The position numbers and the translations under genes were made by a program. This document shows, piece after piece, positions 1-64,000 of a stretch of 64,000 nt of DNA; position 1 is the first letter of the stretch, and every line of letters starts with the position of its first letter. Origin of the DNA: Thiorhodococcus drewsii AZ1 (GTDB taxonomy: Bacteria > Pseudomonadota > Gammaproteobacteria > Chromatiales > Chromatiaceae); the NCBI RefSeq assembly GCF_000224065.1, contig NZ_AFWT01000022.1:1-64000 (forward strand). The letters are read 5' to 3'. Under the pieces are notes generated by a model, which did not search any database, was not told the origin of the DNA, and saw only the letters and a list, made by a program, of their open reading frames with translations.

Positions 1-1
1 A

Positions 2-112
2 GAGCGTGTGTGATCGGACTACATCGAAATGTTCTACAACAGCCAGCGCCGCCACTCCTATCTGGGCTATGTCAGCCCAGCAGAGTTCGAGGCAAAGGCG
101 AACGCAGCTTAA
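2..112 (+). pseudogene. IS3-family transposase (OrfB) C-terminal fragment
   Basis: The reading frame ending at the TAA at 110-112 encodes the typical end of an IS3-family integrase-type transposase, including YIEMFYNSQRRHSYLGYVSP. An in-frame TGA at 11-13 interrupts it, and the 5' part lies outside the window or is lost. The DNA after the stop, up to about 142, probably holds the right end of the element, because the recombinase homology starts abruptly at 143. It is a remnant, not a functional transposase. Confidence 0.75.
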
Positions 113-142
113 CAAAGTGTCCGCTGGGACTTGACCACTACA

Positions 143-335
143 GTCCATCATTGCGAGACCGAAACGTCTCGCCCCATGTCGTGCGCCATTCCACCGCGAT
201 GGCGCTCCTGCAATCCGGCGTCGACTTGGCAGTCATCGCCTTGTGGCTCGGCCATAAGGATGTCTCGACCACCCATCAGTATTTGGAGGCCGATCTAGCC
301 AGCGCCGGGATGTCGATCTGCAGCACAACGGTGCC
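143..335 (+). pseudogene. Tyrosine recombinase C-terminal fragment, first (duplicate) copy
   Basis: Positions 143-301 encode the catalytic end of a phage-type integrase: the SPHVVRHS box with His-x-x-Arg, then WLGHKD and the TTHQYLEAD segment with the nucleophilic Tyr. It is cut off upstream by the IS3 end and runs out of frame downstream at 302, where sequence from the middle of the same gene begins again. The 159 bp are identical to 535-693. It is a broken duplicate and cannot make a functional protein. Confidence 0.7.
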
Positions 336-693
336 GTGCATTTGCATGGCAAGGGACGCAAGGAGCGTGTCCTGCCGCTCTGGAAACATACCTCGGCAGC
401 GGTACGCGCCTGGATGCGCACCCTGCCAACTGAGCCAACGCAAGCGCTACTCCCAAATCGCTTCGGTCAAGCGATGAGTCGCTCGGGCGTGGAGGAGCGC
501 TTGCAACGCGCTGTCAGTGCGGCTACCTCCGGCTGTCCATCATTGCGAGACCGAAACGTCTCGCCCCATGTCGTGCGCCATTCCACCGCGATGGCGCTCC
601 TGCAATCCGGCGTCGACTTGGCAGTCATCGCCTTGTGGCTCGGCCATAAGGATGTCTCGACCACCCATCAGTATTTGGAGGCCGATCTAGCCA
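143..693 (+). repeat. 159-bp exact direct repeat (143-301 and 535-693)
   Basis: By eye the two copies are identical over 159 bp and lie 392 bp apart. Both cover the catalytic C-terminal part of the recombinase. The junction at 301/302 joins the end of the repeat to the middle of the same gene. This is what a tandem duplication of a gene segment leaves behind once an IS element has removed the first part. Confidence 0.85.
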
Positions 694-791
694 TGAAGGA
701 ACGGGCATTGGCCACATTGCAGCCGCCCGAGACGAAGGCACCGCGTTACTCGCCAAAAGCCGATGTTCTCGCCTTCCTCGACAGCTTGTGA
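303..791 (+). pseudogene. Tyrosine recombinase/integrase, N-terminally truncated
   Basis: This frame encodes the C-terminal half of a tyrosine recombinase. It has the beta-hairpin GKGRKERVLPL with the catalytic Lys, then SPHVVRHS (His-x-x-Arg), WLGHKD and the Tyr in TTHQYLEAD, and ends ADVLAFLDSL. Homology is continuous from about 303; the first usable start is a GTG at 336. The N-terminal DNA-binding domain and the first catalytic Arg are missing, so strand exchange is unlikely. The C-terminal style resembles recombinases that occur in groups of three (RIT-type elements), but only this one is present. Confidence 0.7.
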
Positions 792-890
792 TTAGGCGCA
801 GTCCCGGCTATGCCGCGTGGACGAGCGCTTCCTGATAGGCAACGCTAATTCGGCGTTGATGCCGGACTGCGAGACGTTTGACTGAACAAC

Positions 891-946
891 TGCGCATAAT
901 CCGGAGGTGCGCATAATTGCGTTTATGCCCTGCTGGGCATAAACGC
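891..946 (+). repeat. Direct repeats plus perfect palindrome, possible recombinase site
   Basis: The 10-mer TGCGCATAAT occurs at 891-900 and 908-917 with a 7-bp spacer. It is followed at once by a perfect inverted repeat with 12-bp arms at 919-930 and 935-946 and a 4-base loop. The GCATAA/TTATGC core is shared by the repeats and the palindrome. It lies just downstream of the recombinase remnant and at the start of the IS66 fragment, so it may be the end or crossover site of that recombinase's element (inference). Confidence 0.5.
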
Positions 947-1165
947 AAGAACTGGCTGTTCGCTGGTAGTCCCAAGGGCGCCGAGACTAGCGCCTTGCTC
1001 TACAGCCTGATCGAGACGGCCAAGGCCAACGCCCTCGAGCCCTGGGCCTACCTCAACCATCTCTTCGAATACCTACCTTCGGCCAAGACCCCAGAGGCCA
1101 TCGCGGCACTGTTGCCGCACAATCTGACAATGGACGATATCAAGCCGGTTGGGTCAATCCTGTAG
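944..1165 (+). pseudogene. IS66-family transposase C-terminal fragment
   Basis: The encoded peptide contains KNWLFAGSPKGAETSALLYS and then a stretch beginning LIETAKANALEPWAYLNHLFE, which is the conserved C-terminal tail of IS66-family TnpC transposases. It ends at the TAG at 1163-1165. The full protein is about 500 residues, so only the last 70 or so remain. Upstream homology stops at the palindrome at 919-946, which suggests another element or recombination site replaced the rest. Confidence 0.8.
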
Positions 1166-1350
1166 TTCTCCGGACGCTTACTATCCGTGTCCCCAGAGAC
1201 CTCAGCTGGCGAATGCGATTGCGCACCCGCGCCACTGCTTCCAGTACACATGCGGATGCTTCGCCGCAGCCAGTGGTCCAGCTCGGGGATCGGCCGGTAA
1301 TAGTCCGAGATGCCGAAGTAGCCCATCCAACCACGGACGAGCGAGTTCCG
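1160..1350 (-). pseudogene. Group II intron reverse transcriptase/maturase C-terminal fragment
   Basis: Minus-strand reading gives LVRGWMGYFGISDYYRPIPE followed by LDHWLRRSIRMC, the signature of the maturase (X) domain of LtrA-type group II intron proteins. The expected continuation (YWKQWRRVRNRIRQLRSLGT) is recovered only by restoring one base in each of two places, near 1245 and near 1230. The gene is therefore truncated at both ends and carries two single-base deletions. No intact intron RNA structure was recognised beside it. Confidence 0.75.
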
Positions 1351-1465
1351 GGGACAGTTTACTTAACCCCAAAAACCCCATCAGAAAACTCGAAGAACAG
1401 AACTGAGCGGGGATCGGACAGTGCGACCTGGCAACGCCGCACTTGTCGTATTCCCCCTATTGCTC

Positions 1466-1780
1466 TCAACCGACAATGACCTCGCTGATCTGGATCACTG
1501 GGCTCAGGTCGGTGTAGTTGGGGATGTCGGCCATAATCTCCTCGGCATGCGGGCCGAATCCGGCTTGGAAGGACTCGACGGAGTCGCAGAAGATGTGGCA
1601 CATGCCGACGTAGGTCGCGGGTGTGTCCGGGGCGCCGCCGCCCAATCCTCGATCGATCGTATAGGATCTGCAGTGTTCGCCCATGCGCGCTTTCACCAAG
1701 GGTAGGTGCGTGTCGCGGTAGTAGTCGTGGTCGAAGCGTGCCCCTGGTGTGTTGGGATACATGACACTGACCTTGATCAT
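1466..1780 (-). CDS. EthD-family protein
   Basis: This 104-residue protein begins MIKVSVMYPN and has the EthD/dimeric alpha-beta barrel pattern: DHDYYRDTHLPLVKARMG near residues 18-35, a YVGMCHIFCDSVESF stretch, and a final strand SPVIQISEVIVG. The length is normal for the family. EthD proteins were first linked to a cytochrome P450 ether-degradation cluster, but many stand alone with unknown roles, as here. A GAGGAG ribosome-binding site lies 8 bases before the ATG. It reads toward the mobile-element debris and its substrate cannot be assigned. Confidence 0.85.
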   Translation of the reverse strand: MIKVSVMYPNTPGARFDHDYYRDTHLPLVKARMGEHCRSYTIDRGLGGGAPDTPATYVGMCHIFCDSVESFQAGFGPHAEEIMADIPNYTDLSPVIQISEVIVG

Positions 1781-2050
1781 TGGCGATCTCCTCGTCGTGT
1801 TCTTGTTGGATGTCGTGCTTGGTCCGGAGAGAGGACGCCATGTGCATGAGCAGGTAACGGGCCAATGCGGTTTCTGTCGGTCGAGAGCCGTTTCGGCAAG
1901 GCTTGAACGTGACCGCTGTTGCAGCCTTGACCCGCCGCTGTTCCATGTGTGCCGTTACGCGGGTCACTCCACGAGGCGTCGTTTTCTCCGTGTTCGGTTT
2001 TCGGCGGGAACGGCTGCTGTTGCGAGACGGATCGTCCGCGCTGGATGTGG

Positions 2051-3742
2051 TTAGATCTTGAAGTTTCCGACCAAGTCTCTGAGATCGCCGCCCAGTTGGC
2101 TCACCTCGTGTGCCGTATCGGCCGAGCTCTTCGCCGCGCGCTCGGAGTGATCGGCGGTGTCTGAGATGTGCGTGACGTTGCGGTTGATCTCCTCCGCGAC
2201 CGCTCCCTGTTCCTCGGCGGCGGTTGCGATCTGAGTATTCATGGCCGTGATGGTGCCGACCGCCTCTGAGATGGCGCGCAGACTGTCGCCGGCCCGTTCG
2301 GCGACCTCGACCGCCTGCTTGGTCTGGTCGGCGCTGCGGGTCATCATCTCGACCGTGTCCGAGGTGCCGGACTGCAGCCGCTGAGTCATGTCCTGGATCT
2401 CCAGGGTGGATTGCTGCGTGCGGCTCGCAAGCGTACGCACCTCGTCGGCGACGACGGCGAATCCGCGACCCTGTTCGCCGGCGCGGGCGGCCTCGATCGC
2501 CGCGTTCAGTGCGAGCAGATTGGTCTGCTCGGCGATGCCGCGAATCACGTCCAGCACCGAGCCGATGTGCGCGCTCTCTGTCGAGAGCGTCCGAGCCATG
2601 TCGGCCGCATCGTCCGAGAGCCGGGCCAGCTCGCCGATGCAGGAGATGGTGCCGTCTACGGTCGAGATGCCCTCTTGGACCTTGGTTTCTGCGGATTCCG
2701 CCGCCTGAGCCGCCTCCGACGCATTGCGCGCCACATCTTGAACCGTTGCGGTCATCTGATTGATGGCGACCGCGATCTGATCGGTTCCCTGCCGCTGTTT
2801 CTGTGCCGCCGTATTCGCCTGATCGGCGTTGTCCCGCATCTGTTCCGCCGCGACTGTCAGACGTTTCGTGACCGTATCGACGCTTTGGATGATGCGATGG
2901 ATCTTGACGACGAAATGGTTGAATCCGGATGACAGTTTGCCGACCTCGTCCGCGCTCTTTTCATCAAGGCGCCGGGTCAGGTCACCATCGCCGTCGGCGA
3001 TTTCGAGCAGCGCGGACGATGTGTTGGCCAGGGGGCGGGTGATGCGACTGGAGAGCCAGATGCTCCCCGCTAGGGCGAGCACGATCAGCAGTGCGGCCAA
3101 CGACGTCGTTTTGATGAGGCGTGCGGTGATCGACTGATCAACTTGTTTCTTGATTTGCGCGAGCGTTGCGTCGATGTCGTCGATATAGAAACCCGTGCCG
3201 ACGATCCACTGCCATTTATCCAAGGGGGCGACGTAACTCAGCTTATCCACCAGGTTGTGCGTCGAGGGCTTGTCCCATTTGTACATATAGGTTCCACCGC
3301 CCGCTTGGCCCTGTTCGATCATCGATCGAATCAACGGTTTTCCGTCCTTGTCGCGCAGATCGATGAGGTTTTTCCCCTCAAGCTCCGGTTTGGGGCCGAG
3401 CACCTGGTTGGTGCCGTCATAGCTGTAGGCGAAGATATAACCGTCGGCGCCGAAGCTGAGTTGGCGCAGGATCGTCTTGGCGCGCTCCTGCGCCGCCCTG
3501 TCCTCCGGTCCGGCCGCATCGTAGATCTTCTTGATAGCACTGATGGCCAGTTCGACGTAGCTCTTCAGTTGCGCCGCCTTTTCGGCCATCAGCAGGGCTC
3601 GGGTGTTCTCGATCCGTTCCACCCCCGCTTGACGCTCGCTGCTGATCGTCTGGGTCAGCAAGAGGCCGACGACGAGGAGGATGGGTGTGATTGCAACCAG
3701 CAGGATTTTGGATCTGATCGAGAGCGTTTTTGTTTTCATCAT
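2051..3742 (-). CDS. Methyl-accepting chemotaxis protein with Cache sensor
   Basis: A 563-residue inner-membrane chemoreceptor. An N-terminal membrane helix (about residues 12-30) is followed by a periplasmic single-Cache (sCache_2-like) domain with the motif [18 protein letters not shown] near 175-192. A second helix lies near 213-232, then a HAMP domain with [11 protein letters not shown]. The cytoplasmic signalling hairpin contains [20 protein letters not shown] and [15 protein letters not shown]. No C-terminal CheR pentapeptide is visible. The ligand is unknown; sCache_2 receptors often bind small carboxylates. Two adjacent ATG codons could serve as start, and the AAAGG just ahead favours the second (3739). 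No che genes lie nearby. Confidence 0.95.
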
Positions 3743-3941
3743 CCTTTCTTCGTCCTCTTCACGTCGATCGTGAACCTAGATGCGGAACGGTCATCTGGAT
3801 CGAGACCAGTCCGAAAGCAGTGTTTTTTAAGCGTGCCGGGAGGAAGTGGGGCCGGATTGATCGTTATTGTTCTGCAGCCCTGTGCCCGCTCGACAGGTCT
3901 GTGTACACAAGCAAAAGATAGACCAGATTACGGTGGCTGAC

Positions 3942-4424
3942 ATGCGTACATTCGTCGTTCGATATATGGCCTCCATGGCCATGCTGACATGGGCGTCTCT
4001 GCCGATGGCGGCTGATTGGCGGGGGCAATTGTCAGATGGGACTCAGATCGAGGTGGATTCGCAAACCCACCGTGCCTGGCAGTTGGATCATGGTCAGCGG
4101 CGTCCGCTATGGGATGGAGTGCATCGGCTCGCCGACGGCTCGGTGGTGATCGTCCGGGAGGGAAGGGCGGTTCCCCAGGCTGGGATGTTGGATGCCTGGA
4201 GTCGAGCTGAGACGCCCAAGACGGGGTCGCGCTTGGCCGATTGCGAGCGTCTGCTAGATCATGCGTGCGGTAAGGACGGGCGTTGCGTTCGGGCCGAGCC
4301 TTGCCGTGCGGCGCGTCAGTTGGGGGCGATGGCCGACGAGGCAGAGACGGCCGAAGCGGCGGACGAGCTTGCTGCTCAATGCCGGGAGGCGCTAGGGAGC
4401 GATTTCTTCACGCCTTGCGACTGA
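3942..4424 (+). CDS. Small exported protein of unknown function
   Basis: Unrecognised 160-residue protein. The ATG at 3942 gives a good signal peptide (MRTFVVRYMASMAMLTWASL ending PMAA). The mature part has a beta-rich N-terminal half (residues about 25-90) followed by a Cys-rich helical half with Cys in ADCERLLDHACGKDGRCVRA, EPCRAARQ, AQCREAL and a final PCD, so disulfides in the periplasm are likely. It stands alone between the chemoreceptor (divergent) and the LysM gene (convergent, 33 bp apart). No function can be proposed. Confidence 0.7.
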   Translation: MRTFVVRYMASMAMLTWASLPMAADWRGQLSDGTQIEVDSQTHRAWQLDHGQRRPLWDGVHRLADGSVVIVREGRAVPQAGMLDAWSRAETPKTGSRLADCERLLDHACGKDGRCVRAEPCRAARQLGAMADEAETAEAADELAAQCREALGSDFFTPCD

Positions 4425-4457
4425 TGGCGAGGTTGGCGCGTGTCCGGGGTGGTGCCG

Positions 4458-5351
4458 TCAGGGGATGACCAGTGTCATTCCGGGGGCTAAGTGGTCTGGG
4501 TCTTCGAGGAGATGGCGGTTGGCTTCGAAGAGGGTGTGCCACTGGTTGCCGCTGCCATAGAGGCGGCTGCTGATCTGGGCGAGGGTGTCGTTCGACCGCA
4601 CCCGGTAGACGCCTTGGGCCGAAAGGGTGTTGGCTAGTATGAATTGTCTTCGCTGAAGCGCGTCCTCGGCCGCGCGGATGCGATCGCTGGCGGCCGGGTC
4701 CGGTGGTGAACTGGGAGTCTGTTGCGCTTCTTGCAGCAGGGCGAATGCCTCGGCGGCCGATTCGCGCGCGGCCTCGGGCGTGAGGGTGCCGCCCTGTGAG
4801 GTGGGGAGCTGGCTCTGGATCTCGGCCAAGCGGGATTCGAGTTCGGCGTGCGCCTCGGTCGTTGTGTGTAGCTCCTCGTCGAATCTGGCGATCCGGTCCT
4901 CGTGCTCGGCGAGCTTGTCCTTGAGTTTGTCGCGCTCCGATTGCAGGTCGAGCGTGTCCATGTGCAGCCGGGCGATTTCGGCGTCCTTTTCCTCGACCTG
5001 GCGTTCCAATGCGATCATTTCGGCTTGGAGCCGCTGCGTCTCTTCCCTCTGGCGCTCGACTTGCTGCGATTTTTCGGCCAGTCGGCGCTCGGCCTCCATA
5101 CGGGCCTGGTCGGCACCCTTGCGCGCGGTGGCGGATTCGCGCAGCTTGCCTTCCATGCCTTGGACGCGCTGCTTGAGCTCTTCGAGTTGATGCTGGAAAT
5201 GATCGAGCTGTTCCAGGTTCCCAGGCGGCGTCTCGTTCGCCGCCTGGGACGTGGGCTCGGCCGTGAAGACCAGGGCCGGAGCCGTCAGAACGAGGATCCC
5301 GGCGATCATGAGCGCCAGAGTCGGAGTGGCAAGGCGTGGGGTCGGTTGCAT
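4458..5351 (-). CDS. LysM-domain coiled-coil envelope protein
   Basis: A 297-residue exported protein. It has a signal or anchor sequence (residues about 10-30), then about 130 residues of charged coiled coil (from near 48 to 180, rich in Glu/Lys/Arg/Gln), a linker, and a C-terminal LysM domain starting YRVRSNDTLAQISSRLYGSG and ending PGMTLVIP. LysM binds peptidoglycan. The overall plan recalls FimV or tetratricopeptide-less envelope scaffolds, but no specific family is assigned. The start at 5351 is supported by AGGAG 8 bases upstream. The gene follows trpB2 by 56 bp and may be co-transcribed with it. Confidence 0.85.
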   Translation of the reverse strand: MQPTPRLATPTLALMIAGILVLTAPALVFTAEPTSQAANETPPGNLEQLDHFQHQLEELKQRVQGMEGKLRESATARKGADQARMEAERRLAEKSQQVERQREETQRLQAEMIALERQVEEKDAEIARLHMDTLDLQSERDKLKDKLAEHEDRIARFDEELHTTTEAHAELESRLAEIQSQLPTSQGGTLTPEAARESAAEAFALLQEAQQTPSSPPDPAASDRIRAAEDALQRRQFILANTLSAQGVYRVRSNDTLAQISSRLYGSGNQWHTLFEANRHLLEDPDHLAPGMTLVIP

Positions 5352-5407
5352 CCGGCGTTCTCCTGATCGTGGCGCGTTCGAGGATCCTCTGTTACCTGGG
5401 CAATGCC

Positions 5408-6769
5408 TCAACCGATCGACGGCAGACCGGAGAGCGCCATGGCCACCTCGTTCTCGGCGTAGTCGAGATCCTTCAGCTTGCCGCCCAGATAGTCCGTATA
5501 GGCCTGCATGTCGAAGTTTCCGTGACCGCTCAGATTGAAGAGGATGGTCTTGGATTCGCCCGACTCGCGGCACTTCTCGGCCTCGTGGATCGCCGCGCGT
5601 ACCGCGTGGGTGGCCTCGGGCGCGGGGACGATACCCTCTGATTGGGCGAACTGGATGCCGGCCGCGAAGCATTCGAGCTGGTTGTAGGAGCGCGGGGCGA
5701 TATAGCCGAGCTTGGCCAGATGGCTGATCTGCGGCGCCATGCCGTGATAGCGCAGACCGCCGGCGTGGAAGCCCGGTGGGACGAAGGTCGAGCCCAGTGT
5801 ATGCATCTTGCACAGCGGGGTGAGGTGGGCGGTGTCGCCGAAGTCGTAGGCGAAGAGCCCCTTGGTGAGCGTCGGGCAGGCGGTGGGTTCGACAGCGATG
5901 CATTCCACCGCGCGGCCGCCACGCAGCTGAGTGCCGAGGAAGGGGAAGGCGATGCCGGCGAAGTTGCTGCCGCCGCCAGTGCAGCCGATGATCATATCTG
6001 GATAGGCGTCGGCCATCTCCAGTTGTTTCTGGGCCTCCAGTCCGATGACGGTCTGGTGCAGCAGGACGTGGTTGAGCACGCTGCCGAGGGCATATTTGGT
6101 GTCGTCGCGCTGGACGGCCAGTTCGACCGCCTCGCTGATGGCGATGCCTAGGCTGCCGGTGCTGTCCGGATGCTCGGCGAGCACGGCGCGGCCCGATTCG
6201 GTGGTGTTGCTGGGGCTGGCGATGCACTGGGCGCCGAAGGTCTCCATGAAGGCGCGGCGGTACGGCTTATGGTTGTAGCTGACCTTGACCATGTAGACCA
6301 GGATTTCGAGGCCGAACATGGATCCGGCCATGGCCAGGGACGAGCCCCACTGACCGGCGCCGGTCTCGGTGGTGATGCGCTTGACGCCTTCCGCCTTGTT
6401 GTAGAAGGCCTGGGCGATGGCGGTGTTGGCCTTGTGGCTTCCCGGTGGGCTGACGCCCTCGTACTTGTAGAAGATCTTGGCCGGGGTATTGAGCGCCTGT
6501 TCGAGACGTCGGGCGCGGTAGAGCGGGGAGGGGCGCCACTGGCAGAGAATTTCGCGGACCGGCTCTGGGATCTCGATCTCGCGTTCGGTGCTGACTTCCT
6601 GCTCGATGACGGCACGGGGGAAGATGACACCGAGTTCTTCCGGGGTGATCGGCTGCTTGGTGCCCGGATGCAGAACCGGGTCCATGGGCACGGGCAGATC
6701 GGCGTTGATGTTGTACCAGAAGCGGGGAATCTGTTGCTCGTCGAGCTGATATTTGACTGGGTCGCTCAT
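5408..6769 (-). CDS. trpB: Tryptophan synthase beta chain, TrpB2 type
   Basis: This 453-residue PLP enzyme catalyses the indole-plus-serine step of tryptophan synthesis. It belongs to the long TrpB2 branch, with an N-terminal extension ([12 protein letters not shown]) and the PLP lysine in [13 protein letters not shown] near residue 112. [12 protein letters not shown] and the [11 protein letters not shown] phosphate-binding loop follow. TrpB2 lacks the usual interface with TrpA; family members act alone or salvage indole or use related substrates. No trpA or other trp gene is adjacent, which fits that. The neighbours are a LysM protein downstream and acetolactate decarboxylase upstream. Confidence 0.95.
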
Positions 6770-6998
6770 TCTGACGTATTCGCCTCAGTGATGGATGGGC
6801 TGCCGGCGGTAGATGAAACACGTTCTTGGGCGCGTTTCCAGGGGGCACTTGTCTGTACCATCGCGTACGACCTTCAGTCGCCGCCTTCTTTCTCGGATCA
6901 CCGCTGGTCTTGCGTTATCGCGCGGCAAGTGTGCCAGTTTTGTTGCTGGCCTTGAATCCCATCCAGGCCGAAACTTGCGCCAGGCCAGTTTTATTCAT

Positions 6999-7784
6999 TC
7001 ATTCGTCCGATTTGCCCTGCTCGACCCGGTGCAGTGCTTCGCTGCGATCCGCTTCCAGGTTGGCGTCGAGGAAGGACGGATCCATCGGCAGGCCGACCGA
7101 CCAGTCGTTGGTGAGGTCGATGGCGACCTGGCCTCGGGTCAGCTCGAAGTCGAGCAGGTGTCCTGCATGCTGCCGGTCGTCCGAGAGGAAATGGAGATGG
7201 AAACCGGGTACGTTGACGCCCTTGGTGAAGGCCGGACACCAGAAGCCGATGAGTGTGCCTCGGATCTCTTTCTGCTCGAAAAAGGTCTGCGACTTGGACG
7301 CCTCCAAGAGCGGAGGGTAGGGTTTATATTGGCGCGGGACGCTGCGATAGCGGACCTGGGCGAATTGGCCATCGACCCGGATCGCATAGGCGATGTTGCG
7401 ACTCGGCAGTGCGGCCTCCAGCCAGGACTTGAAGTCGGCATAGTTCTGGTCGCTCGGCGGTGTGAGCGCGAGGTCCTGATCGAAATGGGTGACGGCCATG
7501 AAGGGCGTGCCCGTTTCGGGCGGCATCTGACGTACCACGCCGTCCGAGCGGGCCTGGTAGATCCTGCCCTCGAAGAGGATGGCCTCGCCGTCGAGCGCCT
7601 CGAAGGTCCCCAGTCCGAAGTCGCCGTGACGCATGAGGTCGCCGACCTGTGCGACCGGTTCGTAGACGCCGGCGAGCAGTGCGTCGATGGTTGAGACCTG
7701 ATAGAGGGTGTCGTCACCCGCCTGCGCCTGGATACAGATGCCGAAGCCGAGCACCATGGCCGAAAGCCTGGTCGAGATCTTCAT
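6999..7784 (-). CDS. budA: Alpha-acetolactate decarboxylase, exported
   Basis: A 261-residue protein converting 2-acetolactate to acetoin. The family's Zn-binding block is present: GFHLHFLSDDRQHAGHLLDF near residues 190-210, giving the His-x-His...His set. The other conserved stretches are HGDFGLGTFEALDGE and the RNIAYAIRVDGQF segment. Residues 1-22 (MKISTRLSAMVLGFGICIQA) are a clear signal peptide, so the enzyme should act outside the cytoplasm, unlike the cytosolic enterobacterial BudA. No budB/alsS or butanediol dehydrogenase lies beside it. The gene is divergent from thrE. Confidence 0.92.
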   Translation of the reverse strand: MKISTRLSAMVLGFGICIQAQAGDDTLYQVSTIDALLAGVYEPVAQVGDLMRHGDFGLGTFEALDGEAILFEGRIYQARSDGVVRQMPPETGTPFMAVTHFDQDLALTPPSDQNYADFKSWLEAALPSRNIAYAIRVDGQFAQVRYRSVPRQYKPYPPLLEASKSQTFFEQKEIRGTLIGFWCPAFTKGVNVPGFHLHFLSDDRQHAGHLLDFELTRGQVAIDLTNDWSVGLPMDPSFLDANLEADRSEALHRVEQGKSDE

Positions 7785-8011
7785 CGGTCGGTCCTCTCGG
7801 AGGGTGCGCTCGAGCGATCACCCTCGTGGTGCGTGTGTCAGGATGTGGAATCTATGCCGGCATTCGTTGTCAGACGCCGGGCTTGTTCGGCATGAGATCG
7901 GATCTTTATGATTCTGCCGCTCGGTCTCTATTCGGCTGGTGGTTGACGGCGTGTGCATCCCGATCGTTTCCGATGGCCGAACTCAATGCATTCTAACCAC
8001 CAACGAGGCTC

Positions 8012-9313
8012 ATGGATCCTGTTATCCCACAATCCGCTAAAACGCTCGACGAGACGCTCGATTTCGAGTCGACCTGCCGCGCGGTCGTGCGCGCTGGTAC
8101 CCTCATGGCCTCGGCCGGAACCGGTGCCTACCGTGTGAAAGAAGAAATGAACCGGGTGGGAGTCGCGCTCGGTTTGGAGGCCGTCCATGCCGAGGTGACG
8201 CTCAACACGGTGATGGCGACCTGCGTGCTTGGATCCAGGACGCATACGCTGGTGGGGACCATCCCGGCGGTCAGCGTCAACGCGGGGCGTATCGTCGAGA
8301 TGGAGGCGCTGGCGCTCGGTACCGCGCAGGGGACCCGTCTCGACGACTTCGAGCGTCGGCTCGATGCCATCGCCAACCATGCGACCCGCTACGGACCTGT
8401 GCTGACGGCCATGGCCGCGATGCTCGCCTGTGGGGCCTTCTGCTTTCTCAATCACGGCGGTTGGCTGGAGTGTCTGGGCGTTGCGATTGGCGCCGGGGCG
8501 GGGCAGTGGTTGCGCGCGACGCTCGCCCGCCGTCGTCTCAATCAGCTTGGGGTCACCCTGATGGCGGGCATCGTCGCCTGTCTGCTCTATCTCGTGGTCA
8601 CAGGGGTCTTGATGACGCTCGGGGTGCCCAGCTCGCGTCACGCTGCGGGTTATACATCCGCCGTGCTCTTTCTGATTCCGGGCTTTCCGCTCATCACTGC
8701 CGCGCTCGACCTGGCCCGACTCGATTTCAGCGCCGGGATCGCGCGGTTGACCTATGCCATCCTGATCGTCAGCGTGGCCTCCATCAGCGCCTGGCTGGTC
8801 GCCGAACTGGTGCATCTGGTCCCCTTGCAGGCGCCGGAGCTGGATCTGTCGGATCCGACGCTGGTGACATTACGGATGGCGGCGAGCTTCTGCGGCGTCT
8901 TGGGATTTGCCATCATGTTCAACACCCCGCTGCACATCGCCTTGGCGGCCGCCGCGATCGGGATGCTGGCCAATACGCTGCGACTCTATTGGGTCGACCT
9001 CCATTGGCCGCTGCAACTGGCCGCTCCGGCGGCGAGTCTGCTGGTCGGGCTGTTGGCCGCCTGGATCTCGCCGCGCATGCACTGTCCGAGGATCGTGCTG
9101 TCGGTACCGCCGGTGCTCATCATGATTCCGGGCGCGATCGCCTATCAGGCGCTGGTCTATGCCAATCAGGGGATGTCGCAGGAGGCGATCGACAACGCCT
9201 ACCAGGCCATGTTCATCGTCGCCGGAATCGTCATCGGACTGGCGCTCGCCCGCATGCTGACGGACCGCGCCTGGAGCTTCGAGGGCCGGATTCCCGGCAA
9301 GCCGGATCGGTAA
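8012..9313 (+). CDS. Threonine/serine exporter family protein (ThrE-like)
   Basis: A 433-residue inner-membrane protein. The N-terminal soluble domain (about residues 15-125) carries the DUF1212 pattern, including SAGTGAYRVKEEMNRVGVAL. About ten membrane helices follow from near residue 130, in two blocks corresponding to ThrE and ThrE_2. Characterised relatives export threonine and serine. Here both halves are fused in one polypeptide, the usual ThrE arrangement. GAGG sits just before the ATG. The neighbours give no pathway hint. Confidence 0.88.
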   Translation: MDPVIPQSAKTLDETLDFESTCRAVVRAGTLMASAGTGAYRVKEEMNRVGVALGLEAVHAEVTLNTVMATCVLGSRTHTLVGTIPAVSVNAGRIVEMEALALGTAQGTRLDDFERRLDAIANHATRYGPVLTAMAAMLACGAFCFLNHGGWLECLGVAIGAGAGQWLRATLARRRLNQLGVTLMAGIVACLLYLVVTGVLMTLGVPSSRHAAGYTSAVLFLIPGFPLITAALDLARLDFSAGIARLTYAILIVSVASISAWLVAELVHLVPLQAPELDLSDPTLVTLRMAASFCGVLGFAIMFNTPLHIALAAAAIGMLANTLRLYWVDLHWPLQLAAPAASLLVGLLAAWISPRMHCPRIVLSVPPVLIMIPGAIAYQALVYANQGMSQEAIDNAYQAMFIVAGIVIGLALARMLTDRAWSFEGRIPGKPDR

Positions 9314-9386
9314 GCGCCTCTCCTCTTGTTGGAAGCAAGGCGTGTGTTTTCTTCATGTTGGGTGCGACTGAACGGGAGACACTGAA

Positions 9387-9782
9387 TTGATCGAAGGCGA
9401 ATGTTTTTGCGGCGCGGTGCAATACCGTATCGATGGCGAACTCATGCATGCGCGATCCTGTCACTGCTCGCGCTGCCGGAAGGCCTTTAGCGGGGCGGGT
9501 TCGGCCTATGCCGAATTGGCCGATCCAGGGTCCTTCTCTTGGGTGCGTGGTGCCGAGAATCTGCAAGCGTATGCGTCTCAGCCCGACTGGGGGCTGATGT
9601 TCTGCAAGACCTGCGGCACGACGCTGTGCGGAACGCACAAGGGTCAGGTGCATGGGGTCACGCTGGGAACCCTGAATGGTGATCCCGGCATTCAGATCGA
9701 GGCGCATATCTTCGTGGGATCAAAGGCGCCGTGGGATCACATCGGCGGTTCAGCGCCGCAATTCGATACGTGGCAGACGTGA
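9387..9782 (+). CDS. GFA/CENP-V family zinc protein
   Basis: A 131-residue protein of the glutathione-dependent formaldehyde-activating (GFA) fold. The Zn ligands are visible: GECFCGAVQY (Cys-x-Cys), SCHCSRCRK (Cys-x-Cys-x-x-Cys) and FCKTCGTTLC (Cys-x-x-Cys). The start is a TTG at 9387, supported by GGGAGA 7 bases upstream. Members act as S-(hydroxymethyl)glutathione synthase or, more often, have unknown substrates; no formaldehyde dehydrogenase gene is near. Confidence 0.9.
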   Translation: MIEGECFCGAVQYRIDGELMHARSCHCSRCRKAFSGAGSAYAELADPGSFSWVRGAENLQAYASQPDWGLMFCKTCGTTLCGTHKGQVHGVTLGTLNGDPGIQIEAHIFVGSKAPWDHIGGSAPQFDTWQT

Positions 9783-9890
9783 TGCTCGGAAAATGCCTGC
9801 TCTGCCGCTCGAAACCCGCTGCGCGGGAACTGGCGGCATGAGCGAGGATTTTCGGCACTCCCTCCGGCTTTGTGATTAAATCCCGCGCCT

Positions 9891-11138
9891 ATGTATCATC
9901 CCCTCCCACTCTATATCGGCCTGCGCTACACGCGAGCGAAGCGTCGTAACCATTTCATCTCTTTCATCTCCGGGACCTCGATGGTCGGGATCACGCTGGG
10001 CATCGTCGCCCTGATCGTGGTGCTGTCCGTCATGAACGGATTTCACAAGGAGATCCAGCAACGCATCCTCAGCATGGCCTCGCATGCCACCCTGACCGAT
10101 CCCTATGGGGGCATGGCCAACTGGCGCGAGATCCTGGAGAAGGTGCGCGCCCATCGCGACGTGGTCGGTGCCGCGCCCTTCGTCGAGGTGCAGGGCATGC
10201 TGGTCAACGGCTCCCAGGTCAGCGGCGCCCTGATCCGGGGCATCCTGCCGACCGACGAGGATCAGGTCTCCGATCTGCGCCGCGAGATGACCCGGGGTTC
10301 GGTCGACGATCTGGTGGACGGCGAGTTCCGCATCATTCTGGGTCGCGATCTGGCGGCCTTTCTCGGGGTGGGTCCGGGGGACAAGGTCACCGTGGTAACG
10401 CCGCAGGTCAGCGCGACCCCGGTCGGTATCATGCCGCGTCTCAAGCGTTTCACCGTCAGCGGTATCTTCGCAGTCGGTATGGCCGACTACGACCGCAACG
10501 CGGCCTTCATTCAGCTCTCGGACGGAGCCAAGCTGCTGAACCTCGGCGATGCCGTGTCCGGGGTGCGGCTCAAGTTGACCGATATGTGGGAGGCGCCGCG
10601 TATGGCACGCGAGATCGCCTACGATCTCGGCGGCGTCTATCGCCTGGTCGACTGGACCCAGATGCACAGCAACTTCTTCAGCGCACTGGCGATGGAGAAA
10701 CGCATGATGGGGATCATCCTCTTCCTCATCGTCGCGGTGGCAGCCTTCAACATCGTCTCGACCCTGGTGATGGTGGTGACCGACAAGCAGTCCGACATCG
10801 CGGTGATGCGCACGCTCGGCATCTCGCCTGGACGCATCATGGCCATCTTCATGGTCCAGGGCACGGCGATCGGCTTGATCGGAACCCTGATCGGCATGGT
10901 CGCCGGCGTGATACTGGCCCTGAACGTGGAGCCGGTGGTGGGAGCCATCGAGAGCCTGTTCGGTGTCCATTTCCTCGATCCAAGCATCTATTACATCAGC
11001 GAGCTTCCCTCCGACGTGCACCTCTCCGATGTCCTGTCGATCGGTGCCGGCGCCTTCTTGATGTCGGTTCTGGCGACCCTCTATCCGGCCTGGCGCGCCG
11101 CCAGGACCCAGCCGGCGGAGGCGTTGCGTTATGAGTGA
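9891..11138 (+). CDS. lolC: Lipoprotein-releasing ABC transporter permease LolC/LolE
   Basis: A 415-residue inner-membrane permease of the Lol system, which extracts outer-membrane lipoproteins from the inner membrane and passes them to LolA. It has an N-terminal helix (residues about 20-48, with [20 protein letters not shown]), a large periplasmic domain, and three C-terminal helices in the FtsX-like region from about 265 on. It ends [17 protein letters not shown], as LolC/E proteins do. It overlaps lolD by 8 bp, so the two are translationally coupled. Only one permease gene is here, so it may act as a homodimer (LolF-like) or pair with one elsewhere. Confidence 0.95.
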
Positions 11139-11832
11139 GTCGACATTGGTTCTGGAAGCCAAGGGTCTGGTCAAGACCTTCCACCAGGGACCTCAGGTGG
11201 TCGAGGTGCTGCAGGGCGTCGATTTCACCGTAAGCGCCGGTGAGCGTATCGCCATCCTCGGGGCCTCGGGGTCGGGCAAGAGCACCCTGCTGCATTGCAT
11301 CGGCGGATTGGATCGCCCGAGTGCAGGCAGTCTGCGATGGCTCGGCCAGGACGTGAGCAAGCTGTCCGAATCGCAGATCGGTCGGTTGCGCAACCGCCAT
11401 CTGGGGTTCGTCTATCAGTTTCACCATCTGCTGCCCGAATTCACCGCGCTGGAGAACGTGGCCATGCCGTTCCTGATCGGCGGGGCCAAGCCGACGGAGG
11501 CGAGGGAGACGGCCGAGGATCTGCTGCGGCGGGTCGGTCTCGGTCATCGCGGCGCCCATAAGCCGGGCGAACTCTCGGGCGGCGAGCGCCAGCGCGCGGC
11601 GGTTGCCCGCGCACTGGTGACGCATCCGGCCTGTCTGTTGGCGGACGAGCCCACAGGCAACCTGGACCGCAATACCTCGGCCGGCGTCTACGAGCTGATG
11701 CTGGAACTCAATCGCGAGATCGGCACCAGTCTGGTGCTCGTCACCCACGACCTGGAGTTGGCCGGGCGGATGGATCAGGTCTGGTTCTTGGAGGACGGAC
11801 GGCTGGTGCGCGATTCGACCATCGAGCGATAG
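11131..11832 (+). CDS. lolD: Lipoprotein-releasing ABC transporter ATPase LolD
   Basis: A 233-residue ABC ATPase that powers the LolC/E permease. Walker A is GASGSGKST near residues 42-50, the Q-loop region reads [12 protein letters not shown], the signature is [15 protein letters not shown], and Walker B plus the following Glu is CLLADEPTG. The H-loop is LVTHD. It starts inside the last codons of lolC. Its last 58 bp overlap the 3' end of the opposing DUF2062 gene. Confidence 0.97.
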
Positions 11833-12329
11833 CGCGCCTTCCGAGCCTGGATCTGGCGCATCAGCTTCCAGCGCCAGAGGATCTGGATGCTCAGGTATCC
11901 CAGCAGACCGCAGACGGCGCCGCAGATGATGCTGCCGAGCAGCACGGGGGCGGTGACCGCCAACCAGTTGTGCCAGTCCAGCCAGAAGTGGACGTTGAAT
12001 CCCTCCGCCTGCATACCGAGTATCCAGCAGCCGACCACGTAGGCGACATAGAACATGGGCGGGATGGTCACTGGATTGGAGATCCAGACCAGCGCCATGG
12101 AGATGGGTAGGTTCACGCGCAGATAGATGGCGAGCGCGGCCACGATGAAGGTGTGGCCGAACGGTGGCAGGTACATGACGAACATGCCGATCCCGAAGGC
12201 GCCGGCGACCGAATGACGGTTCAGATGCCAGAGGTTGGGATCGTGCAGTAGCTTACCGAAGATGCCAAGATATCGATTCTCATGGATCGATTTTGGGGTC
12301 GGCATGACCCGTTTCAGCCATTTCTTCAC
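11775..12329 (-). CDS. DUF2062 membrane protein
   Basis: A 184-residue protein of the DUF2062 family, common in gammaproteobacteria and of unknown biochemical role. It begins with a GTG at 12329 ([15 protein letters not shown]), shows the family core [20 protein letters not shown], and has three hydrophobic helices (about 40-80, 88-110, 128-155) with [19 protein letters not shown] between them. The last 58 bp overlap the end of lolD on the other strand, an unusually long convergent overlap. No strong ribosome-binding site is visible. Confidence 0.88.
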
Positions 12330-12485
12330 TCAGCAAGTCCGCTTGGTCTTCATCTCGGCAGGATGGCGCGAGTATAGGGTAGCCGCGCCCGGATCCGTCG
12401 ATCGATCTCTGTGTCCGAAGACCGTCCGTCGGGCAAGAAACGCGCTGATGCGACCTATGTCCGCTCAGATGGCGGCTAGGCGCCG

Positions 12486-14828
12486 ATGAGCGGCCTTTGG
12501 CCGCTGGCCTTCGCCGTTGGGATCCTGATCGTCTATTTCGCGCCTGGATTACCGCCGACGTGGGCCGTTGCGGCGCCGATCCTACTCGGGCTTTCCCTTG
12601 CGTGCAAAATTCCTCGATGGCGTCCTGTCGCGGCCCTCGCGCTCGGACTCTTCTGGGCGCAGATTCATGTCGTTCAGTCGCTGCATCACCCCTTCCCGGA
12701 AGCGCTGGCGCTGAGTCGTGCGCCGGTGCTCGTCGAGGGCCGTATCGCCTCGATTCCGGTCGTGAGAAACGGCACGGTGCGCTTCCTGTTCGAGGTGGAG
12801 CAATGCTCGAGGGACGGCACGTCCCTGGCGTTCGCGGGCCGGGTTCGTCTTACCTGGTACCGTGACGCCCCTGCGCTTTGGGCCGGCGAACGCTGGCGTC
12901 TTCCCGTTCGGCTCAAGCCGCCCCACGGCTACGCCAATCCTGGCGGCTTCGATTTCGAGCGTTGGCTGTTCGGGCAGGGGGTCAAGGCGACCGGCTATGT
13001 GCGTGCTGGCGCGGAGCGTCTGGACGATGGAGCGGGGCATTTCAGGCTCGCGCGCTGGCGCCAGGGACTGTCCGAGCATCTGGCTCGGGTGCTGGACGGG
13101 GCACGCGCGACTGGGCTGGTTCAGGCCCTTGTCGTCGGCGATCGCTCCGGCTTGGAGCGGAGCGACTGGGAGGCGTTGACCAGGACCGGAACCAATCATC
13201 TGGTCGCCATCTCCGGACTTCACGTCGGTTTGGTCGCCGGTGGCCTGCTGTTGGTCGGACGCTGGCTCTGGTCTCGCAGTGCCCGGCTGACGCTGCTCAT
13301 GGCCGCGCCGCGCGCCGCTGTGGTTGGCGCCATGCTGGCGGCCGTCGGTTATGCGGCGTTGGCCGGATTCGCCGTCTCGACCCAGCGTGCACTCATCATG
13401 CTTGCGGTGCTGCTCGGGGCGCTCTATTGGGGACGCACCACGCGGCCATTCCACGCCCTGAGCCTGGCCTTGCTGGGTGTGCTTCTTTGGGATCCGGCGG
13501 CGGTGCTCTCCCACGGGTTCTGGCTCTCCTTCGGTGCCGTCGGTCTGCTGCTCCACGCCCTCGGGCAGCGACTCCCACGGCAATCGCGCGCCGGCGTCTG
13601 GTGGCGGGCGCAATGGGCGGTTGGCATCGGATTGGCGCCTCTGCTCTTTCTGTTCTTCGACCGCGCCTCGCTGATCGCACCACTGGTCAATCTGGTTGCG
13701 GTGCCGCTCTTCGGGCTCCTGTTGCCGTTGGTGCTGATCGCCAGCCTTGCGAGCCTGATTCCGGGCGCGACCCTACCGCTCACACTGATCGCCGAGCTGT
13801 TGGGTCGCTGTCTCGACGCCCTGATCTGGCTCGGGGGGCGCGACTGGGCCGCGCTCGATCTGTCCGCACGTCCGTTCTGGGTCTGGGTGGTCGCGGGGGT
13901 GGCCGTGCTGCTCCTATTGGCACCGCGTGGTCTGCCTGGACGCTGGCTGGGCGTTCTGCTGCTGTTGCCCGCCGCCCTGGTGCATCCGCCCGTTCCACCT
14001 CCGGGTGCGCTCTGGTTCTATCTGCTGGATGTGGGGCAGGGGTTGGCGATCGTGGTCGTGACGCACGACGGGACACTGATCTACGACACGGGGCCGAGCT
14101 ATCCGGGCGGGTTCGACAGCGGTCGGCAGATCATTCTGCCCTTCCTGCACAGCCAAGGGATCGTGCGTATCGATCGGCTGGTGGTCAGTCATGCCGACCG
14201 CGACCATTCGGGCGGTGCATCCGCTCTGGCGGACGCCATGCCGATCGGTCGGATTCAGAGTGGCGAGCCGGATCAGCTCGACCTGGCTGGGGCGAGGCGC
14301 TGTCGTGTCGGCGATGGCTGGGAATGGTCGGGTGTGTCGTTCCGCTTCCTGTACCCGGACGATCGCGCGACCCGCGACAACGACGCCTCCTGCGTGCTCA
14401 AGATCACCGCTGGCGATCGTTCGATCCTCCTGACCGGTGATGCCAGCAAGGCGGTCGAGCAGGAGTTGATCGAGCGTTTTGGGAATGGATTGCGCGCCGA
14501 TATCCTGGTTGCGGGCCACCACGGCAGCGCGACCTCCAGCTCGGAGGCGTTTCTGCGGACGGTTGCGCCGGAGTGGATTTTGTTCTCCTCGGGATATCTC
14601 AACCGGTTCGGTTTTCCATCGAGCGAGGTCTGTGCTCGGGTGGATGCGCTGGGGATCGCGAGCTTGAATACGGCGACGTCGGGTGCGATCGAGCTGCGGC
14701 TGGATGCGGGCGGACGGATCGAGGGCCCCTGGGGATGGCGGTCGCGGGCCGGCAGAATCTGGACCCATCGACCCGGAGTGGATGGTCTTGAGGAAGAGTC
14801 TCAGTGCGGCAGGTCGGCCGCTCCTTGA
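12486..14828 (+). CDS. comEC: DNA internalization protein ComEC/Rec2
   Basis: A 780-residue inner-membrane channel for uptake of single-stranded DNA during natural transformation. The N-terminal helices and DUF4131 region (to about 190) are followed by the Competence membrane domain (from about 215, with GTNHLVAISGLHVGLVAGG). A C-terminal metallo-beta-lactamase-like domain starts near 505 (LDVGQGLAIVV) with SHADRDHSGG, LLTGDAS and AGHHGSATSS. Length and domain order are complete. Its 3' end overlaps the opposing WGR-like gene by 28 bp. Confidence 0.95.
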   Translation: MSGLWPLAFAVGILIVYFAPGLPPTWAVAAPILLGLSLACKIPRWRPVAALALGLFWAQIHVVQSLHHPFPEALALSRAPVLVEGRIASIPVVRNGTVRFLFEVEQCSRDGTSLAFAGRVRLTWYRDAPALWAGERWRLPVRLKPPHGYANPGGFDFERWLFGQGVKATGYVRAGAERLDDGAGHFRLARWRQGLSEHLARVLDGARATGLVQALVVGDRSGLERSDWEALTRTGTNHLVAISGLHVGLVAGGLLLVGRWLWSRSARLTLLMAAPRAAVVGAMLAAVGYAALAGFAVSTQRALIMLAVLLGALYWGRTTRPFHALSLALLGVLLWDPAAVLSHGFWLSFGAVGLLLHALGQRLPRQSRAGVWWRAQWAVGIGLAPLLFLFFDRASLIAPLVNLVAVPLFGLLLPLVLIASLASLIPGATLPLTLIAELLGRCLDALIWLGGRDWAALDLSARPFWVWVVAGVAVLLLLAPRGLPGRWLGVLLLLPAALVHPPVPPPGALWFYLLDVGQGLAIVVVTHDGTLIYDTGPSYPGGFDSGRQIILPFLHSQGIVRIDRLVVSHADRDHSGGASALADAMPIGRIQSGEPDQLDLAGARRCRVGDGWEWSGVSFRFLYPDDRATRDNDASCVLKITAGDRSILLTGDASKAVEQELIERFGNGLRADILVAGHHGSATSSSEAFLRTVAPEWILFSSGYLNRFGFPSSEVCARVDALGIASLNTATSGAIELRLDAGGRIEGPWGWRSRAGRIWTHRPGVDGLEEESQCGRSAAP

Positions 14829-15040
14829 ATCAGGTGGTAGCCGTGCTGTCTGCGGCGTCTGTCGATCGCCTTGAGCTGTTCGAGCCCGGCCTCGTAGGAG
14901 GGCACGCCTGTCTTGCGCATCTGGCTCTGGCGCGAATGCAATACTCCCCAACAGGCGACAAGGGTCCAGTCACCGAAGAGGTCTTCTATCAGATGAGCTT
15001 GATAGTAGCGGTCTTTTTCGGGCTGTATCCAGCGATACAT
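14801..15040 (-). CDS. Small WGR-like protein
   Basis: A 79-residue protein starting MYRWIQPEKDRYYQAHLIED and containing GDWTLVACWGVLHSRQSQMR. The tryptophan-rich strand followed by WG..x..R resembles the WGR fold, found in some PARPs and in small bacterial proteins near restriction or toxin loci. The ATG at 15040 is chosen because AGGAG lies about 10 bases upstream, while the ATG at 15049 is too close to it. The gene converges on comEC with a 28-bp overlap. Function unknown. Confidence 0.65.
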   Translation of the reverse strand: MYRWIQPEKDRYYQAHLIEDLFGDWTLVACWGVLHSRQSQMRKTGVPSYEAGLEQLKAIDRRRRQHGYHLIQGAADLPH

Positions 15041-15410
15041 GGGTCCCATTCTCCTGACGTCGCGAAGGGGCGGGCGCCCTCTAGCTGATTGCCGGTTCTG
15101 TTCGCGGCTCTCGGATGAATCGATCGGATGCTTGGCCGGCACTCTCAAGGTCGACCCATGGGTCGGCTTTCAGGCCGAGATTATCAGCAAAGTCAAACGC
15201 TTGCCATGAATCAAGGTCGATCGGGGCCGGGTATTGTACGGGAACTCGTCCCTCGGATGGAAATGCGGGTGGACATGCAGTCGCAATGAAGCCGCGTTGG
15301 AGGTGCGATGCATCTGGCCATGAGACGCGTCTCTGTCCGAGCGAGCACGAGGGAATCCGTGCGCGAGGTTGGTTCAACCTGTCGGTCCCTTATTTCCCCT
15401 TGGGCGTCTG
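15041..15410. other. 370-bp stretch without a supportable gene
   Basis: Both strands have open frames here. The minus-strand frame (15081-15377) holds a plausible stretch ending VDLESAGQAS but lacks a convincing start codon or ribosome-binding site, and no family is recognised. The region separates the comEC/WGR block from the decayed gene at 15411 and probably marks the left shoulder of the acquired segment. Confidence 0.4.
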
Positions 15411-15739
15411 ATGGCCACCCCCTCGGCCTTGGCCATGCTGGAGAATCACGGGGTCGATCCCTTGTCGCTCCTTCAGCGTCACGTCAGGGTGACTGGCGAT
15501 CTCACGGCTGAGGGCATTGCGAGATCGCCCTACCGCTCACCGATCGATGCCGAGATCGCGGCCTTCGTGGCCCGATTGGATGCCGACTTGCGGGGGAGTA
15601 TTTCGAGGAACGAGCAGCCATCACCGAATTCGATGGCGGTCTGACTCGCTCCGAAGCCGAGCGTCAGGCATATGAGCTGCCCCGGGAGCTGCTACAGCGT
15701 CGACATCCCCGAGATGACGCCGTCGATCCTTGGGCCTGA
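15411..15739 (+). pseudogene. Frameshifted remnant of accessory hypothetical gene(s)
   Basis: The first frame starts MATPSALAMLENHGVDPLSL with LLQRHV and GDLTAE, like small plasmid- or phage-borne proteins of the type ATP-ALxxLE..G-DP-LLxRH. It continues to PIDAEIAAFVARLDADLRG. Homology then moves to another frame at about 15592: EYFEERAAITEFDGGLTRSE, ERQAYELPRELLQ, ending at the TGA at 15737-15739. The two parts look like remains of two neighbouring accessory genes fused by deletion, or of one gene with a frameshift. It sits at the left border of the reverse-transcriptase insert. Confidence 0.5.
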
Positions 15740-16136
15740 TGGTCCGTCGACCGTGCGAGCCCGACCGGAAATCGATCGGAACGGGTCCGTACGGTCGTCT
15801 TCGGCCAGACGGCCCTGACGTCGATGCGCTTGAAGGGCGCGACAGGGAGGTGGTCATTTTTTTATCAGAAGACTGGAGGTTGACGGACTGGAGGTACGTT
15901 AGCTTGCCTGATGTAATGATTGCCACGCGCTGAGTAACAGTCTACTTAGCAGACTGGTTAACGCAATTTTTCTCTTTAACTCATTGCCTTACATGTTATT
16001 TAACACTCTTCTGCGAGCTTGTTCTCCCTACCCTCACTACTCTAAGTAGAAGTACAGAATGCATAACCCTTTAGAGGCGATCAGAAAAGGGTTATCCTGT
16101 CGTTCTACGTGCCCCATCTAGAGAAAGGGAGCCTCT
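15740..16136 (+). promoter_or_regulatory. AT-rich leader of the reverse transcriptase operon with two hairpins
   Basis: This 397-bp stretch has no supportable gene. From about 15850 the base composition turns AT-rich. Two inverted repeats stand out: 15935-15960 (CAGTCT/AGACTG extended by TAA/TTA with a bulged G) and 16063-16095 (perfect 10-bp arms ATAACCCTTT/AAAGGGTTAT). The second ends 41 bases before the first reverse transcriptase gene. GGGAG precedes its GTG start by 5 bases. The hairpins may be an attenuator or the 5' part of an RNA. No ACACAC tract occurs here. I could not fix a promoter. Confidence 0.4.
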
Positions 16137-17375
16137 GTGCACGATCAATCTTTTGGTTACTCCAGCCTCCTTCGTTGCCTTCGACGATCGGATTTCTATA
16201 CCCATCGAGATCTTCACATCGATGACCGCAAACGCCTATATATAGAAAATGGCGTGAACATCCTTCGCGATGAATGGCCTCGCAACCCTTTAATTAAAAG
16301 ACATACCTGTAAAAAGGATTTTTATTTCGTAGACAACCTTCCGTCCATTCTAATACTCCGAAAGATCCAAAAAAATCTACAGCATGCTTACAAGCCCACC
16401 ACTCTTAATCGAAATTCTGTCGTCAATGTATTATCAAGACTACTTCAAGAAGGAACGCCCTATCGAGTATACAGAACGGACATCCGCTCCTTTTTCGAAA
16501 GCGTAGACACCGTCCCACTGCTAGAGTCAATTAACAAAAAAAGCGGGCTAAGCCCCCTTACAAAAGAGGCATTACAGCATTTTTTCAGGCATTACAAAGC
16601 AGCTGGAGGAGTCGGGCTTCCAAGAGGATTAAGTCTAAGCTCTGTGCTCTCTGAAATCGCACTGCATGATTTCGATAACACAATAAAGAGAAATATTCAT
16701 TCGCAATATTATGCCCGATATGTCGATGACATTCTTGTTATTACAGATGCTCGCGAAGCGGAAAAAGAATTTTACGAATTTATCGCAAACGCTCTTCCTG
16801 AATCTTTAGAATTAAATTACAAAAAAACCTCCGTCATCACATTAAAAAAATCCATAAAAGAATCTGGCACACATGAATTAGAATATCTTGGCTATCGCTT
16901 AATTGTCCCCCCTCTAAAAGGAAGTAGCAATACAAAAGATAAAAGTTTTCGCCAAGTCGAAATAGAAATCGCTGATAAAAAAATAAACAAAATAAAAACA
17001 AAAATAGTCAGATCTTTTCTAAGCTTCGCTCAAAACAGAGACTTCATACTACTACATGACAGATTAAAATATCTCACTAAAAATTTTTCAGTTTACGATT
17101 ACAAAACCGGAACTAAAAATCTTTCTGGCATCTTCCACAACTACCCCAACCTCAGCCATAACAACCAGAGCATTGAACTTTTAGACAAATTCCTAAAAAT
17201 TGCCATTATTTCACAAAAGGGAAGGTCTTTTTCTCGAACCAACGGCCTATTAACAAAACGTCAGCAGCGATTGCTTCTTACTTTAAGTTTTAGAAAGGGT
17301 TTCTCCGAAAAAGATTTCATCCACTTTAGTGGAAAACGGATTATTCAGATACAAGAGTGTTGGAAAAATGCGTAA
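16137..17375 (+). CDS. drt3a: Defence reverse transcriptase Drt3a (UG3 type)
   Basis: A 412-residue reverse transcriptase. The RT core runs from about residue 60 to 270: motif A TDIRSFFESVD (catalytic Asp115), then GGVGLPRGLSLSSVLSEIAL, then ARYVDDILVITD (Asp197 and Asp198), then LEYLGYRL. The region after about 290 is Lys- and Asn-rich with no recognised domain. There is no maturase or endonuclease domain, so it is not a group II intron protein. Size, absence of a retron VTG motif, and the second, different reverse transcriptase directly downstream point to DRT3, an antiphage system of UG3 plus UG8 enzymes. As I recall, Drt3a makes poly(GT) DNA on an ncRNA template. GTG start; AT-rich codon use unlike all neighbours. 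Confidence 0.85.
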   Translation: MHDQSFGYSSLLRCLRRSDFYTHRDLHIDDRKRLYIENGVNILRDEWPRNPLIKRHTCKKDFYFVDNLPSILILRKIQKNLQHAYKPTTLNRNSVVNVLSRLLQEGTPYRVYRTDIRSFFESVDTVPLLESINKKSGLSPLTKEALQHFFRHYKAAGGVGLPRGLSLSSVLSEIALHDFDNTIKRNIHSQYYARYVDDILVITDAREAEKEFYEFIANALPESLELNYKKTSVITLKKSIKESGTHELEYLGYRLIVPPLKGSSNTKDKSFRQVEIEIADKKINKIKTKIVRSFLSFAQNRDFILLHDRLKYLTKNFSVYDYKTGTKNLSGIFHNYPNLSHNNQSIELLDKFLKIAIISQKGRSFSRTNGLLTKRQQRLLLTLSFRKGFSEKDFIHFSGKRIIQIQECWKNA

Positions 17376-19314
17376 ATCTAAAGGCACTCGATGTCGCGTT
17401 AGAAAAAAGGACTATGATCGCGTGGTTCTTACAGAAACACTGCCATTCGACACTCCGATCATATTTTCCAATGACGGCTTCTATGAGAACCTCAAAAGAT
17501 CAACAACTCGAATATCAAATGATATTCTCGATATGATCCAAAGCTCAAAAAAACCAACTATACCTTTTCACTACAAAATCCGAAGGAACTCCACTGAATA
17601 CAGAAGACTTTCCATAATACATCCTTCAGCACAATACAGGATTAGAAATATTTACCAAGAATACGACGAAGTGATTTTACATTATTCAAGAATCAGCCCG
17701 GCATCGATACGCGCCCCGCATCGCAAGACTAGTGTCTTCTATCTAAAGAATCACCTCAATGATATTTACAAGTTTAAGTCTGGCATTGTCAGCACCACAG
17801 AGATGGAGAAATTCGCAAGGCATGCCCCTTCTTTCTTTTCATATAGAGGTTTCAACCGGCTATATGAGTTTTTTGAATCTCCTGATTATTTTCGGCTCGA
17901 AAAAAAATACTCGATATTTTGGAGTCTAGACGTAAGCAAGTGCTTTGATAGCATCTACACACATTCATTATCCTGGGCGATAAAAGGAAAAAATTTCACA
18001 AAAGAACATAAGGCTGTAAGTACGACATTCGCTCAAGCGTTCGACTCAGCCATGCAAAATGCAAATCATCAAGAGACAAATGGGATAATCATTGGCCCTG
18101 AGGCAAGCCGAATATTCGCAGAGTTAATATTTCAAGCAATAGACCGTAAGGTAATACAGACTCTCGAAGATCGCTGCAAGTATCAGTTCGATGAACAATA
18201 TTGTTTTCGACGCTACGTCGACGATGTATATATTTTTGCAATTACAGAAATAATTGCAGCCGAAGTTTATAATTGCTATGCAAATGAGCTTCTTGCGTTC
18301 AACCTGCACACCAATTCTAATAAACTCGTAAAGATTACCCGACCTTTTTTCACAAAAAAGTCGATGATCATACAAGAAACACGTCGAGATCTCGCTAATT
18401 TTTTAGATAAATTTCTAGGTCATAGAAAAAATGATAATGCCATTTTTCCAAAAAAAATATATTCCACTTGGAAGCTTACAAGAAGTTTTATTGATGCAAT
18501 TAAGAGCAACTGTAAAAAGCGTGATGTAGATTACCATGAAGTCAGCTCTTATATTGTATCTACCGCATCAAAAAGAATTGAAGTCTTAGTTAAGATAGCC
18601 CCAGAACCGGGACTTGAAAACGAAGAAAAATACGCCGATGCCATTGTTGTTTTATTAGACATATTGTTTTTCTTTTATAGCGTTGCTCCTACAGTCACAG
18701 GTTCTTACAAAATATCCCGATCAATCGTTTTAGTCTCTCGATTTTCAAAAAAATGCCTACCTATCTACCAAGATAGAATCCTGCAGCTAATTTATGATTT
18801 AGCTGAAAATTATTTCGAATCTAAAAATGACACTAGAGTAATTATTTCCGATGAATTATCTCTGGAATACATAAATGTCTCGTTAGCATTAGCAGAACTT
18901 GGGGATAAATACTCACTTCCTGATGATACCGTGAAAAAGATATTCAACATAAACAACGAAATGTCTTATTTTCACTGGATTTCCGCCCTCTTCTACGTTA
19001 GAAATGCCCGCAGATATAGTGAAATCATGGGCTTACTTGAACAGTCGGCATACCGTTTTTTAGATCGCATCCAGCAAATAGAAACGGACGCTGAAATTTG
19101 CCTAGTGTTTATGGATCTCGTCAGCTGCCCCTATTTATCTAATACAATCAAGAAGAAAGCCATCTCCGAATATTGCAAGGCGCGACAGATCTCTCCTCCC
19201 ACTAAAGCCGAAAAGGAAACATTTATTAATACCACAACAAAATGGTTTGTTGACTGGAAAAATCTCGATTTACTTCAAGCGCTTGAGAAGAAAGAGTTGA
19301 AACGAATGTACTAG
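17368..19314 (+). CDS. drt3b: Defence reverse transcriptase Drt3b (UG8 type)
   Basis: About 648 residues from the ATG at 17368, which overlaps the end of drt3a by 8 bp; a GTG at 17329 would add 13. Motif A is WSLDVSKCFDSIYTHSL (Asp188). The next block is GIIIGPEASRIFAELIFQAI, in the style of Abi-type reverse transcriptases (AbiA/AbiK/Abi-P2) rather than retrons. The catalytic box is RRYVDDVYIFA (Asp285, Asp286). About 300 helical residues follow with no known domain, as in other Abi-like enzymes. As second gene of a two-reverse-transcriptase operon of this size it fits Drt3b, reported, as I recall, to make the complementary poly(AC) strand without a nucleic acid template. AT-rich like drt3a. 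Confidence 0.85.
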   Translation: MRKSKGTRCRVRKKDYDRVVLTETLPFDTPIIFSNDGFYENLKRSTTRISNDILDMIQSSKKPTIPFHYKIRRNSTEYRRLSIIHPSAQYRIRNIYQEYDEVILHYSRISPASIRAPHRKTSVFYLKNHLNDIYKFKSGIVSTTEMEKFARHAPSFFSYRGFNRLYEFFESPDYFRLEKKYSIFWSLDVSKCFDSIYTHSLSWAIKGKNFTKEHKAVSTTFAQAFDSAMQNANHQETNGIIIGPEASRIFAELIFQAIDRKVIQTLEDRCKYQFDEQYCFRRYVDDVYIFAITEIIAAEVYNCYANELLAFNLHTNSNKLVKITRPFFTKKSMIIQETRRDLANFLDKFLGHRKNDNAIFPKKIYSTWKLTRSFIDAIKSNCKKRDVDYHEVSSYIVSTASKRIEVLVKIAPEPGLENEEKYADAIVVLLDILFFFYSVAPTVTGSYKISRSIVLVSRFSKKCLPIYQDRILQLIYDLAENYFESKNDTRVIISDELSLEYINVSLALAELGDKYSLPDDTVKKIFNINNEMSYFHWISALFYVRNARRYSEIMGLLEQSAYRFLDRIQQIETDAEICLVFMDLVSCPYLSNTIKKKAISEYCKARQISPPTKAEKETFINTTTKWFVDWKNLDLLQALEKKELKRMY

Positions 19315-19321
19315 CGAGGTA

Positions 19322-19480
19322 TCTTTTACGATGAGAGTCGCGCTTTGCCTCCTCCACAGGAGTTGTAACTTCTGTCTTTCTACGGACAACGACTTTTGGA
19401 TCCCGAAGAGAAAATTGCGTATCCGTATTGAGCGGGCTTAGTGCTCGCACACACTCAGGGGGCGGCACGACTCTCACCTT
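19322..19480 (+). ncRNA. Candidate DRT3 non-coding RNA with ACACAC template
   Basis: This segment starts 8 bases after the drt3b stop. A 9-bp helix (TGAGAGTCG at 19332-19340 with CGACTCTCA at 19468-19476) closes it. Inside are hairpins at 19349-19362 (CTCCT/AGGAG), 19381-19427 (TACGGA/TCCGTA) and 19430-19446 (GAGC/GCTC). Directly after the last one is an unpaired GCACACACTC with ACACAC at 19449-19454. As I recall, an ACACAC template in the ncRNA directs poly(GT) synthesis by DRT3. The tract occurs nowhere else in the leader or tail of this operon. RNA ends are guesses, and position relative to known DRT3 ncRNAs was not compared. Confidence 0.6.
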
Positions 19481-19494
19481 TACCCTAAGAGTCG
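19468..19494 (+). terminator. Hairpin competing with the ncRNA closing helix
   Basis: CGACTCT (19468-19474) can also pair with AGAGTCG (19488-19494) across a 13-base loop. The same CGACTCT forms the right side of the closing helix of the candidate ncRNA, so the two structures exclude each other. It may mark the processed 3' end of the RNA or act as a weak terminator; no T-run follows. Confidence 0.35.
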
Positions 19495-19580
19495 CCCTAT
19501 AACGCCGTCTAGAGCATCTCAGGAACTGGCTCTATCTGGAAAGAACCGTACGCAGCTCCACCCAGAATAAGACCGGAAAC

Positions 19581-19619
19581 AAAAAAAAGGGCTTAGCCTC
19601 TCGGCTAAGCCCTTTTTTT
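19581..19619 (-). terminator. Strong bidirectional intrinsic terminator
   Basis: Eight A, then 10-bp perfect arms GGGCTTAGCC/GGCTAAGCCC around a TCTC loop, then seven T. It terminates in both directions. On the minus strand it lies 3 bases after the CCA end of the tRNA-Gln fragment, the usual place for a tRNA terminator. On the plus strand it also insulates the reverse transcriptase operon. Confidence 0.9.
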
Positions 19620-19622
19620 GTA

Positions 19623-19670
19623 TGGCTGGGGAACTAGGATTCGAACCTAGATTGACGGAGTCAGAGTCCG
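19623..19670 (-). tRNA. tRNA-Gln(CTG) 3' fragment, likely attachment-site copy
   Basis: Read on the minus strand this is the 3' part of a tRNA: anticodon arm GGACTCTGACTCC with loop CTCTGAC (anticodon CTG, Gln), T arm CTAGGTTCGAATCCTAG with a perfect 5-bp stem, and the acceptor 3' strand TTCCCCAGCCA. The D arm and 5' acceptor strand (expected TGGGGAA) are absent; homology stops at the anticodon stem near 19670. It cannot make a functional tRNA. Such 3' copies arise when an integrase uses a tRNA gene as its attachment site. An open frame over it (translating AGELGFEPRL) is an artefact. Confidence 0.75.
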
Positions 19671-19824
19671 CCAGGCTTCAGACGTTCCCTGATGGCCACA
19701 TCCTGCACGGGGTGTGGGCCGAGCGCATGCGGCTTGCGGCTAACCCCCGACATTTCGCCAAGCCGGCCCGGCCCAGATCGCCTCCAGCATCTTCTAAGGG
19801 GACAGTGTGGCAGCCGGTTTGGGC

Positions 19825-20577
19825 TCAATTGGCGGAAAAGGTGACGAGGACGCAGGTCAGGAGGGCCAGGGTCTCGGTGATTTCGACCAATGCGCCGGCG
19901 GTGTCTCCGGTGAATCCGGCGATGCGCTCCAGCATGCTGCGTCGGGCGAGTACGAAGGTCGTCACGGCCACGATCAGCAGAATCAGGCCGACCCAGCCAG
20001 TTGCGAGCAGGCAGACCAGGGCGCTGGTCAGGGTTGCGAACCAGGCGGTTCGCCGCTGCAGATGGCGGGATTGATCGCCCGCCATGCCGTGCTCTCGGGC
20101 ATAGGGCGTGGTGAGCAGCAGCAGTGACAGTTGGGTGCGCCCGAGCAGGGGCATGAACAGCAGCAGCCAAGGCTGTCCGTCGGTCATCAGGGCCTGGATG
20201 CCGGCCCATTTGGCGATCAGGACCAGGACGATGGCGCTCACCGCCGCCGGACCGCAGCGTGGGTCCTTCATGATGGCGAGGGTGCGCTCGCGGCTGCCGA
20301 GTCCGCCGACCCAGGCATCGGCGCTGTCACCCAGTCCGTCGAGATGGATGCCGCCGCTCGACCAGACCCAGAGGATGAGAACGAGTGCCGCCGCGACTCC
20401 CGGTTCGGTCTGAGCCAGCCCGATGCCGGCCGCCGCCACCAGGACGCCGAGTATCAGACCCACGACTGGGTACCAGGGGACTGAATGGCCGGTATCGGTC
20501 GCTGATGCCTCGCCGGGATCGGGGAAGGGCAGGCGGGTCAGCAGACGACCCGCGATCCACAAGGGGCGCAGGCTCAT
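19825..20577 (-). CDS. cobS: Adenosylcobinamide-GDP ribazoletransferase
   Basis: A 250-residue multi-helix membrane protein that joins adenosylcobinamide-GDP to alpha-ribazole (phosphate) in the last part of cobalamin assembly. The family signature GGIHLDGLGDSADAW lies near residues 75-89, followed by DPRCGPAA. The start ATG overlaps the TGA of cobC (ATGA), so the two are coupled. With cobC and cobT it forms the lower-ligand loop pathway; cobU is not in the window. Confidence 0.96.
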   Translation of the reverse strand: MSLRPLWIAGRLLTRLPFPDPGEASATDTGHSVPWYPVVGLILGVLVAAAGIGLAQTEPGVAAALVLILWVWSSGGIHLDGLGDSADAWVGGLGSRERTLAIMKDPRCGPAAVSAIVLVLIAKWAGIQALMTDGQPWLLLFMPLLGRTQLSLLLLTTPYAREHGMAGDQSRHLQRRTAWFATLTSALVCLLATGWVGLILLIVAVTTFVLARRSMLERIAGFTGDTAGALVEITETLALLTCVLVTFSAN

Positions 20578-21157
20578 GCCTGTCCCCGATGGAATACCAG
20601 GCTGGGGCGTCCTGGTGCCTCCAGAATGCGCAGCCGGGTGAAACAGGCGTAGGGCACCTCGACCAGCAGGATGGCCTCATCCGGCATCTGTAGCGTTTCG
20701 GCGACCAGCATGCGGATCACGCCGCCGTGGGTCACGGTAAGGGGTGTTCTCCATAGCGGGCGAGGATGTCGTGGTGGGCCTGGCGAACCCGATCGCGAAA
20801 CTCGGCGAAGGGCTCGCCGTCGGGTGGTGTATAGCCGACCGGATCGTCCCAGAAACGCGAGAGTTCGTCCGGTGGGATCTGATAGGCGGCCAGCCCTTCC
20901 CAGGCGCCGAATCCGCGCTCGGCGATTGCCGGTTCCTGGCTGAAAGGCAGGCCGAGCTGTTCGGCCAGCTGCCGCGCGAAGTCGGCGCAGCGACAGGAGG
21001 GCGAGCTGATGATCTCTGTCCAGTCGCAGGCGGACTCGGTGGCGAGCCGCATCTGCTCCCAGCCACGCTCGCTTAGCGGGTCGTCTTGATCACCACGGAA
21101 TCGAGCGCCACCCTGGACTTCGCCGTGGCGCAACAGATCTAGGAGGCGCTCGTTCAT
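20574..21157 (-). pseudogene. cobC: Alpha-ribazole phosphatase (histidine phosphatase), frameshifted
   Basis: The N-terminal part (from 21157) is a histidine phosphatase with the catalytic LLRHGEV, EIISSPSCRCADFARQLAEQ and the ERGFGAWEGL stretch. In the C-run read from the minus strand (20741-20744) one base is missing, and the frame stops at 20732 after YGEHPLP. Restoring one base continues the protein as LTVTHGGVIRMLVAETLQMP and then to HRGQA, with the second active-site His. It ends at 20574, overlapping the cobS start. CobC dephosphorylates alpha-ribazole 5'-phosphate. The neighbours are intact, so this is either a recent mutation or a homopolymer sequencing error. Confidence 0.85.
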
Positions 21158-21161
21158 TCGC

Positions 21162-22214
21162 CTAGACCTCAGTTACGCCGGCTTCTGAAAAAGTCGCCAT
21201 CCTCTGATGGACGACACAGGCGAGCCGTAGCAGCGGCACCAGTGCCTCGCCGCCGGTGGCCTCGCCCAGGCGCATTCCGAGATCCAGATAGGGATCCGCG
21301 TCGAGCGCCTCCATCATGAGCCGGTGACCCGGCTCGGCCGAGGTGTGCGAGAAGATCATCCAGTTGCGCACCTCGGGCTGCAGACGGACGGCGGCGAGCG
21401 CGGCCGCGCTCATGATGAAGCCGTCGACCAGGATCGGCAGACCGCGCTGGGCTGCGGTGATGTAGGCGCCGGTGGTGGCGACGATGTCGAAGCCGCCGAG
21501 ACGGGCGAGCAGGTCCAGTGTGGAGCGCCCGGGTTCCAGATGTAGCGCCAGCGCGGACTCGATGGCTTGGCGCTTACGGTCGATCCCTTCGGCGTTGAGT
21601 CCGGTTCCGGGTCCGACCATGTCGACGACCGGCTTGTCCAGCAGTGCGCAGGCGACGGCGGTGGCGGGCGTGGTGTTGCCGATGCCCATCTCGCCGCAGA
21701 TCAGCAGTCTGGCCCCGTTGCTCAGGGCGCGCTCCACACCGGAACGCCCCGCGTTCATGGCGGCCACCAGCTGTTCCTCGCTCATGGCCGGTTCGCGGGC
21801 GATGTTGCCGGTTCCGAAACCGAGCCGCTCGGAGCGGACGTTTTCAACTGGACCGGGATCGGTCAGGATCCCCAGGTCGATGATCTCCATCCGTGCGCCG
21901 ATCGCCTCCGCCATCACCGAGACGGCGGCGCCGCCGTGCGCGATGTTGCGCATCATCTGGATGGTCACCTCTTGCGGGTAGAGCGACACCCCCTCGGCGG
22001 CGACGCCGTGATCGGACATGAACTGGAGAATGTGGACCGGGTCCGGCGAGGGTGCCGAGGCGCCCTGCATGCCGGCGAGCTTGATGGCCATCTCTTCGAG
22101 CCGGCCGAGCGATCCGCGAGGCTTGGTCAGCTGATCTTGGCGCCGGCGCGCTGAATCGGCTGCCATGCTGTCGATCGGGAGGATGGGGTCGTTGATCCAG
22201 AGCAATCCTTCCAT
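21162..22214 (-). CDS. cobT: Nicotinate-nucleotide--dimethylbenzimidazole phosphoribosyltransferase
   Basis: A 350-residue enzyme that makes alpha-ribazole 5'-phosphate from dimethylbenzimidazole and nicotinate mononucleotide. Typical blocks are LTKPRGSLGRLEEMAIKLAG, FMSDHGVAAEGVSLYPQEVT, GEMGIGNTTPATAVACAL and VGPGTGL, with the catalytic Glu late in the chain. The ATG at 22214 (MEGLLWIND) is preceded by GGAGGTG at 8 bases and is preferred over the upstream 22262. Only 4 bp separate it from cobC, so cobT-cobC-cobS is one operon. Confidence 0.96.
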   Translation of the reverse strand: MEGLLWINDPILPIDSMAADSARRRQDQLTKPRGSLGRLEEMAIKLAGMQGASAPSPDPVHILQFMSDHGVAAEGVSLYPQEVTIQMMRNIAHGGAAVSVMAEAIGARMEIIDLGILTDPGPVENVRSERLGFGTGNIAREPAMSEEQLVAAMNAGRSGVERALSNGARLLICGEMGIGNTTPATAVACALLDKPVVDMVGPGTGLNAEGIDRKRQAIESALALHLEPGRSTLDLLARLGGFDIVATTGAYITAAQRGLPILVDGFIMSAAALAAVRLQPEVRNWMIFSHTSAEPGHRLMMEALDADPYLDLGMRLGEATGGEALVPLLRLACVVHQRMATFSEAGVTEV

Positions 22215-22571
22215 CAGCGGGTCACCTCCGTTGAGTGGGTGCCGTTCGTGCCGCTCGGGCAAACCCGCGTGAGCGTGTCCATGGGCATCAGTGGTGTCGT
22301 CTTCTGGGTCAGACGTGATTTTTTGTTATGCATGACTTGGTTCGTCGGTTCATTCGGTGAGGCAGTTCGCCGGCTTGCGCTGGCGGGGCCTGCCGGCAAA
22401 GGCGACCACATCGGCTGGCGGTATGCTGGCCGTGCTCGATCGCCGGTTGGCCTGGTCCGTCAGGCACCTCGCCTCCTGCTCATCCCAGTCGCGAGGAGGC
22501 GAGGTCGTTGGGTGCGACCGCGCGCTCGCTGGAGAGGCTCGGGCGCGATTCTCGCCGTTGCTGCCGGGTGT
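22215..22571 (-). other. 357-bp gap between btuB and cobT with a long inverted repeat
   Basis: No supportable gene on either strand. A perfect 11-bp inverted repeat (ACCTCGCCTCC at 22466-22476, GGAGGCGAGGT at 22495-22505) with an 18-base loop lies just downstream of btuB in its direction of transcription. It could be a terminator or a stabilising hairpin, but has no T-run. I see no cobalamin riboswitch core here, so cobT may be read from btuB or from its own unseen promoter. Confidence 0.45.
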
Positions 22572-24452
22572 TCAGTCGAAGCGCTTGGGCGCGTAGCGTA
22601 GCGTCAGATAGAAGGCCCGCCCGGGGCGATTGTAAAGGTATGCCGTTTCATAGTCCTCGTCGAAGGCGTTTTCCAATCTGGCCTGGAGCCGTAAGGCGGT
22701 GTTGATCGCGTACTCGGCGCGAAAATCCACCAGGCTGTAGCTGTCGAGCCGCTCGCTGTTGGCCAGGTCGTCGAACCGGCGTCCCGAGACGAAGAGGGTG
22801 GTGCCGATCGACCAGCGTTCGAATTGGCGGTCCAGATCGAGCTGGAAGGTCTGTTCTGCCCGACGTGGCAGCAGGTTGCCGTCGCTGGCGTTGTCGGAAC
22901 GGTTCTCTGGATCCATGAGGGTCAGCGCCGAGTTCAGGTCCCAGTCGAGGATGCGTGCCTGCGCCGATGCCTCAATGCCCAGGATGCGAGCGCTCTCGAT
23001 ATTGGCGGCTGATTGGGTGGGCGCGTCGTAGGCGATGAGGTCGTCGATCTGGGTGCGGAAGAGATTCAGCTCCCAACGTCCCAGCGTCGCCCAGCCGAGC
23101 GGCAGCTCGCCCTGGAGTCCCAGTTCGAGACTGTGCGACTGCTCGGGACCCAGCTCCGGATTGCCGTAGTTGGGATAGTAGAGGTCGTTGAAGGATGGCG
23201 CCTTGAATGCGGTTCCGTAGGAGGCCGAGACCTGAATGCCGTTCTCGAACAGATACCCAAGTGCGGCGTTGCCGGTGGCGTGTGTGCCGAATTGCTCGTC
23301 GTCGTCCTGACGCAGGCTGAAGGTCAGCGTGGTGGGGCCGAATTCGCCCTGGTATTGGCCGAAGACGCCCAGGTTGTCGCGTGAATCCTTGCTGTAGTCC
23401 ACGGTGCCGGACACGCTGTCCTTGGCGTAGTCCACTCCCAGTGTCAGCACCTGGCCCAGTGCGATACGCAGGTCGTTCTGCAGGGCCACGCTGTCGCGTT
23501 CGGTTTTGAAGCCGTCGAGGAAGCGATCGTCGATCCCTTCGGAGGCGTCGTCGTAATAGGCGCGATAGTTGTCCCAGCTGTGACCGGCCGAGAGGGTCAG
23601 CGTCCAGGGCGTCAGTGGCCGCAGCTTGAACTCGCCCCCCAGGACCTGCTGCCAGGAGCGCGAGACATTGCCTCCATACATCGATCCATCGAACTCGGTG
23701 CGGCTATGCGCGTTCAGCAGGTGCAGGTCGAGCGATGCCCGGTCGCTGAAGCGGTAGCCCGCGCGCACGTTGACGCCCAGCGTGTGGTATCCGTCGCGGT
23801 CGTTTTGGAGCACGCCGCATCCGGCATAGGGGATCGGGCGTCCGTCGCAGGCGTTGATGCCGTCGGTGCGCTCGGCGTTGACGCCCAGGTCGAACCAGGC
23901 GCGCTCGCCGCCTCCCGAAATCCCGGCCGATGCCGAGAGTGTGCCGAAGCTGCCGCCGCCGATGCTGGCGCGCGGTGTCAGCGGGCCGCCGCCGTGACGG
24001 GTGAAGATCTGGATGACACCGCCGATCGCCTCCGAGCCATAGAGGCTCGAACGCGGTCCGCGAACCACCTCGATGCGTTCGATCTGCTCGATCGGGATGT
24101 CCTGTAGCGGCGAGGTGCCCAACGTGGCCGAGCCGATTCGGACGCCGTCGATCAGGACCAGGACATGGTCGGAGTTGGTTCCACGCAGTGAGACGGAGGC
24201 CACGTGTCCAGCCCCGCCGTTCTGGGACAGGGTTACGCCGGGGACCCCGCGCAGCAGGTCGGGGACGGAGCGCGCTTGGCGGCGCTCGATCTCGGCGCGG
24301 TCGATGACGGTGACTGCGGCGAGCGCGGCGGTTTCCACAGTCGGGGTGCGTGTCGCCGTGACGATGACGGGGTCGAGATTGGTCGGTGAGTCGGCAAGCG
24401 CAGTGCCTGCCAGCGCGATGGCCAGTGGGGCCAGCGTCAATGGGTGCTTCAT
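22572..24452 (-). CDS. btuB: TonB-dependent vitamin B12 receptor
   Basis: A 626-residue outer-membrane receptor importing cobalamin and related corrinoids. Signal peptide (residues 1-20), TonB box region DPVIVTATRTP, plug domain with DLLRGVPGVTLSQNGGAG, VLIDGVRIG and RIEVVRGPRSSLYGSEAIGG, then a 22-strand barrel ending NRPGRAFYLTLRYAPKRFD. The cobalamin riboswitch just upstream and the cobTCS genes downstream confirm the substrate. Expression should fall when B12 is plentiful. Confidence 0.96.
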   Translation of the reverse strand: MKHPLTLAPLAIALAGTALADSPTNLDPVIVTATRTPTVETAALAAVTVIDRAEIERRQARSVPDLLRGVPGVTLSQNGGAGHVASVSLRGTNSDHVLVLIDGVRIGSATLGTSPLQDIPIEQIERIEVVRGPRSSLYGSEAIGGVIQIFTRHGGGPLTPRASIGGGSFGTLSASAGISGGGERAWFDLGVNAERTDGINACDGRPIPYAGCGVLQNDRDGYHTLGVNVRAGYRFSDRASLDLHLLNAHSRTEFDGSMYGGNVSRSWQQVLGGEFKLRPLTPWTLTLSAGHSWDNYRAYYDDASEGIDDRFLDGFKTERDSVALQNDLRIALGQVLTLGVDYAKDSVSGTVDYSKDSRDNLGVFGQYQGEFGPTTLTFSLRQDDDEQFGTHATGNAALGYLFENGIQVSASYGTAFKAPSFNDLYYPNYGNPELGPEQSHSLELGLQGELPLGWATLGRWELNLFRTQIDDLIAYDAPTQSAANIESARILGIEASAQARILDWDLNSALTLMDPENRSDNASDGNLLPRRAEQTFQLDLDRQFERWSIGTTLFVSGRRFDDLANSERLDSYSLVDFRAEYAINTALRLQARLENAFDEDYETAYLYNRPGRAFYLTLRYAPKRFD

Positions 24453-24615
24453 GTCGGGAGGGTCTCCAGCGATGACCTCTGCACACCCGCAGGGTCAAAT
24501 CAAGGAGGGGTCAGCGAGCGGGTTGGGCGAAGACGGGAGCGCGTGCGTGGAGCGTCGGGCATCCCAGGTGGACGCCCCTCGCGACCCCGGTGGGTGGGCC
24601 GTGGACGACACAGAA

Positions 24616-24634
24616 CGGACCGAGTGAAGGTCCG
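24616..24634 (-). promoter_or_regulatory. Hairpin in the riboswitch expression platform
   Basis: CGGACC/GGTCCG arms with a 7-base loop directly follow the riboswitch core in the direction of btuB. It is a candidate for the switching hairpin, but no T-run follows, so control may be at translation or by Rho. Confidence 0.35.
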
Positions 24635-24645
24635 AGTGCGGTCGG

Positions 24646-24860
24646 TTGGCCCGGATCTCCTGGCCGGTCTCCGGACTCACGATTGGGCCTGACGCCCAGA
24701 CGCGACACCTTCCCATGACGACATGTCACAGTGGCATCAGATCGCGTCTTCGATTCGTTTACCGTTGCGGGGGCAGCGCCGGGTTTGTTCCTCGTGTGCA
24801 GGTGACGCACCGGCTTCCCGTTCAACCCTCTGGGCGAAAGCTGCAGAGGGCACCTGAAGA
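24646..24860 (-). promoter_or_regulatory. Cobalamin riboswitch upstream of btuB
   Basis: On the minus strand the conserved core pieces appear in order: GGTGCCCTC, GGGAAGCCGGTGCG, CGGCGCTGCCCCCGCAACGG with TAAACG, GCCACTG, TGGGAAGG, and the B12 box AGTCCGGAGACCGGCCAGGAG. This is the standard adenosylcobalamin-sensing aptamer. Its end lies about 190 bases before the btuB start, leaving room for an expression platform. Binding is expected to shut off btuB. Confidence 0.95.
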
Positions 24861-24871
24861 TCGAGCGCGCT

Positions 24872-24900
24872 ATTAACGGTTTTTTTGAGTGGTAGGTCAA
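24872..24900 (-). promoter_or_regulatory. Sigma70-type promoter for the btuB riboswitch transcript
   Basis: Minus strand: TTGACC (24900-24895), 17-base spacer, GTTAAT (24877-24872). Transcription would begin near 24865, right at the start of the riboswitch aptamer, which supports the call. Confidence 0.7.
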
Positions 24901-25123
24901 TGATGGGAGGAGCGAATGGATGCGTGATCTAGGTCCCTTCGCTCGAACGGCATTCACGTAAAGACGTCGATAACTCTGTGGTTGAAATCGAAAGGCCCCT
25001 GTCTAGGCTCAATGCAAGCTGCGATAGTACACGAAATATGTACGTCTGCAGTCGATCTCGCTCAGGGGTGGCGCCGACTGAGTTCGTTGCCACCGTTCCA
25101 GTCAAGCGTTCGGGGGAGATGCC

Positions 25124-27646
25124 ATGAAAAGCAAGGGTTCGAGGTGTGCGCTCGTCTTGGGTTTCTGTGGAGTCGGGCTTCTGTTCGAGAGCGCGACCTG
25201 CGCTGTCGCTGCGGACTGTGGATCGGGGGCGGGGAAGGTGAAGGACGAGGCGCTGTGCGCGGGTCGGACGGCGGACACGCTCCCCGGAGCGGACGAGGAC
25301 TATTTCGCCGACATGGATTACGGCGTGACCAAGGATCCGGCCAAGGTCGCCTCTCTACTTGCGGCCTACGTGCCGGGCATCGCGCCCGACGCGGCCGCCA
25401 GGGCAGTGGCGATCGGCCGCAACAACTGGATCGTCTGGACAGCCGGCAACGATCGGCTGTGGGATCGGCTTGCCACCGAGAGCCGAGGCAATCTCGACTT
25501 CCTCAAGGTTCTCTCGAATCATCCCAGCCTCAAGTTCAGTCGCGACAATCGCTGGCAATATCTGGGACTGGTCAACGAACCCTGCTTCGAGAAGGAGTCG
25601 GGACCGCGCGAAGATCGCTTCGGACTATGGCTGGACGTCAGACGGGATGACTGCGCTCCGGATCCCTTCGAAAACGCGAGCAAGTATCCAGGGGTCGAGA
25701 TCGGCGCGCGCGGCAAGAATTTGCCGGTCGGTTCCTATTACGGCTATGCCACCGGGATCGTGGGGCTGCGGCTCTTCCCCAATCCGGCGTTCGACGAGAC
25801 GGCCCAGCGGCGCTGGGATCCCAAGCGCTATTACACGGATCCGAGCTATTACAACAACAAAAACCTGGTGCGCCCCTACCGGGTCGGCATGTCCTGTGGC
25901 TTCTGTCATGTCGGTCCCAATCCAACCAATCCGCCGACGGATCCGGAACACCCCGAATGGGCGAATCTGAATTCCAATCCGGGCGCCCAGTATTTCTGGA
26001 TCGACCGCATCTTCATCCATGAGGCCGATCCGACCAATTTCGCCTTCCAGCTTTTCCATACCTCGCGTCCCGGCGCGCTCGACACCTCGCTGGTCTCGAC
26101 CGACTACATCAACAATCCGCGCACCATGAACGCGGTGTACCAGCTCGGGCCGCGCATGCTCAATGCACTCAAATTCGGTCAGGAGCACCTGGCCGGCGGG
26201 AGCCTCGACAACGCTCAGTTCAACAGCCATGTGCCGGCTGAGAGTCCGCTCAATCAGTTCTACCGTGCGCCCGATACGGTGCTGACGCCTCGGGTGCTCA
26301 AGGACGGCGCGGATTCGGTCGGTGCGCTCGGCGCCCTGAACCGTGTCTACGTCAACATCGGTCTCTTCAGCGAGGAATGGCTGGAGCATTTCCGCCCACT
26401 GATCGGCGGTAAAACCATCTCGCCCTTCACCATCGCCAACGCGCGCAAGCACTCGACCTACTGGAACGCCAACGAGGCCCAGACGCCGGATCTCGCGCTC
26501 TTCTTCCTCGCCGCGACCCAGCCCGATCTTCTGGCCAAGGCGCCCGGAGGTTCGGGCTATCTCACGGGCGATCAATCGCAGCTCGCACAAGGCAAGGTGG
26601 CCTTCGCCGAGCGCTGTGCCCGTTGCCATTCGAGCAAGCTACCCGAGAAGGCCTACAGTTTCTTCCCCAATGGTTGCGTGGGTCCCGACTATCTGAAGTG
26701 CTGGGGCGACTACTGGACATGGACCAAGACCGACGAGTTCAAGTCGGCGATGAAGGCGATCGTGGCGAAGGAGGATTTTCTTGATGACAACTTCCTCTCG
26801 ACTGATCTGCGGGTACCGGTGACGCTGCTGGAGACCAACGCCTGCAGCCCGCTCGCGACCAATGCCCTGGCCGACAACATCTGGGACAACTTCTCGTCGG
26901 CGAGCTACAAGTCGCTGCCATCGGTCGGGACCATTCAGGTCCACCATCCCATCACCGGCGAACCACGCGAATACCAGATGCCCGCCGGCGGACGCGGCTA
27001 CACCCGGGTACCGTCGCTGGTGAGCCTCTGGTCCAGCGCACCCTATCTGCTGAATAACTCCGTGGGCGATTTCTACTGGAGCGGTTCGGTTGAGGATCGC
27101 ATGAAATCCTTCGAATCCGGGATTCAGCAGCTGCTGTGGCCGGAGAGGCGGCGTGGGGATCGTGCGTATATGACCGCGTCGGGAAAGGCGGTTCCGGGCG
27201 TCATCGACCTGACCACCGAAACCAGCTACCTGCGCGTCGCCAAGGGCTATCTGCCCGATCTGCTACAGTTCTTGGTCCGGCCCTTCAGCGTCCTCAAGCC
27301 CTGGGCCTTCGACAAGGAGGGACTCGAACTAGGGCCGATCCCCAAGGGGACGCCGGTCAATCTGATCGCCAACATGGATCTGGATCCGTCCAACAAGTGG
27401 GACTTCATTCCCGTGGTCTTCAAGATCACCAAGGCGCTCAAGGCCATTCCTTCGGGAGCCTCCGACGAGGAGGCCAAGGCGGTCTTCCGCGACCGCGAGA
27501 TCGTCGACGAGATGCTTTCGATCAGCAAGTGTCCGGACTTCGTGGTGAATCGGGGTCATTACTTCGGTACCGACTATTTCGCTGAAGAACCCGGTCTCAG
27601 CGACGAGGAAAAACTGGCGCTGGTCGAGTTCCTCAAAACCTTCTGA
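25124..27646 (+). CDS. Exported diheme cytochrome c
   Basis: An 840-residue periplasmic protein. A signal peptide covers about residues 1-30 (ending CAVAADC). Two CxxCH haem sites are seen: CGFCH at 258-262 and CARCH at 498-502. Between and after them is a large domain, with YLTGDQSQLAQGKVAFAERC just before the second haem, as in di-haem cytochrome c peroxidase-like or rubber oxygenase-related cytochromes; the exact family is not assigned. GGGGGAG precedes the ATG. It leads the GMC oxidoreductase (133 bp downstream) and the patatin gene in one direction and may be the electron acceptor for the oxidoreductase. Confidence 0.85.
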   Translation: MKSKGSRCALVLGFCGVGLLFESATCAVAADCGSGAGKVKDEALCAGRTADTLPGADEDYFADMDYGVTKDPAKVASLLAAYVPGIAPDAAARAVAIGRNNWIVWTAGNDRLWDRLATESRGNLDFLKVLSNHPSLKFSRDNRWQYLGLVNEPCFEKESGPREDRFGLWLDVRRDDCAPDPFENASKYPGVEIGARGKNLPVGSYYGYATGIVGLRLFPNPAFDETAQRRWDPKRYYTDPSYYNNKNLVRPYRVGMSCGFCHVGPNPTNPPTDPEHPEWANLNSNPGAQYFWIDRIFIHEADPTNFAFQLFHTSRPGALDTSLVSTDYINNPRTMNAVYQLGPRMLNALKFGQEHLAGGSLDNAQFNSHVPAESPLNQFYRAPDTVLTPRVLKDGADSVGALGALNRVYVNIGLFSEEWLEHFRPLIGGKTISPFTIANARKHSTYWNANEAQTPDLALFFLAATQPDLLAKAPGGSGYLTGDQSQLAQGKVAFAERCARCHSSKLPEKAYSFFPNGCVGPDYLKCWGDYWTWTKTDEFKSAMKAIVAKEDFLDDNFLSTDLRVPVTLLETNACSPLATNALADNIWDNFSSASYKSLPSVGTIQVHHPITGEPREYQMPAGGRGYTRVPSLVSLWSSAPYLLNNSVGDFYWSGSVEDRMKSFESGIQQLLWPERRRGDRAYMTASGKAVPGVIDLTTETSYLRVAKGYLPDLLQFLVRPFSVLKPWAFDKEGLELGPIPKGTPVNLIANMDLDPSNKWDFIPVVFKITKALKAIPSGASDEEAKAVFRDREIVDEMLSISKCPDFVVNRGHYFGTDYFAEEPGLSDEEKLALVEFLKTF

Positions 27647-27779
27647 CCCCCCGATCCGGCGTGGCACTCAGGCCGCGCCGGTCTCCTCTGGCCTCTCAAC
27701 GTCATTCGGATAGTCCGCTCGGTCGCCGCCGCTCCCCACCGCGGAGAGGCGGCGATCGGCGGACCGAATAGGGGGATGG

Positions 27780-29648
27780 ATGATGGCGACTCAATACGAT
27801 TACCTGATCGTGGGTTCGGGCGCGGGTGGCGGAACCCTAGCGGCCCGATTGGCCGAGCGCGGCCACAGCGTGCTGGTCTTGGAGGCCGGCGGGGATCCTG
27901 TGCGGATGCAGGGAGGCGATGCCCCCTATCCGAACGAGGCGCGTCTGCCGGACGACTATCGGGTGCCCGTGTTCCATGCCTTGTCGACCGAGAACGCGGC
28001 TATGCGCTGGGATTTCTGGGTGCGACACTACGGCGACGACGCGCTCCAGCGGCGCGACCTGAAGTACCGCGAGGACTGGGACGGACAGCGGGTGGATGGA
28101 GTGCTCTATCCGCGCGCGGGTTGTCTGGGTGGCTGCACGGCGCACAACGCCATGATCATAGTCTATCCGCACAACCAGGACTGGGACGATCTGGCGCGCC
28201 TGACCGACGATGCCTCCTGGGGGGCGGAGCCGATGCGCCGACTGTTCGAGCGGATGGAGAATTGCCAGTATCGTCTGCCGCCCTATCGGTGGCTCGGCAA
28301 GGTTGGGCTGAATCCGACCCGTCACGGCTGGGGCGGCTGGGCGCATACCCAGAAGTCCATCCCCAAGTCGGCACTCGGCGACAAGGGTTTGGTCGAGACG
28401 CTCAAGCTCTCGATCAGACAGGCATTCGAGGATCAGGGAGAGCCGCTGGACCGGTTGGATTGGCTCCTACACGGTCAGGGCGATCCCAACGATTGGCGCT
28501 TGGTAAGCAAAAACGCCCATGGGCTCAGATATACGCCCCTGTTGAACCGTGGGCATGAGCGGATGAGCACGCGCGAGCGATTGCTGGAAACTGCGGAGCG
28601 CTTCCCTGATCGGTTGAGGGTCGAGCTGGATGCCCTGGCGACCCGGGTTCTTTTCGACGGGGATCGGGCCGTAGGGGTCGAATATCTCAGCGGTTCGCGG
28701 CTCTATCAGGCCCACCAGAACCCGAGCGAGGAGCCGGGCGAGCGGCGCGAGGCGCTCGCTTCGCGCGAGGTGATCCTGGCCGGCGGCGCCTTCAATACCC
28801 CACAATTGCTGATGCTCTCCGGCATCGGTCCGCGCGAGCATCTGGAGGCGCACGGCATCCCAGTGCTGGTCGATCTTCCCGGCGTCGGTCGCAACCTGCA
28901 GGATCGCTACGAGGTCGGAGTGGCCAACCGCATGGCCGAGGACTGGGAGGTGCTGCGCGGCGCCAGGTACGCGCCGGGCGATCCGCAATATCAGGAATGG
29001 GCCAGTCGGCGCACTGGCGTCTACAGTACCAACGGGGCCGTATTGGGGCTGATCAAGCGCTCGATGCCAGAGCGGCCCTTGCCCGATCTCTTCTGTTTCG
29101 CGCTGCTCGCGGACTTCAGGGGCTATTTCCCTGGCTACTCCTCCGATGTCCTCAAGCTCGACTATCTCACCTGGGCCGTGCTCAAGGCCCATACCGCCAA
29201 CACGGCCGGCGAGGTCCGGCTGCGCTCGGCCGATCCGAGGGAGCGGCCCGAGATCAATTTCCGCTATTTCGAGGAAGGCAACGACGCCTCCGGCAAGGAT
29301 CTGAACTCGGTCGTTGAGGGCGTGAAGTTCGTGCGCAAGCTGACCAAGCCGCTGAAGAAGGCCGGACTCATCGTCGCCGAGGAGGCGCCCGGCGACGCGG
29401 TTCAGTCCGATGAGGAACTGCGCGATTTCGTTCGCTATCAGTCCTGGGGGCATCACGCCTCCTGCACCTGCCCGATCGGACGCGACGGCGATCCCAACGC
29501 GGTTCTCGACGGCGATTTCCGGGTGCGCGGGGTGCGGAATCTGCGGGTCGTGGATGCCTCCATCTTCCCTCGGATTCCCGGTTTCTTCATCGTCAGTTCG
29601 GTCTATATGGCGGCGGAGAAGGCAGCCGACGTGCTGGCGCCGCCCTGA
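27780..29648 (+). CDS. GMC-family FAD oxidoreductase
   Basis: A 622-residue flavoprotein of the glucose-methanol-choline family. The FAD-binding motif is IVGSGAGGGTLAARLAERGH at residues 9-28 with the ribose Glu in LVLEAGG. The GMC signature 1 region reads YPRAGCLGGCTAHNAMI, and signature 2 is GGAFNTPQLLMLSGIGP. The C-terminal active site is WGHHASCTCPIG (His558, His559), then VVDASIFPRIPGFFI. There is no signal peptide, so it is probably cytoplasmic or exported by a partner. Substrates of the family are mostly alcohols, and bacterial members often pass electrons to cytochromes. The flanking cytochrome and lipase genes suggest a lipid-derived substrate (inference). Confidence 0.93.
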   Translation: MMATQYDYLIVGSGAGGGTLAARLAERGHSVLVLEAGGDPVRMQGGDAPYPNEARLPDDYRVPVFHALSTENAAMRWDFWVRHYGDDALQRRDLKYREDWDGQRVDGVLYPRAGCLGGCTAHNAMIIVYPHNQDWDDLARLTDDASWGAEPMRRLFERMENCQYRLPPYRWLGKVGLNPTRHGWGGWAHTQKSIPKSALGDKGLVETLKLSIRQAFEDQGEPLDRLDWLLHGQGDPNDWRLVSKNAHGLRYTPLLNRGHERMSTRERLLETAERFPDRLRVELDALATRVLFDGDRAVGVEYLSGSRLYQAHQNPSEEPGERREALASREVILAGGAFNTPQLLMLSGIGPREHLEAHGIPVLVDLPGVGRNLQDRYEVGVANRMAEDWEVLRGARYAPGDPQYQEWASRRTGVYSTNGAVLGLIKRSMPERPLPDLFCFALLADFRGYFPGYSSDVLKLDYLTWAVLKAHTANTAGEVRLRSADPRERPEINFRYFEEGNDASGKDLNSVVEGVKFVRKLTKPLKKAGLIVAEEAPGDAVQSDEELRDFVRYQSWGHHASCTCPIGRDGDPNAVLDGDFRVRGVRNLRVVDASIFPRIPGFFIVSSVYMAAEKAADVLAPP

Positions 29649-29733
29649 GTCTCCGTCTGGTTCTTGGCGCGACAGGAACGGGACGCCGCCGAGACGGCGT
29701 TCCGGCGGGCATGCGGCAACGGGAGCAACGAGG

Positions 29734-31431
29734 ATGAGGACACACGACGATCGGACCTTCGGTATCGGGTTGGTGATGGCGGGCGCCGTTTCGGCCGGCG
29801 CCTACACCGCCGGGGTGTTGGACTTTCTGATGCAGGCACTGGCCGCCTGGGAGCGGGCCAAGGCCGAGGATCCGGACGGGACGCCGGATCATGCTGTCCA
29901 GATTCAGGTGCTGACTGGTGCCTCGGCCGGTGCATTGAGCGGTGCCTTGCTGGTTTCCTCCCTGCGGGACGCCGATTATCCCTCTCCGGATCCAGTGGGC
30001 GACAGCCACCAATACCGGGCCTGGGTTGATAAGATCGACATCAGCGGGTTGCTGACGAACGATGATCTCGAGGGTGATCGAGCGGTTCGGTCGGTGTTGA
30101 ACGCGACCCTTCTCGACGGTATCGCGGATGAACTCATCGGGGGTGAGTCGGGCTCGCGTGGCGATGAGCCTCTGCCACCCTTTGTTGCCGATCCGCTGCC
30201 GCTCTATCTGACGGTCACCAATCTGCGCGGCGTTCCCTATTCGATCCGCTTCCGAGGAGAGAGCGGGAACGCATATGGGATGTCCATGCATGCCGACCAT
30301 ATGCAATTCCATTTCGGTCAGGGTGGGGGCGAGGCCGAGGATGGCAGCATCGCGCTCCGCGTGGTTCCCGGACTCTCCGGATCCTGGGCGTTGCTCAAGG
30401 AATCGGCCCTGGCGAGCGCGGCCTTTCCGATCGGACTGGCCGCCCGCGTGCTGGAGCGGACCGGGACACTGGCCTATGACGCTCGACGCTGGCCGATTCC
30501 GATCGTTGCGACTCCAGAGCCCGGCCAGTCCGGCCAATGTACGCACGAGGAGACTATTCCGCCAGCCTGGCCCGACCCCTGGCCCGCGAATCAGCCGCCG
30601 CGCGAGGACTGGACCTACAGTTTCGTCAATCTCGATGGCGGTCTGGCAAACAATGAGCCGTTCGAACTCGCCCGTCGCGCGCTGGCCGGTGAGGATGGGC
30701 GCAATCCGCGCGGAGGCCAGGAGGCGAATCGCGCGGTGATCATGATCGACCCCTTCCCGGCCGAGGCCAAGGTCCAGTTCGACTACAGGCCGGACACGGG
30801 TCTGCTCTCGGTCCTTTCGGCCCTGATGGGGGCCGTCAAGGCGCAGCTTCGGTTCAAGCTTGAGGAGCTGGAGTTGGCCAGTAGCGAGCAGGTCTTCAGC
30901 CGGTTCATCGTCTCGCCGGTGCGTAGTGAGTCGAGCACGGAGTTCGCCTTGGCGAGCGGTGGGCTCAACGGATTCGGAGGGTTTCTTGCCCGTGCGTTTC
31001 GCGAGCACGACTATCAGCTCGGGCGACGCAACTGTCAGCAGTTTCTGCGCCGTCACTTTGTATTGGAAGTCGGCAATCCGCTGTTCGCGCACTGGACTCA
31101 GGCTCGGCCGGAGCCGATTCTGCGCGGAGACGGGCATTCCTACCTGCCTATCATTCCGCTGATCGGCGAATGCGCAATCGAGGTCCCGGAACCTGTCTGG
31201 CCGTGCATGACCGAGTCGCAGTTCGAGACGTTGAGTCCTCAGGTCCGAGCGCGTGCCGATGCCTTGGTGATGGCCTTCATCCGCACGCAGGTGAACTCGG
31301 CCTGGGACCGCTTTTTATTGCAGGCTGGTTGGCGGTTTTTCGCCTGGCGGAAACGTGTGATGGGTGGCGACGTAGTCGAGCCCATTCTCGGTGCGATTCG
31401 CAAGAGTCTGACGGAGCGAGGGCTGATCTGA
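29734..31431 (+). CDS. Patatin-like phospholipase
   Basis: A 565-residue acyl hydrolase of the patatin group. The oxyanion segment is VMAGAVSAGAYTAGVLDFL near residues 13-31. The nucleophile is Ser64 in LTGASAGAL (G-x-S-x-G), and the catalytic Asp301 is in NLDGGLANNEPFELA. A long C-terminal region (about 320-565) is typical of the larger bacterial patatin-like proteins. The ATG at 29734 has GGGAG upstream. It follows the GMC gene by 85 bp and is the last gene before convergent groEL, with two strong hairpins between. Confidence 0.9.
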   Translation: MRTHDDRTFGIGLVMAGAVSAGAYTAGVLDFLMQALAAWERAKAEDPDGTPDHAVQIQVLTGASAGALSGALLVSSLRDADYPSPDPVGDSHQYRAWVDKIDISGLLTNDDLEGDRAVRSVLNATLLDGIADELIGGESGSRGDEPLPPFVADPLPLYLTVTNLRGVPYSIRFRGESGNAYGMSMHADHMQFHFGQGGGEAEDGSIALRVVPGLSGSWALLKESALASAAFPIGLAARVLERTGTLAYDARRWPIPIVATPEPGQSGQCTHEETIPPAWPDPWPANQPPREDWTYSFVNLDGGLANNEPFELARRALAGEDGRNPRGGQEANRAVIMIDPFPAEAKVQFDYRPDTGLLSVLSALMGAVKAQLRFKLEELELASSEQVFSRFIVSPVRSESSTEFALASGGLNGFGGFLARAFREHDYQLGRRNCQQFLRRHFVLEVGNPLFAHWTQARPEPILRGDGHSYLPIIPLIGECAIEVPEPVWPCMTESQFETLSPQVRARADALVMAFIRTQVNSAWDRFLLQAGWRFFAWRKRVMGGDVVEPILGAIRKSLTERGLI

Positions 31432-31444
31432 CTTGGAGGGAATG

Positions 31445-31503
31445 GACCGGCCCCTGGATGTGCGTGGGGGCCGGTCAGGGGAGCGAGACGCGGCGCGTCT
31501 CGC
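31445..31503. terminator. Two hairpins between the patatin gene and groEL
   Basis: First hairpin: GACCGGCCCC (31445-31454) with GGGGCCGGTC (31467-31476). Second: GCGAGACGC (31483-31491) with GCGTCTCGC (31495-31503), loop GGC. Neither has a T-run, but the position between converging genes suggests two-way termination. Confidence 0.6.
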
Positions 31504-31513
31504 TGGCGGGCTA

Positions 31514-33214
<1,701 letters not shown>

Positions 33215-33502
33215 TTACTCGATCACGCCCATGATGTCGTCTTCGCGCATCACCAGCAGCTTCTCATCCGCGACCTTGACCTCGGTTCCGGAATATTTGC
33301 CGAAGAGAATCTTGTCGCCGACCTTGACGTCGAGCGGCCGCACGTCGCCATTGGTCAGGATCTTGCCGTTGCCGACGGCGACCACTTCGCCCTGGATCGG
33401 CTTCTCGGTGGCCGAATCGGGGATCAGGATGCCTCCAGCGGAGGTGCGTTCTTCTTCGCTGCGACGAATGACAACGCGGTCATGCAAAGGACGGAGGTTC
33501 AT
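33215..33502 (-). CDS. groES: Co-chaperonin GroES
   Basis: The 95-residue lid of the chaperonin. It begins [20 protein letters not shown], has the mobile loop [12 protein letters not shown] near residues 22-33 and ends DDIMGVIE. The ATG at 33502 is chosen because the protein then matches GroES exactly. First gene of groES-groEL. Confidence 0.99.
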
Positions 33503-33558
33503 GTATGACGATCTCCCTCGGGGAATCTCTGTGTCGTTGAGAAAATGGATATGGCTTG

Positions 33559-33585
33559 TTAGCACTCTCGCTTAGCGAGTGCTAA
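33559..33585 (-). promoter_or_regulatory. CIRCE operator (HrcA site)
   Basis: A perfect TTAGCACTC-N9-GAGTGCTAA inverted repeat 57 bases before groES. This is the consensus binding site for the repressor HrcA, so groESL should be heat-inducible through HrcA. hrcA itself is not in the window. Confidence 0.97.
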
Positions 33586-33586
33586 C

Positions 33587-33614
33587 ACTGTAGTGAGATA
33601 CGGATCCTTGTCAA
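33587..33614 (-). promoter_or_regulatory. Sigma70-type promoter of groESL
   Basis: Minus strand: perfect TTGACA (33614-33609), 16-base spacer, TACAGT (33592-33587), directly followed by the CIRCE repeat, so HrcA would block transcription start. No sigma32 consensus was recognised. Confidence 0.75.
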
Positions 33615-33746
33615 GCTGTTCGTTGGGCTCGGTTCGACGACTGCGTTTGGTTCGAACGGGGATAGGCAATACACTGAGTCGGCCGGCCCGAATGCTCGAC
33701 CCAGGCCAACATCCCTAGATCATCAACGTCCCTAGACCGAGTCGCA

Positions 33747-35471
33747 GTGATCCCTATCCGAATCCGACGCCTTTCCGATCAAGATCTCTTTGCCCAGATT
33801 CGGACCCCCGAGGCCTTTCTGGCGGTGCTCTATGCCAATCGCGGTCTGACCGACCCGGACGCGGCGGCACGCCTCGGTCTCGGCGATCTGGAGCCTGTGG
33901 ACAGCCTGCTCGGGCTGGATCGCGCCGTCGAGCTGCTCGCCGACACGATTCGCGAGGGTGGCCACATCCTGATCGTCGGCGACTACGATGCCGACGGTGC
34001 CACCGGCAGCGCGGTGGCGGTGCGCGGTTTGCGTATGCTCGGCGCGGCCAAGGTCTCCTATCTGGTGCCGAGCCGTTTCGCCAACGGCTATGGCCTGAGT
34101 CCGGCAGTGGCCGAGGCGGCTGCGGGTCTGAGCCCGGATCTGATGTTGACGGTCGATAACGGCATCTCCAGCGTCTCCGGGGTGCGACGCGCGGCCGAAC
34201 TCGGCATTCCGGTCCTGGTCACCGACCATCACCTGCCCGGTCAGTCGCTGCCCGAGGCCGCCGCCATCGTCAATCCGAATCAGGTCGGCTGCGTCTTTCC
34301 GAGCAAGCACCTGGCCGGGGTCGGGGTGGTCTTCTATCTGCTTGCCGCCACGCGTCGTCATTTGCGCGATATCGGCTGGTTCGGGGCGGGTCGGCCCGAA
34401 CCGAATCTGGCCGAATTGCTTGATCTGGTGGCGCTCGGCACCGTGGCCGACGTGGTGACGCTGGACCGCAACAATCGCATCCTGGTCGAGCAGGGGTTGC
34501 GGCGCATTCGGGCCGGGCGCTGTAGCGCCGGGGTCTCGGCGTTGCTCCAGGTGGCCGGACGTGATCCGACCCGGGCCACGACCGCCGATCTCGGATTCTT
34601 CGTGGCGCCCCGTCTCAATGCGGCTGGGCGTCTGGAGGAGATGTCCCTGGGCGTGGAGTGTCTGCTGACGGATGATCCGGAGCGGGCCTTGTCCAGCGCT
34701 CAGGTGCTCGATGATCTCAACCGGCGGCGTCGCGAGATCGAGGGCGAGATGAAGGATCAGGCGGAGTGTCTGCTGGATCGTCTGAGCCTCGACGGCGAGG
34801 CGTTGCCGCCGGCCCTTTGTCTGTTCGGCGAGGACTGGCATCAGGGGGTGTCGGGGATCGTCGCGGCCCGCATCCGCGAACGCTATCATCGCCCGGTGAT
34901 CGCCTTCGCCGACGCGGGTGACGGATGGCTGCGCGGCTCGGCGCGCTCGATCGAGGGGCTGCACATTCGCGATGCCATCGATCGCGTCGATCGCGCTCAC
35001 CCGGGGCTCATCGAACGCTTCGGTGGCCATGCCATGGCGGCTGGTCTGACCATTGGGCGCGGCCAGCTCGACGTCTTCCGCGCGTCCTTTGTGGCGGTGG
35101 TGCGCGAACAGATCGGCGACGTCCCGCCGCAGCCCGAGATCCTATCGGACGGCGAACTCCCGGCGCGACTGCTGACCCTGGAGACGGCCGAGGCACTGCG
35201 TCTCGCCGGTCCCTGGGGCAAGGGTTTCCCCGAGCCCAGGTTCGACGGGACCTTCGAGGTGCTGGAGGCGCGCATCGTCGGCGAGCGTCATCTGAAGCTG
35301 CGACTCGCGCCGCCCGATGGCGATCCGCTCGACGCGATCGGATTTCATTTCGGTGATCAGCTCGAACAGGCCCGAGGGCCTGTTCGATTGGCCTATCGCC
35401 TGGACGTCAACCAGTACCGTGGCGTCCGCTCACCGCAGCTGGTCATGGAATACCTGCAGCCGGATGCCTGA
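33747..35471 (+). CDS. recJ: Single-stranded-DNA-specific exonuclease RecJ
   Basis: A 574-residue 5'-3' exonuclease used in recombination and mismatch repair. The DHH-family phosphoesterase motifs are present: VGDYDADGATGSAVAVRG near residue 74, MLTVDNGISS, VTDHHLPG, and the DHHA1 part with RFGGHAMAAGLTI. An OB-fold lies in the last 120 residues. The GTG at 33747 gives the normal N-terminus, though the ribosome-binding site is weak. Confidence 0.96.
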   Translation: MIPIRIRRLSDQDLFAQIRTPEAFLAVLYANRGLTDPDAAARLGLGDLEPVDSLLGLDRAVELLADTIREGGHILIVGDYDADGATGSAVAVRGLRMLGAAKVSYLVPSRFANGYGLSPAVAEAAAGLSPDLMLTVDNGISSVSGVRRAAELGIPVLVTDHHLPGQSLPEAAAIVNPNQVGCVFPSKHLAGVGVVFYLLAATRRHLRDIGWFGAGRPEPNLAELLDLVALGTVADVVTLDRNNRILVEQGLRRIRAGRCSAGVSALLQVAGRDPTRATTADLGFFVAPRLNAAGRLEEMSLGVECLLTDDPERALSSAQVLDDLNRRRREIEGEMKDQAECLLDRLSLDGEALPPALCLFGEDWHQGVSGIVAARIRERYHRPVIAFADAGDGWLRGSARSIEGLHIRDAIDRVDRAHPGLIERFGGHAMAAGLTIGRGQLDVFRASFVAVVREQIGDVPPQPEILSDGELPARLLTLETAEALRLAGPWGKGFPEPRFDGTFEVLEARIVGERHLKLRLAPPDGDPLDAIGFHFGDQLEQARGPVRLAYRLDVNQYRGVRSPQLVMEYLQPDA

Positions 35472-35523
35472 GCGTGCCACCTCATTTGAATCGCAAAGAA
35501 CGCTAACAATGCAAAGGGTTTCG

Positions 35524-36066
35524 ATGGAGAACCAATACGACGACGATCTCAACGATCAGGACGACGCCTACGAGGAAGAGGAGCGCGGTCCGAGCAAGAG
35601 CCAGCTCAAGCGCGAGAAGTTGGCGCTTCAGTCTTTGGCGGAGCGGATGGCGAGCATGCCGCGTTCCGAGTTGGAGCGTCTGAATCTCAGCGATGACACC
35701 TGGGTCGCGCTCGACGAGACGCCGCGCATCAAGGATCACCGCGCGCTCGGCCGCCATTGGAAGCGGATCGCCAACCTCCTGGTGCGCGAGGACATGGCGG
35801 CGGTGCAGGCGCTTATGGACGGCGCCGAGGCTCGCGAGCGCGAGGCCAACGCGCGTCATCACGCGCTTGAGCGTTGGCGCGAGCGCATGATCGCCGAGGG
35901 CGATGGCGCGGTGAACGCCTTCGTTGAAGCGTGTCCGTCGGTCGATCGGCAGCAGCTGCGGGCCTTGGTGCGCAACGCCCAGCGCGACGTCGAGCGCGGC
36001 AAGCCGGACGCACCGCGCAAGCTGTTCCGTTTCCTGCGTGAGACGATGGAAGAGGCTCAGGACTGA
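35524..36066 (+). CDS. darP: Ribosome-associated protein DarP (DUF615)
   Basis: A 180-residue protein with an acidic N-terminus (DDDLNDQDDAYEEEE) followed by SKSQLKREKLALQSLAERMA, HRALGRHWKRIANLLVRED and a C-terminal RKLFRFLRET, the DUF615/YjgA pattern. E. coli DarP helps late 50S assembly. AAAGGG precedes the ATG at 35524; an in-frame ATG at 35509 is less well placed. It probably follows recJ in one transcript. Confidence 0.93.
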   Translation: MENQYDDDLNDQDDAYEEEERGPSKSQLKREKLALQSLAERMASMPRSELERLNLSDDTWVALDETPRIKDHRALGRHWKRIANLLVREDMAAVQALMDGAEAREREANARHHALERWRERMIAEGDGAVNAFVEACPSVDRQQLRALVRNAQRDVERGKPDAPRKLFRFLRETMEEAQD

Positions 36067-36180
36067 CGCCTTGCCGATGATCGCCCGATATCTCCAGGTG
36101 CCGTGCGGCAATCGGTTCCAGGCACTCAGTTTCCGGTCCATTTTCGGGCGGGAGACTGAGTGCATTTATACTTCCATTAG

Positions 36181-36212
36181 GCGCCCTTTCCTGCGTATTG
36201 TGTAAAGGGCGC
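36181..36212 (+). terminator. Hairpin after darP
   Basis: GCGCCCTTT (36181-36189) pairs with AAAGGGCGC (36204-36212) around a 14-base loop. It lies between darP and the VWA gene and probably ends the recJ-darP transcript; no T-run follows. Confidence 0.45.
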
Positions 36213-36270
36213 GCGCTTCTCGTTCACGCGAATCGTCTCAACATCACCTCAACTTGAGAGGCTGTCCTAA

Positions 36271-37713
36271 ATGATGGGTTGGCCGGCGACGTTCTTCGTT
36301 CTCATCCTGTTCCTGGTTCTGGGGCCACCGAATGCGTCCGCTGCTGTTGAAGTGATGCTGGCGCTGGATCGTTCGCTCAGCATGGCCAGCAACGATCCCG
36401 ATCGGAATAGTCTCACGGGGATCGAGGTTTTCAGCGCCCTGCTCAAGCCCGACGATCGGTTTGGCGTGCTCACCTTTGCCAGTACGGCTGAATTGCGGGT
36501 GTCCGGCAAGAATATGCGGGGAGGTCGTACACATAAAGAGCTCGGCGACTTCCTGCGCACGGTGAAAATGGATGGAGTGCGCACCGATTTCGGCGCGGCC
36601 CTGCGTCTCGGGTACGAGACCTATGCGCGCCAACCCAAGGAGCCTGGAGTCGACAGATTCATGGTGCTGTTCACCGATGGGCAACTGAATCTGGGCAACA
36701 AACAGGCCCCCCAGTCGGCACGCCAAGCGATCTTCGACGAGATTATCCCGCTCTATCGCGCTGCGGGGATTCGCATTTTCGGCATTGCATTTTCGTCTGA
36801 GGCGGACCTGGGTTTTCTCGATCAACTCGCTGAGGCAACCGGCGGTCAGGCCTTCCGCACCGAGAGGCCCGAGGACCTCTATGCTGCATTCGTGCAGCTG
36901 TTCGAACAGGTGGATATCCCACTGACGACGCCGATCGTCGGCGATGAGATTGTGGTCGATACGAACGTGCAGGGGCTGGAGCTTCTCGTCAAACGTGGTC
37001 CCAGCGACGGTCAGATGCGTTTGACCGATCCCAGCAATCGGGAGCTCAAGGCCGGCGATCAACGCCCTGGCGTGGAGTGGCAGAGCTTCGATGATTTCGA
37101 TCATGTCCGAATCCAGAACCCTGAAGCAGGAGCCTGGAAACTCACAACCTCGAGCACGGACAAGAAGGCCTATATCGAGAGCGATCTGGATCTGGAGGCG
37201 GATATGCCGTTAAAGGTTCGGGGCGGCGAGGGCGTGACGGTGGAGGCGCGCCTGGTGAATCGAGGCCCGGATACCGACGCGACGCTGCTTGAGGGTGTGC
37301 GTCTCGAGGCCTGGATCCATCCCGCCTCGGGTTGGGAGCAGCCACCGATTTCGTTCGACTCCGTCTCGGTGGATGGCGATATCCATCGCTTCACCGGTGT
37401 CTTGTTCTTCACCTCCACGGGGGATGCTCGCGTCGAACTCATGGCTCGTGGCCGGGGTTTCAAACGCACCAAATCCTATCAGGTCAAGGTCGTCGCCTCT
37501 GCTGCTGCACCGACTGTCGTTGTGGCGAATGGCGGCGGGCGCCCCGCGCAGGCCGACGAGCCGATCCCATCTCCGCCACCGCAACGGTCTGCCGCCATGA
37601 CCCTGCTGTTCGCCAATGCGGTCATATTGCTCTTGCTGGCGCTCATCCTCGGGGGATGGTGGTGGCGTCGACGCAAGCTAGCCGATCGCGACGAGTCCGA
37701 CTTGGATGTCTGA
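36271..37713 (+). CDS. Exported von Willebrand factor A protein with C-terminal anchor
   Basis: A 480-residue protein with a signal peptide (residues 1-24) and a VWA domain starting at about 26: LALDRSLSM supplies the DxSxS metal site, and VRTDFGAAL and LFTDGQLN the other MIDAS positions. A beta-sandwich region follows (about 230-410). After a Pro-rich linker (SPPPQRS), a single membrane helix (about 448-468) leads to a short basic and acidic tail. The VWA part should face the periplasm and bind a metal and a partner protein. The stop overlaps the start of the next gene by 8 bp, so the two likely work together. Confidence 0.85.
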   Translation: MMGWPATFFVLILFLVLGPPNASAAVEVMLALDRSLSMASNDPDRNSLTGIEVFSALLKPDDRFGVLTFASTAELRVSGKNMRGGRTHKELGDFLRTVKMDGVRTDFGAALRLGYETYARQPKEPGVDRFMVLFTDGQLNLGNKQAPQSARQAIFDEIIPLYRAAGIRIFGIAFSSEADLGFLDQLAEATGGQAFRTERPEDLYAAFVQLFEQVDIPLTTPIVGDEIVVDTNVQGLELLVKRGPSDGQMRLTDPSNRELKAGDQRPGVEWQSFDDFDHVRIQNPEAGAWKLTTSSTDKKAYIESDLDLEADMPLKVRGGEGVTVEARLVNRGPDTDATLLEGVRLEAWIHPASGWEQPPISFDSVSVDGDIHRFTGVLFFTSTGDARVELMARGRGFKRTKSYQVKVVASAAAPTVVVANGGGRPAQADEPIPSPPPQRSAAMTLLFANAVILLLLALILGGWWWRRRKLADRDESDLDV

Positions 37714-38632
37714 AATCGCAACGATGACCGAACACGGCTATTTGTGGGTCTATGGGCTTGCCGAATTCTGTGCGGTCACCTCGATTGCGGCCCTGGTGTT
37801 CGGTATCAATTGGTGGCGGCTGCATAAGCGACAGGCGAAGATGAGACGAACCTGCAAAGCGGTGTCCAATCGGATCGCCAAGGAGGTCGAGTCATTCGGC
37901 AATGTCCGAGAGGCTGGTGCACACAGGGACGATCCCAGGGCCCTCCTCGAATCCCTGGCCAGGCCGTTCGATGAGGAGATCGCCGAGGCGGCGGCCTGGA
38001 AATCGGTTCTGGACGATCTCCACCACCTGATCCAGGTCTGGGACCGGGAACAGGTGGCATCCAGCGTTCCACCACACGCAGAATCAGCGCCCGCCACCCT
38101 TGGGAAGTCCTCCGCTTCCCTGGTCGGGGCATCGGCTCTCCCGGCGTATCCGGGGGACGATGGGCTAGACACGGGCATCGACGATCTCCTCGACCAGTAT
38201 GAGGCGAGTCTGTCGTCCTTCTCTGCGAACCGCGATGACATCAGCAATCTCACGGATAAGTGCCGGCAGTTGGAGAGCACGAACAAGGAGCTTCGACACA
38301 AGCTCGATACGACCTTGCAATCGGACCTGACCGAGCAGTTGATTCAGGATCTCGATGCGATCGAGCAGCAGAATCTCGAATTCCAAACGCTTCTGTCCGA
38401 GTCGAGCCAGCATCAGAACGTTCTGGGGATCGAACTGGATCAGCTGGCGACGAAGATTCTCTCGCTTAAGTCGACCAATCAGGAATATCGCAAGCTGGTG
38501 CAGGAGACACAGCTCGAGCGCGACAGTCTGGCGGAGCAGAAGAAACAGCTACTGAGACAGCTCGAGCGCATGAATCGGACCTATAGCAGTCTGCGTCTCG
38601 AATACCTCAAGCTCTATCGCGTTACCCACTGA
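37706..38632 (+). CDS. Membrane-anchored coiled-coil protein
   Basis: Unrecognised 308-residue protein. One membrane helix near residues 12-32 (FCAVTSIAALVFGINWW) is followed by a basic stretch, a mixed region, and a long coiled coil from about 165 to the end, rich in Leu/Gln/Glu with motifs such as LIQDLDAIEQQNLEFQTLL. It overlaps the VWA gene by 8 bp, which argues for a shared complex: a VWA domain outside and a coiled coil probably in the cytoplasm. No domain database family was recognised. Confidence 0.75.
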   Translation: MSEIATMTEHGYLWVYGLAEFCAVTSIAALVFGINWWRLHKRQAKMRRTCKAVSNRIAKEVESFGNVREAGAHRDDPRALLESLARPFDEEIAEAAAWKSVLDDLHHLIQVWDREQVASSVPPHAESAPATLGKSSASLVGASALPAYPGDDGLDTGIDDLLDQYEASLSSFSANRDDISNLTDKCRQLESTNKELRHKLDTTLQSDLTEQLIQDLDAIEQQNLEFQTLLSESSQHQNVLGIELDQLATKILSLKSTNQEYRKLVQETQLERDSLAEQKKQLLRQLERMNRTYSSLRLEYLKLYRVTH

Positions 38633-38674
38633 TGTCGCGCGCCATGGGCCGCTCGCCATCGCGATCGGCGTCCT

Positions 38675-39085
38675 TCATGCCTGGTCCAGACCGCTGTTTT
38701 CCTGGTGTCTCCGGTGCCTGTTTAGCGCCTCCGCGAGTTGCGCCTCGGATATCTTTCCTTGCTTCACGAGAATGTCTCCGAGCTGAAAACGCTGTTTCGC
38801 GGTCCTGTCGAGCATGGCCGCGCAGTCCTCCTCGGACATGATGTCGAGTGCGCGCGTCGCCTGGCAGAAGGTTACCATCTGCTCGCGCTGATATTGCCGT
38901 GCTCGCATGATCTCCTCCATGGACAGAATCCCTTGCTCGACGAGGTGAAAGAGCGGGCTTGCGTTGAGGTCCCGCTGCACGGCGGCGGCCTCGGCGATAT
39001 CCTCCTCCTTCACCAGTCCCGTCAGGACGAGAAAGCGCCCGAAAAGTATGGGTATGTCCAGGGTTTCAACCATATGGTCGTTCAT
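38675..39085 (-). CDS. Small protein with two MshEN-like repeats
   Basis: A 136-residue protein with two copies of a pattern seen in the N-terminal domains of GspE/MshE-type ATPases: LFGRFLVLTGLVKEEDIAEA near residues 14-33 and LGDILVKQGKISEAQLAEAL near 102-121. In MshE this fold binds cyclic di-GMP. The present protein lacks the ATPase part. It converges on the coiled-coil gene and stands alone. Cyclic di-GMP binding is a possibility only, since the window also codes for cyclases and phosphodiesterases. Confidence 0.7.
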   Translation of the reverse strand: MNDHMVETLDIPILFGRFLVLTGLVKEEDIAEAAAVQRDLNASPLFHLVEQGILSMEEIMRARQYQREQMVTFCQATRALDIMSEEDCAAMLDRTAKQRFQLGDILVKQGKISEAQLAEALNRHRRHQENSGLDQA

Positions 39086-39333
39086 ATATTCATCTGCCGC
39101 AGATCGGAAGGACGAATCGCTAGGGGATGAGCGAATACCTGCTCGAGATGAAAGGTCATCTCCCCAGTATCCGATCCACGATCTTAATCTGAATATCCGA
39201 CTGTTTTACATGCCTAATAGTCCCATTCTGCTGTGGAGTTCACGAAATCGAATCCCGCCACACTCCTTGTTCCTCGTGTTGGATTCTACAGTTGTCCTCG
39301 AACCGTGTCCTAGGTCGAGGTGCGTCGGTCGGC

Positions 39334-40602
39334 TCAGCCGGCAGCCGTCCAGATCCAGGCGGCCGAGAGTCCTACGGCAGCGCTCGCCGCGAGCGGAAGT
39401 CCGACTCTGAGCCGGATCGCCCGTCCGCCGATCATGGTCGCTATCAGCCCCTTGGTGAGGTTGTTGGCCGAGGCGGCGATGAGGATGCCGGTGGCGGCGA
39501 TCTGGATCCCGATGCCGTCGTTGCTCATGCGCGCCAGCGACAGGGTGATGGCGTCGACGTCCGTGATCCCTGAGATGGCCGCAAGTGCAAGCACCCCGGC
39601 CGTCCCGAACCACTGGTGCAGCGCAGTGCCGAAGAACATCACCAGGGCCAGCAGCAGACCGAAGGTCAGGGCGGTGCCGAACTCGAGCGGGTTCTTCAGC
39701 GGCGATCGGAGCGGCGCGTCGCTGCCCGGTCGGTTCCGCCATTGAAGCAGTGCCGGCAGCAGCAGACAGAGCGTCATGAGGCCGAGGGTTGGGAGCAGCT
39801 GCCGAGCCAAGGCCGGATGCAGCAGGGTCGTGACCATGAGTATCCGCGGGAACATGGTCATGCAGGCCAGCAGGATGCCCATCGCCAATATCGGCGCCGA
39901 GTCGCTCTCCTGGCGTGCCATGCGCGAGAAGTTCAGCGTGACCGCGGTCGATGAGGCGATGCCGCCCATCAGACCGGTCGCGACGATACCGCGCCGGGCC
40001 CCGATCAGCTTGACCGAGATGTAGCCCGCGAACGAGATGCTGGCGATGAGTACCACCATCCACCAGATGGTGTATGGGTTCAGCGCCTGCCAGGGGCCGT
40101 AGCCCCGGTCGGGTAGGAGGGGCAGGACCACGACCGACATGAGGAGCAGCTCGAGCCCCGCCTTGAGTTCGGCCTCGCCGAGGCGCTCGACCCAGCTGTG
40201 GAGCAGGGGTTTGGCGCTGAGGACGAGTGTGGCGATCACGGCGCAGGCCGCCGCGACCGAGATGTCGCCCGCCACCGACAGTGCGCCGAAGGCGAAGGTC
40301 AGGAAGACCGCGACCAGACTGGTGATGCCGAGATCCTGGTCATGGGCGTGCTCGATTACATAGGTCGCTGTCGCCAGAGCGGCGAGTCCGAAGAAGACCA
40401 GCGCGAGCAGAACCGGACCGAAGGTCTGCGACAGGAGCGCCGTGATTCCGCCGAGCAGTCCGATCAGCCCATAGGTGCGCACCCCGGCGACCCGACGTCC
40501 CTCCGAGGCCCGGCGCTCCTTCCAGCCGCGCTCGGTCCCGATCAGTAGGCCGATCGCCAGCGCCACGCCCAGTCGGTAGAAGATTTGCTGCTCGTCGTTC
40601 AT
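39334..40602 (-). CDS. MgtC/SapB plus DUF4010 membrane protein
   Basis: A 422-residue inner-membrane protein. The N-terminal half carries the MgtC/SapB pattern (ALAIGLLIGTERGWKER, VRTYGLIGLLGGITALLSQ); the C-terminal half is DUF4010 (GLMGGIASSTAVTLNFSRMA, ISGITDVDAITLSLARMS). About twelve helices are visible. The function is unknown; simple MgtC proteins affect magnesium and phosphate homeostasis and virulence. It stands alone, divergent from the glycosyltransferase gene. Confidence 0.9.
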   Translation of the reverse strand: MNDEQQIFYRLGVALAIGLLIGTERGWKERRASEGRRVAGVRTYGLIGLLGGITALLSQTFGPVLLALVFFGLAALATATYVIEHAHDQDLGITSLVAVFLTFAFGALSVAGDISVAAACAVIATLVLSAKPLLHSWVERLGEAELKAGLELLLMSVVVLPLLPDRGYGPWQALNPYTIWWMVVLIASISFAGYISVKLIGARRGIVATGLMGGIASSTAVTLNFSRMARQESDSAPILAMGILLACMTMFPRILMVTTLLHPALARQLLPTLGLMTLCLLLPALLQWRNRPGSDAPLRSPLKNPLEFGTALTFGLLLALVMFFGTALHQWFGTAGVLALAAISGITDVDAITLSLARMSNDGIGIQIAATGILIAASANNLTKGLIATMIGGRAIRLRVGLPLAASAAVGLSAAWIWTAAG

Positions 40603-40756
40603 GTGCCTCTCTTATGTCAAATCGGGCTTCGGCAATCACGCCATGGCTGGAGAATTACCTCGAAGCGTCTCGCCAGCCCGCAGTTGAATTTTCCAGGTCT
40701 CCCGTATAGTTTGCCCCTGCCCGGGCCGGTTCGGCCTCATCACGGATCATGCTTCG

Positions 40757-41779
40757 ATGACCACTTCCCCAGTCTCAGAATCCGCCGACGACGGGCGGCC
40801 ATCGCTTTCGGTCGTCATTCCCATGTACCAGGAGATCGACAATGTCGAGCCCATGGTGGCACGGGTGCGTCAGGGCCTCGCCGGCTATCGGGGGCCTTGG
40901 GAACTGATCTGCGTCGACGACGGTAGCCGCGATGGTACCGGCGAGCGTCTAAGCGAGGTTGCCGAACGCACCGGCCCGCATCTGCGCGTGATTCGTCTTC
41001 GGCGCAATTTCGGCCAGACAGCGGCCATGCAGGCCGGGTTCGATGCCGCCCGAGGCGAGCTGATCGCGACCCTCGACGGCGATCTGCAGAATGATCCGGC
41101 CGACATCCCGCGCATGGTCGATGAGCTCCTGGAGCGCGATCTGGATCTGCTGCAGGGCTGGCGGCGCAAGCGCCAGGACGACCTGGTGATGCGCAAGATC
41201 CCCTCGCGCATTGCCAACCGGCTGATCGGTAAGGTGACCGGCGTGGCGCTGCACGACTACGGCTGCAGCCTCAAGGTCTATCGCGCCGAGGTCATCAAGG
41301 AGGTGACTCTGCTCGGCGAGATGCACCGCTTCATTCCGGTCTGGGTGGCGGGTGTGACCGCACCGCAGCGCATCGGCGAGACCGAGGTCGCCCACCAGGC
41401 GCGCCAGTTCGGCGTCTCCAAATACGGCATCTCGCGCACCTTCCGTGTGGTGCTGGACCTGATCTCCGCCTTCTTCTTCCTGCGTTTCGGATCGCGTCCC
41501 GGACACTTCTTCGGCTCGATTGGGATCCTCTTCGGGCTGCTCGGCGGGCTCATGATGGCGCACCTGCTGGTGGTCAAATTCGCGCTGGGCGAAAACATCG
41601 GCGATCGTCCGCTGTTGTTCGTCGCCATTCTCTTCCTGGTTGCCTCGGTGCAGTTTCTGACCACAGGCGTGCTCTCCGAGCTGATGACCCGTACGTTTTA
41701 CGCCTCGGGCGAGCGCACGCATCATCGGATCCGTTGGCAGTCCGATCCGCACGCGGCGGGCTGGAGCGAGGGCGCGTGA
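40757..41779 (+). CDS. Polyprenyl-phosphate glycosyltransferase (GT2, DPM/ArnC-like)
   Basis: A 340-residue glycosyltransferase: GT2 domain with LSVVIPMYQEIDNVEPM, LICVDDGSRDGT and ATLDGDLQNDPADIP, then the membrane-proximal RIANRLIGKVTGVALHDYGC, and two C-terminal helices (about 235-255 and 272-295). Such enzymes transfer a sugar from a nucleotide to undecaprenyl phosphate on the cytoplasmic side. The stop overlaps the start of the GT39 gene (TGATG), so the lipid-linked sugar is probably its donor. No dedicated L-Ara4N genes are adjacent. Confidence 0.93.
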   Translation: MTTSPVSESADDGRPSLSVVIPMYQEIDNVEPMVARVRQGLAGYRGPWELICVDDGSRDGTGERLSEVAERTGPHLRVIRLRRNFGQTAAMQAGFDAARGELIATLDGDLQNDPADIPRMVDELLERDLDLLQGWRRKRQDDLVMRKIPSRIANRLIGKVTGVALHDYGCSLKVYRAEVIKEVTLLGEMHRFIPVWVAGVTAPQRIGETEVAHQARQFGVSKYGISRTFRVVLDLISAFFFLRFGSRPGHFFGSIGILFGLLGGLMMAHLLVVKFALGENIGDRPLLFVAILFLVASVQFLTTGVLSELMTRTFYASGERTHHRIRWQSDPHAAGWSEGA

Positions 41780-43437
41780 TGGAGCCGGCAACCGAATCAC
41801 TCAAGAACGTCGCCGCCTCGGGTATCGCGGCTGGGCGCTTCCAGCGGCTCATGACCTCGCCCTGGCTGCTGATTCTGGTGGTGGCGCTGAGCTTCTTTTG
41901 GCAGCTCGGGGCCGTTCCGCTTTACGACCTGGACGAGGGGGCCTTCACCGAGGCGACCCGCGAGATGCTGACCGGCGGCGATTACATCACGCCGCACAAG
42001 GACGGGGAGCCGCGTTACGACAAGCCGGTGCTCATCTACTGGCTGCAGGCGGCGAGCGCGGAGCTGCTCGGGTTCGACGAGTTCGCACTGCGACTGCCCT
42101 CGGCCATCGCCGCGACGCTCTGGATCGCCGGACTCTGGTTCTTCGTGCGGCGCTGTCTGGATGCTCGGACCGCGACCGTCGCCGGTCTGGCGATGGCGCT
42201 CTCGCTCCAGGTGTCGCTCATCGCCAAGGCTGCGGTTGCGGATGCGGTGCTGAATCTCTTCATCGCCATGGCCTTCTTCGAGATCTATCGCTATTTCCTG
42301 GATCCGGATCCCAAGACCAACCGGGGTTTCGTGCTGCGCGCCTATCTGTGGATGGGACTCGGTTTCCTGACCAAGGGACCGGTGGCGGTCTTCTTTCCGC
42401 TGGTGGTGAGCTTTCTCTTCTTCCTGTCCGAGATGGGGCGCTCGAAGGGCGTCTTGAGACGCTGGTTTCGAGCCGCCTTCTCTCCGCTCGGCTGGATCGT
42501 CTTCCTGGCGGTGGCCGTGCCCTGGTATCTGGCCATCTATCTCCATGATGGCGACGGTTTCTTCCGCAGCTTCTTCCTACAGCACAACCTGGGGCGGTTC
42601 GACTCGGCGATGCAGGGTCACAGCGGTTTCCCCGGCTACTATCTGGTGATGCTGCCGATCATCCTGCTGCCTTTCTCGGGCTGGTTCCTGAGTCTGCTGA
42701 AGGATCTGCGCAACGCCTGGTCCGATCCGCTCGATCGCTTCCTCTGGATCTGGTTTCTGACCGTGCTGCTGGTCTTCTCCTTCTCAGGAACCAAGCTGCC
42801 GCACTATCTGCTTTACGGCTGCACACCGCTCTTCATCCTCATGGCTCGATACCGCGAGCGGTTGACCAATCGTTGGCTGGCCTTCGTGCCGCCCATGCTG
42901 CTGTTTGCGCTCATGGTGGCGCTGCCCTGGCTGCTGGAGGCGTTCGTCTATGTCGCAGCCAGATTCGATATCACGCTTAAGGCGCATCAGGTCGCGATGA
43001 TTGGGAGCGGGCGTTTCGCTCTCGATGTCCAGTATGGCGTCGCGGTGTTGGCCGGGCTGGTCGCCCTGTTGCTGCTGTGGAGTTGGTCGCGTCCCGCGCT
43101 TTGGGCGCGTCTGGTGTTGGCCGGGATGATCCAGACCCTGGTGGTCTTCGGCGTGCTGGTACCCAGGGTGTTCGATGTCATGCAGGGTCCCGTCAAGGAG
43201 GCGGGCCTGGTCGCCAAAACGCTTGATATGCCGACCGTCGTCTATCGCACCTCGATGCCGAGCTTCAGCGTCTATCGGGATGCGGTAACACCCAGCCGGA
43301 CACCCGAGGCGGGCGATCTGGTCTTTCTGCGGATCGACAAGCTCGATCGATTGGCCCGCGATCTACCCGGCCTGAATCAGACGCTCGTCTATCGCCGGGG
43401 ACCCGTGGCCTTGGTCATGATGGAGGCGATGCAATGA
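41779..43437 (+). CDS. ArnT-like GT39-family glycosyltransferase
   Basis: A 552-residue protein with about twelve membrane helices. The periplasmic loop signature of ArnT/PMT enzymes is present: VPLYDLDEGAFTEATREML (catalytic Asp/Glu), then PRYDKPVLIYWLQA. Family members move a sugar from undecaprenyl phosphate to lipid A or another envelope acceptor. The start ATG overlaps the preceding GT2 stop by one base. With the PAP2 gene downstream this forms an envelope-glycan modification set; acceptor and sugar are unknown. Confidence 0.92.
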   Translation: MEPATESLKNVAASGIAAGRFQRLMTSPWLLILVVALSFFWQLGAVPLYDLDEGAFTEATREMLTGGDYITPHKDGEPRYDKPVLIYWLQAASAELLGFDEFALRLPSAIAATLWIAGLWFFVRRCLDARTATVAGLAMALSLQVSLIAKAAVADAVLNLFIAMAFFEIYRYFLDPDPKTNRGFVLRAYLWMGLGFLTKGPVAVFFPLVVSFLFFLSEMGRSKGVLRRWFRAAFSPLGWIVFLAVAVPWYLAIYLHDGDGFFRSFFLQHNLGRFDSAMQGHSGFPGYYLVMLPIILLPFSGWFLSLLKDLRNAWSDPLDRFLWIWFLTVLLVFSFSGTKLPHYLLYGCTPLFILMARYRERLTNRWLAFVPPMLLFALMVALPWLLEAFVYVAARFDITLKAHQVAMIGSGRFALDVQYGVAVLAGLVALLLLWSWSRPALWARLVLAGMIQTLVVFGVLVPRVFDVMQGPVKEAGLVAKTLDMPTVVYRTSMPSFSVYRDAVTPSRTPEAGDLVFLRIDKLDRLARDLPGLNQTLVYRRGPVALVMMEAMQ

Positions 43438-43498
43438 ATTTGGCTTGGTTGAAAGCGGGGCAGGGAGTGCTCATGGTGCCCGTGTCTAGGGGGCGAGT

Positions 43499-44362
43499 GT
43501 GATGGGTGGAATGGCGCGGCGTCTGTCCGCCGAATGGTCCCGGCGGCTGAGGATTGGCATGTTGCGCACGCCCGAGCCGCGATCGGATGCCAGCGATTGG
43601 CTGATCCGTTGGGCGATGGTCTCGGCGCTAGTCGCCATGACGATCGTGTTGATCTGTGGCTATCACGGGGGGTTCATTCGGCTCAACGCCATCGCGGCGG
43701 GCTACCCGGACTGGGTCTGGGCGTCTCTGACCAGCTTCGGCGACGAGCGCGTGCTGACGGCGCTTGCGCTGCTCTTCTCTCTACGGTATCCGCGACTCTT
43801 CTGGTCGTTGCTGGTGTCGGCCCTGATTGCGGCCATCTACAGTCGTGGGCTCAAGGATTTGTTGGATCTCCCGCGTCCTCCGGCGATGCTGGAGGAGGGC
43901 GTTTTCCATCTGATCGGCCCAGGCCATCAAGGTGCCAGCTTCCCCTCGGGCCACAGTGTGGCGGCGACGGTCTTCTTCTCGGTGTTGATCTGGCATGTGC
44001 GCGCCTGGCCCTGGCGTCTGCTGGCGACGCTGTTCGTGGTTGCGGTCGGATTCAGTCGGGTGGCGGTCGGCGTCCATTGGCCGGTGGACGTGGCGGCCGG
44101 ACTCATGGGTGGTGCGCTCGCGGCCTGGTTGGGGTGCCGTATCGCTCAGCACTGGCCTGGGCCGGCTGAAAATGTTGTGCTGCATCTCTCGGTTGTGACG
44201 CTGCTGACGGTTCCCGCGCTGAGTTTGCTGTACGATCCAGGTCAGTATCCGAGCGTGGCGCCGGTATTGAGTGCTCTGGGTCTGGTTGCCTTCCTCAGTG
44301 TGATGATTCAGTACGTCCTACTGCCTTGGCGGCACCTCCACAGAGTGGGTCCTGATGTCTGA
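43499..44362 (+). CDS. PAP2-family membrane phosphatase
   Basis: A 287-residue lipid phosphatase with the three-part PAP2 motif: KDLLDLPRPP, then SFPSGHS, then SRVAVGVHWPVDVAAG. About six helices. These enzymes hydrolyse undecaprenyl pyrophosphate, phosphatidate or lipid A phosphate. Its place after the GT2-GT39 pair suggests recycling of the polyprenyl carrier or trimming of lipid A. The start at 43499 is a GTG with GGGGGCGA upstream; an internal ATG at 43511 is also possible. Confidence 0.92.
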   Translation: MMGGMARRLSAEWSRRLRIGMLRTPEPRSDASDWLIRWAMVSALVAMTIVLICGYHGGFIRLNAIAAGYPDWVWASLTSFGDERVLTALALLFSLRYPRLFWSLLVSALIAAIYSRGLKDLLDLPRPPAMLEEGVFHLIGPGHQGASFPSGHSVAATVFFSVLIWHVRAWPWRLLATLFVVAVGFSRVAVGVHWPVDVAAGLMGGALAAWLGCRIAQHWPGPAENVVLHLSVVTLLTVPALSLLYDPGQYPSVAPVLSALGLVAFLSVMIQYVLLPWRHLHRVGPDV

Positions 44363-44452
44363 TTCGCGTTTGGACGAGCGCAGCGGTTGCGTCCGTGGTC
44401 CGCTGGACCTTGTCCGTGTGCGGAAATCGAATCCTTTTGGAGAGCCGATAAC

Positions 44453-45007
44453 ATGTCTCTAGCGGAAGAGTATCTCGACTCCTATCAGCGAATGGTCGCG
44501 CAGGGCGTGATTTTCTCTTTCGTCGGTTATGTTTCCGATGGCATCCTCTTCTCGCTGGGCGAGGCGCTCAAGCAAAAGATGCGTCTCGACGCAACCGACA
44601 CCAACGTCACTAAGCGGGTCTTCTCGATCTTCGTCGAGCAGGTGCAGAACATCATTCGCTATTCGGCCGAGCGTCTGGAGGACGAGCGAGGATCACCGAG
44701 CGAGCTGAGTTCGGGCATGATCATCGTCGGGCGCGAGCAGGGCCATTTTTTCGTCCTGTGCGGCAACAGGGTGCTGCGCGAGGAGGGGGCGACCCTCATG
44801 CGCCGTCTCTCCGAACTCGCGGCGATGGATCGGGATTCTATCAAGTCCTACTACCGGGAGAAGCTGCGCGAGCCGGCGGAGGCGGCGAGCCGTGGCGCCA
44901 GTATCGGGCTGATCGAGATCGCCCGACGTTCGAGCCGTCCGATCGAGTTCGGTTTGACCCCGTTTCCCGGTGAACATGACTTCTTCTGTCTGAAGGCATT
45001 CATCTAA
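44453..45007 (+). CDS. siaB: SiaB-family protein kinase
   Basis: A 184-residue histidine-kinase-fold protein (DUF6272) like Pseudomonas SiaB, which phosphorylates SiaC. It starts MSLAEEYLDSYQRMV and shows the degenerate ATPase pattern: EQVQNIIRYSAER (N box) and a SRGASIGLIEIARRS loop. In P. aeruginosa this system controls surface attachment and aggregation through diguanylate cyclase SiaD. First gene of siaB-siaC-siaD-SBP-siaA. Confidence 0.9.
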   Translation: MSLAEEYLDSYQRMVAQGVIFSFVGYVSDGILFSLGEALKQKMRLDATDTNVTKRVFSIFVEQVQNIIRYSAERLEDERGSPSELSSGMIIVGREQGHFFVLCGNRVLREEGATLMRRLSELAAMDRDSIKSYYREKLREPAEAASRGASIGLIEIARRSSRPIEFGLTPFPGEHDFFCLKAFI

Positions 45008-45056
45008 GACCTCCCCGAGGCCATCCAAGAGGATCATCAGTATTCGACCCGAACCG

Positions 45057-45464
45057 ATGGATACATTTTCCCGACCCCAAACCGAGCGTTCGCCGCTGAT
45101 CGACTTCGATTTCGCCAATCGGCGATTGCGAATCGAGGGCGAATCCTACCCGGAGGACGCGGCGTCCTTCTTCGGACCCGTATTCAAGAGCCTTGCGGCT
45201 TTTCTGGCTGAGGTGTCGGCCGAGACGCGGCCCGCTCCGATTCTGCTCGACTTGCGCATGTCCTATTTCAACAGCAGCAGCGCCAAGGCGTTGATGAACC
45301 TCTTCCAGATGCTCGAAGAGGCCGCGCGGTGCGGTACCCCGGTCGACATCAATTGGAACTACGATCCGGACGACGAGACCATGCAGGAATTCGGTGAGGA
45401 CTTCGGCGAGGACATGGAGTGCGTCCGCTTCAATCTCTGTGTGCTCGATGCCCATGTCTTCTGA
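45057..45464 (+). CDS. siaC: SiaC-family regulatory phosphoprotein
   Basis: A 135-residue DUF1987 protein with a STAS-like fold. The segment DLRMSYFNSSSAKALMNLFQ corresponds to the phosphorylated loop of SiaC; Ser73-75 occupy the site equivalent to the Thr modified in P. aeruginosa, so Ser phosphorylation is expected (inference). Unphosphorylated SiaC activates the cyclase SiaD. Its last 11 bases overlap the siaD start. Confidence 0.92.
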   Translation: MDTFSRPQTERSPLIDFDFANRRLRIEGESYPEDAASFFGPVFKSLAAFLAEVSAETRPAPILLDLRMSYFNSSSAKALMNLFQMLEEAARCGTPVDINWNYDPDDETMQEFGEDFGEDMECVRFNLCVLDAHVF

Positions 45465-46293
45465 CCTTCTCCACCAAGATGGCGATGGGTCGCAGGCGGA
45501 CGAGGGATTCTCTCTCTATGCCCAGGAAGAGGCCGTCATCCGTCGGGCAGAGGGGATGATCGAGCAGCTCGACGTGGTTTCCAACGGGGTCAAGACCCTC
45601 GCCGATGCCTATCGGATCGGTTACCGCGAGACGGTGCGTCTGGTCCGTATCAGCGATCGCATGCAACTCGAACTGCATGAGGCGAATCGCATCCTCAGCG
45701 CCCAGGCCGAGGACCTCAAACAGCTCAACGACGCCTTGCACAAAGAGATCGAGCGACGCGAGCGTCTTGAGCATGAATTGCGGCGCATCGCCTCGATCGA
45801 CGAGCTGACCGGCGTCCACACCCGTCGTTACGTGCTGGAGCTGACCGAGTACGAGCAGCGCCGTCTCATGCGTCACGGCAAGGGACTCATCGTCCTCATG
45901 ATGGATCTGGATCACTTCAAGCGCATCAACGACCAGTTCGGGCACGCGGCTGGCGATCAGCTGTTGCGGGACTTCGGTGAGCTGTTGCGCGGGGGGCTGC
46001 GCAAGGGCGACATCGCCGGGCGGTTCGGCGGAGAGGAATTTCTGGCGGTGCTCCCCGAGACGGAGCTTGACGTGGCCGAATCCATCGCGAATCGTCTCTG
46101 CGAGCAGACGCGCGCGTTTCGTTCGCCCTGGAAGGATGGGAGTCTGCACATGACGATCAGCATCGGCTTGGCCGAGGTGGAGGGCGAGGAACCGCTCGAA
46201 CGGGCGATTTCCCGCGCCGACCAGGCGCTCTATGAGGCCAAGAGCGCGGGGCGCGACCGTGTCGTCACCTATCGCCCCGCTTCGGTACGCTAG
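45454..46293 (+). CDS. siaD: Diguanylate cyclase SiaD
   Basis: A 279-residue soluble cyclase. The N-terminal 120 residues form a helical, partly coiled-coil region (LEHELRRIASIDELTGVHTR), the part that binds SiaC in the model system. The GGDEF domain follows with DLDHFKRINDQFGHAAGDQL and an active RFGGEEFLAVLPE site. No RxxD inhibitory site is evident ahead of it. It makes cyclic di-GMP. The ATG at 45454 lies inside siaC, so translation is coupled. Confidence 0.93.
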   Translation: MSSDLLHQDGDGSQADEGFSLYAQEEAVIRRAEGMIEQLDVVSNGVKTLADAYRIGYRETVRLVRISDRMQLELHEANRILSAQAEDLKQLNDALHKEIERRERLEHELRRIASIDELTGVHTRRYVLELTEYEQRRLMRHGKGLIVLMMDLDHFKRINDQFGHAAGDQLLRDFGELLRGGLRKGDIAGRFGGEEFLAVLPETELDVAESIANRLCEQTRAFRSPWKDGSLHMTISIGLAEVEGEEPLERAISRADQALYEAKSAGRDRVVTYRPASVR

Positions 46294-46298
46294 GGCAT

Positions 46299-47078
46299 AT
46301 GGGGTCGATTCGTCTCGTCTGTTTGTTGGTGTGTCTGGTCGGATACGGCTTCGCTGCGGCCGAAGAGGCGGCCGAGAAGGTACCCGCCAGATATCTGGTC
46401 GGGGTCGAGAACATCGACTATCGGCCCTTCCAGAACGGGCTGTCCGGCCGCTTCGAGGGATTCGGGCGCGATCTGCTGGATGCCTTTGCCGAGGACGCGG
46501 GCATCCAGTTCGATTATCTGCCGATGCCGCCATCACGTCTCTTGGCGAGCCTGCTCCGGGATCGCATCGACTTCAAATACCCCGACGATCCAAGCTGGCG
46601 TCCCGAGCTGCGCGTCGGCCATGACATCCAGTACAGTCGTCCCATCGTGGACTATCTGGACGGGACGCTCGTTCCCCCCTCGCGGGTCGGTGATCCGATC
46701 AGCAAGATTCGGACCTTGGGCGCGATCATCGGTTTTGCCCCCGTCGCTTGGGTGGGCCGCATCGAGGCGGGGCAACTCACGCTGATGGAGAACGCCGATT
46801 TATCTGCGCTCTTCCAGCAGGTGCTGGCCGGCCGATTGGATGCGGCCTATGCCAACATCGCCGTGGCCAAGGTCCAGTCCGAGCGCATATTTGGTAACGC
46901 CGAGGCACTCGTCTACGATCCCCGTCTGCCGCACGCCACCGGTCAATACCGGCTCTCCAGTCGGCATCATGCCGAGGTCCTGGTGCGCTTCGACCGCTGG
47001 CTCTTGGAAAACGCCGAGCGGGTCTCGCGGCTCAAGCGTCGCGCTGGACTGACCGATCCGCCGGGGCTCTCCGATTAG
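46299..47078 (+). CDS. Periplasmic solute-binding protein of the Sia operon
   Basis: A 259-residue exported protein (signal peptide to about residue 22, ending FAAAEEA) with the fold of extracellular solute-binding family 3: VGVENIDYRPFQNG, FEGFGRDLLDAFAEDAG, then RDRIDFKYPDDPSWRPELR and LAGRLDAAYANIAVAKVQ. There is no permease or ATPase gene with it. It lies 5 bp after siaD and 12 bp before the SiaA-like gene, so it may bind a ligand in the periplasm and pass the signal to the phosphatase sensor (inference). Confidence 0.82.
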   Translation: MGSIRLVCLLVCLVGYGFAAAEEAAEKVPARYLVGVENIDYRPFQNGLSGRFEGFGRDLLDAFAEDAGIQFDYLPMPPSRLLASLLRDRIDFKYPDDPSWRPELRVGHDIQYSRPIVDYLDGTLVPPSRVGDPISKIRTLGAIIGFAPVAWVGRIEAGQLTLMENADLSALFQQVLAGRLDAAYANIAVAKVQSERIFGNAEALVYDPRLPHATGQYRLSSRHHAEVLVRFDRWLLENAERVSRLKRRAGLTDPPGLSD

Positions 47079-47090
47079 CCGTGCGATTGC

Positions 47091-48782
47091 ATGAAGCCGA
47101 CTAAATCGCTGCTCGGTAAGCGGCAGGTCGCCTTCAGGTCTGGTCTGACCTTCAAGCAGGCCGGCGTCACTCTGATGGCAGCGCTCCTGCTTGGGTTGCT
47201 GGTCGGGGCGCTCCAGCTCTTCGTCGATTGGCGCGCGATGCGCGACGAGACGGCGGGGAATATGCGCAGGCTGCTGGTGTTGGTCGAGGGATCGGCCGCC
47301 GAGGCGGCCTATCAGCTCAATCCCGAGCTTGGACGCCAGTTGGTGCAGGGGCTGTTCGTCTTCGATGCCATCCGCGACGCTCGGTTGAGCGACGACTTCG
47401 GCAAGATCTTGGCTCAGCAGCACCGCAGCGGGGATCCGGCGGTGGGCGCGAAGCGTTGGGCCTGGCTGTTCGAGGGGGTGACTCGGTATCGTCTGCCGCT
47501 GTACTACCCTGTTCCCGGTGGCTCGACCACTCGGGTGGGCGAGCTGCGGGTGGAATTGTCCCCGGAGGTTCTGTCCGAGCGCTTTCTGCGTCGAATCACT
47601 CGGGAGGCCATCTTCGGTCTGGCGCGTTCGCTGTTCATCTCGGCCCTGGTCGTCGCGATCTTCTATTTTATGATCACTCGGCCCTTGCTGCGGCTGGCGC
47701 GGGCGATCTCGGAAGTGGATCCCGAACGACCGGGCCGTTGGGTCCCGCCCGATCTGCGCACGCATGCGCACGACGAGCTGGGTCTACTGAGCGAACACCT
47801 CAGGGTGTTGCTCCAGTCCTCGCAACGCGGGCTCGATCAACGCGATGTGGCTCAGCGCGAGTTGACTGCGCTCAACCAGCAACTGGAACAGCGGGTAAGT
47901 ACGCGAACAGCGGAATTGGAACGGGCGCTCGGCGATTTGGCGCGACAGAACATCGAGGTCGAGCGCGCATTCTCTGAACTGGATCGGACCCACCAGCGTT
48001 TGACGCAAGCCAATCATCAACTGCTGGAGAGTCATCGTTACGCGCGTCGCATCCAGCGCTCCATGCTGCCGGCACCGGCTGTTCTTGGCGACGCGGTTCG
48101 CGAGATCCATGTCCATTGGGAGCCGTTGCATGAGGTCGGCGGGGACTGGTATTGGATCGAACGTTGCGGCGATCGCTGTCTCATCCTGTTGGCGGATTGT
48201 ACTGGGCACGGGGTTCCGGGCGCCTTCATCACCCTGGTGGTGGCTGCGGCCCTTGAGCGTCTGCTGCGCGACGACTGTTTGGCCGAGCCTGTGGCTATCC
48301 TCAAGGCCCTGGATCGCGATGTCCGCCGCCGTCTGCGCCAGCAGGATCCGAGCTCCGAGTCCGACGACGGTCTGGACGCGGCCATCCTGTTGTGGGATGT
48401 CGGGACCCGCCGCCTGCGCTTCGCGAGTGCCGGCGGTATTCCTCTGCTGATGCTTGAGCCGGGCGAGCCGGTTGGCGTGATTCGTGGCTCGCGTGGCCAT
48501 CTGGGCTATCAGAGCCTGTCCGCGCCGGATCGGATCGTCGAGCATGAGATCCAGATTCGTCCCGGCGCGACCTACTATCTGATGACCGATGGCATCACCG
48601 ATCAGATGGGTGGGGTGCCGCCTCGACTCCTGGGGCGCAGGCGGGTCGCCGAATGGTTGGAATCGCACGCCGAACTCAGCCTGGAAGCCCAGGCGAGCGC
48701 GCTGTGCCAGATGCTCGCCGATTATCGTGGACCCGAATCCCGTCGCGACGATATGACCCTGATCGGCGTGCGACCGCGCTGA
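47091..48782 (+). CDS. siaA: SiaA-like membrane PP2C phosphatase with HAMP
   Basis: A 563-residue protein: membrane helix about 24-46, periplasmic sensor about 47-170, second helix about 178-200, HAMP domain (MITRPLLRLARAISEVDPER), coiled coil about 245-325, then a SpoIIE/PP2C phosphatase with EVGGDWYWIE, LLADCTGHGVPGAF, YYLMTDGITDQMGG and SRRDDMTLIGV, which carry the metal-binding Asp residues. In the model system SiaA dephosphorylates SiaC and so turns on SiaD. In Pseudomonas siaA comes first in the operon; here it is last and follows a solute-binding protein. Confidence 0.9.
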   Translation: MKPTKSLLGKRQVAFRSGLTFKQAGVTLMAALLLGLLVGALQLFVDWRAMRDETAGNMRRLLVLVEGSAAEAAYQLNPELGRQLVQGLFVFDAIRDARLSDDFGKILAQQHRSGDPAVGAKRWAWLFEGVTRYRLPLYYPVPGGSTTRVGELRVELSPEVLSERFLRRITREAIFGLARSLFISALVVAIFYFMITRPLLRLARAISEVDPERPGRWVPPDLRTHAHDELGLLSEHLRVLLQSSQRGLDQRDVAQRELTALNQQLEQRVSTRTAELERALGDLARQNIEVERAFSELDRTHQRLTQANHQLLESHRYARRIQRSMLPAPAVLGDAVREIHVHWEPLHEVGGDWYWIERCGDRCLILLADCTGHGVPGAFITLVVAAALERLLRDDCLAEPVAILKALDRDVRRRLRQQDPSSESDDGLDAAILLWDVGTRRLRFASAGGIPLLMLEPGEPVGVIRGSRGHLGYQSLSAPDRIVEHEIQIRPGATYYLMTDGITDQMGGVPPRLLGRRRVAEWLESHAELSLEAQASALCQMLADYRGPESRRDDMTLIGVRPR

Positions 48783-48914
48783 GATTTTCGGCAGCGTTTG
48801 TGCGGTTTGCCTTCTCGACGGGCGATCCGCATACTGCGCTCATTTGCATTCCCCGCTCGATGGACGGCCGCTCGGCGAGCCGATCATCCGACGTCATACA
48901 CGAGCCTCCCGATC

Positions 48915-50024
48915 ATGCTGCCCGAACTCTTGTGGTTGCTCCTGCCCTGGAGCCTGGCTTTCGTCTTTCTCGGTCGAATGCGCGTGTGTCCGCCGGCCCC
49001 GGACGCGGTGCCCGGAACGCGCGTGTCGGTGATCGTCCCGGCGCGTAACGAATGCGAGCGCATTTCCCCGCTGCTCGAATCCTTGACGAGGCAGGACGAC
49101 GTGGATTTCGAGCTGATCGTCGTCGATGACAACTCGACCGATGGGACGGGTGATTTGGCGCGTGCGGCTGGAGCCGAGGTCATCAGCGTCACCGAGCTTG
49201 AGCCGGGCTGGCTCGGCAAGCCGCATGCCTGTTGGTTGGGTGCGCGGCGCGCGAGCGGCGATCTGCTGGTGTTCCTCGATGCCGATACCGAATTGGAGCC
49301 TGGTGGATTGCGGCGAATCGTCGCCACCCATGCCCGGCACGGCGGCCTGGTCTCGGTGCAGCCCTATCACCGCATGAAGCGCCCTTATGAGCAACTCTCG
49401 GCGCTCTTTTTCATCATCATGATGGGGAGCATCCGCTCCTTCACCCTGGCGGGCGAGCGGATACGTTCGAATGGTAGCTTCGGTCCTTGCATGGTCTGTC
49501 TGCGCGAGGACTATTTCCGTACCGGCGGGCACGGTTTGGTCCGGGCCGAGATCGTCGATGACGTGGCGCTGGCGCGTGAGATGGGGCGGCGCGGTGTCGC
49601 GACCCATAATTTCATCGGTCGCGGCACCATTTCCTTTCGCATGTATCCGGGCGGTCTGCGGGATCTCGTCGAGGGCTGGACCAAAAACTTTGCCCGTGGC
49701 GCCATCGACACCGATCTGGCAATGCTGGCGATGATGACCGCCTGGATCTCGGGCGGTGTCGCCGCCTTCGACGCGTTGCGTGGTCTGCCCGTCGATGGTC
49801 TGTCGAGCTGGGGCATCGCCGGACTGATCGGCTATGCCGCCTATGTCGCCCAAATCGGGTGGCTGCTGCGACCGCTCGGCAACTTCGGCCTGATGACCGC
49901 CATCACCTACCCGATCTCGCTCGTCTTCTTCTTCGGCGTTTTCCTGCGCTCGCTCTATCTCACCCTGGTTCGCAACAGTGTGCGCTGGAAGGGGCGCGCC
50001 ATTTCGGTGCGCTCGGCGAGTTGA
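48915..50024 (+). CDS. Membrane GT2 glycosyltransferase (CrtQ/hopene-type)
   Basis: A 369-residue protein with one N-terminal helix, a GT2 domain (RVSVIVPARNECERISPLLE, IVVDDNSTDGT, VFLDADTELEPGG, EIVDDVALAREM) and three C-terminal helices. The order resembles 4,4'-diaponeurosporenoate glycosyltransferase CrtQ and hopanoid-linked GT2 enzymes. No carotenoid or hopanoid gene is next to it, so the acceptor is unknown. The ATG at 48915 gives MLPELLWLLLPWSLAFVFLG as first helix. A strong hairpin follows the stop. Confidence 0.82.
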   Translation: MLPELLWLLLPWSLAFVFLGRMRVCPPAPDAVPGTRVSVIVPARNECERISPLLESLTRQDDVDFELIVVDDNSTDGTGDLARAAGAEVISVTELEPGWLGKPHACWLGARRASGDLLVFLDADTELEPGGLRRIVATHARHGGLVSVQPYHRMKRPYEQLSALFFIIMMGSIRSFTLAGERIRSNGSFGPCMVCLREDYFRTGGHGLVRAEIVDDVALAREMGRRGVATHNFIGRGTISFRMYPGGLRDLVEGWTKNFARGAIDTDLAMLAMMTAWISGGVAAFDALRGLPVDGLSSWGIAGLIGYAAYVAQIGWLLRPLGNFGLMTAITYPISLVFFFGVFLRSLYLTLVRNSVRWKGRAISVRSAS

Positions 50025-50051
50025 GGGCCGCCGTCGGTCGCCGGCGGCCCT
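50024..50051. terminator. GC-rich hairpin between converging genes
   Basis: AGGGCCGCCG (50024-50033) pairs with CGGCGGCCCT (50042-50051) around an 8-base loop. It joins the 3' ends of the GT2 and DUF2325 genes and should stop transcription both ways. Confidence 0.7.
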
Positions 50052-51570
50052 AATTCGCGACCTGCTCCAGGGCGCGGGCGAAGAACGAGAGTCCCGAGTT
50101 GCCCAGCAGGACGTGGGGTTTATCCAATCGTTTGCAGAATCGTTTGGTGCGGTAATAGGCGTTGTGACTGACATAGTCGGCGGCGCAGACGATGGCGTCG
50201 GCCGAGGCGAGCATGGTCTCCAGTCTGCGGTGGCTATCCTCCAGTCCGCCGTCGTGGTGCTCGAACCGTCCGTTGCAGCTGTTTACCAACTGACGGTATT
50301 GCTCGACCAGGGGTTTGCGTCCACCCACACAGAGCACCAGCTGGCCTGCTAGGTCGGCGCGGCAGGCGCAGCTGTCGTTGGGGCATTCCTCGCACTGTTG
50401 ACTGAGGTTCAGCGTGAGTAGCCGTTCGAGCGACTCGCGCTCGGCTTCGCGCTCGGCGAGCTGGGTCTCGAGCTCGGCGGCGCGTTTTTCGGTGTCGCTC
50501 AGTTTCTGACGTAGGGCCTGGGATGCGCTTAGGGCCGTTTCCAGTCGCGATTGCGCCAGTGCGTGTGCGTCGGAGAGCGCGGCGATGCGCTCGACCAGGT
50601 CTGAGGTCCCGTTTTCTGCCAATTGCCGCTGAAGCAGCTCGGTCTTCTGTTCGAGCTGGGTGCAGGCATCCTGTCGATCGCTCAGTGCGGTTTCCAGATC
50701 GGAGATCGTGCGTTCGCGCTGTTCGGCCTGGTGCGTGGAGCGTCGTTGAAAGGTCTCGAATTCGTGACGGACCCGGTTCAGCTCGACGCGGGTCTCGCTG
50801 AGCCGTTTCAGGTCGGCCCGCTGTCCGGCTCCGATCTGGTGGGAGAGCATGTGGATGTCCTCGTAGGCGAGGACCATGGTCTCTGCATCCGTCTTCGGGT
50901 GGCTCATCAGGGCCCAGAGTCCGCTCGGAACCTCGCCGCAGGCGAGGGATTCGGACCAGAGGGCGAGGATGGCCTTCTGATCCTTGGCCTTGCCGTAACG
51001 GCGCACCGTGCTGGCGAATTTCTTGTCGAGCAGTTTCTGTGTTGCCTGAGAGAGTCCGTTACGCTCCTCTGCAGCCGACACGAATCCAACGTGGATCTCA
51101 TAATCGCTCAGTCGCTCCTTCGTGCTCCAGACGAAACGTTTGCCGATTCGACGCAGCTCTTCGACCGTGAGGCAGGTCCCGATGATGGGGCAGTGATATT
51201 TGTGCGGGATCTCCCAGAGCTTGCGGCGTCCGGTCTTGACCGGATCCAGCGCATCCTCGGGCGGGCGGTAGAGTTCGATCGCGCCGGCCGATTGCGGGAT
51301 CTCCCCGACCGACTCCGCACGACCGCTGGTGTCGGTGTTGGACGCCGGTTGGCTGTCCATATCAAGCGGCCGGAGGCCGTCGGGTTCATCCTGCGTCGTC
51401 GCATCCAAGATCCCCTCTTCGGATGTATCCAGGTGTTCGAGGAGTTTTCGCCACTCCTCGCCGTGGATTTCGTTGAGCAGGCGGCGACTGTCGTAGTCGT
51501 AGAGCGCCATGCGTTCCGGTGATTGACTGTCCTGGGATTGAGTGACTTCGAGAAAGAAGCGTTGAAGCAT
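50050..51570 (-). CDS. DUF2325 protein with long coiled coil
   Basis: A 506-residue cytoplasmic protein. The N-terminal part (to about 230) includes HKYHCPIIGTCLTVEELRRI and GLWALMSHPKTDAETM; the middle (about 240-395) is coiled coil; a Cys cluster CEECPNDSCACRADL follows; the C-terminal DUF2325 domain starts LVLCVGGRKPLVEQYRQLVN and contains VCAADYVSHNAYYRTKRFCK. DUF2325 may be a nucleotide-binding fold; its role is unknown. The ATG at 51570 has GGAG upstream; a start at 51648 would add 26 residues. Cys pairs could bind a metal. Confidence 0.82.
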   Translation of the reverse strand: MLQRFFLEVTQSQDSQSPERMALYDYDSRRLLNEIHGEEWRKLLEHLDTSEEGILDATTQDEPDGLRPLDMDSQPASNTDTSGRAESVGEIPQSAGAIELYRPPEDALDPVKTGRRKLWEIPHKYHCPIIGTCLTVEELRRIGKRFVWSTKERLSDYEIHVGFVSAAEERNGLSQATQKLLDKKFASTVRRYGKAKDQKAILALWSESLACGEVPSGLWALMSHPKTDAETMVLAYEDIHMLSHQIGAGQRADLKRLSETRVELNRVRHEFETFQRRSTHQAEQRERTISDLETALSDRQDACTQLEQKTELLQRQLAENGTSDLVERIAALSDAHALAQSRLETALSASQALRQKLSDTEKRAAELETQLAEREAERESLERLLTLNLSQQCEECPNDSCACRADLAGQLVLCVGGRKPLVEQYRQLVNSCNGRFEHHDGGLEDSHRRLETMLASADAIVCAADYVSHNAYYRTKRFCKRLDKPHVLLGNSGLSFFARALEQVAN

Positions 51571-51900
51571 GCCAGCGGCTCCGTGGAGATCGGAAGGACG
51601 AAGCGCGATGTGTGGTGGTTCACCCGTTGTTCGCGTCTTCTGATGCAAATGGGAATTATTGTTGTTTGGATGCTATGTCGTCGTCCGATCCCTGTCAATC
51701 TGGTTGCTGACGGCGGCCAGCTTTCGCTTTGCATTCGTGTGCTTTTGGCGTATGGTGCATGGTTCCTAATGCGCCATCCGGTCGGCGCAATCCGTCCGTC
51801 GGTTGATTTCCCTCCAAGCAAGGCTCACCCGTCACGCTATCCAATCACAGCGCCTAGACCGGCCCAGGGAACCTCTGGGTAGGCCGACCCAGGAGTTTCT

Positions 51901-53241
51901 ATGTCCTTTGCTGAGCTCGGCCTCTCGGCCGAACTGCTGCGCGCCGTTGACGCGCAGGGTTATACCCATCCCACCCCGATCCAACTTCAGGCCATCCCCG
52001 CCGTTCTCTTGGGCCGAGACGTTCTCGCCGGCGCTCAGACCGGTACCGGAAAAACCGCCGCCTTCACCTTGCCCATGCTGCAGCTGTTGAACGCGGCGCA
52101 GTCGAATGGACGCCAGCGTCGCCCTCGCGCCCTGGTTCTGACGCCGACCCGCGAACTCGCGGCACAGGTTGGCGAAAGCGTGCGTCTCTATGGTCAGAAT
52201 CTGCCGCTGCGCTCGCTCCAGATCTTCGGCGGCGTGGGGATGGGACCGCAGGTCGATAAGCTGCGTCGTGGCGTCGATATCCTGGTCGCCACCCCGGGGC
52301 GGTTGCTCGATCATCAGGGCCAGGGCAATGTGGATCTCGGTGGTATCGAAATTCTGGTTCTGGACGAAGCCGACCGGATGCTGGATATGGGCTTTATCCA
52401 CGACATCCGCCGCATCCTCAAGTCGCTCCCGAAGCAGCGTCAGAACCTGCTGTTCTCGGCGACCTATTCGCGCGAGATCGAGCAGCTCGCCACCGGGTTG
52501 CTCAGCAATCCCGCTCGGATCGAGGTTGCGCGACGCAACACGGCTGCCGAAACGGTGTCGCAGCTGGTGCATCCCGTGGTCAAGGATCAGAAGCGCGCCT
52601 TGCTGTCGCATCTGATCCATTCCGGTGGCTTGCAGCAGGTGCTGGTGTTTACACGCACCAAGCATGGCGCCAACCGGCTCGCCCAGCAGTTGATCACGGA
52701 CGGCATTACGGCGGCTGCGATCCATGGCAACAAGAGTCAGGGCGCGCGGACCCGTGCGCTCGCGGATTTCAAGAGCGGTGCCGTGCGCACGCTGGTGGCG
52801 ACCGATATCGCTGCGCGTGGACTGGACATCGACCGCTTGCCGAATGTCGTCAACTACGAGCTGCCGAACGTGTCCGAGGACTATGTCCATCGGATCGGCC
52901 GGACCGGACGGGCTGGATCAGAGGGTGCCGCCGTGTCCCTGGTCGGACCCGACGAGTATGGTCTGCTGGCTGGTATCGAGCGTCTGCTCGGTCGGAAGAT
53001 CGAGAAGATTGCCATCGACGGCTTCGAGGCAGGTTCGCCCGCGTCTCGCGATGCCTCGAATCGTCAGGAGAAGGGAAACCCGCGGCGCTCCGGTGGTGAG
53101 CCTGGGCAGAACCGCGCCCATCATGCCCGTTCTCCGTCCGCGCGTCGTAATGCGCCCTCGGGGGACGCCGCCGGTCAGGGCCCGCGTCATGCACGTCCGC
53201 GCGGCGGGAATGGCAACGGGAACCGCCGCTCGGTGCGTTAG
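51901..53241 (+). CDS. rhlE: DEAD-box RNA helicase RhlE
   Basis: A 446-residue ATP-dependent RNA helicase. Motifs in order: Q motif [10 protein letters not shown], Walker [47 protein letters not shown]. The C-terminal 70 residues are a basic, Arg/Asn/Gly-rich tail typical of RhlE. These helicases act in rRNA maturation and RNA decay. A GC hairpin ends the gene. Confidence 0.95.
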
Positions 53242-53288
53242 CCCGACCTTCGCCGGCTCTTGCTGGGCAATCCGGTAAGGTAAGGCGG

Positions 53289-53308
53289 CGCCGAGCACGG
53301 GCTCGGCG
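53289..53308. terminator. Hairpin between rhlE and fpr
   Basis: CGCCGAGC (53289-53296) pairs with GCTCGGCG (53301-53308) over an ACGG loop, between two converging genes. No T-run. Confidence 0.6.
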
Positions 53309-53331
53309 TCGCGATCCGATCGCTCTCGTGC

Positions 53332-54075
53332 TCAGTGATATTGCTCGGTGGTGTACTGGCCGGGCTCATGACGACGGTGGCGCGCCAGGCCGCGTGCCTC
53401 CAGGATCTGTTTGGCGTCCTTGATCATTGCCGAGTTTCCGCACAGCATGACGTGGCTGTTCTCCGGGTCGATCGACTCCCCGACCAGGCCCTCTAACTGA
53501 CCGTCGTTGAGCAGGTCGGTGACTCGGCCACACAAACTTCCCTCGCGTGTCTCTCGGCTCACCAGCGGGATGAAGGTGAATCGCCCCTCATGCTGTTTGG
53601 CGATCGCGTCCAGCGTTTCGCCGTAGGCGAGGTCGCTTGCCTGGCGCACGCCATGAACCAAGACCACGCGCTCGAAGCGTTTCCAGGGATCTTCAGTGCG
53701 CAGGATCGACAGATAGACCCCGAGCGCAGTGCCGGTGGCCAGTAGCCAGAGCGTCTTGGCGGGTTTGACCGTCTCCAGCGTGAAGATGCCGCTGGCGGTC
53801 GAGGTCAGCCACAGACTGTCGCCCGGGTTCAGCGCCGAGAGCGGTGGGGTCAGAGGTCCGCTCGGAATCTCGTTGAAATAGATCTCCAGTGGATGCTCTC
53901 CAGGGGCATTGACCAGTGAATAGGGTCGACCGACCCGCTCCCCCTCGATGTCCAGTGCGACCTTGATGTACTGCCCGGCGACATGGTCAGCGACCGGCGC
54001 CTCGAATTGGAGGCTGAAGAGCCCCTCGGCCCATTGATGCTTGCCGACGACCGTCGCCTTTACCCAATCGTTCAT
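53332..54075 (-). CDS. fpr: Ferredoxin--NADP(+) reductase
   Basis: A 247-residue FAD enzyme exchanging electrons between NADPH and ferredoxin or flavodoxin. The FAD motif RPYSLVNAPGEHPLEIY lies near residue 50, the NADP-binding LLATGTALGVYLSIL near 112 and VMLCGNSAMI near 210. The C-terminus GQYTTEQYH resembles bacterial class Fpr enzymes. It is divergent from the glutathione peroxidase gene, and the 152 bp between them hold the promoters of both, so an oxidative-stress link is possible. Confidence 0.95.
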   Translation of the reverse strand: MNDWVKATVVGKHQWAEGLFSLQFEAPVADHVAGQYIKVALDIEGERVGRPYSLVNAPGEHPLEIYFNEIPSGPLTPPLSALNPGDSLWLTSTASGIFTLETVKPAKTLWLLATGTALGVYLSILRTEDPWKRFERVVLVHGVRQASDLAYGETLDAIAKQHEGRFTFIPLVSRETREGSLCGRVTDLLNDGQLEGLVGESIDPENSHVMLCGNSAMIKDAKQILEARGLARHRRHEPGQYTTEQYH

Positions 54076-54227
54076 ATCCTGTCCTACCTCTGGTGGATGT
54101 CTGTGAATCCGCGCGAGTGGCGGATCTCAAACAAAATGATCGGTCCGTGTCTGGCCATTGCAATCCCGGTTCGCTTGCTTTACCTAAAGAAACCTTGATG
54201 CGATATCGGGAAATTGTGGAGGTCGTC

Positions 54228-54773
54228 ATGAAAAACACCCTTTTGATACTCGGCTTGGCTGCCATGTCGACCTCGGCTGCTGCCGATGACACGGGTTGTC
54301 CGCCGTTACTCGATCTGGAGGTGCGGCGTCTTGCCAGTGACGAACTGGTAAGCCTGTGCGACGCCTATCGGGGCAAGGTCATCCTGGTCGTGAACACGGC
54401 CAGCAAGTGCGGATTCACCCCTCAGTACGACGGACTGGAGCGGCTCTATCGCACCTATGGCGAGCGGGGCTTGGTCGTGCTCGGATTTCCGTCCAACGAC
54501 TTCGCCAGTCAGGAACCGGGGTCGGAGCAGGATATCCAGAAATTCTGCCGTTTGACCTACTCGGTCGAGTTTCCCATGTTCGAGAAGGTCAGCGTAAAGC
54601 GCGGCAAGGCTGCGCCTCTGTTCGAGCGTCTCGCCGCCGCCGGCGCGCCCTATCCTAAGTGGAACTTCTACAAGTATCTGATCGACCGCGAGGGCAACTT
54701 CGTCGATCATTTCACCAGTATCACCAAACCCGATAGCGGCAAGGTCGTCAAGGCGATCGAGAAGCTGCTGTGA
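54228..54773 (+). CDS. Exported glutathione peroxidase-like protein
   Basis: A 181-residue thiol peroxidase. GGAGG 5 bases before the ATG fixes the start; residues 1-20 (MKNTLLILGLAAMSTSAAAD) are a signal peptide, so it acts in the periplasm like E. coli BtuE. The peroxidatic Cys (not selenocysteine) is in VNTASKCGFTPQYDGLE; the Gln/Asn/Trp partners appear in GFPSNDFASQEPG and PKWNFYKYLIDREG. It reduces peroxides with thioredoxin or glutathione. Confidence 0.93.
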   Translation: MKNTLLILGLAAMSTSAAADDTGCPPLLDLEVRRLASDELVSLCDAYRGKVILVVNTASKCGFTPQYDGLERLYRTYGERGLVVLGFPSNDFASQEPGSEQDIQKFCRLTYSVEFPMFEKVSVKRGKAAPLFERLAAAGAPYPKWNFYKYLIDREGNFVDHFTSITKPDSGKVVKAIEKLL

Positions 54774-54809
54774 TCGCGTCTGCGGTGTTCATGAGCATTT
54801 GATTCGGAG

Positions 54810-55394
54810 ATGCGCATGCATCTGACACGCGACGATCTCTACTGCCTCGAAGAATACGCCCAGATTCGCGGCGAGTTTCGTGCCAAGGTGATGGTCCACA
54901 AGAAGCGCCGCCAGGTGCCGCTCGGTCCCCACGCAACACTCTATTTCGAAGACCGTCTGACCATGCAGTACCAGGTCCAGGAGATGCTGCGGGTCGAGCG
55001 GATCTTCGAGGCCGAAGGCATCCAGGACGAGTTGGACGCCTACAATCCGCTGATTCCGGATGGCGGCAACTGGAAGGCGACCCTCATGATCGCGTACCAG
55101 GACCCGGACGAGCGGCGTGAGGCACTCGTTCGGCTGCGCGGAGTTGAGGACAGGGTCTGGGTGCGTGTCGCCGGTTGCGACAGGGTCTACGCGATCGCTG
55201 ACGAAGACATGAAGCGCGAGGACACGACCAAGACCTCTGCGGTGCACTTTTTGCGCTTCGAGCTGACGCAATCCATGGTCGATGCCGCCAAGGCCGTGGC
55301 TGAGGTGGCCGTCGGTATCGACCATCCAGGCTGCACCTATCGGGTGGATCTGCCTCATGCGGTGCGCGACTCGCTCGTTGGCGACCTGGCTTGA
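54810..55394 (+). CDS. DUF3501 family protein
   Basis: A 194-residue protein of the DUF3501 family, unknown function, often found near rubrerythrin or iron-sulfur protein genes. Family blocks: LTRDDLYCLEEYAQIRGEFR, RQVPLGPHATLYFEDRLTMQ, EGIQDELDAYNPLIPDG, and HFLRFELTQSM near residue 150. Here it follows the periplasmic peroxidase by 36 bp, which again suggests a redox or stress role (inference). Confidence 0.88.
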   Translation: MRMHLTRDDLYCLEEYAQIRGEFRAKVMVHKKRRQVPLGPHATLYFEDRLTMQYQVQEMLRVERIFEAEGIQDELDAYNPLIPDGGNWKATLMIAYQDPDERREALVRLRGVEDRVWVRVAGCDRVYAIADEDMKREDTTKTSAVHFLRFELTQSMVDAAKAVAEVAVGIDHPGCTYRVDLPHAVRDSLVGDLA

Positions 55395-55619
55395 GGGCGT
55401 TTCCGGTCTGATCAAGCGTTGCCTGAGGATGTGCCTCGGCCGGATTTTCGATGTGCTCGGTCTGGATGAAGGCGTCGAGGTGCTTTGGTCCGCGTTCTCA
55501 GTGCTAGACCTAAGGTATGAGGCGGCCGCTGGCCACCTCTATCGCTGGAAACCCCGATGGCTCTCAAGCCTGTAGCCAAGCTGCGACAGGATGTCCCTCC
55601 GCCTAAACGTTTTGCGGGT

Positions 55620-55802
55620 TTAATCCTTCAGGATTTGAGTCAAGGCTGCGGCGATGCGTTTGGCGTCCTCCTCCGAGAGCTGGGTCTGATTCGTTCCGGC
55701 TTCGGGTTTGATTCCGGCCAAGATCTGATCCTCCCGGCGTTTGGCTTCCGCCATGCGCTTCTTGGCCTGCTGTATGGGCGAAAGAGTGGGGCGTTGTGCC
55801 AT
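55620..55802 (-). CDS. Small charged protein, 60 residues
   Basis: Starts MAQRPTLSPIQQAKKRMAEA and ends EEDAKRIAAALTQILKD. AGGAG lies 7 bases before the ATG, which supports a real gene. Helical and charged, soluble. No family recognised. An in-frame extension upstream to 56036 lacks a ribosome-binding site and is rejected. Confidence 0.6.
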   Translation of the reverse strand: MAQRPTLSPIQQAKKRMAEAKRREDQILAGIKPEAGTNQTQLSEEDAKRIAAALTQILKD

Positions 55803-56010
55803 CGGGGTTCTCCTTGATCGAGCGATCGCTCTGATCGGTCGTTGCTCTGCGTAGGGTTTGGCGTGAACGTTAGGTCGTAGGCTCTCATTCGTCTTCGGTA
55901 TCGGGTGGTCGATAATCTCCCCCGTAGGATGCGGTGAGCGTGCGAACCGCATCTTGCACGACCGATGTGGGTCGTCCCTCAGACAGGTCCCTTCTTTCGC
56001 AGCAATCGCC

Positions 56011-56241
56011 TTATTCCGTTTCTTGACAGGTTTCATATCGATGCTCGAGTTGTTGGATGCGAGATTCGAGCTCGTTCATGCGTTGCACCATGGCCTCCTG
56101 TCTAGAGGTTCCCTCCAGGGTCTGGAGCGCGAGCACGGCGCGCTGGATGACGCTGTCCAGAGACTCACCTGGGAGTGAAAGGGCTTGCAATTGGATGATG
56201 GTTTCATTGCTGATGTGAAGCACACCTGTTTTCGACGACAT
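56011..56241 (-). CDS. Small helical protein, 76 residues
   Basis: Starts MSSKTGVLHISNETIIQLQA and has a coiled-coil C-terminus (AMVQRMNELESRIQQLEHRY). The N-terminal strand followed by two helices is reminiscent of ribbon-helix-helix proteins, but the match is weak. It might be an antitoxin-like or regulatory protein; no toxin gene is beside it. AGAGA precedes the ATG. Confidence 0.5.
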   Translation of the reverse strand: MSSKTGVLHISNETIIQLQALSLPGESLDSVIQRAVLALQTLEGTSRQEAMVQRMNELESRIQQLEHRYETCQETE

Positions 56242-56812
56242 GCGCTGTCTCTACCAGTTAGAACGAGGCATAAAGTTACCGCGTTGGTTGGGTTGCTTTT
56301 CGCTAGGTGCGTCACGTTCTGCACAATTGACGGCGGCTCCTCGTAGGATTCCGTCTTTCTGGCCCAAAATTTTCGTTGGTTGTGCGATTCTCTACCATAT
56401 CTGCAACACTCGCTTGGATCGAGTCGTTCGGCCGTTTTCGGTGACACTCCCTCTCTGATGAAGCGCCAGCGAGATCGATGGCTGACACAGGATCGATCGA
56501 GATGTGCCAGGGGCGATCGGGTTATGGAGTCCGTCTCCTTGATCTGTGTGCTGGACCCAGGTGGGTCAAGCGTTCATCCTTGGATGTGGTGGGGTTGCGC
56601 CGGATTTGCGCGTGGTTGGGGGTGAGGCCGCTTGATGTTGTTTGGCGCGTTTTTCGCCTCGTTTTATGATGCCCGGCCATCTCACGCGGTATCGCTCTCC
56701 AAGGATCTGTTCAGCGGGGCGTGTTCCACGACGGAAAGATTCACTATCCCGCAGTTAGGCGTATGAATGGCGCTAATTTACAGTTGGCCACGAACGCCAG
56801 GTATTTCGAGTC
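56242..56812. other. 571-bp stretch with no supportable gene
   Basis: Several short open frames exist on the plus strand, but none has a convincing start, ribosome-binding site or recognisable protein. No clear hairpin, repeat or RNA motif was found. It includes the promoter region for the HD-GYP operon. Confidence 0.5.
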
Positions 56813-58063
56813 ATGAGTGACGCGCAGGCCCAATTCATCGATGTCGGCGAACTCCGTGTCGGTATGTATATCTATCTGGATCTGGGTTGGATGGGACATC
56901 CATTCGCCCTCAACAACTTCAAGATCCTCTCCGAGAGTCAGATCGAGACCATTCGCGGACTGGGTGTCAAGCGTCTGCGCTGGTCGCCGGAGCAAAGCGA
57001 TCTGCCGCAGCCCGACACGTCCGATGATGACAGCCCAGCGGTCGAGGATATTTCGGCAGCCGAGGTGCGTCAGCGGCGACTCGATGCCCAGCGTCGCGAT
57101 CTGGAGCGTTGCGAGCGCGATTTCTCCGATGCGACGCGATGTTTTCGCGATATTCTCAAGTCGGTCGATACCCAACCGAATCAGGCTCGGGAGCAGGCTA
57201 AGACGATGGTCGGCGGTCTGGTCGGGCGGCTTACGGATCAAGGCGATTCCTTCATTCGCCTGCTGTCCGAGGGGGCGGGCGAGAAGTCGGCCCTGCACGC
57301 GATCAATGTGACGGTCATCTCCTTGTTGCTCGGCAAGCGGCTCGGGTTGGATGCGGACGCACTCAGCGAGCTCGGCCTGGGCGCCCTGTTGCACGATATC
57401 GGCAAGATTTCGCTGCCCGAGCGGTTGCGTTGGCGTGAGCCTGGGTTCTCTGCCGCTGAGCGCAATCTGTTCCAACAGCATGTCGTCAATGGGCTGGAAC
57501 TGGGGATCCGCATGGGTTTGAGTCGCGAGGTCTTGGCCATGATCGCTCAGCATCATGAGTATGCGGACGGTTCCGGCTTCCCCAAGCGCTTGAGCGGCGA
57601 GCAATTGACCCATGCGTCGCGGATCCTGGTGTTGGTCAACCATTACGATCAGGTCTGCAATCCAGCCAATCCGGTGATGGCCGTGACCCCGCACAATGCG
57701 CTCGCGCTGATGTTCGCCCAAAGCAGGTGCAAGTTCGATGCGACCGTCCTGGAAATGTTCATCCGCATGATGGGGGTCTATCCGCCCGGTTCGGTCGTTC
57801 TGCTGACCGACAGTCGTTACGCCTTGGTGGTCTCGGTGAATTCGGATCGGCCCTTGAAGCCCCTGGTGGTGGTTCACGATCCCAGGGTGCCGCTCGATGA
57901 AGCGCAGGTGCTCGATCTCGAGGACGCGGCCGATTTGGGCATCCGTCAGAGTCTGAAGCCGTCGCAATTGCCCCGCGCCGTGTTCGACTATCTCTCGCCG
58001 CGTCAGCGCATGTGTTATTTCTTCGAACGTGCCCGCGATTCCTCTTCTCGGGGCGATCGATGA
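56813..58063 (+). CDS. HD-GYP cyclic di-GMP phosphodiesterase
   Basis: A 416-residue protein: N-terminal DUF3391 region (residues about 5-130, starting with VGELRVGMYIYLDLGWMGHP), then an HD-GYP domain with LLHDIGKISLPERL, QHHEYADGSGFPKRL and ILVLVNHYDQVCNP. The GYP position reads GFP. The metal-binding His and Asp residues look intact, so it should degrade cyclic di-GMP. Its TGA overlaps the ATG of the GGDEF-EAL gene. Confidence 0.93.
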   Translation: MSDAQAQFIDVGELRVGMYIYLDLGWMGHPFALNNFKILSESQIETIRGLGVKRLRWSPEQSDLPQPDTSDDDSPAVEDISAAEVRQRRLDAQRRDLERCERDFSDATRCFRDILKSVDTQPNQAREQAKTMVGGLVGRLTDQGDSFIRLLSEGAGEKSALHAINVTVISLLLGKRLGLDADALSELGLGALLHDIGKISLPERLRWREPGFSAAERNLFQQHVVNGLELGIRMGLSREVLAMIAQHHEYADGSGFPKRLSGEQLTHASRILVLVNHYDQVCNPANPVMAVTPHNALALMFAQSRCKFDATVLEMFIRMMGVYPPGSVVLLTDSRYALVVSVNSDRPLKPLVVVHDPRVPLDEAQVLDLEDAADLGIRQSLKPSQLPRAVFDYLSPRQRMCYFFERARDSSSRGDR

Positions 58064-60558
58064 CACCCGCTCACGATGATCAACATCATGCGCGTCTGGA
58101 TCCGCGTTCTTGTGATTTGAGTTGTATCTCGACATGGCAGTCGCTGCTCGATGGATTGAACGAGGCGGTTTGGATCGTCGATGCACGAGATCTGTGTCTG
58201 GTCGCCATAAACCGTGCCGCCGAGGAACTGCTCGGCGTCGATCGCGCCTCGCTGCTCGGCGTGTCCGTGATGGACTTGGCCTCGGTGCCCGAGGACTTTT
58301 TGTTCTGGGAGGGGGTCGCGAGCGGGCGAGAAACCAGCCTACTGTCCGAGACCTGGCTGCGGCGCGCCGACGATTCCCTGGCGGCGGTGCTGCGTCGGGT
58401 CAGCCGCATCGACTGTATCCATGGCAACATGTTTTTCGTCGTGAGCGTCTCCGATCTGGATGAGCGCCGTGCCGTCGAGGGCGAGTTGGAGAAGCTGGTC
58501 GCCGAGCTGCGGGCGACACTGGAGTCGAGTGCCGATGGCATTCTGGTCGCGGATCTCGACGGTAAGATCCGTGGTTTCAACCAGCGGTTTGCGGAGGCAT
58601 GGGAGCTTCCAGAAGGACTCTTGACCGAGCGCAACGATGCGGGAGTCTATCGCTGGATGCGGGATGCGGTGTTGAATCCCACCGAGTACGCGGCTCGCGT
58701 CGAGGCGATCGAGAACAACCCACTGTTGGAGTCCACCGATCTGCTCATGCTGCGGAACGGGCAGGTTCTGGAGCGGGTGACGCTGCCTCAGTACGCGCGA
58801 GGTCACCCGATCGGCCGCGTCTATTCCTTCCGCAACATCACCCAACGCCTGGTCGATGAAAAGAGCCTCAAGCGCGCCGCCCGGGTCTTCGAGGCCAGTC
58901 TAGACGCCATCTTCGTGACCGATCTCGATCTCGGCATCCTGACCGTCAACCCGGCCTGCGAGCGGATGACGGGATTGCATGCCGGTGAAATCGTCGGTCA
59001 GTCGCTGACGCGCTTTCTGAGTCTGGGGAGCGACGACCAACCCGAGCACTCGATCCTCGACACGCTCGATCGTGATGGATTGTGGCAAGGGGAGATCCAC
59101 CAGCACAGGCGCGATGGCGAGGGGTTCCCCTGTCTCGTGTCGCTGGTTCGGGTCTTGGATGCCGATGGCCGTCCCTTTCAGTTCGTCGTCTTTGTTAAGG
59201 ATCTCTCCGAGGCGGTCGCGGCGCGAGAACGCATTGAGGAACTCGCCTATTCGGATGCCCTGACGGGGCTGCCCAATCGGGTACGGCTGACCGAACGCAT
59301 CGAGTTTGCCATCAAGATGGCCCGGCGCGGGAGGAGCGGTTTTGCGGTGCTGTTTCTAGACCTTGATCGCTTCAAGCAAATCAACGACTCGCTCGGCCAT
59401 CTCTTCGGCGATCGCGTGCTGATCGAGGTCGCACATCGTATCAAAGGCTGTCTGCGCCAGGTGGACACGACGGCTCGACTCGGCGGTGATGAGTTCGTAC
59501 TGCTCCTGCATCAGACCGATGTCCTCGGCGCGGAACAGACCGCGCGGCGACTGATGGAGGTGATGTCCAGGCCGTTTGAAATCGACGGCATGAAGTTCTC
59601 GCTTGCCCTGAGTATCGGTATCGCGCTCTACCCTCAGGACGGCGAGACCTTAGACGACCTGATCAAGAACGCCGACAGTGCCATGTACCACGTCAAGGAG
59701 CGGGGGCGCGGCGACTTCCGCTTCTATCAGAGCCAGATGAACGTGGGTCTTCTGTCCCGGATGAAGATCGACCACGCCATGCGCGAGGCGCTCGAAGAGC
59801 AGCGTTTTCGTCTCTTCTATCAACCCCAGATCGACCTCTATAGCGGACGCTTGGTTGGCGCCGAGGCATTGGTGCGCTGGACCGATCCGAGTCTGGGCGT
59901 GATGGCGCCGAGCGATTTCATTTCGATCGCCGAGGAGACCGGTTTCATCGTGACGCTCGGCGGTTGGGTGCTGCGCGAGGCGATCCGCCAGGGCGAATTG
60001 TGGCAGATCCAGGGAATCGACTTGACCATGTCCGTGAACGTCTCTGCGGCTCAGTTCCATCAGCTGAATTTCGTCGAGTCCTTGGCCCAATGGCTGACAG
60101 CGAGCCGGCTACCCGCGAGTCGGCTCGAATTGGAGCTGACCGAGTCGATCCTCATTCAGAATGTCGATGAGACGCTGATTCGACTGGATGCCTTGGTCGA
60201 TCTGGGCGTCCGGCTGGCGATCGACGACTTCGGAACCGGCTATTCGAGCCTTGCCTATCTCAAGCGCTTTCCGATCCACAAGCTCAAGATCGACCGCTCC
60301 TTCGTCCAGGACATCCCGGATGACGAAAGCGATGCCGCGATCTCGACCGCCATCATCAATCTCGCCCACTCGCTCAATCTGAAGGTGATCGCCGAGGGAG
60401 TCGAGAACGACATCCAGAGGCGCTTCCTGCTGGATGCCGGCTGCGACGAATTCCAGGGCTATCTGTGTTCGCCGCCCGTCGATCCTGACTCCTTCGTACA
60501 GTTGGTCGGCGCGCTGGGGTTGTCCGATGCGCCCGATCCCTCGCCTCGTATCCTCTAG
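58060..60558 (+). CDS. PAS-GGDEF-EAL cyclic di-GMP enzyme
   Basis: An 832-residue soluble protein with three PAS domains (about 20-145, 155-280, 290-410), a GGDEF domain (DALTGLPNRVRLTERIEFAI, DLDRFKQINDSLGHLFGD, RLGGDEFVLLL) and an EAL domain (GAEALVRW, ELTESIL, IDDFGTGYSSLAYLKRFP, KIDRSFV, AEGVEN). Both active sites look intact, so it could make and break cyclic di-GMP under control of PAS signals. Coupled to the HD-GYP gene by a 4-bp overlap, giving an operon with one cyclase and two phosphodiesterase sites. Confidence 0.95.
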   Translation: MTPAHDDQHHARLDPRSCDLSCISTWQSLLDGLNEAVWIVDARDLCLVAINRAAEELLGVDRASLLGVSVMDLASVPEDFLFWEGVASGRETSLLSETWLRRADDSLAAVLRRVSRIDCIHGNMFFVVSVSDLDERRAVEGELEKLVAELRATLESSADGILVADLDGKIRGFNQRFAEAWELPEGLLTERNDAGVYRWMRDAVLNPTEYAARVEAIENNPLLESTDLLMLRNGQVLERVTLPQYARGHPIGRVYSFRNITQRLVDEKSLKRAARVFEASLDAIFVTDLDLGILTVNPACERMTGLHAGEIVGQSLTRFLSLGSDDQPEHSILDTLDRDGLWQGEIHQHRRDGEGFPCLVSLVRVLDADGRPFQFVVFVKDLSEAVAARERIEELAYSDALTGLPNRVRLTERIEFAIKMARRGRSGFAVLFLDLDRFKQINDSLGHLFGDRVLIEVAHRIKGCLRQVDTTARLGGDEFVLLLHQTDVLGAEQTARRLMEVMSRPFEIDGMKFSLALSIGIALYPQDGETLDDLIKNADSAMYHVKERGRGDFRFYQSQMNVGLLSRMKIDHAMREALEEQRFRLFYQPQIDLYSGRLVGAEALVRWTDPSLGVMAPSDFISIAEETGFIVTLGGWVLREAIRQGELWQIQGIDLTMSVNVSAAQFHQLNFVESLAQWLTASRLPASRLELELTESILIQNVDETLIRLDALVDLGVRLAIDDFGTGYSSLAYLKRFPIHKLKIDRSFVQDIPDDESDAAISTAIINLAHSLNLKVIAEGVENDIQRRFLLDAGCDEFQGYLCSPPVDPDSFVQLVGALGLSDAPDPSPRIL

Positions 60559-60678
60559 CCTTTGAGGTTCCCCTCCGCGTAGAGATGAACCCTTGAGATC
60601 CTGATCGATCAGCGGGTTCGCTTGGCGGAGCGATTGCCGCCCCCACCATCGTGCGGAGAGCATCAAGAGGAACTCCGC

Positions 60679-62142
60679 ATGACCTTCGTCTTCGACAACA
60701 GCTACGCGCGCCTACCCGAGCGCTTCTATGCCCGACTTCCGCCGAGCCCGGTTGCTCAGCCCGACCTGATCACGCTGAACGTGTCCCTGGCGCGTGAGTT
60801 GGGGCTTGATCCGGATGCGCTGAGTACGCCGGAAGGTGTCGCCGTGCTCGCCGGTAATGCGGTTCCGTCGGGCGCGGATCCGTTGGCCATGGCCTATGCG
60901 GGACATCAGTTCGGCAACTTCGTCCCGCAGCTCGGTGATGGTCGGGCGATCCTGCTCGGCGAAATCCTTGCGCCATCCGGCGAACGTTTCGATCTCCAGC
61001 TCAAGGGTGCTGGGCGCACGCCCTTTTCACGCGCAGGCGATGGGCGTGCTTGGCTGGGACCTGTACTGAGGGAGTATCTGATCAGCGAGGCCATGCATGT
61101 CCTGGGGATCCCGACGACCCGCGCGCTGGCGGCGGTGACCACGGGCGAGCCCGTGTACCGCGAGGGCCGTATGCCTGGCGCGGTCCTGACCCGCGTGTCA
61201 CGCAGCCATGTACGCATCGGCACCTTCGAGTATTTCGCCGCGCGTGAGGATCTGGATGCCTTACGCCATCTCGCCGATTACGTCATCGAGCGTCACTATC
61301 CGACGGCGCAGACGGCCGATCGACCCTATCTGGCGCTATTGACGGAGGTGATCGGGCGCCAGGCCGAGCTGGTGGCGCGTTGGCTCGGCGTCGGTTTCAT
61401 CCATGGGGTGATGAATACCGACAACCTTTCGATCGCTGGCGAAACCATCGACTATGGCCCCTGTGCCTTCATGGACGATTACCACCCGGGCACCGTCTAC
61501 AGCTCGATCGACCGGGGAGGGCGCTACGCCTACGCCAATCAGCCGCGCATCGCTCAATGGAATCTCTCCCGTCTGGCTCAGACCCTCTTGCCGCTGCTCG
61601 ATGAGGATCCCGAGCACGCGCTGAGCCTGGCCCAGGGTGCGATCGACGGCTTTCCCGAGCGTTTCGAGCACGCCTATCTGGACGTCTTCCGGGCCAAGCT
61701 CGGGCTACTCGAATCAGAGGATGCGGATGGTCCGCTCATCACGGGTCTGCTCGATGGCCTGGCCGAGGCCGGCGCCGATTTCACCAATAGCTTCAGCGCA
61801 TTGACCCTGATGGTCGAGACGGGTGAGGCGGCGGCTCCGTTTGGCTCGGACGCAGACGGTCCGCTTACGGAATGGGTTGGGCGATGGCGTGATCGGCTGG
61901 GACGCGAGGAGACGGATTCTGGCGCGCGCCTGGAGCGGATGCGTCGCGCGAATCCGCTGGTGATTCCACGCAACCATCGCGTGGAGGAGGCCCTCGACGC
62001 TGCGCTCGAGGGCGATCTCGGTCCATTCGAGCGTCTGTTGGCGGTGCTCGCCAATCCCTGGGAGGAGCGGCCCGAAACGGGGTTCTATCGCGCCCCTCCC
62101 GAGCCGTATCAGGTGGTGCGGCAGACCTTCTGCGGGACCTGA
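60679..62142 (+). CDS. selO: Protein adenylyltransferase SelO (YdiU)
   Basis: A 487-residue pseudokinase-fold enzyme that transfers AMP to protein Ser/Thr/Tyr and is linked to redox stress. Family blocks: [80 protein letters not shown]. The ATG at 60679 has AGAGGA upstream. The C-terminal Cys of longer SelO proteins appears as QTFCGT. Confidence 0.95.
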
Positions 62143-62174
62143 GGCGAAGCCCAGGCGCATGGCAGAGACCGGTT

Positions 62175-62201
62175 CACCGGGTCGGCTTAGCCGACCCGGT
62201 G
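62175..62201. terminator. Hairpin between selO and the DUF2126 gene
   Basis: CACCGGGTCGGC (62175-62186) pairs perfectly with GCCGACCCGGTG (62190-62201) around TTA. It lies between converging genes and probably ends both transcripts; no T-run. Confidence 0.75.
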
Positions 62202-62206
62202 GTCGC

Positions 62207-64000
62207 TCAGCACCCCGGCCGGTATCTCAGATCCAGCGTGTAAGGATGCTCGCTGGCCGGTTCTTCCGGCGGCGGGTCGATCTCGCCCGGCGTATGGCCC
62301 ATCTGACTGAAACGGGCGATACGCCGCCCTTCGGCCTCATAGGCGTTGACCGGGAAGGTGTCGTAGCTGCGTCCGCCCGGGTGGGCGACATAGTAGGTGC
62401 AGCCGCCCAGGCTTCTGCGGTTCCAGAGATCGACGATCTCGAAGGTGAGCGGGTTGTGGCTCGGGATGGTCGGGTGCAGTCCGGATGGCGGGCTCCAGGC
62501 CTTGAAACGGACGCCTGCGACGAATTCGGCCCGTTTCCCCGTCGGGCGCAGCGGGACGCGGCGGCCGTTGCAGACCAGGACGTGCCGGTCGCTGACCATG
62601 CCGTTCACCTTCACCTGCATGCGCTCGACCGAGCTGTCGACGAAGCGCGAGGTGCCCTGGGCCGTCACCTCTTCGCCCAGGACGTGCCAGGGCTCGATGG
62701 CGGCGCGCAGCTCCATATTGATCCCGTTTTCGGTGACCAGATCCCCGTAATGCGGGAAACGGAACTCGAAGAAGGGATCGAACCACTCGGTCTCGATCGG
62801 ATAACCGGCGCGGCGCATGTCGCAGATCACGTCCTCGAAATCCTGGCGTGCGAAGTGCGGCAGCAGGAAACGGTCGTGCAGCTCGGTACCCCAGCGGATG
62901 GGCTTGCGCCGATAGGGTTCCTTCCAGAAGCGGGCGACCAGGGTGCGCAGCAGCAGGACCTGGGCCAGGCTCATGCGCGGATGTGGCGGCATCTCGAAGC
63001 CACGGAACTCCACCAGTCCCTGCCGCCCGGAGGCACTGTCCGGCGAGTAGAGCTTGTCGATACAGAACTCGGTGCGGTGGGTGTTGCCGGTGACGTCGGT
63101 CAGCAGGTTGCGCAGGATGCGGTCGACGACCCAGGGTTGGGGCACCTCGCCGGGCGGCATCTGCTGGAAGGCGATATCGAGTTCGTAGAGGCGGTCGTCG
63201 CGCGCCTCGTCGACCCTTGGGGCCTGACTGGTCGGGCCGATGAAGAGTCCCGAGAAGAGATAGGACAGGCTCGGGTGGTGTTGCCAGTAGGAGATCAGGC
63301 TCTGCACCAGATCCGGCTTGCGCAACAGCGGGCTGTCTGCCGGGGTGGGGCCGCCGAGGGTGACATGGTTGCCGCCGCCGGTTCCGGTGTGGCGTCCGTC
63401 GAGCATGAACTTTTCGGTGCCGAGCCGGGCGAGACGCGCCTCCTCGTAGATGATGTGGGTATCGCGCACCGTCTGATCCCAGCTCTCGGCCGGGTGGATG
63501 TTGACCTCGATGACACCGGGGTCCGGTGTGACTGCGAGCTTTTGAAGACGCGGATCGCGCGGCGGCTCGTAGCCCTCGATGATGATGGGCATGCCGAGTT
63601 CGGCCGCTGTGTCCTCGATGCACATGGCGAGATCCAGCCAGTGCTCCAGGTGGGTCAGCGGGGGCAGGAAGCAGTAGAGTCGGCCCTCGCGCGGCTCGAT
63701 GCAGAGCGCGGTGCGGATCAGGTCCGGATGCAGGTCGGCGCGCAACGCGACCTGGTTTTGCAAGGGCTCATGCGAGGTGTCGACCGACGTGAGCCGACCG
63801 TAGCGCGCGGCCAGATCGCGCGGATTCGTGCCCTGTTCGCGTAGGTTCTGGGGTATCTGGGTCGGTTCGACCAGACGGCTGTAGCGGCGCGTGACCTCGT
63901 CGAAGGGCGAGCGTAGGGGATCGGTCGGTTCGAAGGGGTTGCGCTCGGGGACGGGATCGAGCTCACTGTCCGGGACATGGGGCAGGGCGTCCAAGGGCAG
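62207..64000 (-). CDS. DUF2126 (transglutaminase-associated) protein, 3' part
   Basis: The last 598 codons of a gene that runs off the right edge; the frame continues through 64000 without a start. The sequence matches the DUF2126 half of large (about 1100-residue) proteins that begin with a transglutaminase-like domain: GPTPADSPLLRKPDLVQSLI, SGLFIGPTSQAPRVDEARDD, RFWKEPYRRKPIRWGTELHD and PGGRSYDTFPVNAYEAEGRR. These often occur with an alpha-E protein and an ATP-grasp protein in peptide-forming clusters; such partners would lie to the right of the window. Function of DUF2126 itself is unknown. Confidence 0.9.
   Translation of the reverse strand: MPLDALPHVPDSELDPVPERNPFEPTDPLRSPFDEVTRRYSRLVEPTQIPQNLREQGTNPRDLAARYGRLTSVDTSHEPLQNQVALRADLHPDLIRTALCIEPREGRLYCFLPPLTHLEHWLDLAMCIEDTAAELGMPIIIEGYEPPRDPRLQKLAVTPDPGVIEVNIHPAESWDQTVRDTHIIYEEARLARLGTEKFMLDGRHTGTGGGNHVTLGGPTPADSPLLRKPDLVQSLISYWQHHPSLSYLFSGLFIGPTSQAPRVDEARDDRLYELDIAFQQMPPGEVPQPWVVDRILRNLLTDVTGNTHRTEFCIDKLYSPDSASGRQGLVEFRGFEMPPHPRMSLAQVLLLRTLVARFWKEPYRRKPIRWGTELHDRFLLPHFARQDFEDVICDMRRAGYPIETEWFDPFFEFRFPHYGDLVTENGINMELRAAIEPWHVLGEEVTAQGTSRFVDSSVERMQVKVNGMVSDRHVLVCNGRRVPLRPTGKRAEFVAGVRFKAWSPPSGLHPTIPSHNPLTFEIVDLWNRRSLGGCTYYVAHPGGRSYDTFPVNAYEAEGRRIARFSQMGHTPGEIDPPPEEPASEHPYTLDLRYRPGC

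Follow-up and report, generated by a model that had tools for sequence, protein, structure and literature searches.

The 64,000-nt stretch of Thiorhodococcus drewsii AZ1 DNA analysed in this study (the window) carries two overlapping reverse transcriptase genes followed by a predicted non-coding RNA (ncRNA). We consider it very probable that this locus was acquired horizontally and is a structurally complete antiphage system of the DRT3 type, working as EcoDRT3 does. Judged by its sequence it adds a new and apparently complete member to a known system; its DNA products, RecBCD control and defence function we infer by analogy with the E. coli system. The two protein-coding genes are:

16137..17375, forward strand: drt3a, class 2 / UG3 reverse transcriptase of 412 aa with a GTG start (NCBIfam NF041747, PADLOC Drt3a, PDB 9z6y_A).
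17368..19314, forward strand: drt3b, class 1 / UG8 reverse transcriptase of 648 aa counted from an ATG (NCBIfam NF041748, PADLOC, PDB 9z6y_H and 26cz_A).

Two overlapping genes had been proposed at these positions in a preliminary description of the DNA, and both reading frames were found there on the forward strand. The genes are adjacent, apparently as in one operon, with an 8-nt overlap at 17368-17375. Begun at the GTG at 17329, the drt3b reading frame would encode 661 aa. The ATG at 17368 was considered the likelier start, because it gives the 8-nt overlap (ATGCGTAA) with the drt3a stop and an overlap of exactly this length is annotated in three of the seven plasmid loci used (L004, L005 and L009); the remaining plasmid loci have drt3a/drt3b overlaps of 11, 11 or 4 nt, or none. 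The catalytic YVDD of the first enzyme was located at residues 195-198 of Drt3a, as described, with GLPRGLSLSS at residue 160, and the IIIGPEASRI reported for the second enzyme was present in Drt3b. The placement of the second YVDD at residues 283-286 is right when counted from the ATG at 17368 and wrong when counted from the GTG at 17329, which moves it to 296-299.

The proposed DRT3 identity (UG3 plus UG8) was borne out by profile searches, which put both proteins over the curated Drt3a and Drt3b cut-offs. Drt3a scored 380 bits against NF041747 (cut-off 200, E 1.8e-113) and 435.3 bits against PADLOC Drt3a (E 6.9e-131), and Drt3b scored 634.5 bits against NF041748 (cut-off 350, E 2.3e-190) and 698 bits against PADLOC Drt3b (E 2.3e-210). 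As sequence similarities, these family matches are far beyond chance. The generic RVT_1 domain found in both proteins, together with weaker matches to other reverse transcriptase models, could also be read as two enzymes of other UG, Abi, retron or intron lineages that merely lie side by side. This reading is refuted by the scores and we regard it as practically impossible: among the matches listed, the next-best PADLOC families were RT_UG17 for Drt3a (105 bits vs 435) and Drt6 for Drt3b (134 bits vs 698), and other UG, retron and group II intron models of NCBIfam and PADLOC scored far lower for both proteins. The pair also recurs: of the 99 homologous loci that extend far enough for it to be seen, 98 have a Drt3a match within 700 nt upstream of Drt3b (the loci sampled include the best 80 of 472 contig relatives). 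Thus neither of the outcomes named beforehand as contrary to DRT3, membership of another UG, retron or intron clade or a lack of co-occurrence, was encountered.

Among solved structures, Drt3b matched 9z6y_H (E 2.5e-136) and 26cz_A (E 6.7e-80); we take PDB 26cz to be the DRT3b of EcoDRT3, because the residue numbers fit. The best PDB relative of Drt3a was 9z6y_A (E 1.8e-67). The entries 9z6y and 9z6z, presumably the DRT3 complex of Deng et al. 2026, are the closest solved relatives of both window proteins, and the C-terminal Tyr is the last residue in them as it is in the window.

For comparison with relatives we used a set of 102 loci consisting of the window, 7 plasmid records and contigs from GTDB and IMG/VR. 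The genome-contig relatives were the best 80 of 472, so the survey leans to relatives nearer the query, and near-identical loci were kept in its counts. L011 was left out of all counts; this E. coli plasmid (CP083496.1) carries a DRT3-like locus with drt3b in two pieces. Weak or partial relatives on viral contigs (L115-L122) were excluded from the residue table, and the broken or incomplete L101, L108, L111 and L079 from the 103-locus count; L026, L046, L110, L034 and L070, which are cut by contig ends, were also excluded from the tree and the 102-locus count. The loci of the set are near full-length with respect to Drt3b. Drt3a is in pieces in L037, L071 and L111; of the loci within the 102, L037 and L071 have it divided over two ORFs and L058 has a short one. 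The tree was made with FastTree and carries local support only. Good Drt3b relatives were seen in 23 of the 31 viral-contig loci found (L092-L114, IMG/VR), of which L101, L108 and L111 have Drt3b in two ORFs.

The claim of a complete DRT3 locus stood with a correction: the interval given for it, 16137-19314, stops short of a predicted ncRNA that runs to about 19480, and completeness holds only because this unnoticed downstream ncRNA is also present. Its features are:

about 19331..19480 (ends approximate), forward strand: predicted DRT3 ncRNA with the template near its 3' end and internal hairpins (fold, compensatory changes and arm-swap test).
19332-19340 with 19468-19476, continued inward by 19342-19353 with 19457-19466, forward strand: predicted closing stem of the ncRNA (predicted fold).
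19432..19448, forward strand: predicted 6-bp hairpin (GCGGGC-UUAGU-GCUCGC) directly 5' of the template (predicted fold).
19449..19454, forward strand: ACACAC, the expected Drt3a RNA template for poly(dTdG), left single-stranded by the predicted fold (sequence, fold and relatives).

According to the available text of Wang et al. (PMC13174585), DRT3a of EcoDRT3 synthesizes poly(dTdG) on a conserved ACACAC loop of a downstream ncRNA, and the accessible part of a review (PMC13314766) describes DRT3 as a 6:6:6 assembly of both enzymes and the ncRNA. In the window the ACACAC lies 134 nt past the Drt3b stop, between the 6-bp hairpin and the closing stem of the predicted fold. The fold of 19315-19500 had a z of -3.0 and was equalled by 1 of 200 shuffles. 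Since ACACAC by itself occurs often in the window (13 matches vs 16 expected), the argument for a template rests on the relatives. Counting the window, 98 of the 102 loci whose Drt3b is near full-length have the motif no more than 270 nt downstream of that gene, which suggests that the RNA half is nearly universal, with few exceptions, in the DRT3 loci sampled (best 80 of 472 contig relatives). Control stretches contained it far more rarely: it occurred in 29 of 998 stretches of 270 nt taken further downstream, in 4 of 93 lying upstream of Drt3a and in 3 of 103 from the opposite strand. The downstream count belonging to this control comparison was 99 of 103, since three loci outside the tree set were kept and two tree-set loci dropped.

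The closing stem is supported, without any alignment, by a comparison of its own arms with arms swapped between loci: predicted pairing energies averaged -26.3 kcal/mol for own arms vs -18.0 kcal/mol for swapped ones, the median rank was 0.025, and at least 90% of swaps were beaten in 74% of the 96 loci (near-identical ones kept). In a rough alignment of the ncRNAs of 12 relatives, compensatory changes were seen in 9 of 10 predicted consensus pairs. Hairpins next to the template showed only a mild enrichment across relatives, with a stem of at least 7 in 24% of 98 loci vs 14% of random positions, the stem in the window being 6; the hairpin in the window is a possible stop for read-through. When 50 sources were searched with a covariance model built from 12 of 23 aligned ncRNAs, picked for better alignment, only five matches had an E of 1 or lower; one of the five is necessarily the window, which went into the model, and another lies on the wrong strand. 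Applied to four genomes with ACACAC-less DRT3, the model gave only two weak matches, both in one genome. Because it recovers few distant relatives, we rejected the model as evidence for distant ncRNAs, and the ncRNA is poorly defined outside the template and the closing stem. No DRT3 family was found at this position with Rfam.

Four relatives with intact-looking Drt3b had no ACACAC within 450 nt downstream. Intact-looking Drt3a and Drt3b with no ACACAC in that range were observed in L022 and L028 (Snodgrassella) and in L149-L151. Among 14 Snodgrassella genomes, three contained an ACACAC-less Drt3b and a fourth had a weak partial match only; in these loci the ncRNA has either been lost, lies elsewhere or carries another template. 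In L089 (Colwellia) CACACG takes the place of ACACAC; it stands one base past a hairpin, about 81 nt beyond the Drt3b stop, and may be a shortened template. L091 (Janthinobacterium) shows no clear template.

The window locus and EcoDRT3, as far as the latter is described in the accessible sources, are alike in gene order, the downstream ncRNA with ACACAC, the YVDD in both reverse transcriptases, R71, R241 and a C-terminal priming Tyr. Mapped onto 26cz, the working residues of Drt3b are Asp28 (E22), Arg79 (R71), Arg248 (R241) and Tyr648 (Y666). Differences were found as well: Tyr648, at the priming position, is the last residue of Drt3b, whereas the Tyr of EcoDRT3b is second-last, and the window has Asp where EcoDRT3b has E22. 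Among 111 aligned Drt3b sequences the R241 site, the dC-switch arginine, was R in all 111; the R71 site was R in 106 (gap 4, N 1) and the Y666 site Y in 105 (gap 5, L 1). The E22 site, or dA gate, was E in 70, D in 36 and a gap in 5, so that the window has the minority form. Its gate is thus conserved as an acidic residue in the alignment and would count as lost if Glu alone can serve. By alignment the Drt3b of 9z6y and 9z6z also has Glu at this position, unlike the window. The same contrast holds for Drt3b of Bordetella (L012), Caballeronia (L013) and Methylomonas (L024), which are 45-46% identical to the window over the aligned Drt3b, share the downstream ACACACTCA with it and carry Glu at the gate.

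The available text of PMC13174585 identifies E22 as the dA gate of EcoDRT3b, reports D at this site in a substantial fraction of homologs and states that engineered E22D keeps only partial poly(dCdA) synthesis. Because E22D is only partly active in EcoDRT3b, the window Drt3b may be weaker unless compensated. In the FastTree tree (102 rows) at least 8 changes occur at this site. The window is the sole D in the starred 14-row set and also in the starred 25-row set, whose other members have Glu. We screened for alignment columns that follow the gate, testing 25 of 68 candidate column-residue pairs; best by raw difference, among the matches listed, was a proline at R241 minus 4. It was present in 66 of 68 E-type and 9 of 34 D-type sequences, the window being among the 9, and hence absent in 25/34 D-type vs 2/68 E-type. 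Corrected for kinship, the association was not significant (8 independent pairs, averaging 0 same, 3.5 opposite, 4.5 undecided; median p 0.125). Neither 'P237' nor 'proline' was found in a search of the main text of PMC13174585.

From these observations it could be argued that the locus is a DRT3 system whose Asp gate alters the Drt3b product, for instance by looser alternation or more poly-dC, so that the strands match imperfectly or the system works differently. The role of E22 and the partial activity of E22D, the lone D within a 25-row clade of otherwise E, and the frequent absence of the proline near the switch in D-type enzymes would fit such a change. ACACAC was however retained downstream in all 34 D-type loci (64 of 68 E-type; the four relatives lacking it are all E-type), and an altered Drt3b repeat would mismatch poly(TG); the R241 site is moreover invariant, and the window retains its proline. 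We consider an altered product very improbable. The retention of ACACAC in 34/34 argues that the poly(CA)/poly(GT) product is kept in D-type loci, and gives indirect evidence that Asp still gates dA. More speculatively, and in our opinion rather doubtful, the dATP-selecting residue may flip between Glu and Asp repeatedly while the template of the partner stays fixed, the dA gate and the dC-switch loop coevolving under the constraint of the RNA template; the window would then be a natural uncoupled Asp enzyme.

Horizontal acquisition of the DRT3 system was considered in relation to the surrounding DNA, which contains the following features:

about 15265..19844, no strand: island with no counterpart in the comEC-cobS interval of G001, a genome of the same genus (alignment).
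19582..19619, no strand: perfect inverted repeat of 17 bp, flanked by A/T tracts on each side and resembling a terminator in both directions (sequence; absent from the terminator-scan list).
19623..19700, reverse strand: degenerate tRNA-like remnant at the right edge of the island, edges set by eye (Rfam tRNA 24.9 bits, below the 29-bit gathering score).

In G001 the comEC and cobS flanks are collinear with the window, and the two matching blocks lie 17 bases apart there. The flanks have a G+C content of 65% and 67%, compared with 39% over 15841-19619; in its left part (15265-15840, 576 bp) the island resembles the flanks, with 64%. Only the window's own genome, among 92 searched, had a protein over the Drt3b cut-off. 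The 3' end of the tRNA remnant differs from the genome's tRNA-Gln(ctg) by 2 mismatches in 25; intact tRNA-Gln genes are present elsewhere in the genome, and ARAGORN found no tRNA gene in the window. The 17-bp inverted repeat adjoins this tRNA-Gln-like remnant. An exact 11-bp direct repeat, CTGATGGCCAC, was noticed near both island edges (15408-15418 and 19689-19699), and is possibly an attachment or target repeat, or due to chance. Together the tRNA remnant and the 11-bp repeat fit the insertion of a mobile island, without proving it. Promoter and terminator scans gave no more matches than shuffles. To the right, 19825-24872 of the window holds cobS, a histidine phosphatase, a cobT-type phosphoribosyltransferase and a TonB-dependent receptor, with a cobalamin riboswitch at 24645-24872 on the reverse strand.

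Another possibility is that the cassette has decayed or fallen silent and survives as a relic on the genomic island. The first 872 bp of the island (15265-16136) contain no recognised genes and no match to plasmid DNA, and a 91-aa ORF in them belongs to no Pfam family; this stretch and the degenerate tRNA are what a relic might show. The full-length reading frames, the intact catalytic, gate and priming residues, the short gene overlap and the predicted ncRNA stem with its template all speak against decay, and we find it highly improbable.

The preferred reading, a complete DRT3 system, is consistent with the host genes. Those looked for, recB, recC and greA, were all found over their cut-offs, consistent with the importance of RecBCD and GreA to EcoDRT3 given in the accessible text of PMC13174585. 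The genome also has two Photo_RC genes and dsrA over its cut-off, which is consistent with a purple sulfur bacterium, as had been guessed from the DNA. A literature search naming DRT3 together with Chromatiaceae found no report, which is no proof of absence.

By analogy with EcoDRT3, Drt3a would make poly(dTdG) by copying the ACACAC of the ncRNA over and over. Synthesis of poly(dCdA) by Drt3b would be primed by the enzyme's C-terminal Tyr648 and need no nucleic-acid template, side chains of Drt3b taking that role: Arg248 would act as the dC switch, and Asp28, which replaces Glu22, as the dA gate. The poly(dTdG) and poly(dCdA) strands would then anneal to repeat double-stranded DNA, which RecBCD would normally hold low; a phage that blocks RecBCD would allow its accumulation and thereby trigger abortive infection.

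DRT3 is a case of a protein active site dictating a DNA repeat, the strands being made by two reverse transcriptases, one copying RNA and one working without a nucleic-acid template. For the RNA template, the survey goes further than the modelling in PMC13174585, which covered 32 ncRNA hits (41 systems according to the legend). The homolog from a phototrophic sulfur bacterium presents a conservative natural change in the protein template with the RNA template unchanged, and so offers a comparison for how protein templating tolerates variation. The value of the locus lies in this natural Asp-gate variant and in the entry point it gives to a survey whose exceptions are worth study.
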